From assembly GCA_017429475.1 (NCBI GenBank), contig JAFROX010000009.1:291543-355542 (forward strand): a stretch of DNA of 64,000 nt. Reading direction: 5' to 3'. The notes under the pieces were generated by a model. It saw only the letters and a program-made list of their open reading frames with translations. It was not told the DNA's origin and made no database searches. Positions 1 to 64,000 of this stretch are shown piece after piece. Position 1 is the stretch's first letter. Every line of letters begins with the position of its first letter. The DNA comes from Bacteroidales bacterium. Its GTDB lineage: Bacteria > Bacteroidota > Bacteroidia > Bacteroidales > UBA932. Position numbers and translations under genes: made by a program.

Positions 1-2302
1 TCGGTCTTGCGGGAGCCTCCTCCTCACCGTCCTCCTTGACCAGGTAAGGAATGGAAACGAAACGATCCACGGGCTCCTGCACCCTTGCGTCTTCATCATC
101 TCCAGAAGGGACATAGCTCTGCGGCGTACCGAATTCATAGACATTTTCCACCTCGGTTTCCACACACTGTTCCAGCATCCTGGCCATACTCTCGGAAACA
201 GCGTCTATTCCGGTATTGGACCTTACCGCATAGATATACATTGCCTGCTTTGCCCTCGTCGTGGCGACATAGGCTGCATTCAACGCATCCACTGCCTTGA
301 GGAAACGTTCCTGTCGATAGTCTTCTTCAAAGAAAGTATTTTCAAGATCCTTTACGCATTTCACCGGGAACAGTCCGATCTCGCAGATTTCGGGATTGGG
401 AGTAGTCCACAGATAATCTCCTCTGCCTGATTCAAAAGGCTCGATGAAAAAAGGTATGATAACTGCGTCGAGGCTCAGGCCTTTCGACTTGTGATATGTC
501 ATCACCCTGACGGCATCTTGACCTTCCGGCACAGAAATATATCTTCCGTCCGAAGCGGTCTCCTCCCACCACCTGACAAAAGCTGAGATGTCAGAGCCGT
601 ATACCGAAGTGTACTCAGTGACTATATCAAGGAAGGCATTGATATACGGGATGTCGCCCTTAGCCACATCCGGAATCCATATTCTGATGATATTCTCGCA
701 AAGGTCATACAAGGACCCTTCTGAAGACACATCTCGGTCGATGTCGACACCCAGCTGCCGCAGTTGTTCATTGCATATGTCATCGGTTCCGGAGCTGAGA
801 TATTTCAGCACTGCCACTACTTTCTGAACCTGGGGACTGCCTGATACCAGCAGAGATTCGTCAGTAATGACTGCATAACCTTCGGCCAGGAGTTTCTGCG
901 CCACTGCCGACACCTGCTTGTTGTCCCTTGTCAGTACAGTTATGCTGCCTGCCGGAAAACCTTGCGACAGCAGTTCCTGGACTGCAGGCACGAGCCACTC
1001 CAGTGCGCGGGCCATGAATTCAGGCTTCTGGACATAATCCTCCAACTGAATCTTCACATAGCCCTCCGGCTCCTTCCATTCTTCCTGCTCTGCATCCTGA
1101 TATAAGCCCGAAACTTTTTCAGCAAATTCATCGGGCAGCCATTCCTTTATCCGGCCATATAGAAGATTGTTGAACTTGATAATATTGCGGAAACTGCGAC
1201 GGTTGACCTTGAGCGTTTCAAAATGGGTCACGGACTCGTTGAAATCCTTTGCGATTCCACTGTTGAGAGTTTCCCAGTCGGAGCCACGGAAGCGGTATAT
1301 GCTCTGTTTGATGTCTCCCACAATCATACAGTCCTTGCCTTTCGCCAGGCTTTCGCGGTAAAGCGGCAGGAAATTCTGCCATTCCACACGCGACGTGTCC
1401 TGAAACTCGTCTAGCATCAGATGGTCATATCGGTTCCCGACTTTTTCATAGATGAACGGAGCGTCGGAATCGTCAATCAGCTTGCGTATCGTCTCCTTCG
1501 ACTCGGACAGCATCACGAGATTCTTCTCCCTGAGGATATCCGTCATACGGGCGTAAATATCGCTGGAGATACCCATTATGCCCACAGAATCAAAAACAAT
1601 CTTGTCAGTCTCGTTGAGCCTTTTGGCATATTTGTCGACATTCCTGCTTCTGGGCGGATACTTGACTCTGAAATCCGCCATCCTTTCTGCCGTCTTCTGA
1701 CGGACACGTTCGATGACGCTCCTGTCCTGCACGAAAGATATTCCTGGAAGTCCTTTCTTTATCCTGAAGTCTTCCTGAATGAAAAGTTTGCCAAACTCTT
1801 TCAGGCTGGACGCGATGTCATACGAGCCGCCTTTTTCCACTGATTCCAGCGCATATGCCACCATCCACTCGAGCAATGCGGCATTCCCGTCTTCATCAAG
1901 AGAGTCAAGCATCGAGTCGACCGAGGCTCCTATCACTGAGACTTCATCCAGTTCGACGCGATAGGAACCGTTCTGTCCTATTTCCCGGGCAAAGGCTCGT
2001 ATGATCTGTAGGAAAAACTTGTCGATGGTGGTTATCGAGAAGTTGGAGTAATCGTGAAGTATGCTTATCAGTACCTTGCGTGCCTTGCGGCCTTCTTCGC
2101 TGTCTTTCTGCGCCTCTTTCGACAGAGTCTCCAGCACGCGCTGCTTCATCTCGTCGGTGGCCTTGTTGGTGAAGGTTACGGCGAGGATATGCCTGTATGC
2201 ATCCGGATCATCGGACTGCAGCAGATATCGAAGATACTGCTGTGTGAGGGTATGCGTCTTGCCGCTGCCCGCAGATGCCTTGTATATGTCAACCTTCGCC
2301 AT
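1..2302 (-). CDS. addA: UvrD/RecB-family helicase-nuclease subunit AddA-like, partial
   Basis: The gene runs off the left edge; about 767 codons are visible. The N-terminus has the Walker A motif ASAGSGKT (residues 9-16), followed by VTFTNKATDEMK, the superfamily 1 helicase motif Ia region. Near residue 300 is LDEFQDTS, the DExx-type motif II, and later VMTYHKSKGL and YVATTRAK match helicase motifs V and VI. These are features of UvrD-type helicases, and pairing with the nuclease-like partner just upstream indicates the AddA (RecB-like) subunit, which processes double-strand breaks before RecA loading. The C-terminal nuclease domain expected of AddA would lie outside the window. The ATG at 2302 lies two bases after the stop of the upstream gene, so the two are almost certainly co-translated. 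Confidence 0.9.
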   Translation of the reverse strand, partial: MAKVDIYKASAGSGKTHTLTQQYLRYLLQSDDPDAYRHILAVTFTNKATDEMKQRVLETLSKEAQKDSEEGRKARKVLISILHDYSNFSITTIDKFFLQIIRAFAREIGQNGSYRVELDEVSVIGASVDSMLDSLDEDGNAALLEWMVAYALESVEKGGSYDIASSLKEFGKLFIQEDFRIKKGLPGISFVQDRSVIERVRQKTAERMADFRVKYPPRSRNVDKYAKRLNETDKIVFDSVGIMGISSDIYARMTDILREKNLVMLSESKETIRKLIDDSDAPFIYEKVGNRYDHLMLDEFQDTSRVEWQNFLPLYRESLAKGKDCMIVGDIKQSIYRFRGSDWETLNSGIAKDFNESVTHFETLKVNRRSFRNIIKFNNLLYGRIKEWLPDEFAEKVSGLYQDAEQEEWKEPEGYVKIQLEDYVQKPEFMARALEWLVPAVQELLSQGFPAGSITVLTRDNKQVSAVAQKLLAEGYAVITDESLLVSGSPQVQKVVAVLKYLSSGTDDICNEQLRQLGVDIDRDVSSEGSLYDLCENIIRIWIPDVAKGDIPYINAFLDIVTEYTSVYGSDISAFVRWWEETASDGRYISVPEGQDAVRVMTYHKSKGLSLDAVIIPFFIEPFESGRGDYLWTTPNPEICEIGLFPVKCVKDLENTFFEEDYRQERFLKAVDALNAAYVATTRAKQAMYIYAVRSNTGIDAVSESMARMLEQCVETEVENVYEFGTPQSYVPSGDDEDARVQEPVDRFVSIPYLVKEDGEEEAPARP

Positions 2303-2304
2303 TT

Positions 2305-5154
2305 CTAATAACTGCAAAGTATCCTTACCGGACAATAATCACACTTGTGGTCTGAAACCCCTGCCGGACGGGCGACAAATTCGCCTTCGGACAGTATTTC
2401 TCTTATCAGGTTACGGAGTTTCTCTTCGAACTGCCTCAGCATAGCATCATTGCTGCGGAATGTCCTGAGATTCGACTTGAACATTTCCTTCAGCTGGTAG
2501 ACGCTGATATCCATATCTTCTGCAGTCACGGAAGCGAGGCCGCCTTCGGCCAGAGTGCCGGTTTTGTATCTTGCCATAAGATAGGCATACAGATACATCT
2601 GGAAAGAAGAATATGGACGGTTGTTTCCTAATTCCACGTCGAAGACTCTTTCTATGATGTCCTCATCCGTGTCGCCCTTGCGGTGCAGTTTGATGCTACC
2701 GGTCTTGTAGTCGACTATCCTCAAATCGCCGGCTTTGCTGTCAAGGCGGTCAATAATACCCATAATGCTCACTTTCACGCCTTCGACGTCCAGGTCTGCG
2801 TATATCTTCCTTTCTCCGTCCAGATATGTGAATGGAGCATATTCCTTGTCGTATTCAAGAGTCTGGACCACAATTCTTCTGAGCATCTCAAAGGTAACGA
2901 GCCTCTTGCCGGTTATGGGAAGACCGTTGTATCTGAAGGCGACATCGAGTTCCGACCGTATGAGGGTGTCGAGCCTGTCTTTTTCGCCAAGCATCATATC
3001 AATGATCTCAGGACTTATGATTTCGTTCCTGTAAGGCTCGTACAGTTTTTCCAGAATGCTGTGGAAAGCCGTACCGAAAGGCCCGGACTCAAAACCCTCG
3101 TCAACCTTATCACTCTCCTTGATGCCCTTGACCTTGGTGTAGTAAAACTTGAGAGGGCAGTTCATATAATCGTTGAGGCTTGAAGCTGAGAAACTGTGTC
3201 CCTGGCTGACATAGACATCGCGAAGCTGCTGCATAACCTCGGCATCCTTGGCTACTGACGATATGCCTCTCTCTGCAGGACTGATTGTGTAGGTGCACAC
3301 TTTCTCGACAAGCGGCACCTGGGTATAATGGTGCTTGAGCTGCATTATGAAACGGCTAGGCTCTCCGCTATGCACGCCGAAAGTACGGCTGTCATACATC
3401 AGCACGACCTTGCGGGCCCGGTATATGCTGCGGTAGAAGTGGTATGCCGAGATGCTGTCGAACAGTTCTGGCGTAGGCAGACCGAAGCCCCTGCGCAGGG
3501 AATACGGAATATATGAATCTATCTGGTTCTTCGCCGGGAAGGTTCCTTCGTTTACAGAGAGGATTATGATGTTTTCGAAGTCCAGCGCCCTGGTTTCAAG
3601 GGGACCCATAATCTGGAGGCCGTGTAGCGGTTCTCCCCTGAACGGCACGTTCAGCCGAGCAGTGATCTGCCTCAGGAAATGGAAATAAGTCTCGAGTTTG
3701 TCGAGATATGGAATCTGCAGGTCGCGTATATGGCTGATTGCCTTATAATAGCCATAAGCAAACTCTTTCTCAAGGTCGGAAATACGGCCTGCCAGCAATT
3801 CTATTACGTGCAGTTGCCAGCCGTATACGTCCTCAATCTTTTCTACAGGTTTGAAAATTGCTTCCAGAAGCTCAGGCTGACCTTCACAAAGCAGGGAAAC
3901 AGGCACCTGGATGAGATTTTTACCGTTGATCTCTGTCTGCAGGGCCTTCACCTCATCGGCACAGGCGTTCAGCACGAAGGGATGCGACAGGACAGCAGTG
4001 ACATCCTTGTGGTAGAACGTCGTCTCACCGTTACGGGACCTTTTATTGAGCTGGAGCGGTCCGAGGGAGGACATCAGGGCAGCAAAAGCGCTGTTCGAAA
4101 GGCCGTAACCCATAGTCACGTTTATCTTCCTGATCTCTTCCGGTACTGAATTGAGAAGAGGCATCAGCAGGGATTCGTCTGGCAGCACTATGGCCGTAGA
4201 GTCCGGGTCCATACCGCGCAGATAATCCGCAGTCTTCTTCGCCTGTCCGATGGCAGAGGGCACGCTGACCACTTCCACCTCCGGATATTTGTCCGACTTG
4301 TCGTCGAGTTCATATCTCGAAGGATATTCGGTTATGTACTCTGAGATGAACTTCGAAGCCTTGTTGTTGCCGTCACGCAGCAGATTTCCGCTGAAATCCC
4401 AGTAGAAGTCGCCCTTGCCGGAGTTGCGGACATAGTTGAAAAGCTTCCTTTCGCACACGCTGAGGGCATTGTGCCCCACGAACACGATGCGGCTGTACCT
4501 GGAAAGGACTTCATCCAGCCTGTCATCGTGATTGTCTGCCATCCGGGCCACTTCGCGGGTCATCATCCCATCATAGGCAATTTCGCGCGACGCCAAATCT
4601 GCCCTGAATGCTTCATACAACGGACCGAGGATGTTCCAGACCTGCAGGAACCGCATCTTCCCCGGCCGCTGGGAGGAATTGTCGAGAGTGATCTTCCAGA
4701 AATTGCGTATGGCTTCCTTCTGGGTTTCGCTCAGATATTCATAGTCTGCCGAGATGCTTTCCAGGTCACGGACATTGGTGAACAGGTTTTCGGCATCCAC
4801 ATTGTACTGGTCTACGTCATTGAAATCAGAAAGAAGCGTGTCGGCCTTGTAGACGAACTCGTCGAAGCTGTCGCAGACAAGTCCGGCAGCCTCGCCAAGC
4901 TCCGTATAATGCTTGTAGAGTATGGCGACGAGCTCGATCTTGTCTGCCCTGGCATAGGTGGACAGACGGTCGAACAGGTCGCTGATGGTCAGAAGTTCAG
5001 GAGAGAACAAAGGTCCGGAACTGCACAGGCCCAGGTATTTGCGGAAAAACAGACTTGAACGGCGACTTGGAAAGACGAAACAAACGTCCTTCAAGTCACC
5101 GTCGTATTCGCTCACGTAATGCTTCGCGATCTGGTATAGGAAAGCATTGACCAA
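2305..5154 (-). CDS. addB: AddB-like PD-(D/E)XK exonuclease with Fe-S cysteines
   Basis: 949 residues. The N-terminus (VCFVFPSRRSSLFFRKYLG) resembles the degenerate helicase fold of AddB proteins. The C-terminal quarter holds a RecB-type nuclease: GIIDRLD followed by IVDYKTG near residue 815, matching the GxxDRxD...DYKTG signature. Four cysteines typical of the iron-sulfur staple of AddB/Cas4-like nucleases can be seen: Cys666 in MNCPLKFYY and Cys938, Cys941 and Cys947 in CDYCPVRILC at the extreme C-terminus. The family cuts DNA ends in concert with the AddA helicase. It is 15 bases downstream of pgi and two bases upstream of addA, so pgi-addB-addA may form one transcript. Confidence 0.9.
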   Translation of the reverse strand: MVNAFLYQIAKHYVSEYDGDLKDVCFVFPSRRSSLFFRKYLGLCSSGPLFSPELLTISDLFDRLSTYARADKIELVAILYKHYTELGEAAGLVCDSFDEFVYKADTLLSDFNDVDQYNVDAENLFTNVRDLESISADYEYLSETQKEAIRNFWKITLDNSSQRPGKMRFLQVWNILGPLYEAFRADLASREIAYDGMMTREVARMADNHDDRLDEVLSRYSRIVFVGHNALSVCERKLFNYVRNSGKGDFYWDFSGNLLRDGNNKASKFISEYITEYPSRYELDDKSDKYPEVEVVSVPSAIGQAKKTADYLRGMDPDSTAIVLPDESLLMPLLNSVPEEIRKINVTMGYGLSNSAFAALMSSLGPLQLNKRSRNGETTFYHKDVTAVLSHPFVLNACADEVKALQTEINGKNLIQVPVSLLCEGQPELLEAIFKPVEKIEDVYGWQLHVIELLAGRISDLEKEFAYGYYKAISHIRDLQIPYLDKLETYFHFLRQITARLNVPFRGEPLHGLQIMGPLETRALDFENIIILSVNEGTFPAKNQIDSYIPYSLRRGFGLPTPELFDSISAYHFYRSIYRARKVVLMYDSRTFGVHSGEPSRFIMQLKHHYTQVPLVEKVCTYTISPAERGISSVAKDAEVMQQLRDVYVSQGHSFSASSLNDYMNCPLKFYYTKVKGIKESDKVDEGFESGPFGTAFHSILEKLYEPYRNEIISPEIIDMMLGEKDRLDTLIRSELDVAFRYNGLPITGKRLVTFEMLRRIVVQTLEYDKEYAPFTYLDGERKIYADLDVEGVKVSIMGIIDRLDSKAGDLRIVDYKTGSIKLHRKGDTDEDIIERVFDVELGNNRPYSSFQMYLYAYLMARYKTGTLAEGGLASVTAEDMDISVYQLKEMFKSNLRTFRSNDAMLRQFEEKLRNLIREILSEGEFVARPAGVSDHKCDYCPVRILCSY

Positions 5155-5169
5155 GTATGGGAACGGGTA

Positions 5170-6495
5170 TTACAGTCTCTTGGCAAGTTCTTTTGCAAGT
5201 TCGTCGTATCCCGGTTTGCCGAGGAGGGCGAACATATTTTTCTTGTAAGCCTCTACGCCTGGCTGGTTGAACGGATTGATGCCAAGCACGTAGCCGCTGA
5301 TGCCGCAGGCCTTCTCGAAGAAGTAGAAGAGTCCTCCGAGATGGTAGGCGTCGAGAGTTTCGGTTTCCACCATGATCTGCGGCACGCCTCCGTCGATGTG
5401 GGCCAGGCGGGTGCCGAGCATAGCCTTTTCGTTGCAATATTCCACCCTCTTGCCGGCAAGATAGTTCAGGCCGTCGAGGTTGTCGCCGTCAGAAGGGATC
5501 TCGACCTTGCGGGCAGGATTCTTCACGCTCACTACGGTCTCAAACATAACCCTCTCTCCTTCCTGGACATACTGTCCCATTGAATGGAGGTCGGTTGTAT
5601 AGCTGACCGATGCCGGGAACAGGCCCTTTCCGTCCTTGCCTTCGCTCTCTCCGAAAAGCTGCTTCCACCACTCGCTGAAATAGACGAGTTTGGGATTGTA
5701 ATTGACAAGCAGCTCGACCTTCTTGCCTTCATCGTACAGGCAGTTCCTTGCTGCTGCATACAGGATGGCAGGGTTGTCCTTGGTCTTTCGGCTGCAGAGA
5801 GCTTCCATGTCGCGTGCTCCCGATAGCAGGGCGTCGATGTCAAAGCCGGCTGCTGCGATAGGAACGAGGCCTACCGGAGTCAGCACTGAATAACGGCCTC
5901 CGATATTGTCTTCGATGACGAATGACTTGTAGCCTTCGCTGGTTGCAAGCGTCTTGAGGGCGCCGCGTGCTTTGTCCGTCACAGCCACTATCCTCTCGGC
6001 AGCCTCTTTCTTGCCGTATTTCTCTTCAATGTAGCCTTTGATGATCCTGAAAGCAACGGCAGGCTCGGTGGTAGTGCCGGATTTGGAAATGACTACCGCA
6101 GCCACATTGCGTACCTTCATCAGGTCCATAAGGTCTGCCAGATAATCCTCGCTGAGCGTATTGCCTGCAAAAACCACCTGCACGGGCTCCTGGTCCAGGT
6201 TGACCGAAAAATTATGTGAAAGCGCGGCGATGGCAGCCTTGGCCCCCAGATATGAACCTCCGATACCTACAGCCACTACCAGATTGACTTTCTTGTCGAG
6301 CCAGTTCCTGGCCACTGCTTTGCAGTCATCCAGAAGCTGCTGGGGCATCTCTGAGGGAAGATGGTTCCATCCAAGGAAATCATTGCCTGCGCCTTCGGCG
6401 CTTTCAAGGACGTCATAGGCCGCCAGGGCCTTTTCAAGATACTGCTCTCTTTTTGCTTCAAAAGACTTGCAGCCAGTCAAATCGATCTTTATCAT
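5170..6495 (-). CDS. pgi: Glucose-6-phosphate isomerase
   Basis: 441 residues, the compact length usual in Bacteroidota. It interconverts glucose 6-phosphate and fructose 6-phosphate in the cytoplasm for glycolysis and gluconeogenesis. GIGGSYLGAK (77-86) and SKSGTTTEP (137-145) form the phosphate-binding part of the SIS fold; GESEGKDGKGLFP carries the catalytic glutamate region and SMGQYVQEG follows. The ATG start follows a long leader: a promoter with both -33 and -7 elements lies 45 bases upstream. The gene is followed closely by addB, an unrelated function, which probably reflects operon read-through. Confidence 0.96.
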   Translation of the reverse strand: MIKIDLTGCKSFEAKREQYLEKALAAYDVLESAEGAGNDFLGWNHLPSEMPQQLLDDCKAVARNWLDKKVNLVVAVGIGGSYLGAKAAIAALSHNFSVNLDQEPVQVVFAGNTLSEDYLADLMDLMKVRNVAAVVISKSGTTTEPAVAFRIIKGYIEEKYGKKEAAERIVAVTDKARGALKTLATSEGYKSFVIEDNIGGRYSVLTPVGLVPIAAAGFDIDALLSGARDMEALCSRKTKDNPAILYAAARNCLYDEGKKVELLVNYNPKLVYFSEWWKQLFGESEGKDGKGLFPASVSYTTDLHSMGQYVQEGERVMFETVVSVKNPARKVEIPSDGDNLDGLNYLAGKRVEYCNEKAMLGTRLAHIDGGVPQIMVETETLDAYHLGGLFYFFEKACGISGYVLGINPFNQPGVEAYKKNMFALLGKPGYDELAKELAKRL

Positions 6496-6540
6496 TATTG
6501 TTGTTTTATGATTATATACTTTGAGATGTCTATATCCTTA

Positions 6541-6571
6541 CAAAAATACCAATTATCCCGCTCTTTTCAAA
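6541..6571 (-). promoter_or_regulatory. Promoter of pgi
   Basis: On the minus strand TTTG (6568-6571), a 19-base spacer, then TATTTTTG (6541-6548), a full match to the Bacteroidota -33/-7 consensus TTTG-N19-TAnnTTTG. The -33 element overlaps the last bases of xth, so pgi has its own promoter although it lies behind xth on the same strand. Confidence 0.7.
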
Positions 6572-7325
6572 TATCGATATCAAGGGAAACCGGGCAGTGA
6601 TCGGAACCCTCGAACTCGCTGTGAATCGCTGCATCTTTCATACGGCCGGCGATGTTCTCAGACACGATGAAATAGTCTATCCTCCATCCAACGTTCCTTT
6701 CGCGAGCACGCATCCGGTAGCTCCACCACGAGTAGGCATCTGTCTTGTCCGGATAGAAATGGCGGAACGAGTCCACGAAGCCAGCAGAAAGCAATTCAGT
6801 CATTTTCTGCCTTTCCTGGTCGGTAAATCCGGCATTCTCGTGATTGGTGGCCGGGTTCTTAAGGTCTATTTCCTCGTGTGCGACGTTAAGGTCTCCGCAG
6901 AGCAGGACACCCTTGACTGCAGACAGCCGCTTTAAATAGTTCCGCATTGCATCTTCCCACTCCATCCGATAGTCAAGGCGACGCAATCCGTCCTGGGAAT
7001 TAGGTGTATAGCAGCACACAAGATAGAACTCAGGCATTTCTAGGGTTATCACCCTGCCTTCGTTGTCGTGCTCGGGAATCCCAAGTCCATAAGTCACCGA
7101 AAGAGGGGTGTGACGCGTATAGACAGCCGTTCCGCTGTACCCTTTTTTCTCAGCATAGTTCCAATAGCTCTGATAGCCCATAAACTCCAGATCGAGCTGT
7201 CCGGCCTGCAGCTTGGTCTCCTGAAGGCAGAAGAAATCTGCGTCAAGAGCCTCGAAAGCTTTGTCAAAAGCCCCTTTGGAGTAACAGGCCCTCAATCCAT
7301 TGACATTCCAAGATACTAACCTCAT
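6567..7325 (-). CDS. xth: Exodeoxyribonuclease III (AP endonuclease)
   Basis: 252 residues, the full length of the ExoIII/APE1 family. It cleaves DNA at abasic sites in base-excision repair and removes nucleotides 3'-5'. Visible motifs are the start MRLVSWNVNGLRA, QETK (35-38) with the metal-binding glutamate, GDLNVAH (144-150) with catalytic Asp and Asn, and the terminal GSDHCPV with the catalytic Asp-His pair. Its ATG overlaps the recG stop in an ATGA arrangement (7322-7325), so it is translationally coupled to recG. Confidence 0.95.
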   Translation of the reverse strand: MRLVSWNVNGLRACYSKGAFDKAFEALDADFFCLQETKLQAGQLDLEFMGYQSYWNYAEKKGYSGTAVYTRHTPLSVTYGLGIPEHDNEGRVITLEMPEFYLVCCYTPNSQDGLRRLDYRMEWEDAMRNYLKRLSAVKGVLLCGDLNVAHEEIDLKNPATNHENAGFTDQERQKMTELLSAGFVDSFRHFYPDKTDAYSWWSYRMRARERNVGWRIDYFIVSENIAGRMKDAAIHSEFEGSDHCPVSLDIDI

Positions 7326-9418
7326 GATATGTTCGAATAATCTTTGATTTCTGTCTTAAGTTTTGCCAGGTTGTCGACAAGAATGCGGTTGCCCGGTGCA
7401 GTGAGAAGCGGATCGTTCTCAAGCACCCGGGATGCCGTTTCCCTTGCATCGGCCAGCACTGGATTGTCCTTGGCCAGGTCGGCGATATGCAGGTCGATGG
7501 CAAGGCCGCTCTGCCGCGTCCCTTCGAAATCGCCTGGCCCGCGCATACGCAGGTCCGCCTCTGCAAGTTCGAAACCGTCGGTAGTCCGGCACATTATCTC
7601 GATGCGCTGACGGGATTCCTTGCTGAGTTTGTAGCCTGTCATAAGTATGCAGTAGGATTCGGCGGAGCCACGGCCCACCCGGCCGCGAAGCTGGTGGAGC
7701 TGGCTCAGGCCGAAACGCTCGGCGCTCTCTATCACCATCACGGACGCATTAGGAATGTCCACACCCACCTCTATCACGGATGTAGCCACAAGTATCTGGG
7801 CTTTGCCTTCGACGAAGAGAGCCATGTCGTGAGCCTTGTTTTCGGTGGTCTGCTGTCCGTGCACCACGGCAGTGACATATTTCGGGGGCTTGAATTCTTC
7901 AGTGATAGCCAGATACCCGGACTCCAGGTTCTCATAATCCATCTTCTCCGACTCCTTTATGAGGGGATACACCACAAACACCTGCCGTCCCGCATCGATC
8001 TGCCTGCGCATGAAATCGTACACCTTCTGCCTGTGATTCTCTCCCACGTGCTTTGTAACCACCGGTTTGCGGCCGGGAGGCAGTTCGTCGATGACTGATA
8101 TGTCAAGGTCTCCGAACAGGGTCATGGCAAGCGTCCTCGGTATAGGGGTCGCCGTCATCACGAGAATATGCGGCACTGTCTCTGACTTTGACCATAACCT
8201 TGAACGCTGTTCCACACCGAAACGGTGTTGCTCGTCGATCACGGCAAGCCCCAGCGCTGCAAACTTCACCTTGTCCTCTATCAGCGCGTGGGTTCCGAAT
8301 ACCAGGTCGATGCTGCCGTCTTCAAGGCCGGCATATATTTCGCGGCGTTCCTTCGTCTTCGTACTCCCTGTAAGAAGCGCGCACCGCACCTTTTCTGTGT
8401 TGACGAACTTGCCCACCCCCCGGTAGTGCTGCTCCGCCAAGACTTCTGTAGGGGCCATTATGCACGCCTGATATCCGTTGTCGATTGCCTGCAGCGCAGA
8501 GAGTATGGCGACAAGTGTCTTGCCGCTGCCGACGTCTCCTTCAAGCAGGCGGTTCATCTGGCGGCCGCTTGTAACATCGGCCCGGATCTCCTTGAGCACA
8601 CGCTTCTGGGCTCCTGTCAACGGGAATTTCAGATTGTTGTAAGTATCGTTGAACGCATCGCCAAGCCTCTTGAAAACCAAGCCGTTGGAAGCGCGCATAC
8701 GCACGTTTTTCTGTTTCAGCAGCGACAGCTGCAGATAGAACAGTTCCTCAAACTTAAGTCTCTGCTGAGCCTTGGCAAGCGACTGGACGTCTTTTGGAAA
8801 ATGGATATTGTGAAGAGCTTCCCTCAGGGAACAGAGTCCCTTGTCGGAGATGAGCCAGGCAGGCAGAGTCTCCCTTATACTGTCAGCGCACTTCTCCCAC
8901 ACAGCAGCCTGCAACTTGCCGATCACCTTGTTGGTGACCATACTGTTCTTCAGATGCTCGGTGCTGGGATAGACACCCGTCATCGCTCCGGTCCCGGGTC
9001 TTGCCGACGAAACTTCATCGATCTCGGGATGGACCATATTGATCTCACCATTGAAGACAGAGGGTTTGCCGAACACTATGTATTCCTTGCCGGTCTTGAT
9101 CCTTTCTGAAACCCATTTGATACCTTGAAAGAAAACAAGGTCGATGGAGCCGGTGTCGTCGGAAAGAACGGCCACCAGTCTCTTGCCTCGCTGGGCACCC
9201 ACGATCCGCATATCGCGGATTACTCCCCGGAGTTGGATATAGGCTGTTGCGGAGTCTATTTCGCTGATGGCATAGAATCGGGAACGGTCGACATAGCGGA
9301 AAGGAAAGAAGTAGATCAAGTCCCGGAAAGTGAATATTCCGAGTTCCTTGCCAAACAACTCGGCGCGTCTCGGACCGACTGACGGTAAGTATTTTATATC
9401 GCTGTCGAGGACATCCAT
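7322..9418 (-). CDS. recG: ATP-dependent DNA helicase RecG
   Basis: 698 residues, full length. RecG remodels stalled replication forks and branch-migrates Holliday junctions. The start DIKYLPSVGPRRAELF is the usual N-terminal helix of the wedge region; an OB-like wedge follows. The helicase core has LEGDVGSGKT (Walker A), AVIDEQHRFGVEQR (motif II, DEQH), MTATPIPRTLAMT (motif III), and near the C-terminus LRGRVGRG (motif VI) and MRGPGDFEGTRQSG (TRG region). A TAAATTTG element ends only seven bases before the ATG, suggesting a leaderless or nearly leaderless mRNA. Followed by xth in the same transcript. Confidence 0.96.
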   Translation of the reverse strand: MDVLDSDIKYLPSVGPRRAELFGKELGIFTFRDLIYFFPFRYVDRSRFYAISEIDSATAYIQLRGVIRDMRIVGAQRGKRLVAVLSDDTGSIDLVFFQGIKWVSERIKTGKEYIVFGKPSVFNGEINMVHPEIDEVSSARPGTGAMTGVYPSTEHLKNSMVTNKVIGKLQAAVWEKCADSIRETLPAWLISDKGLCSLREALHNIHFPKDVQSLAKAQQRLKFEELFYLQLSLLKQKNVRMRASNGLVFKRLGDAFNDTYNNLKFPLTGAQKRVLKEIRADVTSGRQMNRLLEGDVGSGKTLVAILSALQAIDNGYQACIMAPTEVLAEQHYRGVGKFVNTEKVRCALLTGSTKTKERREIYAGLEDGSIDLVFGTHALIEDKVKFAALGLAVIDEQHRFGVEQRSRLWSKSETVPHILVMTATPIPRTLAMTLFGDLDISVIDELPPGRKPVVTKHVGENHRQKVYDFMRRQIDAGRQVFVVYPLIKESEKMDYENLESGYLAITEEFKPPKYVTAVVHGQQTTENKAHDMALFVEGKAQILVATSVIEVGVDIPNASVMVIESAERFGLSQLHQLRGRVGRGSAESYCILMTGYKLSKESRQRIEIMCRTTDGFELAEADLRMRGPGDFEGTRQSGLAIDLHIADLAKDNPVLADARETASRVLENDPLLTAPGNRILVDNLAKLKTEIKDYSNIS

Positions 9419-9421
9419 CGT

Positions 9422-9453
9422 TTTGCAAATTTACGCTATTATGATTAATTTTG
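9422..9453. promoter_or_regulatory. Divergent promoters of recG (-) and pdxA (+)
   Basis: Plus strand: TTTG (9422-9425), a 20-base spacer and TAATTTTG (9446-9453), 23 bases before the pdxA ATG. Minus strand: TAAATTTG (9426-9433), seven bases before the recG ATG, with no clear -33. The two -7 elements lie back to back 12 bases apart, so the polymerase footprints must overlap. Confidence 0.6.
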
Positions 9454-9476
9454 CACATTTAAAACACACATTAATT

Positions 9477-10556
9477 ATGGCACATAGAATCGTTGTAGGA
9501 ATCACTCAGGGAGACTCCAACGGAGTCGGATATGAAGTCATAATCAAGGCCCTGTCTGATTCGAGAATGCTGGACATGTGCGTTCCAGTCCTCTATGGTA
9601 ATTCCAGGACTCTCGGCCTATATCGCAAGATGATACCGGAGACCGACCAGATAAGCACCAATGTCATCAACAGTGCAGCTGACGCCAGGGGCAAGCGCCT
9701 CAACATAATCAACTGCGTTTCCGACCAGCTCCCCGTGGAGCCGGGCCAACCCACCGAAGCCGGAGCCAAAGCCGCGATACAGGCTCTTGACGCTGCTGTC
9801 AAGGATCTGAAAGAAGGGCTTATCGACGCTCTGGTGACTGCTCCTATAAACAAGCATACCGTAGCCGCGCTCGGGTTCGGATTCCCGGGACACACTGAAT
9901 ATCTGATGGACAGGTTCGACTCGACCGAGGGCCTTATGTTCATGTGTACTGATACCCTGAAGATCGGCCTCGTCACGAACCACGAGCCTCTCGGCAACGT
10001 CGTCAACCTCATCGACAAGGACCTCATCGTCCGCAAGCTCAGACTTATGAACGAGTCTCTCAAGAGAGATTTCGCCAAAGACAGGCCTACAATCGCCGTC
10101 CTGGGACTCAACCCCCACGCAGGCGATAATGGTTACCTCGGCGCAGAAGAGAAAGAAATCGTAATTCCGGCCATCGACCAGGCTAACGCCGAGGACATAC
10201 TCGCTTTCGGTCCCTATTCCCCTGACGGCTTCTTCGCCAGCAACCTGCAGTACAAGTTCGACGGGGTGCTCGCAATGTATCACGACCAGGGACTGATTCC
10301 GTTCAAGGTACTGGCTTTCGACAAGGGCGTCAACTTCACGGCAGGACTCCCCATCGTACGTACATCTCCCGACCACGGCACAGGCTATGACATTGCCGGA
10401 AAGAATCTGGCCAACCCGGATTCTCTGACATCCGCCATCTATATGGCGATCGATATCTGCCGCAACCGTATGGAATACGAAGGGCTCAGCGCAAATCCCC
10501 TGGAGATAAAACACTTCGAGGGTCCCAAGAGAGAAAGAACCATTCTTCCCGAGTAA
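9477..10556 (+). CDS. pdxA: 4-hydroxythreonine-4-phosphate dehydrogenase
   Basis: 359 residues from the ATG at 9477. PdxA oxidises 4-phosphohydroxy-threonine in the DXP-dependent pathway of pyridoxal phosphate synthesis. Visible motifs are GITQGDSNGVGYEV at the N-terminus, the substrate region NKHTVAALGFGFPGHTEYL with a metal-binding His, YHDQGLIPFK and RTSPDHGTGYDIAGK with further metal-binding His residues. An upstream in-frame ATG at 9330 lies inside recG and before the promoter, so it was rejected. The stop shares one base with the rnhA start (TAATG), indicating coupled translation. Confidence 0.95.
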   Translation: MAHRIVVGITQGDSNGVGYEVIIKALSDSRMLDMCVPVLYGNSRTLGLYRKMIPETDQISTNVINSAADARGKRLNIINCVSDQLPVEPGQPTEAGAKAAIQALDAAVKDLKEGLIDALVTAPINKHTVAALGFGFPGHTEYLMDRFDSTEGLMFMCTDTLKIGLVTNHEPLGNVVNLIDKDLIVRKLRLMNESLKRDFAKDRPTIAVLGLNPHAGDNGYLGAEEKEIVIPAIDQANAEDILAFGPYSPDGFFASNLQYKFDGVLAMYHDQGLIPFKVLAFDKGVNFTAGLPIVRTSPDHGTGYDIAGKNLANPDSLTSAIYMAIDICRNRMEYEGLSANPLEIKHFEGPKRERTILPE

Positions 10557-11002
10557 TGGCGCGCGGCACCATACAGATTTTCACTGACGGTGCCTGCAGC
10601 GGCAACCCCGGTCCAGGAGGGTACGGAGTCATACTGCGTTACGGTGACACGGAGAAGACCCTTTCTCAGGGTTTCAAATCCACCACCAACAACCGTATGG
10701 AACTGCTGGCCGTCATTGTCGGACTGGAGGCCATAAAATGGAAGAATGCCGACATCGAAATCTACAGCGATTCCACCTATGTCGTCAACGCCGTCACCAA
10801 GGGCTGGCTGGAGAGATGGGTCCTGACCGGATTCAAGGGAAAGGCGAATGTCGACCTTTGGCAAAGATATCTTGAGTGTGCCCAGGGCCACAACCTCCGC
10901 TATATCTGGGTGAAAGGGCACGCAGGCCATCCTGAAAACGAACGCTGCGACCGTATGGCAGTCGCAGCGTACAAATCAGACAATCTTCTGGAAGACGACT
11001 GA
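10556..11002 (+). CDS. rnhA: Ribonuclease HI
   Basis: 148 residues, the normal size of bacterial RNase HI. It degrades the RNA strand of RNA-DNA hybrids. The four acidic active-site residues can be placed at Asp11 (FTDGACSGNPG), Glu49 (NNRMELLA), Asp72 (YSDSTYV) and Asp132 (ENERCDRMA), and WVKGHAGHPENERCD carries the flexible catalytic His. Starts on the last base of the pdxA stop. The C-terminus ends in a short acidic tail and no hybrid-binding domain is present. Confidence 0.96.
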   Translation: MARGTIQIFTDGACSGNPGPGGYGVILRYGDTEKTLSQGFKSTTNNRMELLAVIVGLEAIKWKNADIEIYSDSTYVVNAVTKGWLERWVLTGFKGKANVDLWQRYLECAQGHNLRYIWVKGHAGHPENERCDRMAVAAYKSDNLLEDD

Positions 11003-11009
11003 AAAAGGT

Positions 11010-11942
11010 CTATTCAGCCTTGTATTTCTCGTAGATCTGGCTGATTCCCGCCTCGTCGACGGTACCGCCGTGAACGATTACGCGGTAGCGCAGTTTCACT
11101 TTCTCTCCCTTCTTGAGATGGGTGGCCTCACCGTCCTCGGGCCAGTTCATCGGAGTCGGTGACATAAAGCCGTAGTCCCTTGTGAACCAGGGAGACGGGA
11201 ACCATTTGTTCGAAGGATGCTGCAGTATTGCTATTCCCTCAAATCCGGTGGCCTGCCTCTTGCCATAGAAATCCATCCAGGCAGCCCTCTGGCCAAAGGT
11301 GGCTTTCTCTCCGCTCTGTCCCTCGCTGTTGACCATCACTCCTCCCTGCTTGACAGAAAGGTCCTCGGCCATACGGACGCTGAACAGTGAATGGTTGGTA
11401 GTAGGGATGTTGACATCCATAAGCATCTCCATCTCTATGTCGAAATCAATCTGGAAAATGCCGGGAGCCGGGGCTGTGATGGTGATAAGCCTCTTGTCCT
11501 TAATCGGGGCGTCGGCGTCAGGACGCTTCCAGATGCATTCATCTTCGATGACCGCCCTGTCTTCTCCGGACTCAAGGACCCTCGCGCCTATGGACACGAT
11601 GCGTCCTCGCTCCAGGCCTTCCTGCCAGTAGTTGCCGCCGTTTACACGGTCACATCCGAAGAAAAGAGATGAGTGGTGCGGGTAGATGCCGTTGCGCATC
11701 GAAGTGACGCTGGCCCCGGACACCGGGCTGTTTACCGGGAAGAAGAACGGATATTTCTCATCGTCTTCGAAGCGGTAGCTGGTGAAGAACAGGTTGCCGA
11801 TGGTGACATCGATGCGGTTGCCGATCTTGACGGCATTGACATTATTGCGTGCAGGTCTTGCTCCTGCCACTGGAGGTTGTGCGGCTGCGGAAAACGCAAT
11901 CAAAACTGATATTGCGACTGAAAGAATCCTGAGTATTTTCAT
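11010..11942 (-). CDS. Secreted PmoA/DUF6807-like protein
   Basis: 310 residues from the ATG at 11942, two bases after the yicC stop; upstream in-frame ATGs lie within yicC. The N-terminus MKILRILSVAISVLIAFSAAAQ is a cleavable signal peptide, so the protein is exported. The body matches the beta-sandwich family called PmoA-like or DUF6807: GIYPHHSSLFFGCDRVNGGNYW corresponds to its conserved HH...GDVNG..FW block, and WMDFYG and FTRDYGFMSPTPMNWP follow the family pattern. Despite the name, this family has no proven link to methane oxidation; in Bacteroidota it usually accompanies carbohydrate catabolism. The molecular function is unknown. Confidence 0.75.
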   Translation of the reverse strand: MKILRILSVAISVLIAFSAAAQPPVAGARPARNNVNAVKIGNRIDVTIGNLFFTSYRFEDDEKYPFFFPVNSPVSGASVTSMRNGIYPHHSSLFFGCDRVNGGNYWQEGLERGRIVSIGARVLESGEDRAVIEDECIWKRPDADAPIKDKRLITITAPAPGIFQIDFDIEMEMLMDVNIPTTNHSLFSVRMAEDLSVKQGGVMVNSEGQSGEKATFGQRAAWMDFYGKRQATGFEGIAILQHPSNKWFPSPWFTRDYGFMSPTPMNWPEDGEATHLKKGEKVKLRYRVIVHGGTVDEAGISQIYEKYKAE

Positions 11943-11944
11943 AG

Positions 11945-12823
11945 CTATAGAATATTCATTGACTGTTCCTTGATCTTTTCGAGTTCGTCCTTCATCTTTA
12001 CGACGCATTTCTGGATTCCGGCGTGATTGGCCTTGCTGCCGAGAGTGTTTATCTCACGTCCCATCTCCTGCGCGATGAATCCCAGTTTCTTTCCGGGAAA
12101 TTCCTCGCTTTCGATGGTTTCGCGGAAGTAGCGGCAATGCTGTGCAAGGCGAACCTTCTCCTCATTGATATCCAGTTTCTCAATATAGAAAATGATCTCC
12201 TGCTCGAGCCGGTTCTGGTCGGCATTGACCTGCAACTCTTTCATCCTGTTCTCAAGGCGGGCACGGACTGCTGCAGTACGTTCAGGCTCGAACAGGGCTA
12301 TCTGGGGAATATATGACTCGATCGACTCCACCTTGGCCAGGACGTCGGCCTGAAGCGAAACCCCTTCCCTTGAACGGAAATCCTTCAGTGCAGCGACGGC
12401 TTCCTTTATAGCACCGAAAAGTGTCTTCCACTGATCCTCGTCAATTTCAGGCTTGCCGCTTCCGACTACGTCGGGCATATGCAGAAGCGATATGAAAAGT
12501 TCCGAATCCGGCACGTATTGCGGGTCTGCAAGGCTTATGGCGTCCTTCACCTGGCCATAGTACTCCGCGAGCACATCCTGGTTCACTTTGTGCGCAGAAG
12601 CGGACTGGTCCTTGCTGTCGAGGCTTATGAACAAATCTATGCTGCCCCTGCTCAGCTCTGCGGCAAGATACTGCCGGAGCATCATCTCCTTGTCGCGAGG
12701 CACCAGGGATGTCTTTAGGTTTATGTCTGCGTTCTTGCCGTTGAGAGAACGGATCTCTACTATATATTTCGAACCGGAGATAACGCATTCGGCCTTACCG
12801 TAGCCGGTCATTGATTTTACCAT
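11945..12823 (-). CDS. yicC: YicC-family endoribonuclease
   Basis: 292 residues, full length. The N-terminal signature MVKSMTGYGKAE and the C-terminal block EMGREINTLGSKANHAGIQKCVVKMKDELEKIKEQ are diagnostic of YicC. E. coli YicC is an endoribonuclease implicated in RNA decay. QEIIFYIEKLDINEEKVRLAQH in the second half is the conserved DUF1732 segment, in which acidic and histidine residues are clustered. Coupled by a two-base gap to the secreted PmoA-like gene, with no evident functional link. Confidence 0.92.
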   Translation of the reverse strand: MVKSMTGYGKAECVISGSKYIVEIRSLNGKNADINLKTSLVPRDKEMMLRQYLAAELSRGSIDLFISLDSKDQSASAHKVNQDVLAEYYGQVKDAISLADPQYVPDSELFISLLHMPDVVGSGKPEIDEDQWKTLFGAIKEAVAALKDFRSREGVSLQADVLAKVESIESYIPQIALFEPERTAAVRARLENRMKELQVNADQNRLEQEIIFYIEKLDINEEKVRLAQHCRYFRETIESEEFPGKKLGFIAQEMGREINTLGSKANHAGIQKCVVKMKDELEKIKEQSMNIL

Positions 12824-12869
12824 CAGAAATGAATTTGTATTGCCAAGGATAAAAGTAGCGCATTTTTGC

Positions 12870-12877
12870 TATTTTTG
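12870..12877 (+). promoter_or_regulatory. -7 element of glnS
   Basis: TATTTTTG matches TAnnTTTG, with 26 bases to the glnS ATG. No good -33 element is visible. The divergent yicC start has no clear consensus in this 80-base gap. Confidence 0.5.
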
Positions 12878-12903
12878 CAAAATACAACATTTAAGACAAG
12901 ACA

Positions 12904-14565
12904 ATGGCTGAAATCGAGAACGGTGCAGAAACCGGCAAAAATCTGAACTTCCTGGAAGAAATCATTGAGAAAGACCTTGCTGAAGGTAAGTATAAGGCTA
13001 TCAAGACCAGATTCCCTCCGGAGCCCAACGGTTACCTGCACATAGGCCACGCCAAGAGCATCTGCCTCAACTTCGGCCTTGCAAAGAAATACGGCGGCAC
13101 CACCAACCTCCGTTTCGATGACACAAATCCTGTAAAGGAAGATACGGAATATGTAGAATCCATCAAGGAAGACATCCACTGGCTTGGATTCGACTGGGCC
13201 AACGAGTTCTATGCGTCAGACTATTTCGACCAGCTCTACGAATGGGCGGAAGAGCTCATCAAGAAGGGCCTTGCCTATGTTGACGACCAGACCCAGGAAG
13301 AGATCAGGATCGGCCGCGGCACCGTGAACCAGCCGGGAGTCGAAAGTCCCTACCGCAACCGCAGCGTCGAGGAGAACCTCAAGCTCTTCAGGGAGATGAA
13401 GGCAGGTATCTATCCCGACGGCAGCAAGGTGCTCCGCGCCAAGATCGACATGGCCCACCCTAATATGCTGTTCAGGGATCCCCTGATGTACCGCATCATC
13501 CACGCCGAGCATCACCGCACCGGGAACAAGTGGTGCATCTATCCGATGTACGACTATGCCCACGGACAGTGCGACTCCATAGAAAACATCACCCACTCCA
13601 TCTGTACGCTCGAATTCGACGTGCACAGGCCTCTCTATGACTGGTTCATCGAGCATCTCGGCATCTTCCCTTCACACCAGTACGAGTTCGCCCGCCTCAA
13701 CCTGACATACACCGTGATGAGCAAGCGCAAGCTTCTCGAACTTGTCCGCAACAATTATGTCGACGGATGGGACGATCCCCGTATGCCTACGATATGCGGT
13801 ATCCGCCGCCGCGGCTATACTCCGGAATCGATCCGTATGTTCGCCGAAAAGGTCGGCGTGGCCAAGAGGGACAACGTCATCGACCTTTCACTGCTCGAGT
13901 GGTGCCTGCGTCAGGACCTGAACGCCCGTTCGAACCGCTATATGGCAGTCCTGAATCCCGTGAAGCTCATCATCGACAACTACCCCGCCGATACCGTCGA
14001 ATATTTCGATGCGCCTCTGAATCCCGCCGACCCTGACGGTCCCAAGCGCAAGGTTCCTTTCGGACGCGAAGTTTACATCGAGCGCGAGGACTTTATGGAA
14101 GACGCTCCCAAGAAATATTTCCGTCTGAAACCGGACGGAGAAGTGCGTCTGAAATATGCATACATCGTGAAGTTCGCTTCGATGGTCAAGGATGCCGACG
14201 GTAATATCACCGAGTTGCACTGCACCTACGACCCGACCTCAAAACCCGGAGCCGGAGAGTGGCGTTCCGTAAAGGGCACGATCCACTGGGCCAACTGCAA
14301 TGTATGTGAGAAGATAGAATGCAGGATCTACGACCGTCTGTTCACCGAAGAGCTTATGGGCTCAATTCCTGAAGGAGTCGACTACAAGACCTACCTCAAC
14401 CCCGACTCTATGGTGATCAAGACCGCATACGCCGAGCCTGACCTGCTGAAGGACGACAGCGGCATCGCAGTACAGTTCGAAAGGACCGGTTACTTCTACA
14501 AAGACCCCAAGAACGGAGCATACAACAAGGCCACAGGCCTCAAGGACTCCTTCAAGGTCAATTAA
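12904..14565 (+). CDS. glnS: Glutamine--tRNA ligase
   Basis: 553 residues, full length for a class I GlnRS. It charges tRNA-Gln with glutamine. [17 protein letters not shown] carries the HIGH signature (46-49), and VMSKRKL is the KMSKS-like loop. [16 protein letters not shown] is the conserved GlnRS/GluRS active-site segment. LFTEELMG and the following YLNPDS belong to the C-terminal anticodon-binding beta-barrels. Its stop overlaps the 3' end of the convergent deoC by four bases, with no terminator hairpin between them. Confidence 0.97.
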
Positions 14566-15437
14566 TAATATTTGATTTCTGAGCCTTCGAGAGCGCCGAG
14601 CAGGTTGTTCGCCATTCGGCTCGCTCCGTAGCGGAAATACTCCTTGCTGAGCCATTGCTCTCCGAGGACTGTTTCGACTATGCCGTAATAAAGGGCTGCG
14701 TCCTCGGGTGTGGATATGCCGCCGGCCGGCTTGAAGCCCACTTTGCGTGCAGTGGCGGTCACATACTTGGAGATGCATTCGCACATTATGTACGCGGCTT
14801 CGGGAGTTGCGGAGACAGAAGTCTTTCCGGTAGAGGTCTTGATGAAATCCGCACCAGCCTCCATTGCCAGGAAGGAGGCCTGGGCGATATTTTCGTAGCT
14901 GCCGAGAGAGCCGGTCTCAAGGATCACCTTGAGAACCACTTTTCTCTTGACTGCAGACTTGATGGCTTTTTTAATCTCGGATATCTCTTTGTAGGTATCT
15001 TCGTACCGGCCGTCGAGAAATGAGTTGAGCGCAAGCACGATATCGACTTCATCTGCGCCGTCGCCCACTGCCTTTACACATTCGAACACCTTGACGTCCA
15101 GGAAACTCTGCGATGCGGGGAAGCACCCGCCCACTACGGTCACGTGTACGTCCGGGTTGTCCCTGGTGATGGCCACTGTCTTGGCGAAATTAGGATATAC
15201 GCAGATGGATGCAGGCAGGGGATAATCCGGATAAAGACCGTTGAAGCGGTTGACTTTCTGGGTCATCGCGGCGATTTTGGTCGGAGTGTCTGACACCGTG
15301 AGGGATGTAAGATCTATCATCCCCAAAGCTTTGGCATACACTTCCCTGTTCTGCCATTTCTGCTGAGCGGCCTTCACTTCAGCCACTTTTTCATCTATGT
15401 TTGTTGGAACATATCCGTATTTCTCAAGATAGTTCAT
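14562..15437 (-). CDS. deoC: Deoxyribose-phosphate aldolase
   Basis: 291 residues, slightly longer than the 250-260 of E. coli DeoC because of an N-terminal helical extension. It cleaves 2-deoxyribose 5-phosphate to glyceraldehyde 3-phosphate and acetaldehyde in deoxynucleoside catabolism. [10 protein letters not shown] holds the Schiff-base lysine, [11 protein letters not shown] the second catalytic lysine and [10 protein letters not shown] the strand before it. [14 protein letters not shown] matches the conserved DE/DMVIN region. It lies 31 bases behind the DUF4296 lipoprotein gene on the same strand. Confidence 0.93.
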
Positions 15438-15468
15438 GGTATAGGTTTTATGCGTTAAAGGTCATTTA

Positions 15469-15900
15469 TTACTTTTCACCGTCCGGCGCAGGCCTGCCCC
15501 GGTTTCTCCGGGCACGCATCCTGCCTGCTTTCTCTACAGGATCGTCGACTTCATCGAACAGCATTCCGGCCGGGTCAAGCTCAACATCCCCCACCTCAGA
15601 CTCGAACCGCTTGTGAGCCATTTCAAACACTTCCTTGAACTTGACCGGATTCTGAAGATAATAATCAAGCGAACGTGCGAAATCTTCCTGGGTGCAGCCA
15701 TAGTCGGCAAACACCGAACCATAGACTGACGTAGTGTCCGCCTTGAGGGCATACTCGCGGTCAACGGCCAGCTGCGCGTCGAGAACGTACATGTCGTGCA
15801 GGATAAGCGACATCTTTCGGGCGGGTATTACGCCTTTCTGGGAGCACCCTGCGAGCAGGAGCGTCGCCACCAGCAAAACAGCCTGATATCTTCTAATCAT
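15469..15900 (-). CDS. DUF4296 lipoprotein
   Basis: 143 residues from the ATG at 15900. MIRRYQAVLLVATLLLAGC is a lipoprotein signal with lipobox LLAGC. The segment VIPARKMSLILHDMYVLDAQLA followed by YGCTQEDFARSLDYYLQNPVKFKEV fits DUF4296, a small Bacteroidota envelope family with no assigned function. The C-terminus is arginine- and proline-rich. An in-frame ATG further upstream lies beyond the promoter element and was rejected. A TATATTTG element ends four bases before the chosen ATG. Confidence 0.8.
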   Translation of the reverse strand: MIRRYQAVLLVATLLLAGCSQKGVIPARKMSLILHDMYVLDAQLAVDREYALKADTTSVYGSVFADYGCTQEDFARSLDYYLQNPVKFKEVFEMAHKRFESEVGDVELDPAGMLFDEVDDPVEKAGRMRARRNRGRPAPDGEK

Positions 15901-15904
15901 ATTA

Positions 15905-15942
15905 CAAATATAAAAAATAATAGCGTACAATTTGTATCTTTG
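15905..15942. promoter_or_regulatory. Divergent -7 elements of the DUF4296 gene (-) and purD (+)
   Basis: Minus strand TATATTTG (15905-15912), four bases before the lipoprotein ATG. Plus strand TATCTTTG (15935-15942), 26 bases before the purD ATG. No convincing -33 elements. The minus-strand spacing implies a leaderless transcript if the element is used. Confidence 0.5.
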
Positions 15943-15968
15943 TATGCTAAGCAAAACCACATTTCAGT

Positions 15969-17255
15969 ATGAACATTCTGGTCATCGGATCGGGCGGAAG
16001 AGAGCACGCCATCGCCTGGAAAATCGATAAAAGCCGCATTGAGCACAACCTTTTCTGCCTTCCGGGAAACCCCGGCACAGCCGCCTTCGCCACAAACATA
16101 CCGGGCAAGGTGACAGATTTCAGCCGGATCAAGGAAGCTGTCATTTCAAATGCCATCGACCTGGTGGTCGTAGGCCCTGAAGTTCCGTTGGTCGAAGGCA
16201 TCACCGACTTCCTTGCTGAGGCAGTCCCCGGCGTCAAGGTCATCGGCCCGTCAAAACGGGGCGCGATGCTCGAAGGCAGCAAGGACTTCGCCAAGGACTT
16301 TATGACCAGACACTGCATCCCCACTGCCGGATATGCCACTTTCACAGGCAATGAGTACGACAAAGCCTGCGCTTTCCTCGATGGGATGCAGCCTCCGTAC
16401 GTACTCAAGGCCGACGGGCTTGCCGCAGGCAAGGGCGTGCTTATCGTAAAAGACCTCAATGAAGCAAAAGCTCTGCTGAAAGACGTCTTTGACGGAAAGT
16501 TCGGCGCGGCAGGCGACAAGGTTGTCATCGAACAGTTCCTCGACGGCATAGAGATGTCGGCATTCGTGCTGACTGACGGCAAGGACTATCTGCTGTTGCC
16601 TGAGGCCAAGGATTACAAGCGTATCGGAGACGGGGACACCGGCCTTAACACAGGCGGAATGGGTTCTGTCAGCCCGGTCTGCTTCGCTGACGAAGCTTTT
16701 ATGGAAAAAGTCCGCAAGCGCGTCATCGAGCCGACCATAGCCGGCATAGGCAAAGACAACCTGGACTACAAGGGATTCATCTTCTTCGGTCTTATGAACT
16801 GTGGCGGAGACCCTTACGTGATTGAATACAATGTGCGTATGGGCGATCCCGAGACAGAGTCGGTTATGACCAGGATTTCCAGCGACCTACTGGAGCATCT
16901 CATTGCGTGCGCGGACGGAACGCTGGCCGACCAGGAAATCGAGATATCCGACCAGGCGGCCGTCACGGTAATCATGGCATCCGGCGGATACCCTGAGGCC
17001 TACGAATCACATTATCCCATCGGCCTGACCGGAGAGCCCGGTGCACTGGTCTTCCATTGCGGAACTGCTTCCGAAGACGGGAAAGTGGTGACTGCCGGCG
17101 GCAGGGTTCTCGCCGTCACGGCAAATGCCTCTGACATACAGAAAGCCCGCGAAGACGTATACGACGCGGTTGGGAACATCTTTTTCGAAGACTGCTATTA
17201 CCGCAACGACATAGCGAGCGACCTGCTTGCACTCGCCGGCGTGGAAGAAGACTGA
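15969..17255 (+). CDS. purD: Phosphoribosylamine--glycine ligase
   Basis: 428 residues, full length. PurD joins phosphoribosylamine to glycine with ATP, the second step of purine synthesis. The start MNILVIGSGGREHAIAWK is diagnostic. GPSKRGAMLEGSKDFAKDFM and VLKADGLAAGKGV are ATP-grasp nucleotide-binding loops, and YNVRMGDPETESVM contains the conserved metal-binding RxGDPExQ-type motif. Its stop overlaps the start of the next gene (TGATGG), so both are probably translated together. Confidence 0.97.
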   Translation: MNILVIGSGGREHAIAWKIDKSRIEHNLFCLPGNPGTAAFATNIPGKVTDFSRIKEAVISNAIDLVVVGPEVPLVEGITDFLAEAVPGVKVIGPSKRGAMLEGSKDFAKDFMTRHCIPTAGYATFTGNEYDKACAFLDGMQPPYVLKADGLAAGKGVLIVKDLNEAKALLKDVFDGKFGAAGDKVVIEQFLDGIEMSAFVLTDGKDYLLLPEAKDYKRIGDGDTGLNTGGMGSVSPVCFADEAFMEKVRKRVIEPTIAGIGKDNLDYKGFIFFGLMNCGGDPYVIEYNVRMGDPETESVMTRISSDLLEHLIACADGTLADQEIEISDQAAVTVIMASGGYPEAYESHYPIGLTGEPGALVFHCGTASEDGKVVTAGGRVLAVTANASDIQKAREDVYDAVGNIFFEDCYYRNDIASDLLALAGVEED

Positions 17256-18241
17256 TGGGTTCCCGCTACGACATAAGCAGATTCACGATTCCCCTGACCA
17301 TAACGGCGCTTGCCCTGCTGGCCAGCCTGTTTTTCCTTCCGTGCACGGCATCTGACGCACTGAGGTATTCTTTCGCCAGCCATTACTTCCGTATAGGTTT
17401 TATCCTGGAGAATCCGGGACTTTCGAAGATCGCATCTATCCTTCTGCTCTCGGCCTGTCCGTTCATGTTCTATGCAATGGACCGCAGCCATCCCCTGGGA
17501 GTAACCACGATCCTGCCACTGATGTATTCCCTGCTTGTGTTGTCCTGCAAGGATGCCCTGTGTCTCAGTCCCATACACATTGCTGCCTTTTTCCTGTCCG
17601 GGTCACTCTTCTTCAGCTTCAGGGCTTCCCTCGAGCCATACAACATCGACAACCCCTTCGTTTCGATGCTGATGCTTTCCATGGCATCCCTGTTCTTCGC
17701 ACCCATAATCTGGCTCGCCCCCGTCATGGCCGTGCTGGACAACAACAATTCCACACAGAAATGGAAGACTATAGTAGGCTCTGTCTGCGGCCTGCTGCTG
17801 CCTATGATAATGATAACAGGCATCTCCACGATAGCCACCGGTTATACGGTGATAACCGAGCCTGTGATGCAATATCTGGCGATGGTCATTGACATCGAAC
17901 CAGGAATCCCCCAGATGCAGGTTGCGACCGTGATGAAAGTCCTGATCATCATCGTTTCCGCTGTGTGGGCATCGGTCTCTTTCATCAAGATCTTCAACAC
18001 CCTTGACATAGCCGCCGAAAGATGCCATATCCGCTGTATCGTATTTGGAGTATGGCTGTCAGCCATAACCGTAATGTTCGGAAATTCTCTGGGATCGCTG
18101 CCCTGGATCCTGGCCCTGATGCCCCTGTCAATGTTCCTTTTCGCATTCTTCACCAGGCAGGCACAGCAACGCAACGGCACGTTCCTGCTTGCCATACTGC
18201 TGCTGCTTGCACTTGCAGAGAGAATCGTAATAATGCTGTAG
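17255..18241 (+). CDS. Multi-spanning membrane protein, unknown function
   Basis: 328 residues, about ten hydrophobic helices spread over the whole length with short polar loops. No catalytic or transporter signature that I recognise. The general look (small, Met/Leu/Ile-rich, Bacteroidota-specific, next to a housekeeping gene) resembles the DUF6427 type of membrane protein, but that assignment is tentative. Starts inside the purD stop and ends three bases before the convergent fabG stop. It could contribute to envelope assembly or polysaccharide export, but the sequence does not show which. Confidence 0.6.
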   Translation: MGSRYDISRFTIPLTITALALLASLFFLPCTASDALRYSFASHYFRIGFILENPGLSKIASILLLSACPFMFYAMDRSHPLGVTTILPLMYSLLVLSCKDALCLSPIHIAAFFLSGSLFFSFRASLEPYNIDNPFVSMLMLSMASLFFAPIIWLAPVMAVLDNNNSTQKWKTIVGSVCGLLLPMIMITGISTIATGYTVITEPVMQYLAMVIDIEPGIPQMQVATVMKVLIIIVSAVWASVSFIKIFNTLDIAAERCHIRCIVFGVWLSAITVMFGNSLGSLPWILALMPLSMFLFAFFTRQAQQRNGTFLLAILLLLALAERIVIML

Positions 18242-18244
18242 CGG

Positions 18245-18988
18245 CTACATTGCCATTCCGCCATCCACGGCAATCACCTGACCGGTAACGTAAGATGCCA
18301 GATCGCTGGCAAGGAAAAGACAGACTTTGGCGACATCTTCCGGAGTACCTCCCCTGCGGAGCGGAATGCCGGCTTCCCAGGCCTTTATGGTCTCGGGCGG
18401 GATATTGGACGTCATATCTGTCTTAATGAAACCAGGGGCCACGACATTCACCCTGATACCCCTGGATCCCACCTCCTGGGCCATTGACTTGGCAAGGCCT
18501 ATCAGGCCGGCCTTCGAAGCGGAATAATTGCTCTGCCCGGCATTGCCGCGGATGCCGACTACGGAACTGATGTTGATAATGGAGCCGGCACGGTTGCGGA
18601 GCATCGAAGGAGTCACGGCGTGGATGAAGTTGAAGGCACCCTTCAGGTTGGCCTGGATGACAGTATCCCACTGTTCCTCGCTCATCCTCATCATAAGGCC
18701 GTCTTTGGTAATGCCGGCATTGTTGACAAGGATGTCTATTCTTGAGAATTCCGAAAGCACCTGCTCCACGACCTTTACCGTACCTTCGAAATCAGATGCG
18801 TCGGAAGCAATCGCCAGCGCCCTTACGCCGAAAGACTCGATTTCGCGCTTGGTTTCCATAGCGGCGTCTTTTGACGTCAGATACGTAAACGCTATGGAGG
18901 CACCCTCAGAAGCGAACTTGAGGGCGATCGCCTTGCCTATGCCTTTTGCGGCGCCTGTTATGAGGGCTGTCTTGTTCTCGAGCAACAT
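18245..18988 (-). CDS. fabG: 3-oxoacyl-[acyl-carrier-protein] reductase
   Basis: 247 residues, typical of FabG. It reduces 3-oxoacyl-ACP with NADPH in fatty-acid elongation. TGAAKGIG (11-18) is the cofactor loop, NNAG follows, and the catalytic Ser142, Tyr155 and Lys159 are seen in ISSVVG and SNYSASKAG. NAGQSNYSASK and the terminal VDGGMAM match FabG rather than other short-chain dehydrogenases. Last gene of the nusB run, five bases behind rimO. Confidence 0.92.
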   Translation of the reverse strand: MLLENKTALITGAAKGIGKAIALKFASEGASIAFTYLTSKDAAMETKREIESFGVRALAIASDASDFEGTVKVVEQVLSEFSRIDILVNNAGITKDGLMMRMSEEQWDTVIQANLKGAFNFIHAVTPSMLRNRAGSIINISSVVGIRGNAGQSNYSASKAGLIGLAKSMAQEVGSRGIRVNVVAPGFIKTDMTSNIPPETIKAWEAGIPLRRGGTPEDVAKVCLFLASDLASYVTGQVIAVDGGMAM

Positions 18989-18993
18989 TGCGG

Positions 18994-20295
18994 CTAAATG
19001 AATTGGGCCGTCAGATCGTATTCATCTGCGGCGGTTATCTTTGCTTTAATGAAATTACCTTGCAGGGAAGTTGGAACTGCGACGGCGGGAATCAGGATCT
19101 CTCCGTCCACATCGACGGATTCCTTCTCGCTGCGGGCGTGTATCATCCCGTCGGACCAGCCATCCACGAGCACTCTTTCCACAGTGCCCACCCGGCTCTC
19201 ATTGTATTCTAGCGAAATGCCGCTCTGGAGTTCCATAAGGGCGGCATAGCGTTCATCCTTTACTCTCTGCGACACTGAATCCTTGAAATTCAGGGCGGCG
19301 AAAGTGTTTTCCTCCTCGCTGTAGGTGAATGCACCGAGCCTCTCGAAGCGGTACTCGCGGACGAAGTCAAGCAGGTCGCGGAACTCCCTCGCCCCTTCTC
19401 CCGGATGACCGACTATCATAGTGGTCCTCAGGACTATGCCGGGAACCGCTTTGCGGAATTTGTCGACAAGTGCCCTGGTCGCATCGCCGTCTATGTTGCG
19501 GTGCATCATAGAGAGCACCTTGCTTGACGAGTGCTGAAGCGGTATGTCAAGGTATTTGCAGACCTTGTCGCAGCCGGCCATTATTTCAAGCACATCCTCG
19601 GGGAAGTCTGCAGGGTAGCTGTAATGGATCCTTATCCACTCTATGCCCTTGATGTCGGCCAGACGCTCGAGCAGTTTGCCGAGCATCCTCTTGTGATAGA
19701 TATCCAGGCCATAGAATGTAGTGTCCTGGGCTATCACCAGCAGTTCCTTCACTCCTTTGGCCGCAAGCAGCTCCGCCTCGGCCACAAGGTCTTCCATCGG
19801 CACCGAAACGTGCCGTCCCCTGATCGAGGGTATGGCGCAATATGAGCAACTGCGGTCGCAGCCTTCGGAGATTTTCAGGAAAGCATAGTGCGACGGCGTA
19901 GTAAGATGCCGTTCGAGACATATGGATGGATCATATGCAAAACCGGCAGCCCTGAGCATCGCTTCGGCGTCATCGGCACCGAAGAAGCCGTCGACTCCCT
20001 CAATTTCTTCGGGCAGTTCCTTGCGGTAGCGCTGCGACAGGCAGCCGAAGACGAAAACCTTCTTTACCAGCCCGCGCTTCTTTGCTTCAAGGACGGTAAA
20101 GATTGCTTCGATTGATTCACTTTTGGCCGACTGGATGAAGCCGCAGGTGTTCAGGGCCACGATATCGGGCCTGGCCATATCAAGCGGCTCTTCTTCGGGC
20201 ACAATGACAACCCCTGCCCGCTCGAACTGTCGAAGCAGGTGTTCGGAATCCACTCGGTTCTTTGAGCAGCCTAAGGTTATGAGCTGCAGTTTCAA
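18994..20295 (-). CDS. rimO: Ribosomal protein S12 methylthiotransferase
   Basis: 433 residues, full length. RimO adds a methylthio group to an aspartate of ribosomal protein S12. The N-terminal MTTase domain has LGCSKNRVDSE, LNTCGFIQSAKSES and GCLSQRY with three Fe-S cysteines. The radical SAM motif is CDRSCSYC in EGCDRSCSYCAIPSIRG, near residue 150. The C-terminal part is a TRAM domain. RimO is distinguished from MiaB by its shorter N-terminus and the SCSYCAIPSIRG wording. One base separates its ATG from the stop of the DUF5606 gene. Confidence 0.95.
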   Translation of the reverse strand: MKLQLITLGCSKNRVDSEHLLRQFERAGVVIVPEEEPLDMARPDIVALNTCGFIQSAKSESIEAIFTVLEAKKRGLVKKVFVFGCLSQRYRKELPEEIEGVDGFFGADDAEAMLRAAGFAYDPSICLERHLTTPSHYAFLKISEGCDRSCSYCAIPSIRGRHVSVPMEDLVAEAELLAAKGVKELLVIAQDTTFYGLDIYHKRMLGKLLERLADIKGIEWIRIHYSYPADFPEDVLEIMAGCDKVCKYLDIPLQHSSSKVLSMMHRNIDGDATRALVDKFRKAVPGIVLRTTMIVGHPGEGAREFRDLLDFVREYRFERLGAFTYSEEENTFAALNFKDSVSQRVKDERYAALMELQSGISLEYNESRVGTVERVLVDGWSDGMIHARSEKESVDVDGEILIPAVAVPTSLQGNFIKAKITAADEYDLTAQFI

Positions 20296-20296
20296 A

Positions 20297-20866
20297 TCAG
20301 TTTGCTTTCCTTTGAACGGATTTGGTAGACTTCTTGGTGGAAGCGGCCTTTGCTGTCGCAGCCTTTGCGGAAGTGGCCTTAGCGGGAGCCTTAGCCTGCT
20401 TTGCAGCAGCTATCTTGGCTGCAGATTCGGGTTTTTCCTCGTCCTTGTGGAGCTCGGGAGACTCTTCCTCGTCATCCACGAATTCAAGGGAAGCATATTT
20501 CTTGAGCAGATTGTACCACTCGAGAACTTTCTTCATATGAGACACATAGAAGCGGTCGCGGTCGTAGTTTTCCACGGCTTTCGCGAAGAAATCCTTGATG
20601 GCCTTCTCGTCTGACTTTGACGACGGAGCATCATCGTCTCCAAGGACCGCATTCATCTTGCGGAACACCTCCTTGAGGGGAAGTTCGTCCTCATCAGTAT
20701 ATATAGCCACATCCGCGAGGGTGGTCATCTTCATATTGCCGGAAAAAGCAGTACGGTGACCGGTGGCGAGAGCTTCCACGATCACACCGTTCTTTGACTG
20801 TGCTAGATAATTGAAAAGGCCTGACTGGCCGGTAATTGACAATACTTTCTTTAAATCTGTTGCCAT
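20297..20866 (-). CDS. DUF5606 protein with Lys/Ala-rich tail
   Basis: 189 residues. The first about 145 residues fit DUF5606, a Bacteroidota family: LKKVLSITGQSGLFNYLAQSKNGVIVEAL, then VAIYTDEDELPLKEVFRKM. The last about 45 residues are low-complexity and strongly basic (repeated AKA, KAAT and KKS units), like the C-terminal tail of histone H1 or of bacterial nucleoid proteins. Function unknown; binding to RNA or DNA through the tail is plausible inference. Its first 16 bases overlap the end of coaE. Confidence 0.75.
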   Translation of the reverse strand: MATDLKKVLSITGQSGLFNYLAQSKNGVIVEALATGHRTAFSGNMKMTTLADVAIYTDEDELPLKEVFRKMNAVLGDDDAPSSKSDEKAIKDFFAKAVENYDRDRFYVSHMKKVLEWYNLLKKYASLEFVDDEEESPELHKDEEKPESAAKIAAAKQAKAPAKATSAKAATAKAASTKKSTKSVQRKAN

Positions 20867-21444
20867 CTCTGTATGATTGATAATAATTGAGGGATTATGG
20901 CATCCCTGTCGTTCGTTTCCAATATGTAATCGGCCATCGTGCGGCGCACTTCGTCGCTCATCTGGTTCGCCATCCGTCTTTCAACCGCTTCGCGGGGCAG
21001 GCCGTCGCGGGCCATCACCCTCTCTATCCGCAGTTCTTCCGGGGCCGTCACCAGCAGGACGAAATCGGCCATATCACGAAGATATGGCTTGTCCAGCAAT
21101 ATGGCGGATTCAAATATAACCAATTTTGAATTCTGTTCCTCAAGCCAGCAATAGAAATCGCGTATCACAGCAGGATGTACGACACCCTCTATCTTCTCGA
21201 GCAGGGTCCTGTCACTGAATATCTTCCCCGCAAGACGGCTCCGGTCAAGTCTTCCGTCCACTATGACGTCGTCTCCCGCTATCGTGGCGACATCCGCAAG
21301 CAGGCCGGCATCTTCGTCATAAAGTTCCTTTGCCCTTGCATCGCAGTCATACCCTGGGATGCCAAGGCCTTCAAAAGCCTTGACCACATAGGACTTGCCG
21401 CTGCCTATGCCTCCTGTGCATCCTATTATGGCAGGTCTGGTCAT
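20851..21444 (-). CDS. coaE: Dephospho-CoA kinase
   Basis: 197 residues from the ATG at 21444, which forms an ATGA overlap with the preceding ybbR-like stop; an earlier in-frame ATG at 21462 lies deeper inside that gene. CoaE phosphorylates dephospho-CoA in the last step of coenzyme A synthesis. GCTGGIGSGKS (8-18) is the P-loop, and ESAILLDKPYLRDMADFVLLVTAPEELRIERVMARDGL is the CoaE lid region. The order yajC-ybbR-coaE is common in Bacteroidota. Confidence 0.94.
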   Translation of the reverse strand: MTRPAIIGCTGGIGSGKSYVVKAFEGLGIPGYDCDARAKELYDEDAGLLADVATIAGDDVIVDGRLDRSRLAGKIFSDRTLLEKIEGVVHPAVIRDFYCWLEEQNSKLVIFESAILLDKPYLRDMADFVLLVTAPEELRIERVMARDGLPREAVERRMANQMSDEVRRTMADYILETNDRDAIIPQLLSIIQRWQQI

Positions 21445-22412
21445 CGGTCGGTCATTATGCATTCCAGAGGCATCGGTGATATCTCGTAGGAGTAGATGTC
21501 TTTCCTGGCATTCATAAGATGCGGGATAACCTTTCCTGAGCGAGATTCTGCGTAATCGTTGTAATCGACGGCAACTTCAGGAACATAGTCCGCGTTGCTG
21601 CCTGTGAAAGAAGTGCGATAGACAACCGTCACCTTGCCAGGGAGCACGAGGAGTTCCCTGCCGCGCGGCGCATTGTTCACCTTTACGTCCACGACTGCCG
21701 ATTTCTCCACATATCTGGCCGCAGTGAAAGTATAGTTGACACGCTTTTGCTCCAGACGGATGCCACGGATAGGCTCGAGTTCTATGCTGCCGCTGCCGGA
21801 GCGGTCCACTCCGGAAAGGGAGAGGAACTTGGTCTGGACAGCGTTTATATAGTCCACGTCTTCGGTAAGTCCATATATCCTGACGGAATCGGGGATTACC
21901 TTGATGTCAGACGTGAGCATATACTGACTGCGGCAGCTGATGTTGCTCTTGATGTCGATGGGGACTGTCTTGAACGATTTCGAGGCAAAATCGAAAGTGA
22001 GCTGCTTGGTGTCGAAATATGCCGGCTCGAACTTGTCGCTGAGTGCCTGGGCGACTTCCATATCGATGTCTTCGGTCCATACCATGAACCTGCCCGGAAC
22101 GCCTTCGACCGGATGGAACATAGTCGGATCCACTTCGATATTTATCTTCTCGATCCTGTTCCGGCGCAGTTTGCGCAGAAGGACGTAATAGCCGTCTCCC
22201 CTGCCCTGAAGGACAAGGAGTTCGTTCGAAACCGACTTTTCATCGAAACCCGCAAGGGATGTGGACACCTCCACGCTGTACTGCACGTAGGTGTCATAGC
22301 CGAGCGACATGTCATACAACACCCAGACGAAGAGGGACAGTACGAGTGCGACAAGCATCACGTACCAGTCCGACTTCAACTTCTTCCAGCGCTCTGACTT
22401 GAAGAACGGCAT
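21441..22412 (-). CDS. YbbR-like membrane-anchored protein
   Basis: 323 residues. One N-terminal membrane helix (residues about 17-35, WYVMLVALVLSLFVWVLYDM) is followed by a long extracytoplasmic region of beta-rich repeats with the YbbR pattern, for example VKVIPDSVRIYGLTEDVDYINAVQT. In Firmicutes, YbbR/CdaR proteins regulate the diadenylate cyclase CdaA; here no cyclase gene is adjacent, so that role is only inference. Nine bases behind yajC and overlapping coaE. Confidence 0.82.
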   Translation of the reverse strand: MPFFKSERWKKLKSDWYVMLVALVLSLFVWVLYDMSLGYDTYVQYSVEVSTSLAGFDEKSVSNELLVLQGRGDGYYVLLRKLRRNRIEKINIEVDPTMFHPVEGVPGRFMVWTEDIDMEVAQALSDKFEPAYFDTKQLTFDFASKSFKTVPIDIKSNISCRSQYMLTSDIKVIPDSVRIYGLTEDVDYINAVQTKFLSLSGVDRSGSGSIELEPIRGIRLEQKRVNYTFTAARYVEKSAVVDVKVNNAPRGRELLVLPGKVTVVYRTSFTGSNADYVPEVAVDYNDYAESRSGKVIPHLMNARKDIYSYEISPMPLECIMTDR

Positions 22413-22420
22413 AAAGAAGT

Positions 22421-22750
22421 TTAGGCCTGCTGGGCATCAGAGAAGTCATTGACCACGGATGACTTGTCAACCTTGATCTTGACGTTCTGGTCAACTTCCA
22501 GGATAAGGGTCTTCTCCTTCACCTCAACGACCGTACCGTAGATGCCGCCGATGGTAACGACCTTGTCGCCCTTCTTGAGGCCCTGACGGAACTGTTCAAC
22601 TTCTTTCTGTTTCTTCTGCTGGGGACGGATCATGAACAGCCACATTACGAAGAAGATAAGGACGATCATGAGAAGGAAGCCCATGCTTCCGCCTGCCTGT
22701 GCATTTCCGCCGGCAGCCTGTGCCTGAAGGAAGAATGTGATGAATTTCAT
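22421..22750 (-). CDS. yajC: Preprotein translocase subunit YajC
   Basis: 109 residues. YajC associates with the SecDF-SecYEG translocon. One membrane helix (MGFLLMIVLIFFVMWLFMIRP) is followed by the diagnostic RPQQKKQKEVEQFRQGLKKGDKVVTIGGIYGTV. A Gln/Ala/Gly-rich stretch precedes the helix. Part of the nusB-yajC-ybbR-coaE run, 20 bases behind nusB. Confidence 0.95.
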   Translation of the reverse strand: MKFITFFLQAQAAGGNAQAGGSMGFLLMIVLIFFVMWLFMIRPQQKKQKEVEQFRQGLKKGDKVVTIGGIYGTVVEVKEKTLILEVDQNVKIKVDKSSVVNDFSDAQQA

Positions 22751-22770
22751 AGTTTATTGAATTTTAATCG

Positions 22771-23736
22771 TTATTGTTCTTTCGAAACTCTCTGTCCGCC
22801 GTCGAGAAGGCCGCGGCCGGTCTTCACTATTTCGCCGGATGCTATCTTGGCCTGGATGATCTTGTCCAGGAGTCCGTTCACGAACACGCGGCTGTTGACG
22901 GTACTGTAGTATTTTGAAATCTCAACATACTCGTTGATAGTCACCTTCGCCGGAATATTGTCAAAGGCAACGGCCTCGGCTATTCCCATCACGATCAGGG
23001 TCGCATCGGTCGAAACGAGACGGTCGGAATCCCAGTTGTCAAGGCTTTCGCACACAAGCTGGAAATACTCGTCATAGTGCAGCAGGGATACTTCCAGAAG
23101 CTTGAGGACGAAATCACGGTCCTCGTCCTTGATGAACACGTCGGGAAGGATCAGCGGCTTGCCTTCGATCATACCGTCGATCGAGTAGAGTATGTTGTTC
23201 AGGACATAGTTGACGTCGTCGATCCAGTAGAGCGACAGCTCTTCAAGAATGGGACAGAGCGACTCGTTGTCTTCGAACTCTTCCTCGAATATCCGCCTTG
23301 CAAGCATACAGTCGGCCTTGAAGGAATCTTCGGGCGAATCCATATACTCCCTGTAATAATCGGAAGCAGTCACCGACGCCAGGAGTTTCTTGATGAAAAT
23401 ATCATATTCGCCCCAGAGAAGGCCATTGCGGCTGCAGTATTTCTTGAACTCGTCGTTCTTCTCCAATGCGGCGAAGAAACGGTTGTTCACAAACTTCATA
23501 TTCGGATTGCGCTCGGCCTCGCTGGGATGAAACTTGTTCCTTGCAGCCTCTATCTTGTCGTATGCAACCTGCTTCAGGCTACCGCAAACATTGAGCAGGA
23601 AATAGTAAAGGTCTACAGTCTTTTCACACGAGCGAAGCAGTTCCTTCCTGGCCGGCTCAAGAGCGGCCGCACCGTCTTGCCGAGTAGAGAAAAGAACTTT
23701 GAACGCCTTGATACGTAACAATCTGCGGTTAAGCAT
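22771..23736 (-). CDS. nusB: Transcription antitermination factor NusB, long form
   Basis: 321 residues, more than twice the roughly 140 of E. coli NusB, as is usual in Bacteroidota. The N-terminal start LNRRLLRIKAFKVLFS matches the RNA-binding helix of NusB. The C-terminal part from about residue 195 (FVLKLLEVSLLHYDEYFQL...RLVSTDATLIVMGIAEAVAFDNIPAKVTINEYVEISKYYST) is the rest of the NusB fold with the conserved INEYVEISKYY. Between them is a charged helical insertion of about 150 residues. NusB with NusE acts in rRNA antitermination. First gene of a seven-gene operon; a TATCTTTG element lies 19 bases upstream. Confidence 0.9.
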   Translation of the reverse strand: MLNRRLLRIKAFKVLFSTRQDGAAALEPARKELLRSCEKTVDLYYFLLNVCGSLKQVAYDKIEAARNKFHPSEAERNPNMKFVNNRFFAALEKNDEFKKYCSRNGLLWGEYDIFIKKLLASVTASDYYREYMDSPEDSFKADCMLARRIFEEEFEDNESLCPILEELSLYWIDDVNYVLNNILYSIDGMIEGKPLILPDVFIKDEDRDFVLKLLEVSLLHYDEYFQLVCESLDNWDSDRLVSTDATLIVMGIAEAVAFDNIPAKVTINEYVEISKYYSTVNSRVFVNGLLDKIIQAKIASGEIVKTGRGLLDGGQRVSKEQ

Positions 23737-23755
23737 ACAATCTCATTTTATCTGA

Positions 23756-23792
23756 CAAAGATAGCTTATTATAATAAATGTTTTTATCTTTG
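23756..23792. promoter_or_regulatory. Divergent -7 elements of nusB (-) and DUF3276 gene (+)
   Basis: TATCTTTG occurs on both strands: 23756-23763 (minus, 19 bases before nusB) and 23785-23792 (plus, 28 bases before the DUF3276 ATG). With one more base on each side they form a perfect 9-base inverted repeat separated by 21 bases. No clear -33 on either side. Confidence 0.6.
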
Positions 23793-23820
23793 TTAGAGAA
23801 ATAATTAAAGAATAAGCGAA

Positions 23821-24174
23821 ATGTATTTTGAGGATTACGACAATCATGGCGGACAGGAAAGAACCGGGGACGACGTGTATTCAAAGCCAGTGAGAGCCGG
23901 CAAGAGGACTTATTTCTTCGATGTCAAAGCCACTAAAGGCAATGACTACTACCTTACCATTACAGAGAGCAAAAGAAGAGTTGAAAGAGACGGCAAGTTC
24001 GTCTATGACAAGCATAAAATCTTCCTATACAAAGAGGATTTCGAGAAATTCTCCGAAGGATTGAAAGAAGTCATCGACTTCGTCAAGGAGAAATGCCCCG
24101 TTACCGAAGCCCGTCCCTATGAGGACAAGCCCTTCGACAAGGACTATTCAGACGTGAATTTCGACGAACTCTAA
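23821..24174 (+). CDS. DUF3276 (PUR-alpha-like) nucleic-acid-binding protein
   Basis: 117 residues. VYSKPVRAGKRTYFFDVKATKGNDYYLTITESKR followed by HKIFLYKEDFEKFSEGLKEVIDFVKE is the single PUR repeat of the DUF3276 family, whose members (for example BpuR of Borrelia) bind single-stranded DNA or RNA. Aromatic residues in the beta strands are conserved as expected. The N-terminus is acidic and glycine-rich. Monocistronic, between its own promoter and a strong terminator. In this phylum it probably acts as a nucleoid or RNA-associated factor, which is inference. Confidence 0.85.
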   Translation: MYFEDYDNHGGQERTGDDVYSKPVRAGKRTYFFDVKATKGNDYYLTITESKRRVERDGKFVYDKHKIFLYKEDFEKFSEGLKEVIDFVKEKCPVTEARPYEDKPFDKDYSDVNFDEL

Positions 24175-24190
24175 CAGTTCCGGACAACAT

Positions 24191-24226
24191 AAAAAAAAGG
24201 CTGACGAATCGTCAGCCTTTTTTTTT
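24191..24226. terminator. Bidirectional terminator
   Basis: A-run, GGCTGACGA (24199-24207), one base, TCGTCAGCC (24209-24217), then nine T. It ends the DUF3276 gene on the plus strand and the HD-phosphohydrolase gene on the minus strand, overlapping the stop of the latter. Confidence 0.9.
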
Positions 24227-26252
24227 ATTCTTTCAGTTTGGGATATTCGATACGTTCGTGGAATATCTGCTGCAGGAACTTCTTGAAACTCTCCCTCACC
24301 ATTGCAACTTCCTTGAACGTGATCTTGGCGTCAGATATCTGCCGGTCGGCAATCTTCGAGTCTATTATCGAATCCACGAGTTCGGCGATTGACTCGGGGC
24401 TGTGGCTCTTCAGCGTGCGCGATGCAGCCTCGATGCTGTCAGCGAACATCAGGACCACCTGCTCTTTCGTATAGGGTTTCTGTCCGTGATAGCGGAAAGG
24501 CTCCTGATCGGCAGGGTCTCCCCCTTCGTTGACATACTTGTTGTAGAAGTAATTGGTCCTGCTGGTGCCGTGATGGCTAAGGATGAAATTGATTATCAGT
24601 TCCGGCAGCTGATTCTTCTTTGCCAGTCCCACACCGTCGTCGACGTGCCTGATGATGGCCGCGGCGCTCTGCTTTGAGGTCAGGCCTGCGTGATAGTCAA
24701 CTCCGGAAGTCTGGTTCTCTATGAAGCACAGAGGGTTAACGATCTTGCCTATGTCGTGGTAAAGGCCGCCGACCCTGACAAGGACGGGATTGCCCCCGAT
24801 TTCACGGCAGGCGCTTTCGGCAAGCGATGCGACCTGGAGAGAATGCTGGAAGGTTCCTGGTGCCTTTTTCGACATCTCCAGCAGTATGGGGTTGCTGGTA
24901 TCGGTAAGTTCCCAGAGACGGGATACAGACACATAGGAAAACAGCTTTTCGAACATGAATATCAGCGGATAGCCCGCCAGCAGCAGGAGCGAATAGCCGA
25001 GCAGACAGCCTATCTCGACCCTGTGCAATCCGTTGCCTGAAGCCAATGCATATGCGAGGTAAACTATGAACATCACCACGAAGACGAGCACCGAGCTCAA
25101 AACCTGTCCCCAAGTCTTGAGCAGGTAGCGGCTGGCACTGGTGAGCACGGCTCCGGCAAGCATATTCAGGAAAAACAGTTCCACACCGCCGTCCATCATA
25201 AACAGCAACGGCAGCAGGGACACGAGGTATGTGGCATAAGCTGTAGAAGGTTTGAGCCAGGACTGGGCTATGATCACATACATCGCAAGAGGCACTATCA
25301 TCCTCCAGCTCTCATTGAGATTCATGGAAATGATGATTGCCACGAAGACGCAAAGGACCAGAGCGGCAATGAAGACAAGCTGTCTTCCGTAGCGGAATAT
25401 GATGCTGTCGGTGAGCTGGATGGCACAGAGCAGCAGCCATAGCATCAAGACTACGAAAAGAACGTGGCTGAAAAATGATGACAGCAGCGAATCGTTGTAG
25501 CCATAGTGTGACAGATACTCAGCCTTGTAGGAGTCGAGCATCTGCACGATTTCCCTGGTCACTATCTCCCCTCTCGATACGATGAGCTGGCCGGCATATA
25601 CGACTCCGCTCGTGGGCGACACAAATTCCACGGCATTGCGGTGGACAAGCATAGTGGTTGCTTCGTCATAGCTGAGATTTGACACCACGTAATCACGTAC
25701 GCGAAGCTCATTGAACAGCGAGTCGGTCAGGGCGGCGCCGAATCTGTCGGAAATCTTCTTCCTGAGACTTGAATATGCTTCATCGAGAGAATAGAGTTCC
25801 GCTCCCGGAGTCTCCACTGCCCTTTTGCCCTTTTTCACGAAAACGACCTTGTCGGTCAAATCTTCTGACCATTCGGAGCCCACCACGCCTTTGTCGTAGA
25901 TGGACTGAAGTTCCGTAGCCGTAGCATATATGAAGTTCTTGTCAGCTGAGGATGTGGCGGCAGAAGCAGTCTGCCTCAGGGACGTAACCCTTTCATCCGA
26001 CACCTTGGACTGGTACTCGTAATAGTCCAGAAGCTCGGAAGATTTTTCCTCCATTTCCATAAGACGCTCTTCCTGCGTCTTGAGAATCGGGAAGTCGAAG
26101 GGCGCGACCAGCGTCTCGTACATCCACGTGCTGCCCACATGATAGTTGTACTTGAAAGTACCCTTCTTGGGAAACAGGATGAGCATGGCTATGCCCAGTG
26201 CGACAAATGTCACCGCCACCTTATACTTAAGCAAAAACGGTTTTATCTTCAT
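24225..26252 (-). CDS. 7TM-HD membrane phosphohydrolase (PgpH-like)
   Basis: 675 residues. An N-terminal helix (about 13-29) is followed by an extracytoplasmic 7TMR-HDED-type region, then seven hydrophobic helices (about 265-445), and a cytoplasmic HD domain: HSLQVASLAESA, LYHDIGKI with the metal-binding HD pair, and ILSHHGTSRT with further His ligands. The architecture equals Listeria PgpH, which hydrolyses cyclic di-AMP. The Bacteroidota protein is likely to have the same activity, though this is inferred from architecture. Last gene of the purM run. Confidence 0.9.
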   Translation of the reverse strand: MKIKPFLLKYKVAVTFVALGIAMLILFPKKGTFKYNYHVGSTWMYETLVAPFDFPILKTQEERLMEMEEKSSELLDYYEYQSKVSDERVTSLRQTASAATSSADKNFIYATATELQSIYDKGVVGSEWSEDLTDKVVFVKKGKRAVETPGAELYSLDEAYSSLRKKISDRFGAALTDSLFNELRVRDYVVSNLSYDEATTMLVHRNAVEFVSPTSGVVYAGQLIVSRGEIVTREIVQMLDSYKAEYLSHYGYNDSLLSSFFSHVLFVVLMLWLLLCAIQLTDSIIFRYGRQLVFIAALVLCVFVAIIISMNLNESWRMIVPLAMYVIIAQSWLKPSTAYATYLVSLLPLLFMMDGGVELFFLNMLAGAVLTSASRYLLKTWGQVLSSVLVFVVMFIVYLAYALASGNGLHRVEIGCLLGYSLLLLAGYPLIFMFEKLFSYVSVSRLWELTDTSNPILLEMSKKAPGTFQHSLQVASLAESACREIGGNPVLVRVGGLYHDIGKIVNPLCFIENQTSGVDYHAGLTSKQSAAAIIRHVDDGVGLAKKNQLPELIINFILSHHGTSRTNYFYNKYVNEGGDPADQEPFRYHGQKPYTKEQVVLMFADSIEAASRTLKSHSPESIAELVDSIIDSKIADRQISDAKITFKEVAMVRESFKKFLQQIFHERIEYPKLKE

Positions 26253-26277
26253 ACTGTCTGATCATTATCAGGCCGGA

Positions 26278-26859
26278 CTATGATCCGAGCAGAGCTTTAT
26301 ACATCTTGAGGCAGATCCAGGCATCGGTTGCCGCATACAGCTGCTGGGCGCGCGAGAGTTCGACTGCCTCCCAGTTGGACAGCTGCTGCGCCTTTGAGAC
26401 TTTCCTGCCAAGTATGATGGCAGTGAGTTTCTTCACGCTCTTGTCCTTGATGCCGTATTTTTCCGCAAACCACTGCAGGTCCATGAACCGTTCCGCCTCG
26501 AAATCGGTATATCTCTGGAGCCCTCTTATATCGTCTGCGACGGCTGCGCCGACCTTGGTTATGCTTTCGCTGGCAAGGATGTCAGCCAGTTCCTCCGGAA
26601 GCCCGAGCTGCTGGAGACGGAAAAGATAGGCGTTGGTCTCGCTGGAAAGCTGGAGCAAAGCCGTACCGTTGCGGTGCGCCTTGTTGTTGAAGATAGGCTT
26701 TGTCTCGGTGTCGAAACCGATGATACGGCTGGCGGACAGATGTCTGATGGCTTCGTCGAAATCCCTTCCCCGCTCAGTGACCACGGAGATGGGACCGTCG
26801 AAGGCGATAAGCTCCATCGTCTCGATCTCTTCCGGTGTCACGCTTTCCTTAAAAACCAT
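26278..26859 (-). CDS. 3'-5' exonuclease, RNase D/WRN type
   Basis: 193 residues from the ATG at 26859; an alternative ATG 30 bases upstream would increase the overlap with the preceding gene from 11 to 41 bases. IGFDTETKPIF carries the DEDD motif I (Asp, Glu), VGAAVADDIRGLQRY motif II and LYAATDAWICLKMY motif III of the DEDDy class. Only the nuclease domain is present; there is no HRDC domain as in true RNase D. Substrate (DNA or structured RNA) cannot be told from the sequence. 25 bases before the 7TM-HD gene. Confidence 0.85.
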   Translation of the reverse strand: MVFKESVTPEEIETMELIAFDGPISVVTERGRDFDEAIRHLSASRIIGFDTETKPIFNNKAHRNGTALLQLSSETNAYLFRLQQLGLPEELADILASESITKVGAAVADDIRGLQRYTDFEAERFMDLQWFAEKYGIKDKSVKKLTAIILGRKVSKAQQLSNWEAVELSRAQQLYAATDAWICLKMYKALLGS

Positions 26860-27853
26860 AGAAATAACTGACTTTTTGCTTTTCGGCACGCAATGCGAGG
26901 TTCCTGTCGTTACGCAGGGTGCTATAGCATTCGACTGCAGCGCTGAGGGACGGATCCACGAATATCACATCGTCTGCCAGTATGCTGCGGTAAGGATATG
27001 TTCCGTTAACGAACATGCTGCGGTATCTTTCAAGCATTGAATTGCAGCCCGTGCGGAACTCTTCGTCCAAGCCTTCCACCATAATCACTTTCAGCGGCGA
27101 CTTGGAATTGTCGACGCGAAGGTTGTCGATTATCCGAGCCAGACCTTCCAGTTTGTCACCTCCTCCGATGAGGGAAATGGACCTGGTATTGCCGTTTTCC
27201 GCAGCGACCTTCCTGATTGCCTCGGAATATGCCTTTACGGCGTCGTGGCTGCTGTCGCTAAGGGCAGCTACGGTGAATGCGGAAATGTTGTCGGCAGCCA
27301 GGGAATCGAACATAGCCCGCACACCTGCTTCCATTTCTGAAACGGCCTTGACTCCGGCCACGTTATGGCTGCAGAGGGTTTCCAAATCGTCAAGACCGTC
27401 AGCAGCGGTCAGATATCCTCCCGCAACCACTATCTTGGAGCGCTCCTTCTCAGAAGAATCCCAGTAGCGGTCCTTCATCAGGAAAAGCGCGCTGTAGAAA
27501 CAATCGTCGTCGCTTGCTGCTGTATAGTACTGGAAATGCTCTCCGGCGAAATCGGCGATGCCGTCACTGCGGCGTGCACCGGTAATATTGTCGAAGCAAT
27601 CCATCGCGGTGATCGTCTCGAGCAATGTCATGCTGGTAGAGTCGGCATCGAAGATGCCTATCGGCAGGTTTCTCAACTCTCCGTAATTGGAAAAATCCAC
27701 AAAATTTACGGAAGCTGTGTCATACATCACGGTATGTACGGCTTCAGGCAAGATTACTTCAGACTGTTCGGTCCGCTGCCTGCAGCCACAGAAGAGCACT
27801 GAAGTCAGGCAAAGGACAGCCAGAAGTCTATTTCCGATATGTGAACTTTCCAT
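26849..27853 (-). CDS. Putative lipoprotein of unknown function
   Basis: 334 residues. The N-terminus RLLAVLCLTSVLFCGCRQR is a lipoprotein-type signal with Cys after FCG. The rest is soluble, mixed alpha/beta, with acidic surface and no motif I can assign. Segments such as KIVVAGGYLTAADGLDDLE, NTRSISLIGGGDKLEGLA and PLKVIMVEGLDEEF alternate hydrophobic strands and helices, which recalls a Rossmann-like or periplasmic-binding-type fold; this is a guess. It overlaps purM by 26 bases and the exonuclease by 11 bases, so it is tied to both by translation. Confidence 0.65.
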   Translation of the reverse strand: MESSHIGNRLLAVLCLTSVLFCGCRQRTEQSEVILPEAVHTVMYDTASVNFVDFSNYGELRNLPIGIFDADSTSMTLLETITAMDCFDNITGARRSDGIADFAGEHFQYYTAASDDDCFYSALFLMKDRYWDSSEKERSKIVVAGGYLTAADGLDDLETLCSHNVAGVKAVSEMEAGVRAMFDSLAADNISAFTVAALSDSSHDAVKAYSEAIRKVAAENGNTRSISLIGGGDKLEGLARIIDNLRVDNSKSPLKVIMVEGLDEEFRTGCNSMLERYRSMFVNGTYPYRSILADDVIFVDPSLSAAVECYSTLRNDRNLALRAEKQKVSYFYGF

Positions 27854-29009
27854 ATTCTGACTCTATGATGACTTTGGTATCTTCAGACGCCTCCACCCTG
27901 CCTATGGTGCGGGCTTCGATGCCATATTTCGCACTGATGGCGGCAAGGTCTCCGGCGATGGCTTCGGGGACATAGAGTTCAAGCCTGTGGCCCATATTGA
28001 ACACTTTGTACATTTCATCCCACGGAGTTCCGCTTTCCTGCTGTATGGCACGGAACAGAGGAGGCACCGGGAACATATTGTCCTTGATGACCGTGAGTCC
28101 GTCCACGAAATGAAGCACCTTGGTCTGGGCGCCGCCCGAGCAGTGGATCATTCCGTGTATGTCGCGACGGTGAGTTGCAAGCATCTCTTTCACTACCGGA
28201 GCATAGGTGCGGGTCGGAGAAAGGACGAGCTTTCCATAGGTCACGCCTGTCTCTGGCTCGATTTCGGTCAGCGAGCGGCTTCCGCAGTATACAAATTCAG
28301 AAGGTGTATGTGCATCGTAGCTGTCGGGATACTTCTCCGCGAGGTATTTTCCGAACACGTCGTGACGGGCGCTGGTAAGGCCGTTGCTGCCCATACCGCC
28401 GTTGTAACTGTCCTCATACACAGCCTGTCCATAGCTTGCAAGTGCCACTATCACATCGCCTGCGGCTATGTTGGCATTGTCTATGACATCAGCCCTTCGC
28501 ATACGGGCGACCACCGTGCTGTCGACGATTATGGTGCGCACCAAGTCGCCTACATCTGCTGTTTCACCGCCGGTCAGGACCATGTCGATGCCGTACTCGC
28601 GCATCTTTTCCATAAAGGAAACAGAGCCTGATATCACCGCTGAGATCACTTTGCCGGGAATCAGGTTCTTGTTGCGTCCTATTGTGGAAGAAAGGAGTAT
28701 GTTGTCGGTCGCTCCTACGCACAGCAGGTCGTCGGTGTTCATCACTATCGCATCCTGCGCGATACCGGCCCAGACATCCATATCTCCGGTTTCCTTCCAA
28801 TAGAGATATGCCAGAGAACTCTTGGTACCCGCTCCGTCGGCGTGCATCACCACGCACCAGTCGGGATCGCCTCCCAGGTAGTCCGGCTCAATTTTGCAGA
28901 AAGCCTTCGGATACAACCCTTTGTCGAGCTTGGAAATGGCCTTGTGCACATCTTCTTTCGAAGAGGACACGCCCCTTTGTGCATATCTGTTCGCTTCGGT
29001 GTCTTTCAT
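27828..29009 (-). CDS. purM: Phosphoribosylformylglycinamidine cyclo-ligase (AIR synthase)
   Basis: 393 residues, longer than the 345 of E. coli PurM but usual for Bacteroidota. PurM closes the imidazole ring of aminoimidazole ribotide using ATP. Visible motifs are VVMHADGAGTKSSLAYLY, MNTDDLLCVGA with acidic residues for the nucleotide, VLTGGETADVGDLV and GMIHCSGGAQTKVLHFVDG. The ATG at 29009 follows a TAAATTTG element by only four bases. First gene of a four-gene run (purM, lipoprotein, exonuclease, 7TM-HD). Confidence 0.95.
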   Translation of the reverse strand: MKDTEANRYAQRGVSSSKEDVHKAISKLDKGLYPKAFCKIEPDYLGGDPDWCVVMHADGAGTKSSLAYLYWKETGDMDVWAGIAQDAIVMNTDDLLCVGATDNILLSSTIGRNKNLIPGKVISAVISGSVSFMEKMREYGIDMVLTGGETADVGDLVRTIIVDSTVVARMRRADVIDNANIAAGDVIVALASYGQAVYEDSYNGGMGSNGLTSARHDVFGKYLAEKYPDSYDAHTPSEFVYCGSRSLTEIEPETGVTYGKLVLSPTRTYAPVVKEMLATHRRDIHGMIHCSGGAQTKVLHFVDGLTVIKDNMFPVPPLFRAIQQESGTPWDEMYKVFNMGHRLELYVPEAIAGDLAAISAKYGIEARTIGRVEASEDTKVIIESEYGKFTYRK

Positions 29010-29013
29010 ACCG

Positions 29014-29021
29014 CAAATTTA
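29014..29021 (-). promoter_or_regulatory. -7 element of purM
   Basis: TAAATTTG on the minus strand, ending four bases before the purM ATG, which predicts a leaderless mRNA. The region expected to hold the -33 element falls inside the left arm of the 163-base palindrome. Confidence 0.55.
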
Positions 29022-29022
29022 C

Positions 29023-29185
29023 GAATCTGTTTTGAAATAATTAACTTCAATATCTAATATCTATTCCCGTGCTTTTACGCGGTTATCTCGGTTACATAGT
29101 ACCCGACTATGCGCCCTCGACAACCACAAAAAATCATCAGGAATATATTCTTATCTATTCTCGCGAATCATTTCAAAACAGATTC
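29023..29185. repeat. 163-base imperfect palindrome, candidate MITE or cruciform
   Basis: Outer arms 29023-29042 (beginning GAATCTG) and 29166-29185 are inverted copies matching at 19 of 20 bases. The similarity continues inward: aligning the whole left half with the reverse complement of the right half by eye gives about 57 identities in 78 pairs, ending in a perfect hairpin CATAGT-ACCCG-ACTATG (29095-29111) at the centre. It fills most of the purM/aminotransferase intergenic region. Neither arm contains TAnnTTTG. No clear target duplication is seen at the ends. A transposon-derived miniature element, a paired operator or a structural element are possible. Confidence 0.75.
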
Positions 29186-29208
29186 CGTCATTTTTTACTT
29201 CTTTTTTG

Positions 29209-29216
29209 TACTTTTG
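29209..29216 (+). promoter_or_regulatory. -7 element of the aminotransferase gene
   Basis: TACTTTTG matches TAnnTTTG and lies 31 bases before the ATG at 29248. It is 23 bases beyond the right arm of the 163-base palindrome. No TTTG at the -33 position. Confidence 0.5.
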
Positions 29217-29247
29217 CGCAATCTCGAACACTCGAATTACAAAGACA

Positions 29248-30447
29248 ATGCTTACAGTATCAAACCAAGCCCTGAACCTCCCCGTATCAGCCATCAGAAG
29301 ACTGATCCCTTACGCTGACGCAGCCACCGAGCGCGGCATCAAAGTGTATCACCTCAACATGGGGCAGCCTGACGTCGATTCGTCTCCTCAGGCTCTGGCC
29401 GCAGTCAAGGAAAACCAGATGCACGTTCTGGGATACACCAACTCAGCCGGCGACAAGGCATTGAGGGAAGGCATGGTCAAGTATTATGAACATCTCGGCA
29501 TCGAGCTGACCACCGACTGCATCATCGCCACCCACGGCGGAAGCGAAGCGCTCCAGATCGCAATCGCCGCAACCTGCGACCCCGAGGATGAACTGATAGT
29601 GTTCGAACCCTTCTACACCAACTACAACACCTTCGCCGTCCAGAACAATGTCATCCTGCGTCCCATCACCACCCACATCGAAGACGGATTCAAACTTCCC
29701 GAGATGTCGGAGATTGAGAAGCATATCACCAAGAAGACCAAAGGCATCCTGTTCTGCAACCCCAACAACCCCACAGGCTGCCTCTACAGCCGCGAGGATA
29801 TCGAGAAGATCGGCCAGATCGCGAAGAAACACGAACTCTTCATCTATTCCGACGAGGTATACCGCGAATTCTGCTACACAGACGATCCCCACTTCTCTGC
29901 CCTTCAGCTCGAAGGTCTTGAAGAGAACGTGATCCTGCTCGACTCCGTTTCCAAGAGATACAGCCTCTGCGGCGCACGCATCGGATTCGTCGTTTCAAGG
30001 AATCTCGAGGTAATGAAATATGTGCTCCGCTACGCCCAGGCCCGCCTGTGCGTTTCCACTTATGGCCAGATAGCTTCCGTGGGCGCTCTCGACACTCCGA
30101 AGTCATACTTCAGCAAGGTCCGCAAGGAATACATCCACCGCCGCGACATTCTGCTCGAAGAGGTATCGAAGATGGAAGGTGTCATCTGCCCCGTTCCGAA
30201 CGGTGCTTTCTATGCCGCAGCCGAGCTGCCGGTCGACGATGCCGAAAGGTTCGCCATCTGGCTTCTGAACGATTTCAACATCGACGGCAAGACCGTCCAG
30301 GTGACTCCGATGGCCGGTTTCTACGCGACCAAGGGTATGGGCAAGAGGCAGGTGCGCCTGGCTTACGTACTCAAGGAGCCGGATCTGCGCGAAGCTTGCC
30401 GCTGCCTGAAAGCCGGCCTCGAGGCTTATCCCCATCGCTTGTCATAA
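29248..30447 (+). CDS. PLP-dependent aspartate-type aminotransferase
   Basis: 399 residues from the ATG at 29248; an upstream in-frame ATG at 29206 starts before the promoter element and was rejected. Fold-type I, class I aminotransferase: NPNNPTG with the cofactor Asn, YSDEVYREF with the pyridine-ring Asp and Tyr, and SVSKRYSLCGARIGF with the Schiff-base Lys. The closest named relatives are aspartate aminotransferases of the AspB group; the amino-acid substrate cannot be fixed from these motifs. Ends before a strong terminator, so it is monocistronic. Confidence 0.92.
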   Translation: MLTVSNQALNLPVSAIRRLIPYADAATERGIKVYHLNMGQPDVDSSPQALAAVKENQMHVLGYTNSAGDKALREGMVKYYEHLGIELTTDCIIATHGGSEALQIAIAATCDPEDELIVFEPFYTNYNTFAVQNNVILRPITTHIEDGFKLPEMSEIEKHITKKTKGILFCNPNNPTGCLYSREDIEKIGQIAKKHELFIYSDEVYREFCYTDDPHFSALQLEGLEENVILLDSVSKRYSLCGARIGFVVSRNLEVMKYVLRYAQARLCVSTYGQIASVGALDTPKSYFSKVRKEYIHRRDILLEEVSKMEGVICPVPNGAFYAAAELPVDDAERFAIWLLNDFNIDGKTVQVTPMAGFYATKGMGKRQVRLAYVLKEPDLREACRCLKAGLEAYPHRLS

Positions 30448-30467
30448 GTGATCTGTAACAAGACTGG

Positions 30468-30510
30468 AACCCCGGCAATCCGATAGGAATGCCGGGGTTT
30501 CGTTTTGTTT
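30468..30510 (+). terminator. Terminator of the aminotransferase gene
   Basis: AACCCCGGCA (30468-30477), a 12-base loop and TGCCGGGGTT (30490-30499), followed by a T-rich run to 30510. Only the plus strand has the T-run, so it acts for the aminotransferase. Confidence 0.88.
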
Positions 30511-30518
30511 AAGGTTTG

Positions 30519-32615
30519 CTACCTTCCACCTGGGCCGCCAGGACCTCCACCTCCGGGACCGCCGATGCCGGGACCTCCGCCGAAACCTCCGTTTCCTCCT
30601 GTATAACCAGAGATTGCGACTGATGTGCCGCCTGTGATGCCGGCCGTTGCCCATATGCCGTTGCATTCGGTTTCACCACTCACGCTTACGCCCTTGTATC
30701 CACTTGATAGAGAAGGTGCCGACACGATGAAACTTGAGATGCCGGCCGGAGCCTTGAACGCTGCGATGAAGGCTTTGCCGTCAAAGAGTGCATTCCAGGC
30801 ATTCGCAGTACCGCTCATGCTGTACACGCTCTGAGTGGCGGAATAACCGTTTTCCAGACCACCGTATGCCACTACTGTAGCGCCATTGTTGATATAGAGT
30901 TTCTTCCCTTCCTCAGTATTGGCATCAATAGCCACCTCGGCCCCGCCACAGGTACAGATCGCCATCAAATAGCCACCGTTCAATATTGTGTTGCCGTTGG
31001 AGTCCATTGCATCGTTTCCGGCAGAATATGCGTAGACATAGCCGCCGTTCACGGTAAGGTCGCCCTGGCAGTTGATGGCATCTTCGGCAGTCGACGAAAC
31101 ATATGTCTGGCCGCCTTCAAAAGTAAGGTCACCTTTAACCTCAAGACCTTCGCCATAAGTGCTGTTGACGATGACTGTGCCTCCGCTGATGCGAAGTTTT
31201 CCCGCATATCCCGTCACGGTTGCCCGGTCCCCGCTGCCTGTCTTTGTCACCCAGCCGATCTTGATTCCCTTGGCCGACACGTCGTTAGATTCACGTCCGG
31301 TGGTCGTCACAGTCAGGGTACCGCCTGAGATGTAACTGTCAGAAAGGGTGTGGTTTTCTGCATCAAAATCATAGCTGCCGGCATTGATGCCTTTACCGCC
31401 GTCACCTGTGTTCCTGATTGTGAGCGCGCCACCGGTCATAGCGAAATAGTTGTCCGCCTTGATGCCTGCCGTGCCGGAATATTCGGCGTCTTCATCGTCA
31501 TATGCCACTCCGCCGCTGACCGTTACCATATGGGTGCCGCCTTCCACAAGCACATAATCGTCCGTGCTGATTCCTTTCTTCAACGCAGCTTCTGTAGAAA
31601 TCACCAGCGCTCCGCTTGTCAGCTGCACATAGTCCTTGCCACTGAGTCCGTGGCCGGCGGAACTTCCTGAACTGACCTTGATTGTGGGGCTGTCCATCAG
31701 ACGGATGTAATCGTCGGTGGCAATTCCGGCCTTGCCCTGGGCATTGAGGGCATTGACGGTGAGCAGTCCGCTGCCGCTGAAAATGAGCTGGGCTTCGCTG
31801 AACAGAACTGCCTTCAAATCTTCCTCTCCTACCTGAGCATAGGCTGCCGCCGCACCGTCGGAGAGGGTATTGGTTCCATTGACTACGATGAAAGTGCGTT
31901 TCTTGTTCTGGTTGTTGAGCGCAGCTCCGTCAGGGTTGGTGATGCTGACACCATTCAGCACGATGGCCTGTTTCTTCGCCCCATATACCTTGAAAAATCC
32001 GTTGGAAGTGGAGCCGGTGAGTTCATATATGAGCACTTCTCCGCCAGTATTGTTGACGGTGACTTTATTACCGTCCACGCTCACGTAGCCATAGCTGTCA
32101 CCTGTGACAGCAGCGTCTCCATTGTCTGAAAAGGCAATCTTTATCCTGCCTTTGAATGTGGTATTCGAAATGTCATCTTCGGACTCGCTGTCACCAGTCG
32201 AGGAGAAAGTCAGCGATTCGTCGTCAGACTCACTGCCGGAAGCACTCAGTACCGTCAGCATATATGAAGCTATGGATGCCGAATATGAGCCGTCGGCCTC
32301 GGAACTGGCAGAGATCATTGTTGTGCCTTTGCCGACAAGGGCTATTGAGCCGTTGGAACTGACAGTTGCAACTGCAGGATTGGAAGAAGTGTACGTAACA
32401 CCCACTTTGAATTTATTCACCAGTGTGGGGAAGGTGTTTTCTGCGCCGATGGTCGCCTCAAAGGAATCGTTGCTCCAGGCAAGGGCAGGATCGGTAAGTT
32501 CCGAAACGAGCTGGTCTCCTCCAAAGAATCCGCCTGGTTTGAACGGGAAATCTTCATCCGAGCAAGCTACCGCCACCAGCGCCATCGTTACAATCAGATA
32601 TATTATTTTTCTCAT
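30519..32615 (-). CDS. Carbohydrate-binding (Cthe_2159-like) lipoprotein with Ig-like domain
   Basis: 698 residues from the ATG at 32615. MRKIIYLIVTMALVAVAC is a lipoprotein signal. Residues about 60-135 resemble a bacterial Ig-like (BIG2) domain: ASSEADGSYSASIASYMLTV. From about 165 to 600 the repetitive pattern of GISTDDYVLVEGG, GIKADNYFAMTGG and AEDAINCQGDLTVNGG builds a right-handed beta helix as in the Cthe_2159 carbohydrate-binding family (PF14262). The C-terminus is a Gly/Pro tail of about 25 residues. It is probably surface exposed and binds polysaccharide; enzymatic activity is unproven. Divergent from a kinase/LytTR pair, which likely controls it. Confidence 0.85.
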   Translation of the reverse strand: MRKIIYLIVTMALVAVACSDEDFPFKPGGFFGGDQLVSELTDPALAWSNDSFEATIGAENTFPTLVNKFKVGVTYTSSNPAVATVSSNGSIALVGKGTTMISASSEADGSYSASIASYMLTVLSASGSESDDESLTFSSTGDSESEDDISNTTFKGRIKIAFSDNGDAAVTGDSYGYVSVDGNKVTVNNTGGEVLIYELTGSTSNGFFKVYGAKKQAIVLNGVSITNPDGAALNNQNKKRTFIVVNGTNTLSDGAAAAYAQVGEEDLKAVLFSEAQLIFSGSGLLTVNALNAQGKAGIATDDYIRLMDSPTIKVSSGSSAGHGLSGKDYVQLTSGALVISTEAALKKGISTDDYVLVEGGTHMVTVSGGVAYDDEDAEYSGTAGIKADNYFAMTGGALTIRNTGDGGKGINAGSYDFDAENHTLSDSYISGGTLTVTTTGRESNDVSAKGIKIGWVTKTGSGDRATVTGYAGKLRISGGTVIVNSTYGEGLEVKGDLTFEGGQTYVSSTAEDAINCQGDLTVNGGYVYAYSAGNDAMDSNGNTILNGGYLMAICTCGGAEVAIDANTEEGKKLYINNGATVVAYGGLENGYSATQSVYSMSGTANAWNALFDGKAFIAAFKAPAGISSFIVSAPSLSSGYKGVSVSGETECNGIWATAGITGGTSVAISGYTGGNGGFGGGPGIGGPGGGGPGGPGGR

Positions 32616-32689
32616 AACACGTAAGGTTTTAGTATTTATGGATTGGCAAAAATCAATAATCAATCCAAAAAATGGCTGTCCGGCAAGTA

Positions 32690-32723
32690 TTCAGCGAACG
32701 CCGCCATTTCTTCAGCAAACGCC
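32690..32723. promoter_or_regulatory. Direct repeat, candidate LytTR operator
   Basis: TTCAGCGAACGCC (32690-32702) and TTCAGCAAACGCC (32711-32723) match at 12 of 13 bases and start 21 bases apart, two helical turns. On the minus strand each contains CGTTNG, close to the core of LytTR binding sites. It lies 24 bases upstream of the kinase -7 element and about 75 bases upstream of the lipoprotein start. Confidence 0.55.
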
Positions 32724-32746
32724 CCGGTTATTGACAAAAAAGGATG

Positions 32747-32754
32747 TAATTTTG
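32747..32754 (+). promoter_or_regulatory. -7 element of the kinase operon
   Basis: TAATTTTG, 15 bases before the kinase ATG, with no -33 element at the right distance. This is what would be expected of an activator-dependent promoter. On the other strand the best candidate for the lipoprotein is GATTTTTG (32647-32654), one mismatch from consensus. Confidence 0.5.
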
Positions 32755-32769
32755 TAAAAAGAATCACGG

Positions 32770-33729
32770 ATGAAGACATTTCTTCCTTTTCTGCTTCTGG
32801 TTCTCATTCATCATTTCCTCCTGGCACCGCTCATCAGGAAGAGACTTCCGTTGTACATTGGCCTGACTGCAGCGCTGCTCGTTGCATTCGGCATATGGTG
32901 CTTTTCTCCGGGAAACAATCCCGGAGGCCCTCCTCCAGAGTTTCAGAGCGGAATGGCTCCTCCTCCGCGCGGATTAGGTGAAGGCGGTCCTCAAGACCGG
33001 GGGCACCCACGCCCTATGCGTCCGGAAATGATGAGGCTTATTATGGGAGTTCTTCTCGTCGGCGTGGACCTTGGTACCTACTTCTATGTTGAATCCAGAC
33101 GCAAGGAAAGGAGGATGAAAGAGTTGCAGGCGGAGAATCTCAGCCAGCAGCTGGAATCCCTGAAGTACCAGATCAATCCGCATTTCTTTATGAACACGCT
33201 CAACAACATCCACGCGCTTGTTGACATCGATCCGGAAAAAGCTAAGGAAAGCATCGAAGTGTTTTCCAAGATGATGCGCATCCTCCTCTATGAAAATGAC
33301 TCTCCCACCATTTCCCTATCAAAGGAACTGGACTTCATCGAGCATTTTATCTCGCTGATGAGACTGCGCTATCCTGAGGATTCCGTAAAGATTGATACCA
33401 ACTTCCCTGGGGAACGTTCAGGTGCAGTCGTTCCTCCTCTCGTTATGGCTTCCTTCGTTGAAAATGCCTTCAAGCACGGTGTCAGCTATTCCGAAGATTC
33501 ATTCATCAGGATAAAGGTAGAAATGCAGGATGGAAAAGTCGTTTTCCGCTGCTCCAATTCTTCCCATAAGCCTGACGGCGATTCACGTCAGGGCATAGGC
33601 CTTGACAACATCCGGAAGCGTCTGGCACTTCTGTATGGTCAGTCTTACACCCTGTCCATCGACGATATGGAAGGGCAGTATGATGTACTGCTTGCCATCC
33701 CGGCCAATCCTGAAACCACACAGCAATGA
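32770..33729 (+). CDS. LytS/YesM-type sensor histidine kinase
   Basis: 319 residues. Two hydrophobic helices (about 4-20 and 27-46), a Pro/Gly-rich extracytoplasmic loop (about 48-88), a third helix (about 89-108) and a cytoplasmic coiled linker rich in Arg/Lys/Glu. The kinase has QINPHFFMNTLNN with phospho-accepting His138, then VPPLVMASFVENAFKHG (N box) and GIGLDNIRKRL (G box), the pattern of the His_kinase (PF06580) family. No separate sensory domain is visible. Its stop overlaps the regulator start (ATGA), confirming the pair. Confidence 0.93.
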   Translation: MKTFLPFLLLVLIHHFLLAPLIRKRLPLYIGLTAALLVAFGIWCFSPGNNPGGPPPEFQSGMAPPPRGLGEGGPQDRGHPRPMRPEMMRLIMGVLLVGVDLGTYFYVESRRKERRMKELQAENLSQQLESLKYQINPHFFMNTLNNIHALVDIDPEKAKESIEVFSKMMRILLYENDSPTISLSKELDFIEHFISLMRLRYPEDSVKIDTNFPGERSGAVVPPLVMASFVENAFKHGVSYSEDSFIRIKVEMQDGKVVFRCSNSSHKPDGDSRQGIGLDNIRKRLALLYGQSYTLSIDDMEGQYDVLLAIPANPETTQQ

Positions 33730-34427
33730 TCCGCGTAATTGCCATAGACGATGAGCCTTTGGCCCTGCGCCAACTGGAGATGTATATCGCCAAGGTTCCT
33801 TTTATGGAACTGACTGCCGCCTGCTGCAGTGCGGCGGATGCCGTTCCCCTTATGGAAAGTACAGACGCTGTATTTCTGGACATCAATATGCCAGACCTCA
33901 CGGGAATGGATTTCATCAAATCGCTTCCGCATCCTCCCGCCGTGGTCTTTACTACAGCATACTCGGAATATGCCGTGGAGGGGTTCAGAGTCAATGCCGT
34001 AGACTATCTTCTCAAGCCCTTCAGTTTCAACGAGTTTCTCGCATCGTGCGAAAAGCTGCAGGAACATCTTGAAATGAAAATGGCGTTAGCGACAGCAAAA
34101 GAAGATACTGTGCTGCATTTCAAGGCCGACTACAGGACAGTAAGCATAGACATCTCGAAAATAGTCTATGTGGAAGGTATGAGCGAATATATCAAGATTT
34201 ATCTGGACGATTCAGAAATGCCGGTCATTGTGCATTACAGTCTGCGACATCTTATGGAGCAACTCCCGCAAGAGCGCTTCATGCGCATACACCGGTCCTA
34301 TATCATCTCTCTCGACCGCATTGCAGACGCCTCCCACACCAATGTCCGATTGAACAACGGAAAGTCGCTCCCTGTGGGAGAAGTGTACCGTCCTGCTTTC
34401 GCGAAACTCCTTGCTTCCAGAGTGTAA
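33726..34427 (+). CDS. LytTR-family response regulator
   Basis: 233 residues. The receiver domain has IDDEPLA acidic residues, phospho-acceptor Asp52 in FLDINMPDLTGMDF, TTAYSEYAVEGF and DYLLKPFSF with the conserved Lys. The C-terminal LytTR DNA-binding domain follows: HFKADYRTVSIDISKIVYVEGM, then MRIHRSYIISLDRI and LPVGEVYRPAF. LytTR regulators bind direct repeats of about nine bases spaced by two helical turns; such a repeat lies upstream of this operon. Translationally coupled to the kinase. Confidence 0.95.
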   Translation: MIRVIAIDDEPLALRQLEMYIAKVPFMELTAACCSAADAVPLMESTDAVFLDINMPDLTGMDFIKSLPHPPAVVFTTAYSEYAVEGFRVNAVDYLLKPFSFNEFLASCEKLQEHLEMKMALATAKEDTVLHFKADYRTVSIDISKIVYVEGMSEYIKIYLDDSEMPVIVHYSLRHLMEQLPQERFMRIHRSYIISLDRIADASHTNVRLNNGKSLPVGEVYRPAFAKLLASRV

Positions 34428-34469
34428 AACACTTATATTCGCATAATAGACAACATACACCTGTCAGCC

Positions 34470-34787
34470 ATGCAATTCATTATCAAAGCCTATGATGGCG
34501 AAGGGATGCTGGAGAAACGGATTGCAATCCGTTCAAGGCATTTCGAAAGCATCGATAAGATCAGAAAGCACGTCATCTGTGCCGGGGCCATACGCGACGA
34601 GGCTGGGAATATGATAGGTTCCCTGCTCGTGATGGAGTATGGCAGCCGCGAAGAATTGGACCAGTACATCGCTAATGAACCCTATGCCCAGGAACACGTC
34701 TGGGAAAGGATTGAGATTGAACCGATGACCGTCGCCATCCTCGACGGGGAAAGGACATCGCTCTGGCCTACTGATTCTCAAGTTTAG
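34470..34787 (+). CDS. YciI-like protein
   Basis: 105 residues with the YCII fold: MQFIIKAYDGEGMLEKRIAIRSRHFE, GSLLVMEYGSREELDQYIANEPYAQEHVWERIEIEPM. The conserved His (RHF) and Asp/Tyr positions of the family are present. YciI proteins are small ferredoxin-like alpha/beta proteins of unclear, possibly enzymatic function. 42 bases after the response regulator and five bases before ogt, so it is probably cotranscribed with ogt. Confidence 0.8.
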   Translation: MQFIIKAYDGEGMLEKRIAIRSRHFESIDKIRKHVICAGAIRDEAGNMIGSLLVMEYGSREELDQYIANEPYAQEHVWERIEIEPMTVAILDGERTSLWPTDSQV

Positions 34788-34791
34788 CATT

Positions 34792-35289
34792 GTGGACTAC
34801 ATCTGGCATTACACTTCACATCTGGGTAGAATTACGCTTGCCAGCGACGGCGAGGCCCTGACCGGTCTGTGGTTTGACGGGCAGAAATTCTTCGGCGCGG
34901 GACTTGATGCCAGGAACGAAGCGAAGAGACTTCCCATATTCGATGAGACTTGCCGCTGGCTGGACATCTATTTCAGCGGTAAAGCTCCTGATTTCACGCC
35001 GGAACTGAATGTGCATACTACGCCGTTCCGAAAAGCCATCTGTGAAATCATGCTTAGCATCCCGTACGGAAAGACAATGTCATACGGAGAGATAGCCCGA
35101 CGCTACGCGAGGCAAACCGGCTTGGAGCGAATGTCAGCCCAGGCCGTGGGCAATGCTGTCTCGCACAATCCCATTTCAATCATCATTCCCTGCCACCGCG
35201 TATTGGGCTCAGACGGAAGCCTCACAGGCTATGCCGCCGGCCTCGACAGAAAACTGCTACTCTTGAAACTGGAACGATCTGCCAGATAA
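34792..35289 (+). CDS. ogt: Methylated-DNA--protein-cysteine methyltransferase
   Basis: 165 residues from a GTG at 34792, five bases after the preceding stop; no ATG gives a full N-terminus. The protein removes methyl groups from O6-methylguanine by transfer to its own Cys134 in IIPCHRVLGSDGSLTGYAAGLDRK, the diagnostic PCHRV motif. IPYGKTMSYGEIARR is the helix-turn-helix that contacts DNA, with the Arg finger following. The suicide enzyme works in the cytoplasm. It is followed by a perfect 17-base-pair terminator stem. Confidence 0.95.
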   Translation: MDYIWHYTSHLGRITLASDGEALTGLWFDGQKFFGAGLDARNEAKRLPIFDETCRWLDIYFSGKAPDFTPELNVHTTPFRKAICEIMLSIPYGKTMSYGEIARRYARQTGLERMSAQAVGNAVSHNPISIIIPCHRVLGSDGSLTGYAAGLDRKLLLLKLERSAR

Positions 35290-35323
35290 TTCGGCGGCAG
35301 CGACAGGGGGTGAGACGGTACCC

Positions 35324-35362
35324 AAAACAAAAGGACTCACGAATTGTGAGTCCTTTTGTTTT
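35324..35362. terminator. Bidirectional terminator of ogt and tRNA-Cys
   Basis: A perfect 17-base-pair stem (35324-35340 with 35346-35362) closes a five-base loop, with A-rich and T-rich ends on both sides. It serves ogt on the plus strand and tRNA-Cys on the minus strand. Confidence 0.92.
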
Positions 35363-35363
35363 G

Positions 35364-35434
35364 AGGTACCAAGCAGAATCGAACTGCTGTACCTGGTTTT
35401 GCAGACCAGTGCCTAACCACTCGGCCATGGTACC
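35364..35434 (-). tRNA. tRNA-Cys (anticodon GCA)
   Basis: 71 bases. The acceptor stem GGTACCA pairs with TGGTACC; the anticodon stem-loop CTGGT-CTGCAAA-ACCAG carries GCA, and the T arm GCAG-TTCGATT-CTGC is normal. Discriminator base is T (U), as expected of tRNA-Cys. The CCA end is not encoded. Its own promoter lies 14 bases upstream and a terminator directly downstream. Confidence 0.95.
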
Positions 35435-35448
35435 AAGGCTTGGGAATG

Positions 35449-35478
35449 CAAAGTTATAACTAATTTCCCAATTTCAAA
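35449..35478 (-). promoter_or_regulatory. Promoter of tRNA-Cys
   Basis: Minus strand TTTG (35475-35478), an 18-base spacer and TAACTTTG (35449-35456), 14 bases before the mature tRNA. It lies in the gap behind the gyrB stop. Confidence 0.7.
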
Positions 35479-35479
35479 A

Positions 35480-37511
<2,032 letters not shown>

Positions 37512-37569
37512 CGATTTTCGGTGAGAAAGAAATCAACAAAATAGAGTTAAAAACTGCCGCCGAAGCATC

Positions 37570-39324
37570 TTAGAAATTGATGCAGATTCCACCGCCTCCA
37601 TTGATAGGCATACTGCCTATTCCGGCGAAGATGTAGTTCTCCTTGTTAAGCAGGTTTCCGCCCTTGATATAAACCGAGAAGAAGCGGTTCACCTTGAACT
37701 CAGCCTTTGCCGAAAGGTCGAGATAGGCAGGCACTCTACCACGCTGACTGTCTTGCGATAACGAAGCGGCAGGCAGATAGGCAGGCATACCAAACATACT
37801 TTCGCGCTCGCCCTGGATTACCAAAGCTGTGCTCAGGAAAAGCCTTTCCTTGAAATTGTATTCGATTTGGGACAGGCTCTCAATCTTGGGCAGCATAAAT
37901 AACTGAGACTCACTATTGTACTTATTACCCTGCACGGACGTGAACACTCTCAGATCTTTCGAAGTCCAGGTCAGCTCGACTCCGGCCGACAGTTTAGCGT
38001 AGTCCACGAACTCAGGATATACGAAGGGTAAACTCTGATAAAACTGTCCCGAATAAAGCAGCATTCTGTCCTTGAAGGATGTATATGTTCCATAAACGTT
38101 TATTCCAAGTCTGCTGCCTATGATACCCTCGAAAGACAACTTGGCGTCGATCGGCCGGGTGGTGTAACGCATCTTGAATAATTCGGCATCCGTCTGTATC
38201 GATGCCGGAAGGCCGCCATTGAGTCCCATCATAAGCCAGGGAGCCGTCTCAAGGTGAAAACCGAGGTTATCTATATTCCTTCCCCCGTTGGCGACGGCCC
38301 TAATCCATAACTTATTCTCTGCCAGTTCGAATTTTGCATCGACATCAGGATAGATGCTGGTGCTGTTGTCTCCCGCAAAACTATTGCTGAAACGGATTCC
38401 GAAACGGCCGTCGAAACGCCCTTTGGAATATCGGTAGATAGGTGCGAATTCAATGATACCCAGGTAGTATCCACCCAGCTGGTCATACCAGTTGTTCTGG
38501 CTGCGGACATCTACATACATCCTGTGTTCCTCGAAGCTCGATCCGAACTCGGCATCTATGTTAAGGGCTGTTTCAGAGAAGGTGTAGGGGTCAAACACCG
38601 TAGACCGGTATTCCAAGTCCTTTGCAGACCTGACGAAAGAGGCATCGATATCGTAATAGAACTCGTGGTCCTTGACGTTGGTGCTGCGTATCTTGAAATC
38701 GGCTTCATATGCATTCACATAATGCTTTGCCGAATCCTGTACTAAATTCGTAGCCACAAGGGATTCACGTGCATCCAGCTCGTCCCTGGCATATGAAGTG
38801 CGATAGGAACCAAGCAGGCTGAGTTCACCTTTCTCCCAGGCATATTTGAAGAAAGCGCCGGCCGACATCCTGAGCCTTCGGGCATCAAGCTTGCCGATGT
38901 ACTGATTCATAGCAGGTATCTTCCCCGCCTCTGAAGCATACTTCACGAACAGTCCGAAATTGACGTTCGGATTCTTCTTGGGTACCAACTGACCGAACAG
39001 GTCGACCTCGGGCATCAGCGGATACTGGCTGGCTACCCTTGCTGAAAAATGAGGGACAGCCTTGGGAGGCACGACGCCCAGGCTTGCCGCCTGGTAAGGC
39101 GAGAATTCATAGAGATCCCTGAACGGCCTGTCAAATATCGAATAGTCAAAACTTACGTCGAACTTCTTGAGGGAATCGGCCACTGTGAGCGGAGTCTGTG
39201 GCATTCTCACGTCAACGTCGATCTTGCCTTCGAACTCCCTGTCCACTACCACGGTGGGGTCTATCTGCGCATAAACCGGTGCAGAGAGCAGAATCGCGAG
39301 CAAAAGAATCTGTAACTTTTTCAT
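37570..39324 (-). CDS. Outer-membrane beta-barrel protein (TonB-receptor-like)
   Basis: 584 residues. MKKLQILLLAILLSAPVYAQ is a signal peptide. The rest is alternating amphipathic strands with many Tyr/Phe girdle residues, ending in Phe (GGGICINF), typical of an outer-membrane barrel. KVNRFFSVYIKGGNLLNKENY resembles the last strands of TonB-dependent receptors, but no plug domain or TonB box is visible, so it is shorter than a true receptor. It follows a TPR protein by four bases. The two are probably one functional unit; ligand and transport role are unknown. Confidence 0.75.
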   Translation of the reverse strand: MKKLQILLLAILLSAPVYAQIDPTVVVDREFEGKIDVDVRMPQTPLTVADSLKKFDVSFDYSIFDRPFRDLYEFSPYQAASLGVVPPKAVPHFSARVASQYPLMPEVDLFGQLVPKKNPNVNFGLFVKYASEAGKIPAMNQYIGKLDARRLRMSAGAFFKYAWEKGELSLLGSYRTSYARDELDARESLVATNLVQDSAKHYVNAYEADFKIRSTNVKDHEFYYDIDASFVRSAKDLEYRSTVFDPYTFSETALNIDAEFGSSFEEHRMYVDVRSQNNWYDQLGGYYLGIIEFAPIYRYSKGRFDGRFGIRFSNSFAGDNSTSIYPDVDAKFELAENKLWIRAVANGGRNIDNLGFHLETAPWLMMGLNGGLPASIQTDAELFKMRYTTRPIDAKLSFEGIIGSRLGINVYGTYTSFKDRMLLYSGQFYQSLPFVYPEFVDYAKLSAGVELTWTSKDLRVFTSVQGNKYNSESQLFMLPKIESLSQIEYNFKERLFLSTALVIQGERESMFGMPAYLPAASLSQDSQRGRVPAYLDLSAKAEFKVNRFFSVYIKGGNLLNKENYIFAGIGSMPINGGGGICINF

Positions 39325-39328
39325 TGTT

Positions 39329-42300
39329 CTACCTCCCCATCGCTTTAAGTTTGTTCAACCTCATTTCTGTCTGCTCCAGGACATCGTCGTTTGCCACTGA
39401 CACCTTGTAGCTCTTTGCAATGCTTTCATATGTTGCGCGAGCCTGCTCCCATCGTTCACGGTCCGCGAAGGAATCGCCGAGAATGATGAAACTCTTGGCA
39501 AGCCAGTAAAGCTGAGGAGTCTTGGAGTCCGAGAACTCGTAGACTTTCTTCTCCACCTGCTCGAAGTCGCCGGCGTTGTAGAAGTCCTGGATCATTATAT
39601 ATGCGCATTCGGCGCCTACGGCATCGCTGCAATCAGCAGACAGTTTCGTGAGCAGTGCTTTTGCGGCAGTTCGGTCGCCGAGAACGATGTATGACTTGGC
39701 TGCGATGAATTCTGCCTTGCGACGGGTCTCGTCGTCAAGAGAAGTGTCGCCGGCCAGTTCCAACGCATTGTTCAGAGACTTGTAATACTGTCTGCTGTTA
39801 TAGTTCGACAGCATCTCTCCCACCCTTCCGGCAGTCCGGATGACATCGTTGGTGGCAATCGCCTGCAGGGTCTCGTAAGCTTCGAGAGCCTTCTTGTAAT
39901 TGCCCAGATTGTAGCAGATGTCGGCATAGTTGCGGGTCGCTGCTTCAGAATAGTCGCCTTTCTCCTTGCTCATGCACTCCAGATAGGCATCTGCCGCAGA
40001 TTCGTTGCGGCCAGAGGCCTTGTAGCTTTCTGCAAGGTAGAACCAGGCCTGTGCAGCCCTGGCTCCATTGGGATACTGGTTGAGGAATGACTGGAGCGAA
40101 CGTATGGCAGAACTGTGGTTGCCGGAGAGGTAGACCTGCTCAGCAGCATTGAATATCATCTGCTCCTTCTCGCTGACAGTCTTGATGTTGGACATCCCCA
40201 AGCCGTCAAGATACGCAAGGTACTCCTGAGGACGGCCTGACAGCTGATATAGGCTCTCCATTCCGGCCAGTGCGTCCTGCACTTCTGCTGAGTTCGGAGT
40301 GTCGCTGACGATGCGCTTGTAATAATCTATGGCTTTCTGCCTCTCCCCCTTGTTGCTGCTTATCATCGCCAGCTCAAGCAGGCTGCGTGAGTAGAACGAG
40401 CTGTCGCGGGCTGAGAGCAGGGCCTCGAAGCATTTGGTAGCCTCGTCAGGATTGTTGCGCTGGACATATGTGCGTCCCAGCTCATACATAGCCTCCGGAT
40501 AGAGCTTGGCTCCGGGATGCTTTGCAACAGCATCCGACAACAGGTCTATCTTCTTGGCGTATTCATCCATCAGCCCGTATACAAGGGCTCCCTGATAATT
40601 GGCGTAAATATCGTTGTCCGAATATCTGTTGTAGACCTTGGCATACTCTGCCGAGGCTTTCGTATAATCGTTCTGCATAAGGTATGTGTCAGCCAGACGG
40701 ACGGTGGCGTCCCTCTGGAGATTCCCCTTGGCAGCATCGGTTTCAAGGAAAGATATGAAATACGGCTGGGCCGTGTCGAAGTTGCGGGAATTGAAATATG
40801 AGTAGCCCAGGATGAGCTGCAGCATGTCATATTCGTCATATGTCCTGAAAACAGGGTCTGAAGCCAGAATGCGGCCTGTTCCGATGGCATCCACATAGTT
40901 GCCGGCGGCATAGTTGCACTGTGTCAGATAGAAGTTTGCCAGACGGGTGACAGCAGGGTCGGAGCCATTGTCAACCGCATCGTGAAGCAGTTCCATCGCG
41001 CTCTTGTAGCCACCTCCGCTGATGAGCTGCAGCGCCTTGTAGAGCTGAGCTTTCTGCAGATTGGACCTAACATCCCACGTTGGATTCTTGATCTTCTCCA
41101 TCACCTCGATGGCCGAAGTGAAATCGTTGTCCTGCAGGAAGGCGACGGACATATATGTGTTGATCACATCGTCCTTGCCGCTGTTCGGATAGCTGGCCAC
41201 GTATTTCTCGAACTGCGAGATATCCTTGTTGACATCGAAAGAGAGCTTGGCGAAATTGAACATCGCATCCTCCTTCACTGTCTGGTCGAAGTCGCATTCG
41301 GAAGCTTTCTTGAAGCAGTCGAGCGCGGAAAGTTTGTTCTTTACCTGAAGATAGCTGTTGGCGCTGTAGTAGTAAGCGCTCTGCCCTATCGTATCTTCTG
41401 CCCCGAGCACTGACGAGAAGTTCTCGATAGCCTCGCGATACTGCTGGAGGGAGTATGATACCACGCCGGCATAATAACGGTCCTTGCGGGTGATTGTAAC
41501 TCCTGATGCGATGTACTTGTCTAGATATTCCTTCGCCTTGGCATTGTTGTTCTTGGCGAAATAGGATTCTGAAATGATGCGTGCAAGATTGCCCTGGAGA
41601 TCCGGAGTAAGTTTGCCGTACACGGCCTCGCCGTTCTCTATTGCATAGTCCCAGTCTTTCATCATGAACTTGCTTTCCGTTGCGTAGTAGTCGGAAAGAT
41701 CGGTGAAACGGCTGTCCCTGCGGGCTTTCACGAAATAGTTGTAGGCCTGCTCGAAGTCCTTGTCGAGATAATGGATGTATGCGGTGTAATAGGTTGCCGG
41801 ATAGGTATACTGGTTGAGCTCCGAATCCATAACCTTCGAAAAGCCGGCCAGGGCGTCCTTCATATTGCCCACGCGCATATTGCAATAGGCATATTTGAAG
41901 GCATATTCGTCCTTGACGGTACGATAGAGATTCTTCTCGTTGATGCCTGCGAAGCTTGCACGCGCCTTCTCATACTCTGCCTGGTCGAACTGGTAGCTTG
42001 CCATATGGAACTTCACCATAGCCAGCTGCGGGTCGTTGGGGAACCTGGTTTCAAAGTCATAGACAAGGCCCTCGACATTGGCTCTTCCGAGAGCTATCGC
42101 GCACATTATCTTGTTCGCGAGTATTTCCGAATAGAAAAGGGTATGCTTGTCCGTCACGTCATCGGCTAGCCTGTCGAACTCACTTTCGGCGGAAGCATAC
42201 ATACCCTGAAGATAGAGCTGCTTGGCCGAATCGAAGCGGGTGCGGAAACTATAATCGGCATCCTGAGCCTTGGAGGCGAATGTTCCCAGGGTAAGGAACA

Positions 42301-42331
42301 GAATCGCGGCTATGATTGTTTTAAGGCGCAT
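39329..42331 (-). CDS. Periplasmic TPR-repeat protein, 1000 residues
   Basis: 1000 residues from the ATG at 42331; the reading frame continues upstream but there it is antisense to the plus-strand genes. MRLKTIIAAILFLTLGTFASKAQ is a signal peptide. The body is almost entirely TPR/Sel1-like helical pairs: blocks such as LYPEAMYELGRTYVQRNNPDEATKCFEALL and AAQAWFYLAESYKASGRNESAADAYLEC recur about every 34-38 residues. It probably scaffolds protein interactions at the outer membrane with the barrel protein encoded next. A TACATTTG element lies 19 bases upstream. No enzymatic motif seen. Confidence 0.85.
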   Translation of the reverse strand: MRLKTIIAAILFLTLGTFASKAQDADYSFRTRFDSAKQLYLQGMYASAESEFDRLADDVTDKHTLFYSEILANKIMCAIALGRANVEGLVYDFETRFPNDPQLAMVKFHMASYQFDQAEYEKARASFAGINEKNLYRTVKDEYAFKYAYCNMRVGNMKDALAGFSKVMDSELNQYTYPATYYTAYIHYLDKDFEQAYNYFVKARRDSRFTDLSDYYATESKFMMKDWDYAIENGEAVYGKLTPDLQGNLARIISESYFAKNNNAKAKEYLDKYIASGVTITRKDRYYAGVVSYSLQQYREAIENFSSVLGAEDTIGQSAYYYSANSYLQVKNKLSALDCFKKASECDFDQTVKEDAMFNFAKLSFDVNKDISQFEKYVASYPNSGKDDVINTYMSVAFLQDNDFTSAIEVMEKIKNPTWDVRSNLQKAQLYKALQLISGGGYKSAMELLHDAVDNGSDPAVTRLANFYLTQCNYAAGNYVDAIGTGRILASDPVFRTYDEYDMLQLILGYSYFNSRNFDTAQPYFISFLETDAAKGNLQRDATVRLADTYLMQNDYTKASAEYAKVYNRYSDNDIYANYQGALVYGLMDEYAKKIDLLSDAVAKHPGAKLYPEAMYELGRTYVQRNNPDEATKCFEALLSARDSSFYSRSLLELAMISSNKGERQKAIDYYKRIVSDTPNSAEVQDALAGMESLYQLSGRPQEYLAYLDGLGMSNIKTVSEKEQMIFNAAEQVYLSGNHSSAIRSLQSFLNQYPNGARAAQAWFYLAESYKASGRNESAADAYLECMSKEKGDYSEAATRNYADICYNLGNYKKALEAYETLQAIATNDVIRTAGRVGEMLSNYNSRQYYKSLNNALELAGDTSLDDETRRKAEFIAAKSYIVLGDRTAAKALLTKLSADCSDAVGAECAYIMIQDFYNAGDFEQVEKKVYEFSDSKTPQLYWLAKSFIILGDSFADRERWEQARATYESIAKSYKVSVANDDVLEQTEMRLNKLKAMGR

Positions 42332-42350
42332 TCTTGGGATATCAATTACA

Positions 42351-42358
42351 CAAATGTA
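42351..42358 (-). promoter_or_regulatory. -7 element of the TPR-barrel operon
   Basis: TACATTTG on the minus strand, 19 bases before the TPR gene ATG. On the plus strand TAAATTCG (one mismatch) is found five bases before the ftsE-like ATG. Confidence 0.5.
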
Positions 42359-42382
42359 CACTATTTTTATTAAATTCGCGGT

Positions 42383-43087
42383 ATGGAAAAGCCCATTATC
42401 GAATTCAAGAACGTCGACATCACCAATTCTGACACTCTTGTCATTGAGAACCTTTCCTTCGAAATTTTCCAAGGAGATTTCGTCTACCTCACAGGCAAGG
42501 TCGGCAGCGGCAAGACTTCCATCATCCGCACCATCATTGCCGAGAACCCGGTCACTGACGGAGAGGCCCGGGTCGGGGAATTCAATCTCAAAAACATCAA
42601 ACGCAAGCAAATTCCGTACCTCAGGCGCAGTGTAGGCGTGGTTTTCCAGGATTTCCAGCTGCTTATGGACCGCAGCGTGGAGAGCAATCTTGAGTTCGTA
42701 CTGAAGGCTACCGGATGGAAGGAGAAGCAGGCCATAAGCAACCGCATAAAGGAAGTCCTGGAGCTTGTAAACCTCTCCACAAAGGCCCACAAGATGCCCC
42801 ACCAGCTCTCCGGAGGCGAGCAGCAGAGGGTTGCCATAGCGCGCGCCCTGCTCAACAGCCCGGAGCTCATCCTTGCCGACGAGCCCACCGGCAACCTCGA
42901 CAACGACACGGCTATGGGAATCATGGACCTTCTCTACGAAATAAACAAAAAGAACCGCACCGCCATCATTATGGTCACCCACAACCAGAACCTCCTCAAG
43001 CTCTATCCGGGCAGGGTTTTCCTCTGCGCCGACAATATATGCAAGGAGGAAGTGGCCGGCGCCATCGACCTCGACATAGAAATCTAA
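42383..43087 (+). CDS. ftsE: FtsE-like ABC transporter ATP-binding protein
   Basis: 234 residues. ABC ATPase with Walker A GKVGSGKT (38-45), Q-loop VFQDFQLL, signature LSGGEQQR, Walker [13 protein letters not shown] and H-loop [20 protein letters not shown] and the short length match FtsE, which with FtsX couples cell division to peptidoglycan hydrolysis. No ftsX is adjacent, and in Bacteroidota the two are often separated, so related LolD-type functions cannot be fully excluded. Its stop directly precedes the nth start. Confidence 0.82.
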
Positions 43088-43720
43088 GTGAAGAAGCTGT
43101 ACAGTCAAGTCATCGGCTGGTTCCAGACCGTTATGCCGCAGGCTGAAACGGAGCTGCATTTCGACAGCCCTTTCCAGCTTCTTGCGGCCGTGATCCTTTC
43201 TGCCCAGTGCACCGACAAACGGGTGAATATGGTCACCCCTGCCCTGTTCGAAAAGTTTCCGACTCCGCAGGCCCTGGGATCCGCTTCGTTCGAGGATGTT
43301 TACGAGCTCGTGAAGTCCGTATCCTACCCCAACAGCAAAGCCTCCCACCTGATAGAGATGGCAGCGATGCTCTGCGAGCGTTTCGGCGGCGAAGTCCCTT
43401 CCACCCACGAAGAGCTTCAGCAACTGCCGGGAGTCGGACGCAAGACCGCCAATGTGGTGATGTCAGTTGTCTTTGACAAACCAGTGATTGCCGTCGACAC
43501 CCACGTTTTCAGGGTTGCCCGCAGGATCGGCCTTTCCAAAGGCAGTACGCCGCTGGCTGTAGAAAAAGACCTCACCGACAACATTCCTGAAGAACTGCGT
43601 TCAATTTCTCACCACTGGCTCATACTTCACGGCCGATACACCTGCACGGCCAGAAATCCCAAATGCGACGGCTGCGGTCTGAAGGACTGCTGCAAGGAAT
43701 ACAAACAGTCACACCGATGA
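43088..43720 (+). CDS. nth: Endonuclease III
   Basis: 210 residues from a GTG directly after the ftsE-like stop; an internal ATG at 43133 would remove conserved helix residues. DNA glycosylase/AP lyase for oxidised pyrimidines. Helix-hairpin-helix LPGVGRKTANVV holds catalytic Lys119 and AVDTHVFRV holds Asp137. The [4Fe-4S] cluster cysteines are in the C-terminal CTARNPKCDGCGLKDCC. Followed by xerD with an ATGA overlap. Confidence 0.95.
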   Translation: MKKLYSQVIGWFQTVMPQAETELHFDSPFQLLAAVILSAQCTDKRVNMVTPALFEKFPTPQALGSASFEDVYELVKSVSYPNSKASHLIEMAAMLCERFGGEVPSTHEELQQLPGVGRKTANVVMSVVFDKPVIAVDTHVFRVARRIGLSKGSTPLAVEKDLTDNIPEELRSISHHWLILHGRYTCTARNPKCDGCGLKDCCKEYKQSHR

Positions 43721-44622
43721 AAAAAGACAGTTTCGGGAGCATACCGGGCGACTTCCGCACTTACCTGAAACTGGAGCGCTCAATGTCGGCCAATACCGTA
43801 GCCGCTTACGGCAGGGATGCCGAGTTCCTGTTCGACTATCTCAGGAACGAAGGTGTCAGCAACCTGGAAGACATCACCGGAGGGCATCTTACATCATATA
43901 TAGAATCCCTTTCAGAGGCTGGCATTACAAAACGTTCCCAGGCTCGCGTCATCAGTTCGTTAAAATCGCTGTTCCGATATCTTGAAGACGAAGGCCTTGT
44001 CAAGGACAACCCCTGTGATATGCTCGACCCGCCCAAGATGCAGAAACACCTGCCCTCAGTGCTTTCGGTGGAGGAAGTCCTGGCAATACTGGATTCCGTA
44101 GACCTGAGCAGGCCGCAGGGACACCGCAACCGCGCAATGCTGGAGATGCTCTACAGCTGCGGACTGCGCGTCAGCGAACTGGTGAACCTGCGCATCAGCG
44201 ACCTGTTTTTCGACGAGGGCTTCATTCGGGTGATCGGCAAGGGCGACAAGCAGCGGCTGATCCCCGTCGGAGAGCCCGCAGTCAAGGCCGTCGGATTCTG
44301 GATGGACCAGCGGCGCCACTGGCCGGTAGCCAAAGGCTGCGAGGACTGTCTTTTCCTGAACAACCGTGGCGGGAGGATTTCGCGCGTCGCCGTTTTCACG
44401 ATCGTAAAGGAGCAGGCAGAGCTCGCCGGCATTCATAAGGATATTTCTCCACACACTTTCCGTCATTCTTTCGCGACACATATGGTGGAGAACGGCGCCG
44501 ATTTGAGGGTGGTACAAGAAATGCTCGGTCATGAGTCAATACTCACGACCGAGATCTATACGCATATCGACACCCGCAAATGGCAGGAGACGATCCTGAA
44601 ATTCCATCCTGCAGGATCGTAA
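43717..44622 (+). CDS. xerD: Tyrosine recombinase XerD
   Basis: 301 residues from the ATG overlapping the nth stop. The Xer recombinase resolves chromosome dimers at dif. The N-terminal SAM-like core-binding domain is followed by the catalytic domain: SCGLRVSELVNL (Arg I), IGKGDKQRLIPV (Lys), HTFRHSFATHM (His-Arg), LGHESILTTEIYTHI (His and nucleophilic Tyr). Its position in a housekeeping operon and the short compact length favour XerD over a mobile-element integrase. Confidence 0.93.
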   Translation: MKKDSFGSIPGDFRTYLKLERSMSANTVAAYGRDAEFLFDYLRNEGVSNLEDITGGHLTSYIESLSEAGITKRSQARVISSLKSLFRYLEDEGLVKDNPCDMLDPPKMQKHLPSVLSVEEVLAILDSVDLSRPQGHRNRAMLEMLYSCGLRVSELVNLRISDLFFDEGFIRVIGKGDKQRLIPVGEPAVKAVGFWMDQRRHWPVAKGCEDCLFLNNRGGRISRVAVFTIVKEQAELAGIHKDISPHTFRHSFATHMVENGADLRVVQEMLGHESILTTEIYTHIDTRKWQETILKFHPAGS

Positions 44623-44647
44623 ACCCTGCAGGACAGATTCAATTCCA

Positions 44648-47197
44648 TTATTTAGTTACAAGGTCCTTGAAGACCGAACCGAAGATCAGGTAGCTCGTGT
44701 TGCCGCCGATGGTTCCTTCGTTCTGACCCCAGAGGAAAGGCCAGTCGTCGTAGTTCTCGAAATGGTCTGGATGACGGAACAAAAGACCGGGAGCCACGTT
44801 GCCGGGGATGAACGAGAAGTCAGCCCTGTTGTTGCCGTAGAACACTTCCTTAGGCCTTGCGGCGCCTACTGCAGCCACCAGTGAATAGTTGTGGTAAGGA
44901 TGGCAGCCGAACAGATAGTTGACAGCCTTGTAGGCGTAACTCTTGTCGATTATGTCAGGGAAATATTCACTGGCATAGCTGACTGTCGTACCGTAGCTTA
45001 CTACGCTGCCGCTGCCGGCCCAGTTACCGAGTCCAATCGGAACTCCGTAAGGATTGTTGTACTCGAGGCTGTCGAGATAAACCTTGTACTGCTCAACATA
45101 GGGACGGAGTTTCTCCTTGTATGATGCATCCAGATACGGAACGGCATTGATGGCCGTATTGATAGAAGACTGAACGTTGCGGTCGAGAGCCGGCCATATC
45201 TGCTTCATGAATTCGTCGAGATAGTTCTGCTCACCTGTTGAAACATACAACTGAAGGTTGGTGGCCATATTGGTACCGCCCCTTCGGTTGCCTCCGAATG
45301 CACCCTGAGGAGCTGCAGCAGCTCTCTGTGCCATAATCTCATTGGACTCCTTCATAAGTCTCTTTGACTCCTTGAGGCACCTTGCTGCAAGATCGTCATC
45401 GAAACCGGCGAGGGCGCGGCTTGCAGCTGCGAACATAGTGGCAGCGTTGAAGTCCGAACCGGGATTGCGGCTGGTGAAGGCCCACATATCGTCGGGAGTA
45501 CCGCTTGACTTGCCGTCGGCAGATTTCTGATACGGTTTCAGCCTCGGGTCATAGTGCAGGCCGTCGGTAATGGCAGCCGCATCTCCAAGGTGGTGATAGT
45601 TGTCGAGGACTGAGTTTGACAGGGTCTGCGACATATGGCCGATGATTTCAGCCTGAGCGAGAAGGTTCAGCACGCCGTGGCGGATATACTGCAGCACGTC
45701 GGGAATTCCGTCCGGACGGTGAAGGTCCACATATCGCTGGTCCTCATCGACGAATGTCTCATCGCGCTGGGGATGGAAGCTCTCCCAGAGGGTCACGAGG
45801 TTCGAAACCACGCCGATGTTGGAACCGGTCTCGATGTCGAAGTCGCCGGCATCGAAATAACCTCCCACATTCAGTCCGGGGATGAGTTCAAGGGGTTTGA
45901 ACCTGGTATCGGTAGTCGGGCCTTGAGAGTGCAGGTCGAAGTGGTTGGTATTGACCGGAGCCTGGAGATAACCTTCCTTGAAAGGCTCGCCGTGCCAGAT
46001 GCGGTATCCCTCGTTCACGGTCATATGGTTCATATGGATAGGGATCCACACGTCGCTGGTTGCATCGGTAATGTGGGCATATACGTCGTCTGAAATGATG
46101 AAGTTGTTGGTCTTGACACCATTATATTCTATATAATATACGCCGGGCTTGCTGACATCCGAGAAGTCGAACTTGACATAGTTGTACTTGAAGTAAGGGC
46201 CCCAGACATCTGTCTTGCCGGTAAACACCTTGTGCTCCTTGCCGTCATCTTCTACCTTGTAAATGGAAGCAGAAGATTTCACCTTGTCGTTCTTGTCAAG
46301 CTCGATGACAGCCACCTTGGGCTGGTCCGGCTGATATCCCATCTGGGAGAAGCCGATGTTGGGTTCCCTGATCCAGCCGGGAATAGCGTGAGGTTTCACT
46401 GTCCACGAAAGGACCTTGCCGGTCTTGCCTGCGGGCAGAAGGCTGCGGAGCACGAACCAACCGTTCTGGGCAACGATGCGGCCATCGTAGAGCATAATGT
46501 CCGCATCATCCGACTTGACCTCGACCATACGCTCGGGAGCGTCGGGGGCCATAATGATGTCGCGGCCCTGAGCCAGAGGCAGGGGATCGACGAATTCGCC
46601 CGTGCCGCGGTCGTCATAGGTCTTGTAGCCGCGGTACTGTATCACTTTCTCAGAGTTGGGCCTTGCTACGGTATTGCTGACGGCATAACGAGGGAAACGG
46701 TCATATTTGCCGTCCATTATGTAGGTCTTCGCCCAATATTGTGACGGAAGGAACTCCAGGTTGAAACCTGCGTCACCTTCGAGTTCCGCCGGAACAGGTT
46801 TGTCGAGATAAACTGCGATTTCAACTGCATCGCCCTTGCCGGTAACCACAACGCGGGAATCGAAATCGAACTGGTCATAGCGCAAGCCGACTTCGATGGA
46901 ATTGTCTTCCTTGTTGACGTTCCTGAAAGTCGTGCTCGGGACAAGGTCCCACTGTTCGGGAGTGTTGCTGAGCCTGATGGCACCTCCCTGTGCCGTCCTG
47001 ACACCGTGGTGGATCAGCTCGATTCCGGAGTTCTTCTCATCGTTGAAACCACCTGTGAACAGGTTGCTGAACACCCAGACGTTCACACCCTGCGTTTCAA
47101 AGTATTCCAGGTCATTTAAGACGAGATTTGAATTTGAAGATTTATTGCATGCGGCAGCAAGTGCCAGCATGACAGACAAAAAAAGAAGTTTTTTCAT
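44648..47197 (-). CDS. GH9 endoglucanase-type lipoprotein
   Basis: 849 residues from the ATG at 47197; another ATG at 47218 would add seven residues. MKKLLFLSVMLALAAAC is a lipoprotein signal. An Ig-like CelD_N domain (about 270-360: IGFSQMGYQPDQPKVAVIEL...GVYYIEYNG) precedes a GH9 (alpha/alpha)6 barrel with GGYFDAGDFDIETG carrying the catalytic Asp pair and, near the C-terminus, WGQNEGTIGGNTSYL with the candidate acid Glu. The likely substrate is beta-1,4-glucan or xyloglucan. No SusC/SusD partners lie nearby. An Ala/Gly/Arg-rich insertion near residue 650 is unusual. Confidence 0.88.
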   Translation of the reverse strand: MKKLLFLSVMLALAAACNKSSNSNLVLNDLEYFETQGVNVWVFSNLFTGGFNDEKNSGIELIHHGVRTAQGGAIRLSNTPEQWDLVPSTTFRNVNKEDNSIEVGLRYDQFDFDSRVVVTGKGDAVEIAVYLDKPVPAELEGDAGFNLEFLPSQYWAKTYIMDGKYDRFPRYAVSNTVARPNSEKVIQYRGYKTYDDRGTGEFVDPLPLAQGRDIIMAPDAPERMVEVKSDDADIMLYDGRIVAQNGWFVLRSLLPAGKTGKVLSWTVKPHAIPGWIREPNIGFSQMGYQPDQPKVAVIELDKNDKVKSSASIYKVEDDGKEHKVFTGKTDVWGPYFKYNYVKFDFSDVSKPGVYYIEYNGVKTNNFIISDDVYAHITDATSDVWIPIHMNHMTVNEGYRIWHGEPFKEGYLQAPVNTNHFDLHSQGPTTDTRFKPLELIPGLNVGGYFDAGDFDIETGSNIGVVSNLVTLWESFHPQRDETFVDEDQRYVDLHRPDGIPDVLQYIRHGVLNLLAQAEIIGHMSQTLSNSVLDNYHHLGDAAAITDGLHYDPRLKPYQKSADGKSSGTPDDMWAFTSRNPGSDFNAATMFAAASRALAGFDDDLAARCLKESKRLMKESNEIMAQRAAAAPQGAFGGNRRGGTNMATNLQLYVSTGEQNYLDEFMKQIWPALDRNVQSSINTAINAVPYLDASYKEKLRPYVEQYKVYLDSLEYNNPYGVPIGLGNWAGSGSVVSYGTTVSYASEYFPDIIDKSYAYKAVNYLFGCHPYHNYSLVAAVGAARPKEVFYGNNRADFSFIPGNVAPGLLFRHPDHFENYDDWPFLWGQNEGTIGGNTSYLIFGSVFKDLVTK

Positions 47198-47220
47198 AAA
47201 AAGGGACTTTTTCGACATTT

Positions 47221-47279
47221 CAAATATATCATTTAATACCGTCAATAACAAGCATCAAATTCAAAATGGTATATATTTG
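47221..47279. promoter_or_regulatory. Divergent -7 elements of the GH9 gene (-) and EamA gene (+)
   Basis: TATATTTG on the minus strand (47221-47228), 23 bases before the GH9 ATG, and TATATTTG on the plus strand (47272-47279), seven bases before the transporter ATG. They form symmetrical 9-base arms. The plus-strand spacing suggests a leaderless transporter mRNA. Confidence 0.55.
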
Positions 47280-47286
47280 CAAGCAA

Positions 47287-48192
47287 ATGAAAACTTCTCT
47301 CAAGTCATATGCAGCCATAGTTTTCGCTGAATTATTCTGGGGCCTTTCGTTCATATGGACACAGCAGCTCGCAGGCAGCCAGCAGGTCCCGGTATTCGTC
47401 CTGATATTCGTCAGAATGCTTCTCGCTGCCGTCGGCATGACAGTCATATCCATAGCCGTCAGAACCAGGCTCAAGATTGCCCCCAAAGACATCAAGTTCT
47501 TCCTGCTGCTGGCTTTCTTCGAACCATTCCTTTATTTCATAGGTGAGACTTTCGGCATCAAGGCCACGAATTCTCCCACTCTCAGCGCCCTAATCATAGC
47601 CATCATCCCGGTCGTAACCATGTTCGCAGATATGTTTGTCTACAAGACCAGGATAGCGGCGATAGCGAAACTTGGGGTAATTATGACCGTTCCGGGCACA
47701 GTGCTGATGGTTATTGAAAAGAACTCCGGCACTTCGGTTTACTGGTGGGGCATCGCACTGCTCCTTCTGGCAGTCTTTGCTTCCTGCGCCTATTCCATCA
47801 CCCTTCGCAAACTGGTCGACAAATATTCTGCGATAGCCATCAATACCTGGCAGTCCATCATCGGCTGCATCTACTTTCTGCCGTTCTTCCTGTTAAGCAA
47901 GGGCGATTATCCCGTTGCGACGCTGTTCCAGGCTCCTGCAATCGGGCCTCTGCTCTGCCTTGCCATCCTGTGCTCCTGCGGAGCTTTCAGTTGCTATGTC
48001 TTTTCCATCAAGCATATTGGCATCACACGGGCCTGCATCTTCTCGGCTACGATTCCTATCGTTTCGGCAACAGCATCATACTTCATGGGCATAGAGACAT
48101 TCACCCCGCTGCAGCTGCTTGGCATAGCCATTGTCATAACAGGTGTCATCCTGGCTCAGAGAAGTCACCAAAAACTTGATGTTATGTGCTAA
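47287..48192 (+). CDS. DMT-superfamily (EamA) transporter
   Basis: 301 residues from the ATG at 47287; an in-frame ATG at 47266 precedes the -7 element. Ten hydrophobic helices in two EamA repeats: SYAAIVFAELFWGLSFIWTQQ opens the first, with the second starting near YWWGIALLLLAVFASCAYSI. ATPIVSATASY-like wording (SATIPIVSATASYFMGIETFTPLQLLGIAIVITGVIL) closes the second repeat. Members export amino acids or metabolites across the inner membrane; the substrate cannot be inferred. 67 bases precede the polyferredoxin gene, which has its own -7 element. Confidence 0.9.
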   Translation: MKTSLKSYAAIVFAELFWGLSFIWTQQLAGSQQVPVFVLIFVRMLLAAVGMTVISIAVRTRLKIAPKDIKFFLLLAFFEPFLYFIGETFGIKATNSPTLSALIIAIIPVVTMFADMFVYKTRIAAIAKLGVIMTVPGTVLMVIEKNSGTSVYWWGIALLLLAVFASCAYSITLRKLVDKYSAIAINTWQSIIGCIYFLPFFLLSKGDYPVATLFQAPAIGPLLCLAILCSCGAFSCYVFSIKHIGITRACIFSATIPIVSATASYFMGIETFTPLQLLGIAIVITGVILAQRSHQKLDVMC

Positions 48193-48218
48193 AAACAGGT
48201 CCGAGGTTGTAAGAATCC

Positions 48219-48226
48219 TATTTTTG
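48219..48226 (+). promoter_or_regulatory. -7 element of the polyferredoxin gene
   Basis: TATTTTTG, 33 bases before the ATG at 48260, in the 67-base gap behind the EamA gene. No -33 at the expected distance. Confidence 0.5.
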
Positions 48227-48259
48227 TAATAACTTCAATGCAATATCGCAACAACAAAT

Positions 48260-49684
48260 ATGCTCAGAAAAATCCGTATCATCCTGGCTGCGGTGTTCTT
48301 CATAGCCATCACAGTCCTTTTCCTCGACCCGGCCGGAGTCGTTTACAAATGGCTCGGCTGGACTGCCAAGGCGCAGTTTCTGCCCGCCATCCTTTCCCTC
48401 AATCTGCTGGTCATCATCCTGACCGTGATTGTCACACTCGTACTGGGAAGGGTCTATTGTTCAGTAATCTGCCCGCTCGGCGTCTTCCAGGACATAGTGT
48501 CCAACATCAGCGGCCGCCGCAAGGGAAAGAAGAACCGTTTCACATCGTCCAAGGAGGTCGCCTGGCTCCGTTACTCGGTCTGGGTTCTGTTCTTCCTGGC
48601 CGTCATCTTTGGAGTACAGGCTTTCGTGGCTCTTATCGAGCCCTACAGTGCTTTCGGCAGAATCGTAACCAGCATCAAGCACCCGATGCTGCCGACAGTC
48701 ATCATAGCCGCACTGACACTGGTTGTCATCGCATTCCTCGCCTGGAAGAACGGCCGCACCTGGTGCAACACTATCTGCCCGGTTGGCACGCTGCTGAGTT
48801 TCTTCTCACGCTGCGCGATGTTCCGTCCTGTGATCGACACGGAGAAATGCAAGGAATGCAAGACTTGCGAGAAACGCTGCAAGGCATCGTGCATCGACAT
48901 CGCATCGCACAAGGTGGATTACAACCGCTGTGTCGCCTGCTTCGACTGCATCGACAACTGCAAGTTCGACGCTCTGCATTATAAATTTGCCTGGGGCAAG
49001 GGCAAAAAGGCCGAAACACCCGCTCCTGCCGGTGACGAAAAGTCAAATGCCGGCCGCCGTGCATTCCTGACATCATCGGCTATCGCCATCGGTACTGCAG
49101 CCTTGAAGGCCCAGGACCTCGATGCCGGGAAAAATGACGGCGGTTTCGCCGAAATACTCCCCAAGGTCAGTCCCGAGCGCACCGAGGTGCTGACTCCCTT
49201 CGGTTCAAAGAGCGTAAAGGATTTCTATTCGCGCTGCACTGCCTGCCAGCTGTGCGTATCGCAGTGTCCCAACAATGTCCTCAAGCCTTCGACCGACCTG
49301 ATGCATTTCATGCAGCCCTTTATGACATATGAAGACGGCTACTGCCGTCCTGAGTGCACGATTTGCTCTCAGGTCTGCCCTGCAGGAGCCATCGAACCTC
49401 TCTCAAAAGAGGAGAAGATATCGTTCCACATCGGCGTGGCCACAGTGGAGCGCAGTCTCTGCATTGTCGAGAGAGACGGCGTCAACTGCGGCAACTGCTC
49501 AAGGCACTGTCCTGCCGAGGCCATCACAATGGTAGCAAAGGATCCCGGCAATCCCGCTTCCCTGCTGATCCCTGCAGTGAACGAAGCCAAGTGCATCGGT
49601 TGCGGTGCCTGCGAGAACCTGTGCCCGTCAAGACCGTTCAGCGCAATTCACGTCAACGGACTCGCAGTCCACAAACAAGATTAG
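48260..49684 (+). CDS. NapH-NapG-like polyferredoxin membrane protein
   Basis: 474 residues. The N-terminal half is NapH/RnfC-like: about four to five membrane helices, the paired motifs CSVICP (Cys67, Cys71) and CNTICP (Cys169, Cys173), then two ferredoxin motifs beginning at Cys197 and Cys224. Residues 265-285, GRRAFLTSSAIAIGTAALKAQ, look like an internal twin-arginine signal (Arg266-Arg267). The C-terminal half is NapG-like with four more Cys motifs, starting CTACQLCVSQCP at Cys326. It probably carries electrons from the membrane to periplasmic clusters. The next gene, an exported Fe-S reductase, is a likely acceptor. Confidence 0.85.
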   Translation: MLRKIRIILAAVFFIAITVLFLDPAGVVYKWLGWTAKAQFLPAILSLNLLVIILTVIVTLVLGRVYCSVICPLGVFQDIVSNISGRRKGKKNRFTSSKEVAWLRYSVWVLFFLAVIFGVQAFVALIEPYSAFGRIVTSIKHPMLPTVIIAALTLVVIAFLAWKNGRTWCNTICPVGTLLSFFSRCAMFRPVIDTEKCKECKTCEKRCKASCIDIASHKVDYNRCVACFDCIDNCKFDALHYKFAWGKGKKAETPAPAGDEKSNAGRRAFLTSSAIAIGTAALKAQDLDAGKNDGGFAEILPKVSPERTEVLTPFGSKSVKDFYSRCTACQLCVSQCPNNVLKPSTDLMHFMQPFMTYEDGYCRPECTICSQVCPAGAIEPLSKEEKISFHIGVATVERSLCIVERDGVNCGNCSRHCPAEAITMVAKDPGNPASLLIPAVNEAKCIGCGACENLCPSRPFSAIHVNGLAVHKQD

Positions 49685-49688
49685 GAGG
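49683..49688 (+). promoter_or_regulatory. Shine-Dalgarno sequence of the aldo/keto reductase
   Basis: AGGAGG, overlapping the polyferredoxin stop codon and seven bases before the ATG at 49696. A perfect ribosome-binding site is exceptional in this window, where leaders generally lack one. Confidence 0.75.
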
Positions 49689-49695
49689 AACCATT

Positions 49696-51057
49696 ATGGA
49701 AAACAAAGATATCAGCAGAAGGGATTTCATCAAGGATCTGGGCATCGGAAGCGTCGCTCTCGGCGCCGTTGCTGCCGGCTGCGCGCCCAAGTCATCGAAA
49801 AAGGCTTCGGCCGAAAAGACCGGAGAGATGGAGTACCGCACCAATCCCAAGAATGGTGACAAAGTGTCGCTGCTTGGCTACGGCTGTATGCGCTGGCAGA
49901 TGAAAAAGGACGAAAATGGCCGCGACATAGTCGATCAGGACAGCGTCAATGAACTGGTTGATTATGCCATATCTCACGGAGTGAATTATTTCGATTCTGC
50001 ACCAGTATACCTCCAGGGCCAGAGCGAGGCTGCCACTGGCAAGGCACTGAGTCGCCACCCGCGTGACAGTTATTTCATAGCCACCAAACTCTCGAACACC
50101 CGCAGTTTCATGCCGACGTTCGAGGAGAGCGTGCAGATGTACCGCCAGTCATTTGAAAACTTCAACACCGACCATATAGATTATTATCTGCTTCACAACA
50201 TCGCCGGCGAGGATGTTTTCAACCGCCGCTTCGTCCAGAACGGGGTCATCGACTTCCTGCTTGCCGAACGTGAGGCCGGGCATATACGCAATCTCGGATT
50301 CTCATTCCATGGACAGCAGCGTGGCATTGACAGTCTGCTGGCCCTGCACGACAAATACCACTGGGATTTCATCCAGATCCAGATGAACTACCTCGACTGG
50401 ACTCACGCCGATCCCGGCAGGAACGTCAACGCCGAATACCTGTATCAGGAACTCGACAAGAGGGAGATTCCGATCGTGATTATGGAGCCGTTGCTCGGAG
50501 GCCGTCTGGTGCGGTTGCCCGACAATGTAGCCAATCTGCTCAAGGAAAGGGATCCTGATGCTTCCCTGGCATCGTGGGCCTTCCGTTTCGTGGGTTCTCA
50601 CCCGCGCGTCCTGTGTGCACTGAGCGGTATGACTTATATGGACAATCTCATCGACAACGTGAATACATTCACAGGATTCAATTATATGGATCAGGATGAG
50701 CTCGATTTCATGGAGCAGATGGCCGTGCTGATGTCGGATTATCCCCTGATAGAATGCAACAACTGCCAGTACTGCATGCCGTGCGAATACGGAATCGACA
50801 TACCCGGCATCCTGCTGCACTACAATGCCATCATCACAGAAGGCGCGCTGCCGCAGAGCAGTGATCAGAAAGATTTCCGCAAGCTTCGCAGGCACTATTT
50901 GACTACCTATTCAAAGGCAGTGGAGACACTGCGTCAGGCCGACCACTGCACCGGCTGCCGCAAATGTGAGGAACACTGTCCCCAGAGCATCAAGATTGCC
51001 GACGAGATTATCCGCATCGACGAATACATCGAGAAGCTTAAACAGAAAACGCTATAA
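49696..51057 (+). CDS. Exported Fe-S aldo/keto reductase (Tat lipoprotein)
   Basis: 453 residues from the ATG at 49696. SRRDFIKDLGIGSVALGAVAAGC is a twin-arginine signal (Arg8-Arg9) ending in a lipobox with Cys29. The aldo/keto reductase barrel follows (LGYGCMRW, FDSAPVYLQGQSE with the catalytic Asp/Tyr, DYYLLHNI with the His). The C-terminal part adds two Fe-S motifs: CNNCQYCMPC (Cys354-Cys363) and CTGCRKCEEHCP (Cys418-Cys428). Reactions and substrate are unknown. It belongs with the preceding polyferredoxin, which can supply electrons. Confidence 0.88.
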   Translation: MENKDISRRDFIKDLGIGSVALGAVAAGCAPKSSKKASAEKTGEMEYRTNPKNGDKVSLLGYGCMRWQMKKDENGRDIVDQDSVNELVDYAISHGVNYFDSAPVYLQGQSEAATGKALSRHPRDSYFIATKLSNTRSFMPTFEESVQMYRQSFENFNTDHIDYYLLHNIAGEDVFNRRFVQNGVIDFLLAEREAGHIRNLGFSFHGQQRGIDSLLALHDKYHWDFIQIQMNYLDWTHADPGRNVNAEYLYQELDKREIPIVIMEPLLGGRLVRLPDNVANLLKERDPDASLASWAFRFVGSHPRVLCALSGMTYMDNLIDNVNTFTGFNYMDQDELDFMEQMAVLMSDYPLIECNNCQYCMPCEYGIDIPGILLHYNAIITEGALPQSSDQKDFRKLRRHYLTTYSKAVETLRQADHCTGCRKCEEHCPQSIKIADEIIRIDEYIEKLKQKTL

Positions 51058-51062
51058 CGCTA

Positions 51063-51100
51063 AAAGAAAAGCCCCGTCAAATCCGACGGGGCTTTTCTTT
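51063..51100. terminator. Bidirectional terminator
   Basis: A 16-base-pair stem (51063-51078 with 51085-51100) around AAATCC, GC-rich at the tip and A/T-rich at the base. It ends the Fe-S aldo/keto reductase on the plus strand and the convergent aldo/keto reductase on the minus strand, whose stop it touches. Confidence 0.92.
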
Positions 51101-51935
51101 AGAATTCTACCGTATCAGGATGAGAGCCGAAGCGTGCATCCGGAAGCGCTGCCATCGCCGTCATCTCACCGTCATCCAGAACGAAACCGAACAGGTCGAA
51201 GTTTTCGCGGATTCTCTCTGCATGGACAGACTTCACCAGCGGAAGAACGCCATTCTGGATAACCCATCTGAGGATGACCTGGGCCGCAGATTTGCCGTGC
51301 TTCTCTGCTATGCCCACGATCACCGGATTGCCAAGCAGTCTAGCCCTGCCCAGCGGGCTCCAGGCTTCCACAAGTATGCCTTTCTCCCGGCAGGTGGCAA
51401 CAGTATCTTCCTGAAGCAGTCCTGGATGATATTCTATCTGGTCTACTGCCGGTGCTATATTGGCCGCAGCGAGGACAGGAGCCATATGCGAAGAGTAGAA
51501 ATTGCTGAGGCCGATGGAACGGACGGCTTTCTCTTCGACAAGTCTCTCCATAGCGCGCCAGGTATCGACATTGATGGCATCGGCCCTGTCGCCGAACTGC
51601 TTCGCATTGGCGGGCCAATGGATAAGATAAAGGTCCAGGTAATCCATTCCAAGGTCTTTCAGACTCTTCTCGAAAGCCCTGAGAGTCTTGTCGTAGCCAC
51701 GCTCGGTGTTCCACACCTTGCTGGTGATGAAAAGTTCCTCACGCGGTTTTCCGCTCTGGCGTACGCCCTCTCCCACCGAGCATTCGTTTCCGTACAGGGC
51801 AGCGGTGTCGATGTGGGTATAACCGGCTGCTATAGCTTCGCGGACTGCATTTACGCACACCTCCCCGTCGGGAGTCTTGTATGTTCCGAAACCGGGGGTC
51901 GGGATGGAAAAACCGGAAGAAAGAATATAGTCCAT
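51099..51935 (-). CDS. Aldo/keto reductase, AKR5-like
   Basis: 278 residues. A soluble NADPH-dependent barrel without signal or Fe-S cysteines. The tetrad is visible: Asp and Tyr in HIDTAALYGNE, Lys in FITSKVWN and His in LYLIHWP. VSIGLSNF-type (RSIGLSNFYSSHM), DQIEYHP and EAWSPLGRARLLGNP match the 2,5-diketo-D-gluconate reductase group. It probably reduces aldehydes or keto-sugars in the cytoplasm; specificity is open. The 19-base gap behind serB suggests cotranscription with it. Confidence 0.92.
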   Translation of the reverse strand: MDYILSSGFSIPTPGFGTYKTPDGEVCVNAVREAIAAGYTHIDTAALYGNECSVGEGVRQSGKPREELFITSKVWNTERGYDKTLRAFEKSLKDLGMDYLDLYLIHWPANAKQFGDRADAINVDTWRAMERLVEEKAVRSIGLSNFYSSHMAPVLAAANIAPAVDQIEYHPGLLQEDTVATCREKGILVEAWSPLGRARLLGNPVIVGIAEKHGKSAAQVILRWVIQNGVLPLVKSVHAERIRENFDLFGFVLDDGEMTAMAALPDARFGSHPDTVEF

Positions 51936-51954
51936 ATGATGTCTGTATGTCAGA

Positions 51955-53187
51955 TTATGTCAGTTTGCCAAGTTCGCCCAGGTAAGTATCCTTGAAGCCC
52001 AGGAAATAGAGAACGCCGTCGATGCCGATGGTGTTGATGGACTGCTGGGCACCGGCCACGACGCGGGGTTTTGCGTGAAAGGCTATGCCGAGGCCTGCGG
52101 TCGAGAGCATCGGCAGATCGTTTGCGCCATCACCAACGGCTATTGTCTGTTCAAGATTCACCTTCTCCGCCTGGGTGATGAGCCTGAGCAGATCGGCCTT
52201 GCGGCGTCCGTCAACAATCTCTCCGACATATCGGCCGGTGAGTTTGCCGTCCTCCCCTATCTCAAGTTCGTTGGCATAGACGTAATCGATGCCGTAACGG
52301 CGCTGGAGATACTCGCCGAAGAAAGTGAATCCTCCGGAAAGGATCGCAATCTTATAACCGCAAGTCTTGAGGACGGACATCAGACGGTCCACACCTTCCG
52401 TCATAGGCAGATTTTCGGCTATTTCCTGCAGGACACTCACATCAAGCCCCTTTAGCAGAGCCACTCGCCTTGTAAAACTCTCCTTGAAGTCAATCTCCCC
52501 TCTCATTGCACTTGCAGTGATTGCGGCCACTTTCTTGCCGACACCGTTTCTTGCAGCAAGTTCATCTATACATTCGGTCTGGATAAGGGTCGAATCCATA
52601 TCGAAGCAGATCAGACGCCTCATCCTGCGGTACATATCGTCTTTCTGAAAGGAGAAATCAAAGCCCATCTCAGGGGACAGTTTCATCAGTTCAGACTGGA
52701 GTTTCTCTCGGTCCTCCAAAGTGCCGCGCACAGAGAACTCTATGCAGGAGCGTACATTGTGCACAGGATTGCGCAGGCTCATACGACCTGTGAGACGGCG
52801 TATGTTGTCGATGTTCAGACCGTGGCTGGCCACCACCTTCGAAGCGGCTTCAATCTGCGTGGCACCGATGCTGCGGCCGAGTATTGTGAGGATATAACGG
52901 TTCTTGCCCTGGCGCCCGACCCACTCTTCGTATTCATCGTCAGTAACAGGAGCAAAACCTATCGTAACGCCCAGCTCGGTTGCCTTGAAGAGCAGTTCTT
53001 TCATAACGCTGCCCGAATTCTTTTCATCTATCCTGATGAGGATGCCCATCGTGAGGGACGAATGGATGTCAGCCTGGCCGATGTCGAGAACCTGGGCGTT
53101 GTAGCGCGCAAGTATTCCCATTACATCGGCAGTAAGTCCTGAGCGGTCCTTTCCCGATATGCGTACAAGTATCTGTTCGTATGCCAT
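51955..53187 (-). CDS. serB: Phosphoserine phosphatase with ACT domains
   Basis: 410 residues. Two N-terminal ACT-like domains (about 1-85 and 95-180; RISGKDRSGLTADVMGIL begins the first) precede a HAD phosphatase: CFDMDSTLIQTECIDELA with the nucleophilic Asp, ILSGGFTFFGEYL with the Ser, and GDGANDLPMLSTAG with the metal-binding Asp. It performs the last step of serine synthesis. The ACT domains suggest feedback by an amino acid. Located 12 bases behind the nitroreductase gene. Confidence 0.95.
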   Translation of the reverse strand: MAYEQILVRISGKDRSGLTADVMGILARYNAQVLDIGQADIHSSLTMGILIRIDEKNSGSVMKELLFKATELGVTIGFAPVTDDEYEEWVGRQGKNRYILTILGRSIGATQIEAASKVVASHGLNIDNIRRLTGRMSLRNPVHNVRSCIEFSVRGTLEDREKLQSELMKLSPEMGFDFSFQKDDMYRRMRRLICFDMDSTLIQTECIDELAARNGVGKKVAAITASAMRGEIDFKESFTRRVALLKGLDVSVLQEIAENLPMTEGVDRLMSVLKTCGYKIAILSGGFTFFGEYLQRRYGIDYVYANELEIGEDGKLTGRYVGEIVDGRRKADLLRLITQAEKVNLEQTIAVGDGANDLPMLSTAGLGIAFHAKPRVVAGAQQSINTIGIDGVLYFLGFKDTYLGELGKLT

Positions 53188-53199
53188 ATTTCTACGGAA

Positions 53200-53832
53200 C
53201 TATTTGATTATGAGATCTTCTACTTTAATTTTTGGAACGTAGTGCACTCCGTCCTTGCGATAGTATGCAAGCGGATCGCCTTCATTGCAGGGCATCAGGA
53301 ATATCCTTTCCGCCGGCTTGCCGATCCCAAGCACGGCAATCGGCATCATAGTTATCGACAGGACCTGCTGCACTGCGACCGGCTTGAAATTCATGATAAA
53401 GATGCCGCCCAGACCCATTTCTGTGGCCTTTAGCAGTATGCTCTGGGCTGCTATGCCGAGGTCCATATCCACAATGCGGTTTTCCTCCGTCGTAGAACAA
53501 ATTATGATGTAAGCCGAAGGCTCTTCGCCGGGATGAGGCAGATGCTCTTCGGGAAGAGCAGCACCGAGTTTCACAAGGGGATGCACCTTTGCTGCTTCCT
53601 CACCAGTAACAAGGCGGAAACGAAGAGGTTGGGCGTTCATTCCCGAAGCCACCCAGGTGACGGTTTTCACCATCTCGAGCAGTTGTTCTTCCGAAACTTC
53701 GACAGAACGGTCGTAGCCACGGAAACTGCGGTTGCGCTTGAGCAGAGACTCCAGCGGCACTCCGCGATGCACCACCACCTTGCGCTTCTGCTGCAGTTCC
53801 TCAGCCCTTTTCTCTAAATAATTGTCTGCCAT
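53200..53832 (-). CDS. Nitroreductase-family FMN oxidoreductase
   Basis: 210 residues from the ATG at 53832, five bases beyond a TATCTTTG element; an upstream in-frame ATG falls within the tRNA-Leu region. RNRSFRGYDRS carries the FMN-phosphate Arg, TWVASGMNAQPLRFRLV the flavin-binding segment, and MGLGGIFIMNF plus VLGIGKPAE the typical C-terminal blocks. The substrate cannot be inferred; such enzymes reduce nitroaromatics, quinones or flavins. First gene of the nitroreductase-serB-AKR run. Confidence 0.88.
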   Translation of the reverse strand: MADNYLEKRAEELQQKRKVVVHRGVPLESLLKRNRSFRGYDRSVEVSEEQLLEMVKTVTWVASGMNAQPLRFRLVTGEEAAKVHPLVKLGAALPEEHLPHPGEEPSAYIIICSTTEENRIVDMDLGIAAQSILLKATEMGLGGIFIMNFKPVAVQQVLSITMMPIAVLGIGKPAERIFLMPCNEGDPLAYYRKDGVHYVPKIKVEDLIIK

Positions 53833-53837
53833 ATCTG

Positions 53838-53845
53838 CAAAGATA
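53838..53845 (-). promoter_or_regulatory. -7 element of the nitroreductase operon
   Basis: TATCTTTG on the minus strand, five bases before the ATG at 53832. If used, the transcript is leaderless. It sits directly behind the tRNA-Leu terminator. Confidence 0.55.
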
Positions 53846-53857
53846 ATTATTGGTATA

Positions 53858-53895
53858 CGAAAAAAAGAGAAACCTTGCGGTTTCTCTTTTTTTCG
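53858..53895 (-). terminator. Terminator of tRNA-Leu
   Basis: A perfect 17-base-pair stem (53858-53874 with 53879-53895) around TTGC, with T-runs on the minus strand. It touches the 3' end of tRNA-Leu and lies between it and the nitroreductase promoter. Confidence 0.9.
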
Positions 53896-53981
53896 TGCCC
53901 AGAACAAGACTCGAACTTGCACGGACTAATGCGTCCACTACCCCCTCAAAGTAGCGTGTCTACCAATTTCACCATCTGGGC
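53896..53981 (-). tRNA. tRNA-Leu (anticodon GAG)
   Basis: 86 bases with the long variable arm expected of class II tRNA. Acceptor GCCCAGA pairs with TCTGGGC; the anticodon arm CTACT-TTGAGGG-GGTAG carries GAG; the T arm has GTTCGAGTC. Discriminator A; no encoded CCA. A consensus promoter lies 23 bases upstream. Confidence 0.95.
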
Positions 53982-54004
53982 TGGTTTTTCCTTGAAAGGG
54001 ATTG

Positions 54005-54035
54005 CAAATATACACCGAAAATTCATATATCCAAA
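54005..54035 (-). promoter_or_regulatory. Promoter of tRNA-Leu
   Basis: Minus strand TTTG (54032-54035), a 19-base spacer and TATATTTG (54005-54012), exactly the Bacteroidota consensus, 23 bases before the tRNA. Confidence 0.8.
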
Positions 54036-54044
54036 AAAATTCAT

Positions 54045-54052
54045 TAAGTTTG
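54045..54052 (+). promoter_or_regulatory. -7 element of the carboxypeptidase-like gene
   Basis: TAAGTTTG, 23 bases before the ATG at 54076, back to back with the tRNA-Leu promoter. Confidence 0.5.
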
Positions 54053-54075
54053 TTAGAATTGCAAAAACTACTGAA

Positions 54076-55344
54076 ATGCACCCGAAAATCATATTATCAG
54101 CCCTTCTGATCCTGATGTCACAGATGCTCGGTGCTCAGGATTTCAAAACCTTGTACGGTCTGGTCACCGATGCGGGTGACGGCAGTCCACTATACCTTGC
54201 CTCAGTCAACTTGGCTGGCAGCAATATATCCAACGTAACCAATTCTGACGGAGTATTCTCGCTCAAGATTCCTCTTGATACAAGGCCTGACGCAAGGATC
54301 CGCATCTCATATATGGGCTATGACCGCTACATAGTTCCAGTTTCGTCATTTGAAAAGTCTTCAGCCGACAATCCTCTCAGGATAAAGATGATACCGTCCA
54401 TCATTTCCTTGGATGCGGCCACGATCATCGACCTCGACGCATATTCGATGTTCCTCTATGCATATCGCAACATCAGCAAGAACTATCCTCAGGAGCACGA
54501 GGCTATGACAGCCTTCTACCGCGAGACTGTTATGAAGAACAGTTCCAAATACCTGTCGATGAACGAGGCCGTGCTGGACATAGCCAAGGTTCCGTACTAC
54601 TCCGGGGCCTCAGACAAAGCCGGTATCTACAAGGCTCGCGGCAGTTCCAACTATGACGCCACCGATTCGCTGCTCATCTCCTACAAAGGAGGTGTGTCGG
54701 CAGCGCTTCTGCTCGATATGGTCAAGACACCTTTCGCCGGAGTCAGCCTGCAGAACATCAACGAAGCGTTCAAGTACTACGACTTCAAAGTCGGCGTTCC
54801 TGAAACCATCGAAGGCCGGGACTTCCACGTTCTCGAATTTGACCAGAGCGCACTCGTAAATTACGCCCTCTACCGCGGACGCATCTACATCGATCCGGAC
54901 AGCTATGCGATTGCGCGCGTTGAATTGGACCTCAATGCGGAGCAGTTCCCTGAGGTAGTGGCCGAATATGTCCGCAAGATTCCCAAGAACACCAAGATGG
55001 AAATGGTATCGGCATCCTATATCATTAATTACAAGGAGGCTGAAGACGGAAAGTGGCATTATGACTATTCCCGCTCAGAGATAACTATCTCCGCCAGGAA
55101 AAGATACTCCCTTTTCAAGACGCAATATCGCATCACTTCAGAGATGGCCGTCACCGACCATTATCCCGGCCGCCTCTCCATCGATGACGAAAGCCTTATG
55201 AAGTTCGGCGACATAATGGCTACCAAGCTGGAAGACTTCACCGACCCTGATTTCTGGGGCAGTTACAACATCATCGAACCTGACAGCGAAATCGACGTTA
55301 TCATCCGCAGGATAATCCGCCAGCTGAGGCGAAGAGAACAATAG
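54076..55344 (+). CDS. Secreted protein with CarboxypepD_reg-like domain
   Basis: 422 residues from the ATG at 54076; an earlier in-frame ATG lies within the tRNA-Leu terminator region. MHPKIILSALLILMSQMLGAQ is a signal peptide. Residues about 25-105 form a carboxypeptidase regulatory-like beta-sandwich (LYGLVTDAGDGSPLYLASVNLAG...GVFSLKIP...ISYMGYDRY), as in the N-terminus of SusC-type receptors. The remaining 300 residues, with RNISKNYPQEHEAMTAFYRET and AEYVRKIPKNTKMEMVSASYIINY, resemble Bacteroidota outer-membrane-associated proteins of unknown role. Likely periplasmic. Confidence 0.75.
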   Translation: MHPKIILSALLILMSQMLGAQDFKTLYGLVTDAGDGSPLYLASVNLAGSNISNVTNSDGVFSLKIPLDTRPDARIRISYMGYDRYIVPVSSFEKSSADNPLRIKMIPSIISLDAATIIDLDAYSMFLYAYRNISKNYPQEHEAMTAFYRETVMKNSSKYLSMNEAVLDIAKVPYYSGASDKAGIYKARGSSNYDATDSLLISYKGGVSAALLLDMVKTPFAGVSLQNINEAFKYYDFKVGVPETIEGRDFHVLEFDQSALVNYALYRGRIYIDPDSYAIARVELDLNAEQFPEVVAEYVRKIPKNTKMEMVSASYIINYKEAEDGKWHYDYSRSEITISARKRYSLFKTQYRITSEMAVTDHYPGRLSIDDESLMKFGDIMATKLEDFTDPDFWGSYNIIEPDSEIDVIIRRIIRQLRRREQ

Positions 55345-55352
55345 TGCTTCTA

Positions 55353-56752
<1,400 letters not shown>

Positions 56753-56768
56753 CTGATACTATATCGAG

Positions 56769-56799
56769 AAAAAAGCCAGGCTCAATGCCTGGCTTTTTT
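56769..56799. terminator. Terminator of eno
   Basis: A 13-base-pair stem (56769-56781 with 56787-56799) around TCAAT with A- and T-runs outside. It overlaps the last codons of the convergent C26 hydrolase gene (stop at 56782-56784). Confidence 0.9.
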
Positions 56800-57519
56800 T
56801 ATGAATACCTTGAAGATCTCGAGCCATTTGTTGTCGCCTGCTCGGACGAGTTTCTCGGGATGGAACTGCACTGCGATCAGATTGTCGCCTTCGTAGGCCT
56901 CAACTATGCCGTCGTCGCTGTAAGCAGTGACCTTCAGGCCGGGAGCGACATCTTTGACCGCCTGGTGATGTGAAGAATTCACCTCGAGGGAGTCCGTGCC
57001 GTAGAGCTTAGCCAGCAGGCTTCCGGGCTCGGCGAGAATCTTGTGGGTAGTGCCGCTATGTCCGACATTCTCCGGCATCTGCTCAGCCAGGTCCTGGTAC
57101 AGTGAACCGCCCAGAACCACGTTCATCAGCTGCTCGCCGCGGCAGATGGCAAGTATGGGCTTCTTGGAAGCCAGGGCAGACTTGGCAAGGAAGACGTCGC
57201 TTACATCCCGGACAGTATCCACAAACACTGTCGCATTCAACTTTTCTTCTCCATAGAATGACGGATCAAGGTCCTCACCGCCGGAAAAGACTATGCCGTC
57301 CAGTTTGGCCAAGACAGCGTCCGCCTCTTCCCTGCTGCTCAAAGTCGGAATCACGACAGGCACGCCCCCGGCTTTGCTGATGGCCTGGGAATAGTTGGTA
57401 TTCAGTGTCGTCGAACCTACGCCCTCAGAAGCATATGAGCCGCTGATGCCGATCAGCGGTGCCCGATAAGCGCAACTGGTCAGGGCCAGAACAGAGAAAA
57501 GAAGCAACAGTCGTTTCAT
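56782..57519 (-). CDS. Gamma-glutamyl hydrolase-type (C26) lipoprotein
   Basis: 245 residues. MKRLLLLFSVLALTSC is a lipoprotein signal with Cys16. The rest is a class I glutamine-amidotransferase-like hydrolase of the PuuD/C26 group: nucleophile Cys126 in PILAICRGEQLMNV and the His220/Glu222 pair in VQFHPEKL. VFSGGEDLDPSFYGE is the conserved GGxDxxP block. In E. coli PuuD the cytosolic enzyme splits gamma-glutamyl-GABA; here the lipid anchor puts it outside the cytoplasm. Two bases behind gltS, so glutamate released by it may be imported by GltS. Confidence 0.85.
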   Translation of the reverse strand: MKRLLLLFSVLALTSCAYRAPLIGISGSYASEGVGSTTLNTNYSQAISKAGGVPVVIPTLSSREEADAVLAKLDGIVFSGGEDLDPSFYGEEKLNATVFVDTVRDVSDVFLAKSALASKKPILAICRGEQLMNVVLGGSLYQDLAEQMPENVGHSGTTHKILAEPGSLLAKLYGTDSLEVNSSHHQAVKDVAPGLKVTAYSDDGIVEAYEGDNLIAVQFHPEKLVRAGDNKWLEIFKVFIKKARH

Positions 57520-57521
57520 GG

Positions 57522-58751
57522 TCAGTGTATAAGGTTAAGGAAGATTGTTATCACTCCAGTATTGATGATATCGAGGAACATCGCTCCTATTATAGGAACG
57601 ACAATGAAAGGATTGACGGCGTAACGATACTTGAAACATACTGCCGACATATTGGCCATAGCATTGGGTGTCGCCCCGAGGCCGAAGCCGCAGAGACCGC
57701 TCACCATAACCGCCCCGTCGTAATTCCTGCCAAGCAGAGGAAACGCCACGAAAGCGGCGTACAGCGCCATAAATGCCACCTGAGCGGCAAGGATAAGCGC
57801 AAGCGGCAGTGCTAGCGACGCCAGTTCCCACAGACGGAGGCTGGCCATAGCCATACCCAGAAAGAGCTGCAGGCTGATGTCTCCTATCGACACGACCTCG
57901 GCGACGTTGAGTCTTGAGGTCCACTTCTGCGAAAGACCGACGGTATTTCTCAAGGCACAAGCCGCCAGCAGGGAGCCGAAATATGTCGGGAACGTTATTC
58001 CGGTAAGCGCGAGAAGCCTGCTCACTCCTGACCCCAGGGCCATGGCAATCATCAGCATACAGGCACCGACCAGATAGCCCCGGAACGCATCCTCCTTGGA
58101 CAGTGAACGAGCCTGACGTGCTGAAGCCGACGCCTCGCCCGCCTCAACGCTGGCAAGGACGTCACCTGGAGATGAAGGCTCTGCAAGATGATGCCTGCGG
58201 ATAAGCGCCTCTCCCAATGGACCGCCCAGCAGGGATCCCGCAACAAGGCCGAATGTTGCCGCCGCCATCGTTATGGATGACGCCCCCGAGAGGCCCATCT
58301 CCTCAAGCAGCGGAGAGAACCCGCCCGAAGTGCCGTGACCTCCGCACATAGGAATTGAACCCGCTGCCATTCCGACAAGCGGATCTAGGCCGAGGCCCTT
58401 CGAAATTCCAAGGGAGATGAGGTTCTGCACTACGATGAGGCCGGCCACGAGGGCAGTAAGCACGACCAGCGGCCTGCCTCCTTTACGGAGTTCCTTCAAA
58501 TCACACTGAAAACCGACGGAGGTGAAGAAGAGCATCATGCACAGATCCTTCACCGTGCCGTCGAACTTGCATTCAACGCCTGCAAGGATATACAGGACAA
58601 GCGTAAGCAGAGAAACAATCAATCCCCCGGACACAGGAGCAGGAATACAGTATCGCCTGAGAAACGGGATTTTCCGCGTAAGAAGCATACCCAGAAGAAG
58701 CGCCGCAACGCCCACTCCTGCGCTCGCATACATATCCAGGGCAATGACCAT
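57522..58751 (-). CDS. gltS: Sodium/glutamate symporter GltS
   Basis: 409 residues from the ATG at 58751; a TTG 12 bases upstream is a weaker start. About ten to eleven membrane helices in two inverted halves, with IPAPVSGGLIVSLLTLVLY, SIPMCGGHGTSGGFSPLLEEMG and GLCGFGLGATPNAMANM (the substrate loops) typical of GltS. Imports glutamate with sodium. A -7 element TAAATTTG lies 25 bases upstream, in the loop of the tRNA-Arg terminator hairpin. Followed two bases later by the C26 lipoprotein. Confidence 0.94.
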   Translation of the reverse strand: MVIALDMYASAGVGVAALLLGMLLTRKIPFLRRYCIPAPVSGGLIVSLLTLVLYILAGVECKFDGTVKDLCMMLFFTSVGFQCDLKELRKGGRPLVVLTALVAGLIVVQNLISLGISKGLGLDPLVGMAAGSIPMCGGHGTSGGFSPLLEEMGLSGASSITMAAATFGLVAGSLLGGPLGEALIRRHHLAEPSSPGDVLASVEAGEASASARQARSLSKEDAFRGYLVGACMLMIAMALGSGVSRLLALTGITFPTYFGSLLAACALRNTVGLSQKWTSRLNVAEVVSIGDISLQLFLGMAMASLRLWELASLALPLALILAAQVAFMALYAAFVAFPLLGRNYDGAVMVSGLCGFGLGATPNAMANMSAVCFKYRYAVNPFIVVPIIGAMFLDIINTGVITIFLNLIH

Positions 58752-58761
58752 TATGCAAAAC

Positions 58762-58801
58762 AAAAAGAGGAACTTTCAAATTTAATGAAAATTCCTCTTT
58801 T
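58762..58801 (-). terminator. Terminator of tRNA-Arg enclosing the gltS -7 element
   Basis: Stem 58763-58772 with 58792-58801 (10 pairs), an inner stem TTTCA/TGAAA (58774-58778 with 58786-58790) and a T-run on the minus strand. It lies directly after tRNA-Arg. TAAATTTG (58777-58784), the -7 element of gltS, occupies the apical loop. Confidence 0.75.
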
Positions 58802-58802
58802 G

Positions 58803-58874
58803 TACCCCGTAGTGGAATCGAACCACTATTTAAAGTTTAGGAAACTTCCGTTCTATCCGTTGAACTAACAGGGC
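58803..58874 (-). tRNA. tRNA-Arg (anticodon CCT)
   Basis: 72 bases. Acceptor GCCCTGT pairs with ACGGGGT, containing G-T wobble pairs including the first; the anticodon stem-loop GAAGT-TTCCTAA-ACTTT carries CCT; the T arm GTGG-TTCGATT-CCAC is regular. Discriminator A; no encoded CCA. No promoter is seen between rpmF and this gene, so it is perhaps cotranscribed with rpmF. Confidence 0.92.
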
Positions 58875-58878
58875 TCGA

Positions 58879-58896
58879 TTCAGTCCGAGGACTGAA
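58879..58896. other. Small hairpin between rpmF and tRNA-Arg
   Basis: TTCAGTCC (58879-58886) and GGACTGAA (58889-58896) form a stem; there is no T-run, so this is more likely an RNA-processing or stability structure than a terminator. Confidence 0.4.
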
Positions 58897-58908
58897 AACC
58901 GTCTAGAA

Positions 58909-59088
58909 TTAAGAATTCTTGACGATGATCTGACGGCCACGATAGTAACCGCACTCAGGGCAAACGCGATGGAACAATACAGTAGCGCCGCAGTTTGAGC
59001 AAGTCGTCATTGTGGGGACGATAGCTACATCGTGTGTTCTTCTTTTGTCTCTGCGCTGTTTAGAGACTTTTCGTTTAGGATGTGCCAT
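58909..59088 (-). CDS. rpmF: 50S ribosomal protein L32
   Basis: 59 residues read directly from the sequence. It begins MAHPKRKVSKQRRDKRRTH, the diagnostic basic N-terminus of L32, and has a zinc ribbon with CSNC and CPEC. It ends RQIIVKNS. Twelve bases after the DUF177 gene, the same partner as in most bacteria (yceD-rpmF). Here it is followed by tRNA-Arg rather than the plsX/fabH genes often found next. Confidence 0.95.
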   Translation of the reverse strand: MAHPKRKVSKQRRDKRRTHDVAIVPTMTTCSNCGATVLFHRVCPECGYYRGRQIIVKNS

Positions 59089-59100
59089 TATTAATAGTTT

Positions 59101-59616
59101 TTATTTGTTTTTGTTCAATAAATCCTTCAAACCGCTGAAAGGAGCATTCTTTTCGGGCTTTTCGACGGCTTCAAGCTCTTTCAGGCGAGCCATCATTTCG
59201 GGGTTGCACTGCCCTTCGGGATGCACCTTTACAATCGGTATGCTGAGGCAGATGAAATCGTACACGGTCTGTCCGAGATCGAGTTCCACCTGGTCTTCGG
59301 GGAGAATCAGAACATTGTCGTCTTCCTCCTCCACAGTCTCAGGATCGCTGTCGAAACGCACCACGAGCAACTGCTCCTGGTCGACTTCTATCGGCAGCGG
59401 GTCCAGACATCTGTCACACTCGACGACAACTGTTCCCTTTATCTTGCAAAGAACTTCAATCCAACTCCCTTTCTTCTCCTCGTCCACATGCACGTCACAG
59501 TCCGTGTCGAGTATGAAATCATTTCCGAATTCCTCAAGGAAACCTTTATCAACCTTAAAATCAAAACTCTGAGAGCCCTTGACGGTATTCTTTACAGGTA
59601 TGATCATCGTGCTCAT
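59101..59616 (-). CDS. DUF177 (YceD-like) protein
   Basis: 171 residues from the ATG at 59616, 26 bases beyond a TATATTTG element; an in-frame ATG further upstream lies inside typA. VVVECDRCLDPLPIEV with paired Cys, DDNVLILPEDQVELDLGQTVYDFICLSIP and LSIPIVKVHPEGQCNPEMM are the DUF177 pattern. The family is linked with 23S rRNA accumulation and L32. Cotranscribed with rpmF. Confidence 0.9.
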   Translation of the reverse strand: MSTMIIPVKNTVKGSQSFDFKVDKGFLEEFGNDFILDTDCDVHVDEEKKGSWIEVLCKIKGTVVVECDRCLDPLPIEVDQEQLLVVRFDSDPETVEEEDDNVLILPEDQVELDLGQTVYDFICLSIPIVKVHPEGQCNPEMMARLKELEAVEKPEKNAPFSGLKDLLNKNK

Positions 59617-59642
59617 CGGCGCTGGTCTTGCAAAGTGGGCTG

Positions 59643-59650
59643 CAAATATA
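59643..59650 (-). promoter_or_regulatory. -7 element of the DUF177-rpmF operon
   Basis: TATATTTG on the minus strand, 26 bases before the ATG at 59616, in the gap between typA and the DUF177 gene. Confidence 0.55.
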
Positions 59651-59668
59651 GTAAAATTTTTGAAACTT

Positions 59669-61459
<1,791 letters not shown>

Positions 61460-61465
<6 letters not shown>

Positions 61466-61490
61466 AGGGCCGCAAAATTATATAATTTTG
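61460..61490. promoter_or_regulatory. Palindromic bidirectional promoter of typA (-) and guaA (+)
   Basis: CAAAATTATATAATTTTG (61473-61490) is a perfect 18-base palindrome made of two TAATTTTG -7 elements back to back with two bases between. For guaA the -33 TTG (61460-61462) lies 20 bases upstream, inside the typA coding start. The typA -7 element ends seven bases before the typA ATG; the guaA one lies 30 bases before its ATG. Confidence 0.7.
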
Positions 61491-61520
61491 GGGCAATCGA
61501 AAAAATAATTGCAAAGCTAT

Positions 61521-62507
61521 ATGAACCCTATTCTCGTACGACCTGCAGACATGGTGAGAATAACCACCCCTGCCCTTGCAGAAAAATACATCGAAAGCCA
61601 GATTTCAGCACTCAGAGAACAGATCGGCGACAAGAAAGTCCTTCTCGCCCTCTCCGGAGGCGTTGACTCTTCAGTAGTGGCAGCGCTGCTCATCAAGGCA
61701 GTCGGCCGCCAGCTCGTATGCGTGCACGTCAACCACGGCCTTCTCCGCAAAGGCGAACCCGAACAAGTCATCAAGGTCTTCCGCGACGAGATGAAAGCAG
61801 ACCTCATCTATGTGGATGCGACCGACCGATTCCTGGACAAACTTGCCGGAGTCACCGACCCCGAGCAGAAGCGCAAGATCATCGGCGGCGAATTCATCGA
61901 GGTTTTCGCTGAGGAAGCCCGCAAGCTCGATGGAATAGAGTTCCTCGCCCAAGGCACCATCTGGCCTGACATCCTCGAATCTGAGGCCGGCATCAAGGCA
62001 CACCACAATGCCGGCGGCCTTCCTGAGGATATGAAGTTCGAGCTTGTAGAGCCCGTGCGCATCCTGTTCAAGGATGAGGTCCGCATCGTCGGCAAGCAGC
62101 TCGGCCTTCCCGACAACATGGTGTTCCGTCAGCCCTTCCCCGGCCCCGGCCTTGGAGTCCGCTGCCCCGGCGCCATCACCCGCGACCGTCTCGAGGCTGT
62201 CCGTGAGTCTGATGCTATCCTCCGTGAGGAATTCGAGAAGAACGGCCTGGAAGGCAAGGTTTGGCAGTATTTCACTGTAGTTCCTGACTTCAAGTCTACC
62301 GGCATAAAGAACGGCAAGCGCACCTTCGACTGGCCTTGCATCATCCGCGCCATCAACACCACAGATGTTATGGAAGTGACCGTCGAGCACCTCTCAGACG
62401 CACTGATCGACCATCTGGTGAAGAGAATAACCACTGAAGTGCCCGGCATCAACCGCGTTCTTTTCGACTATACTCCGAAACCGCCCGCAACTGTGGAATA
62501 CGAATAA
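61521..62507 (+). CDS. guaA: GMP synthase, ATP-pyrophosphatase subunit (no amidotransferase domain)
   Basis: 328 residues from the ATG at 61521; a TTG at 61509 is a weaker start. PP-loop LSGGVDSS (45-51) is followed by FLAQGTIWPDILE, HHNAGGLPEDM, QPFPGPGLGVR and the C-terminal dimerisation domain ending KPPATVEYE. It converts XMP to GMP. Ordinary bacterial GuaA has about 190 further residues at the N-terminus for glutamine hydrolysis; these are absent and the promoter lies immediately upstream, so it is not a truncation artefact. It resembles the split, archaeal-type subunit B. Ammonia or a separate glutaminase must serve it. Confidence 0.9.
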   Translation: MNPILVRPADMVRITTPALAEKYIESQISALREQIGDKKVLLALSGGVDSSVVAALLIKAVGRQLVCVHVNHGLLRKGEPEQVIKVFRDEMKADLIYVDATDRFLDKLAGVTDPEQKRKIIGGEFIEVFAEEARKLDGIEFLAQGTIWPDILESEAGIKAHHNAGGLPEDMKFELVEPVRILFKDEVRIVGKQLGLPDNMVFRQPFPGPGLGVRCPGAITRDRLEAVRESDAILREEFEKNGLEGKVWQYFTVVPDFKSTGIKNGKRTFDWPCIIRAINTTDVMEVTVEHLSDALIDHLVKRITTEVPGINRVLFDYTPKPPATVEYE

Positions 62508-62510
62508 TAT

Positions 62511-62538
62511 AAAAGGTGACTCTCGCGAGTCACCTTTT
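62511..62538 (+). terminator. Terminator of guaA
   Basis: AAAAGGTGACTC (62511-62522), TCGC loop, GAGTCACCTTTT (62527-62538) followed by further T. It directly precedes the stop codon of the convergent integrase gene. Confidence 0.88.
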
Positions 62539-62539
62539 T

Positions 62540-63688
62540 TTATTTCTTCTGCAGCACATAGTCGATGACGGCCCGGTTCGCCGCATCAATCTTGTCCGTG
62601 CTGTATCTTATATAGATTCCTGTGATATGGGCTCCGTGACGGTGGCCGAGAGATTCACTTATCGTGTCTTTCGGTATGTCCAGGTCTACGGCATAATTGG
62701 CCCAGGAATATCTTGCCCAGTAGAGAGTGAGGCCATCCTTGACCGAAGATAGGAAGTTGTTGCAGTTCTGCTCGAAGCATTTGTAGTCTTCGGCATAGTT
62801 TAGAAGCAAATTTTTCCCGGGATAACGGTCGATGATGGCCTGAGCTTCAGGCTCCACCTTGATAGTGTAGTTCTTGCCCGTCTTCGACCGCTTATACTGT
62901 ATGCGGCCGTTCACCATACTGTCTTTGGTGAGTTTCTTCAAATCTGCCGGATTGATGCCTATCAGCATGAAAGATAGAATGAAGGCGTCCCTGTACATAG
63001 CTTTTTTGCCTGTCAGATCCATATCCATCAGCTGACGCATTGTCTCGACCGGCAAGGACCGCAGCGGAGTGTCGTCCTCCGCGCTGCTGTCGATCTTCAG
63101 ATAGGCCGGGTTGACTTCCACGCCGCTTTCATAGGCATAGCGGATAACCGCTTTGAGATCTTTCATTCTTCTGGAGACGGTATTGCGCTTGTATCCGCTC
63201 ATTTGCTTCTGCCATCCTTCCAGGAAAGTGTAATTGACATCCGAAAGCTTCACTTTGTCGAGATCGCCGCAATACTCCGACAGCCGCCTGCGCGTCTGGT
63301 CGTAGCTTGTTCTGGTGCTGCCTGTCTTGAGCTCTATCACCTTGGTGAAATAATCTCCAAGGGACGGCACATCTACGGTCGGTGCATTCAATTTCAGGTT
63401 GGTCAGCATCTGACGAAGCTGGTCTTTGGTGAGAGTGGTAAACACGCCCCTTTCCATCAACTCAACGATGCGGTTGTTGATACTCAGAAGGAGCATGCCG
63501 AGAATGTTGTTGATTTTCCTTGATCCAGGACCGATACAAACCTGGAGTTTCGCGTTCCAATCAGATGGAGCGAGGTAAATGCCTGTCGACAGGTAAAGGT
63601 TGGTTCCGTATCCGACTTTGATCTGCACCGGGTAGGTTCCATCCTTCAGGGCCCTTCGTGTATCAAGGCGTAAGGCTGATTTTCCCAT
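62540..63688 (-). CDS. Tyrosine recombinase/integrase of mobile-element type
   Basis: 382 residues from the ATG at 63688 (MGKSALRLDTRRALKDG); the frame is open further upstream but has no integrase features there. An arm-type N-terminal domain (TYPVQIKVGYGTNLYLSTGIYLAPSDW), a SAM-like core-binding domain and a catalytic domain: YRDAFILSFMLIGINPADLKKL with Arg I, KRSKTGKNY, YWARYSWANYA in place of HxxR, LGH and GIYIRY with the presumed Tyr. This is the form found on Bacteroidota integrative elements, unlike the XerD at 44 kb. It probably marks the start of an inserted element extending to the right. Confidence 0.85.
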   Translation of the reverse strand: MGKSALRLDTRRALKDGTYPVQIKVGYGTNLYLSTGIYLAPSDWNAKLQVCIGPGSRKINNILGMLLLSINNRIVELMERGVFTTLTKDQLRQMLTNLKLNAPTVDVPSLGDYFTKVIELKTGSTRTSYDQTRRRLSEYCGDLDKVKLSDVNYTFLEGWQKQMSGYKRNTVSRRMKDLKAVIRYAYESGVEVNPAYLKIDSSAEDDTPLRSLPVETMRQLMDMDLTGKKAMYRDAFILSFMLIGINPADLKKLTKDSMVNGRIQYKRSKTGKNYTIKVEPEAQAIIDRYPGKNLLLNYAEDYKCFEQNCNNFLSSVKDGLTLYWARYSWANYAVDLDIPKDTISESLGHRHGAHITGIYIRYSTDKIDAANRAVIDYVLQKK

Positions 63689-63967
63689 AAAGTTGCTGAT
63701 TGTTTGCTGAAAACAAGTCATGCAAAAATCATACTGATTGGGACATTGAACACGATTGCAGTGTTCTGAGAGTATTGTGCTAAAGGAACTTAAAACATTG
63801 GGCCTCATGATATTAGCATTTTCTTGCAAAACCCGTATGGCTACGCGTTTTTCAATTTTCCTGTAAGATAGATAGAATAATCGAAACGACAAAATCGAAT
63901 TACTAAAATACTTACCTAATTATTAAACAATTAACAAAACAACCAATCATTAACTAAAGCATTACTT
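63689..63967. other. AT-rich gap upstream of the integrase
   Basis: 279 bases without a convincing gene. A six-base inverted repeat GAACAC/GTGTTC (63748-63753 and 63761-63766) lies 60 bases upstream of the integrase start and could be an operator. The right part is strongly AT-rich. No TAnnTTTG element is seen on either strand, and no att-type repeat can be recognised because the other end of the element is outside the window. Confidence 0.4.
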
Positions 63968-64000
63968 ATGGAAAACAGCTTCAACAAAAAGTCAACTTTC
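63968..64000 (+). CDS. Start of an unidentified gene, partial
   Basis: Eleven codons from an ATG to the right edge, giving MENSFNKKSTF. The AT-rich leader and the basic N-terminus would fit an exported protein, but nothing more can be said. Confidence 0.35.
   Translation, partial: MENSFNKKSTF

Follow-up and report, generated by a model that had tools for sequence, protein, structure and literature searches.

A 163-bp hairpin beside purM is very probably a copy of a large Bacteroidales MITE family with a strand-preferring fold

A near-palindrome between purM and an aminotransferase gene

What explains a long near-palindrome in the gap between a housekeeping gene and its divergent neighbour? 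We addressed this question in a 64,000-nucleotide stretch of a Bacteroidales genome (the window), where 238 bases separate the start of purM (29009, - strand) from the ATG of an aminotransferase gene (29248) and the 163 bases from 29023 to 29185 form the palindrome. A first-pass annotation had given these coordinates correctly and had proposed a MITE-like remnant, a pair of operators, or a cruciform or structured RNA. The features discussed below are as follows.

27828..29009, - strand: purM-like gene carrying the AIRS and AIRS_C domains; on the sense strand it follows downstream of the element
29014..29021, - strand: -7-like box of purM, CAAATTTA on the + strand and TAAATTTG on the - strand, one base outside the element
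29022..29022, no strand: extra base C on the left side, missing from the empty site of relatives
29023..29185, - strand (the sense, or folding, strand): very probable MITE copy of 163 bp, recognized by its arms, folding and family matches
29023..29042, + strand: left terminal inverted repeat GAATCTGTTTTGAAATAATT, from the repeat finder, with similar ends on MITE copies elsewhere
29087..29118, - strand: apical core module GAGGGCGC-ATAG...CTAT-GTAACCGAG, whose opposed non-standard positions recur across the family
29095..29111, - strand: terminal 6-bp hairpin with a 5-base loop, from sequence and folding
29166..29185, - strand: right terminal inverted repeat, 19/20 identical to the left repeat
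29186..29188, no strand: extra bases CGT on the right side, missing from the empty site and presumably a decayed target duplication
29209..29216, + strand: -7-like box of the aminotransferase gene, TACTTTTG, present in the three close relatives aligned
29248..30447, + strand: divergent class I/II aminotransferase gene, from annotation and domain search

The palindrome is real. Inspection of the sequence and a repeat finder (arms 29023-29057 and 29151-29185, 77% complementary) both bore out the inverted match at 19 of the outer 20 bases reported earlier, and strand-neutral pairing of the 78 opposed positions reproduced the 57 identities as Watson-Crick pairs, alongside seven G.T, one A.C and 13 other combinations. 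The centre consists of the perfect 6-bp hairpin that had been described, CATAGT-ACCCG-ACTATG (29095-29111). Folding of 29013-29195 yielded -40.2 kcal/mol for the + strand (z = -5.5) and -71.7 kcal/mol for the - strand (z = -10.0); none of 200 shuffles equalled either value, in line with the claim that the palindrome lies far beyond chance. The better-folding strand is thus the - strand, which is also the sense strand of purM, an asymmetry absent from the first-pass annotation. In part, the energy gap arises because an opposed G/T becomes G.U on one strand and A.C on the other (7 vs 1).

The element is missing from the same site in related genomes

The empty site that the first-pass annotation had proposed to look for was found in six of 25 congeners, where the flanks of the element lie only 1-4 nt apart: 1 nt in G019, G004, G014 and G001, and 4 nt in G022 and G002, which leave 13 further bases of the right flank of the window copy unaligned. 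In the base-by-base alignment, which covered three of the six, the empty site of L331 reads GCAAATTTA|CATTTT, and the filled site differs from it by the addition of C, the 163 bp and CGT. The presence of an empty site in congeners indicates that the element inserted in the lineage of the window, and the oddity beside a housekeeping gene is explained as an insertion of that lineage. The window copy accounts for 167 bases more than the empty site against 166 expected, that is, four extra bases against three, and its own flanks (TAC on the left and CGT on the right, + strand) do not follow the TNA pattern described below. Its duplication is no longer readable and has presumably decayed. This copy was the single one found in its own genome, which is 80% complete. 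Contig C183 of the close relative G005 starts exactly with the first base after the insertion (29189), perhaps because an element at this position interrupted the assembly.

Dispersed copies of nearly fixed size form a large family

The annotation had named a family of 150-170-base elements as the hallmark of a MITE, and our searches recovered such a family. By blastn, matches occurred in 10 of 60 genomes of relatives, the own genome included, with a short match only in G007, G042 and G056. Of the 299 genomes of the taxonomic family, 41 contained matches to a first covariance model built from 11 copies, the own genome among them; they represent 10 of 25 genera, with matches per genome reaching at least nine; since the scans scored only 9 or 14 candidates per genome under strict filters, with matches on both strands counted, these counts are lower bounds. 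An exact two-arm pattern retrieved 107 stretches in genome contigs. Among the 80 of these 107 whose titles were listed, most came from uncultured Bacteroidales, many of them from rumen and horse faeces; the hosts included Candidatus Cryptobacteroides, Cacconaster, Colenecus and Equibacterium, and single records of Saprospiraceae, Sphingobacteriales and "Bacteroidetes" also appeared.

Size varies very little: it was 158-166 bp in 99 of 100 strict copies, when the patterns allowed 152-180 (these 100 derive from the 107 stretches after omission of seven without a strict match; L268 holds an N and L262 has no left flank). Shortened derivatives of about 123 bp (L008) and 70 bp (L159/L015) also exist. 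At the other extreme, L098 (G297:C98) spans 234 bases against about 168, three flanking bases on each side counted, and still matches and folds end to end. The arms of L102 (G317:C60:4810-4978) have turned G+C-rich and still pair; a simple ORF call puts this copy inside a 1347-base frame. In G530, two exactly abutting, opposite model matches of about 328 bp jointly occur at five places (C11:1137990-1138317, 333456-333783 and 686561-686888; C13:51323-51650; C6:6856-7183), possibly a composite element.

For the target sites, 80 regions chosen by hand among the covariance-model matches, together with other loci, gave 157 matches in 91 sources; after removal of 66 antisense duplicates and the contig-end partials L085-L089, 86 were analysed, of which 81 were full length. 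Identical flanking 3-mers surrounded 46 of these 81 copies, and all 46 were TNA (27 TTA, 10 TAA, 5 TCA and 4 TGA), compared with a mean of 19.3 and a maximum of 33 identical flanks in 10,000 permutations. In the set of 100 copies, which overlaps the first, 65 had identical flanks (63 TNA and two TAT).

A larger set of 161 copies, reduced from 177 by removing N-containing sequences and exact duplicates, showed no orientation preference relative to neighbouring genes: 38 were sense and 39 antisense, 42 lay between divergent and 18 between convergent genes, and one was inside a frame, while 23 were not classed (20 near contig ends and three without a neighbour). Many copies lie directly against the end of an adjacent frame, with gaps of 0 or -1. 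TAA and TGA both fit TNA, so insertions at frame ends could preserve the stop codon.

An IS5-type insertion sequence with matching ends is the likely mover

A PF01609 search of copy-bearing genomes pointed to a G064 transposase with its stop codon inside an end of ...AAATTTAAACAGATTC-TAA type. Relatives of this transposase were detected in 26 of 299 genomes, none of which belongs to the genus of the window. The clearest case, L194, is a whole element of 871 bp (1490-2360) bounded by GAAACTGTTTAAATTTTATT and ...AATTTAAACAGATTC and flanked by TTA on both sides; its frame encodes a 256-aa IS5 transposase that scores 220 bits against NF033580 (transpos_IS5_3; cut-off 110). A 903-bp element, L201, has a frame altered near its 3' end and begins with GAAGCTGTTTTGAAAT, a start common to many MITE copies. 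The first 16 bases of copy L003 were matched exactly by L201 in blastn, and the outer 16 bases of the left repeat in the window differ from the L201 end at one position. The IS5-type elements share with our family the ends GAA(A/G)CTGTTT... and, in L194, L196 and L197, a TNA duplication, but they are 871-903 bp long, carry a transposase frame and lack the hairpin core. Both ends were visible for eight 871-bp elements of L194 type: L194, L196 and L197 have identical TNA flanks, L192 has AAA/AAA, and the flanks of the remaining four differ.

Several observations bear on how the element and its candidate mover are distributed. In seven genomes of the genus searched with PF01609, matches appeared only in G020 and G024, and none of the ends that we looked for lay at these loci. 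Element and partner occur together in six genomes against about 3.6 expected, a hand count that holds if both genome draws were identical and that lends no support. A search with Pfam DDE_Tnp_4, another candidate mover, gave no match; its controls gave none either, so the search carries no information on this point. When pieces of the 161 copies were compared with three IS elements by blastn, four of 371 fell wholly inside positions 31 to n-30.

Taken together, the dispersed copies of near-fixed size, the terminal inverted repeats, the TNA duplications, the empty site and the IS5-type element with matching ends make it very probable that the palindrome is a MITE, a non-autonomous mobile element, and belongs to a large Bacteroidales family; of the explanations first proposed, the MITE is the one that these data support, and a matched pair of operators drew no support from the analysis. 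An IS5 derivation is consistent with the ends and the duplication of a transposase-bearing element (NF033580 at L194, flanked TTA/TTA), and a lack of coding capacity with the 163-bp size, with two open frames of the family that have no coding match, and with a window copy that has no long frame. Judging from the shared ends, the 871-903-bp insertion sequence, known here from other genera, is the likely mover, and an IS5-type DDE transposase (NF033580 / DUF4096 + DDE_Tnp_1) would have cut and pasted the element in trans.

The body covaries as a hairpin of one preferred strand

In 51 copies fitted to the model (alignment A2), 93.5% of cells pair and 44 of 55 pairs show two-sided changes. The number of two-sided-change cells was 432, compared with 130 +/- 10 in shuffles and 53-89 in slid-partner controls; model-fitted alignments lean towards the modelled structure, and the relatedness of copies also affects covariation. 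RNAalifold, applied to the same alignment, found two-sided changes in 38 of 49 pairs. With relatedness and model fitting taken into account, the family thus has a covarying consensus structure.

Strand-neutral pairing of 42 cluster representatives revealed 192 G.U against 64 A.C. By cluster, 36 were G.U-rich, two A.C-rich and four equal, a between-cluster count that shared descent inflates. Within clusters, distinct one-sided changes comprised 62 to G.U and 41 to A.C (p = 0.048), plus 63 to other mismatches, and 43 two-sided changes preserved a Watson-Crick pair. The two strands differed by at least 15 kcal/mol in 33 of 42 representatives, compared with 4% of simulated unbiased palindromes. 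That the sense strand folds better is partly so by construction, because it was picked by model score or fold energy; a sequence motif gives the same direction in 117 of 161 copies and the opposite direction in none, and is missing in 44. With DNA parameters the sense strand was again better in 41 of 42 representatives, with a weaker bias. The structured RNA suggested at first is partly supported, by a covarying interior with a strand preference, but the strand bias appears likewise with DNA parameters.

No Rfam family exceeded its gathering threshold on the elements in window positions 27500-31000 or at 19 loci with copies or model matches; a chance-level SNORA81 match (20.5 bits, E = 1.1) overlaps an arm of the window copy. 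Near one distant copy, L363:1174-1342 gave a sub-threshold match to "Vibrio RNA AS7" (62 bits, gathering threshold 90, E = 1.3e-9).

The core recurs in elements with different ends

Elements with other ends, including L131 (GTAATATGAAAA), L355 (GAAGTGATTTAAAC), L356, L364, L138 and L155, keep similar inner motifs: TTTTxGAG opposed to CCxAAAA, and GAxGGxG opposed to GxxACxGA. Single positions of these motifs are often only 60-80% conserved, and the model behind the matches itself scores these letters favourably. The opposed apical pair in the 161 copies was A.G in 84, C.A in 25, A.A in 11 and C.G in three, with 38 not parsed. A second model, from 31 copies (alignment A3), matched 25 of 295 genomes of the order and three of 198 of the phylum, with the own genome among the matches each time; a fuller search of four genomes gave 10-36 matches in each, both strands counted. 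From 80 matches (alignment A4), the best one per source was used (50). Inspection by eye of 28 distant-match loci showed that L365, L366 and L371 resemble unrelated palindromes and that L369 folds better on the other strand; some weak matches of the second model are probably other palindromes. A comparison of the distant copy L361 with plasmid records and of the window copy with phage records gave no match.

As far as the fitted models reach, covariation shows a body apparently maintained as one long hairpin of a preferred strand with recurring internal-loop motifs, even when it carries other ends. The core seems to predate its ends, which may have been exchanged to suit different transposases.

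What maintains the folded strand

We consider it likely that selection acts on the folded strand and aids the persistence or spread of the element. To the idea that this strand acts as RNA made by read-through we give slightly less than even chances. A wider reading is more tentative still: the copies may be Bacteroidota-wide mobile structured RNAs, with one ancient folded core (motifs UUUUxGAG / CCxAAAA and GAxGGxG / GxxACxGA) that borrows the ends of different DNA transposons and whose RNA role favours its carriers or its own movement.

The strongest competitor, which we regard as possible but rather doubtful, needs no strand selection: a MITE that is palindromic by origin would owe its pairing to shared descent and to template-switch correction of quasi-palindromes. 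In bacteria, such elements mostly take the form of long stem-loops, according to the part of PMC2229807 available, and both the weak strand bias of new mismatches within clusters (62:41) and the indifferent orientation to neighbours agree with it. Such correction would, however, yield Watson-Crick pairs, which are equally good on both strands, whereas G.U exceeds A.C 3:1 on one strand and does so in 36 of 42 clusters. Nor does it sit well with internal-loop motifs that recur across different ends, or with a body that is not IS sequence (the 4/371 wholly internal pieces).

A role of the folded strand in the form of single-stranded DNA, such as in the lagging-strand template, is an alternative that we judge unlikely. 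In its favour, DNA too accommodates stable tandem G.A pairs, the sense strand also folds better with DNA parameters, and a promoter scan of the region was not above chance (2 found vs 1.4 expected). Against this, IS5-type DDE transposases, to which the partner belongs, work on double-stranded DNA, and in the single-contig genome G554 the sense strand is on the leading strand for 23 matches and on the lagging strand for 12 (p = 0.09, a non-significant difference, with the replication origin and terminus placed only approximately, by sampled GC skew). The GC skew of G692 was too noisy for such use. Selection on the folded strand, possibly as RNA, is our preferred account.

Relation to known elements

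Bacterial MITEs that form stem-loops, some of them processed by RNase III, are known from the portions of the literature at hand, as are IS5-derived MITEs in P. gingivalis. The latter (BrickBuilt, MITE464/PgRS and MITE239) also reside in Bacteroidales, have IS5-family ends and occur as filled and empty sites between strains, and the MITE464/ISPg4 end GAGACTGTTGCA resembles GAAGCTGTTTTGA; in contrast to our family, BrickBuilt and MITE464 contain tandem repeats, BrickBuilt duplications vary in length, and the available part of the source describes no 163-bp hairpin with a covarying core (PMC4596501). ERIC/IRU/RU-1, YPAL/RU-2 and Correia/NEMIS elements are similar in size (about 100-200 bp), most with terminal repeats, and have stem-loop transcripts and, in some cases, open frames; RNase III cleavage is reported for Correia elements and mRNA effects for ERIC (PMC2229807, PMC10969869, PMC2759123, as far as these were available). 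By their descriptions they differ in belonging to another phylum and, for most, in ending in TA, and the same portions of these sources do not report strand-specific core covariation across exchanged ends; the accessible text of PMC10969869 has no occurrence of "bacteroid". An IS982-derived MITE of Cardinium is likewise from Bacteroidota, and intact copies of its parental IS are proposed to maintain it, but it derives from another IS family and was found in one strain (PMC9769881). Our literature search of open-licence papers returned no report of the present family, and the elements tested had no Rfam match. If the core works as RNA, this would be a bacterial MITE whose body, and not its ends alone, is under selection, and the frequent whole-length hairpin form of bacterial MITEs would become a testable question.

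Possible consequences for the purM locus

The left arm had been said to touch the purM -7 element, and indeed the CAAATTTA box ends one base from it. TAnnTTTG, which we take to be the Bacteroidales -7 box, is the consensus behind both -7-like boxes of the gap. The three close relatives aligned, whose left flanks are 84-89% identical, all have TAnnTTTG at the position of the purM box; the more distant congener G013/L339 does not. With the insertion, an arm of the element has replaced the native sequence directly upstream of the purM box; going by sequence, it is possible that the element affects purM expression.

Domestication of the MITE could also have given purM, and perhaps the aminotransferase gene, a regulatory hairpin or part of a promoter. 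The conserved box beside the arm, the identity of the sense strand with the purM strand and the pairing kept in copies with changed arms (L099, L102, L118, L121 and L122) would fit, but six congeners lack the element, the arm has no correctly spaced -33 box by eye, and in the 1.5 kb of L118, a copy from the close relative G005, neither purM nor the aminotransferase gene was matched, which makes such a role quite improbable.

A 38-residue peptide encoded on the sense strand was considered and rejected as very improbable. An open frame of similar sequence does recur in several subfamilies, but only 44 of 161 copies are open for at least 33 codons, the frame ends after three codons in typical members of the largest cluster and after six in the window copy, stop-free runs of at least 36 codons are found in 21-27 of 42 clusters for antisense frames versus 15 for the sense peptide frame, and the peptide has no Pfam or NCBIfam match.

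Bacteroidales invertible promoters have a similar size and repeat length, but a phase-variable switch flanked by the 20-bp inverted repeats is the least credible reading of all, with a -7-like box outside the repeats, a wholly palindromic interior, a mobile unit absent in relatives, and identically oriented copies where G025, G016 and G006 have a site in common.

Elsewhere at this locus, directly past the aminotransferase gene, positions 30446-30509 of the window form a strong short hairpin with a T-rich tail, perhaps a terminator.
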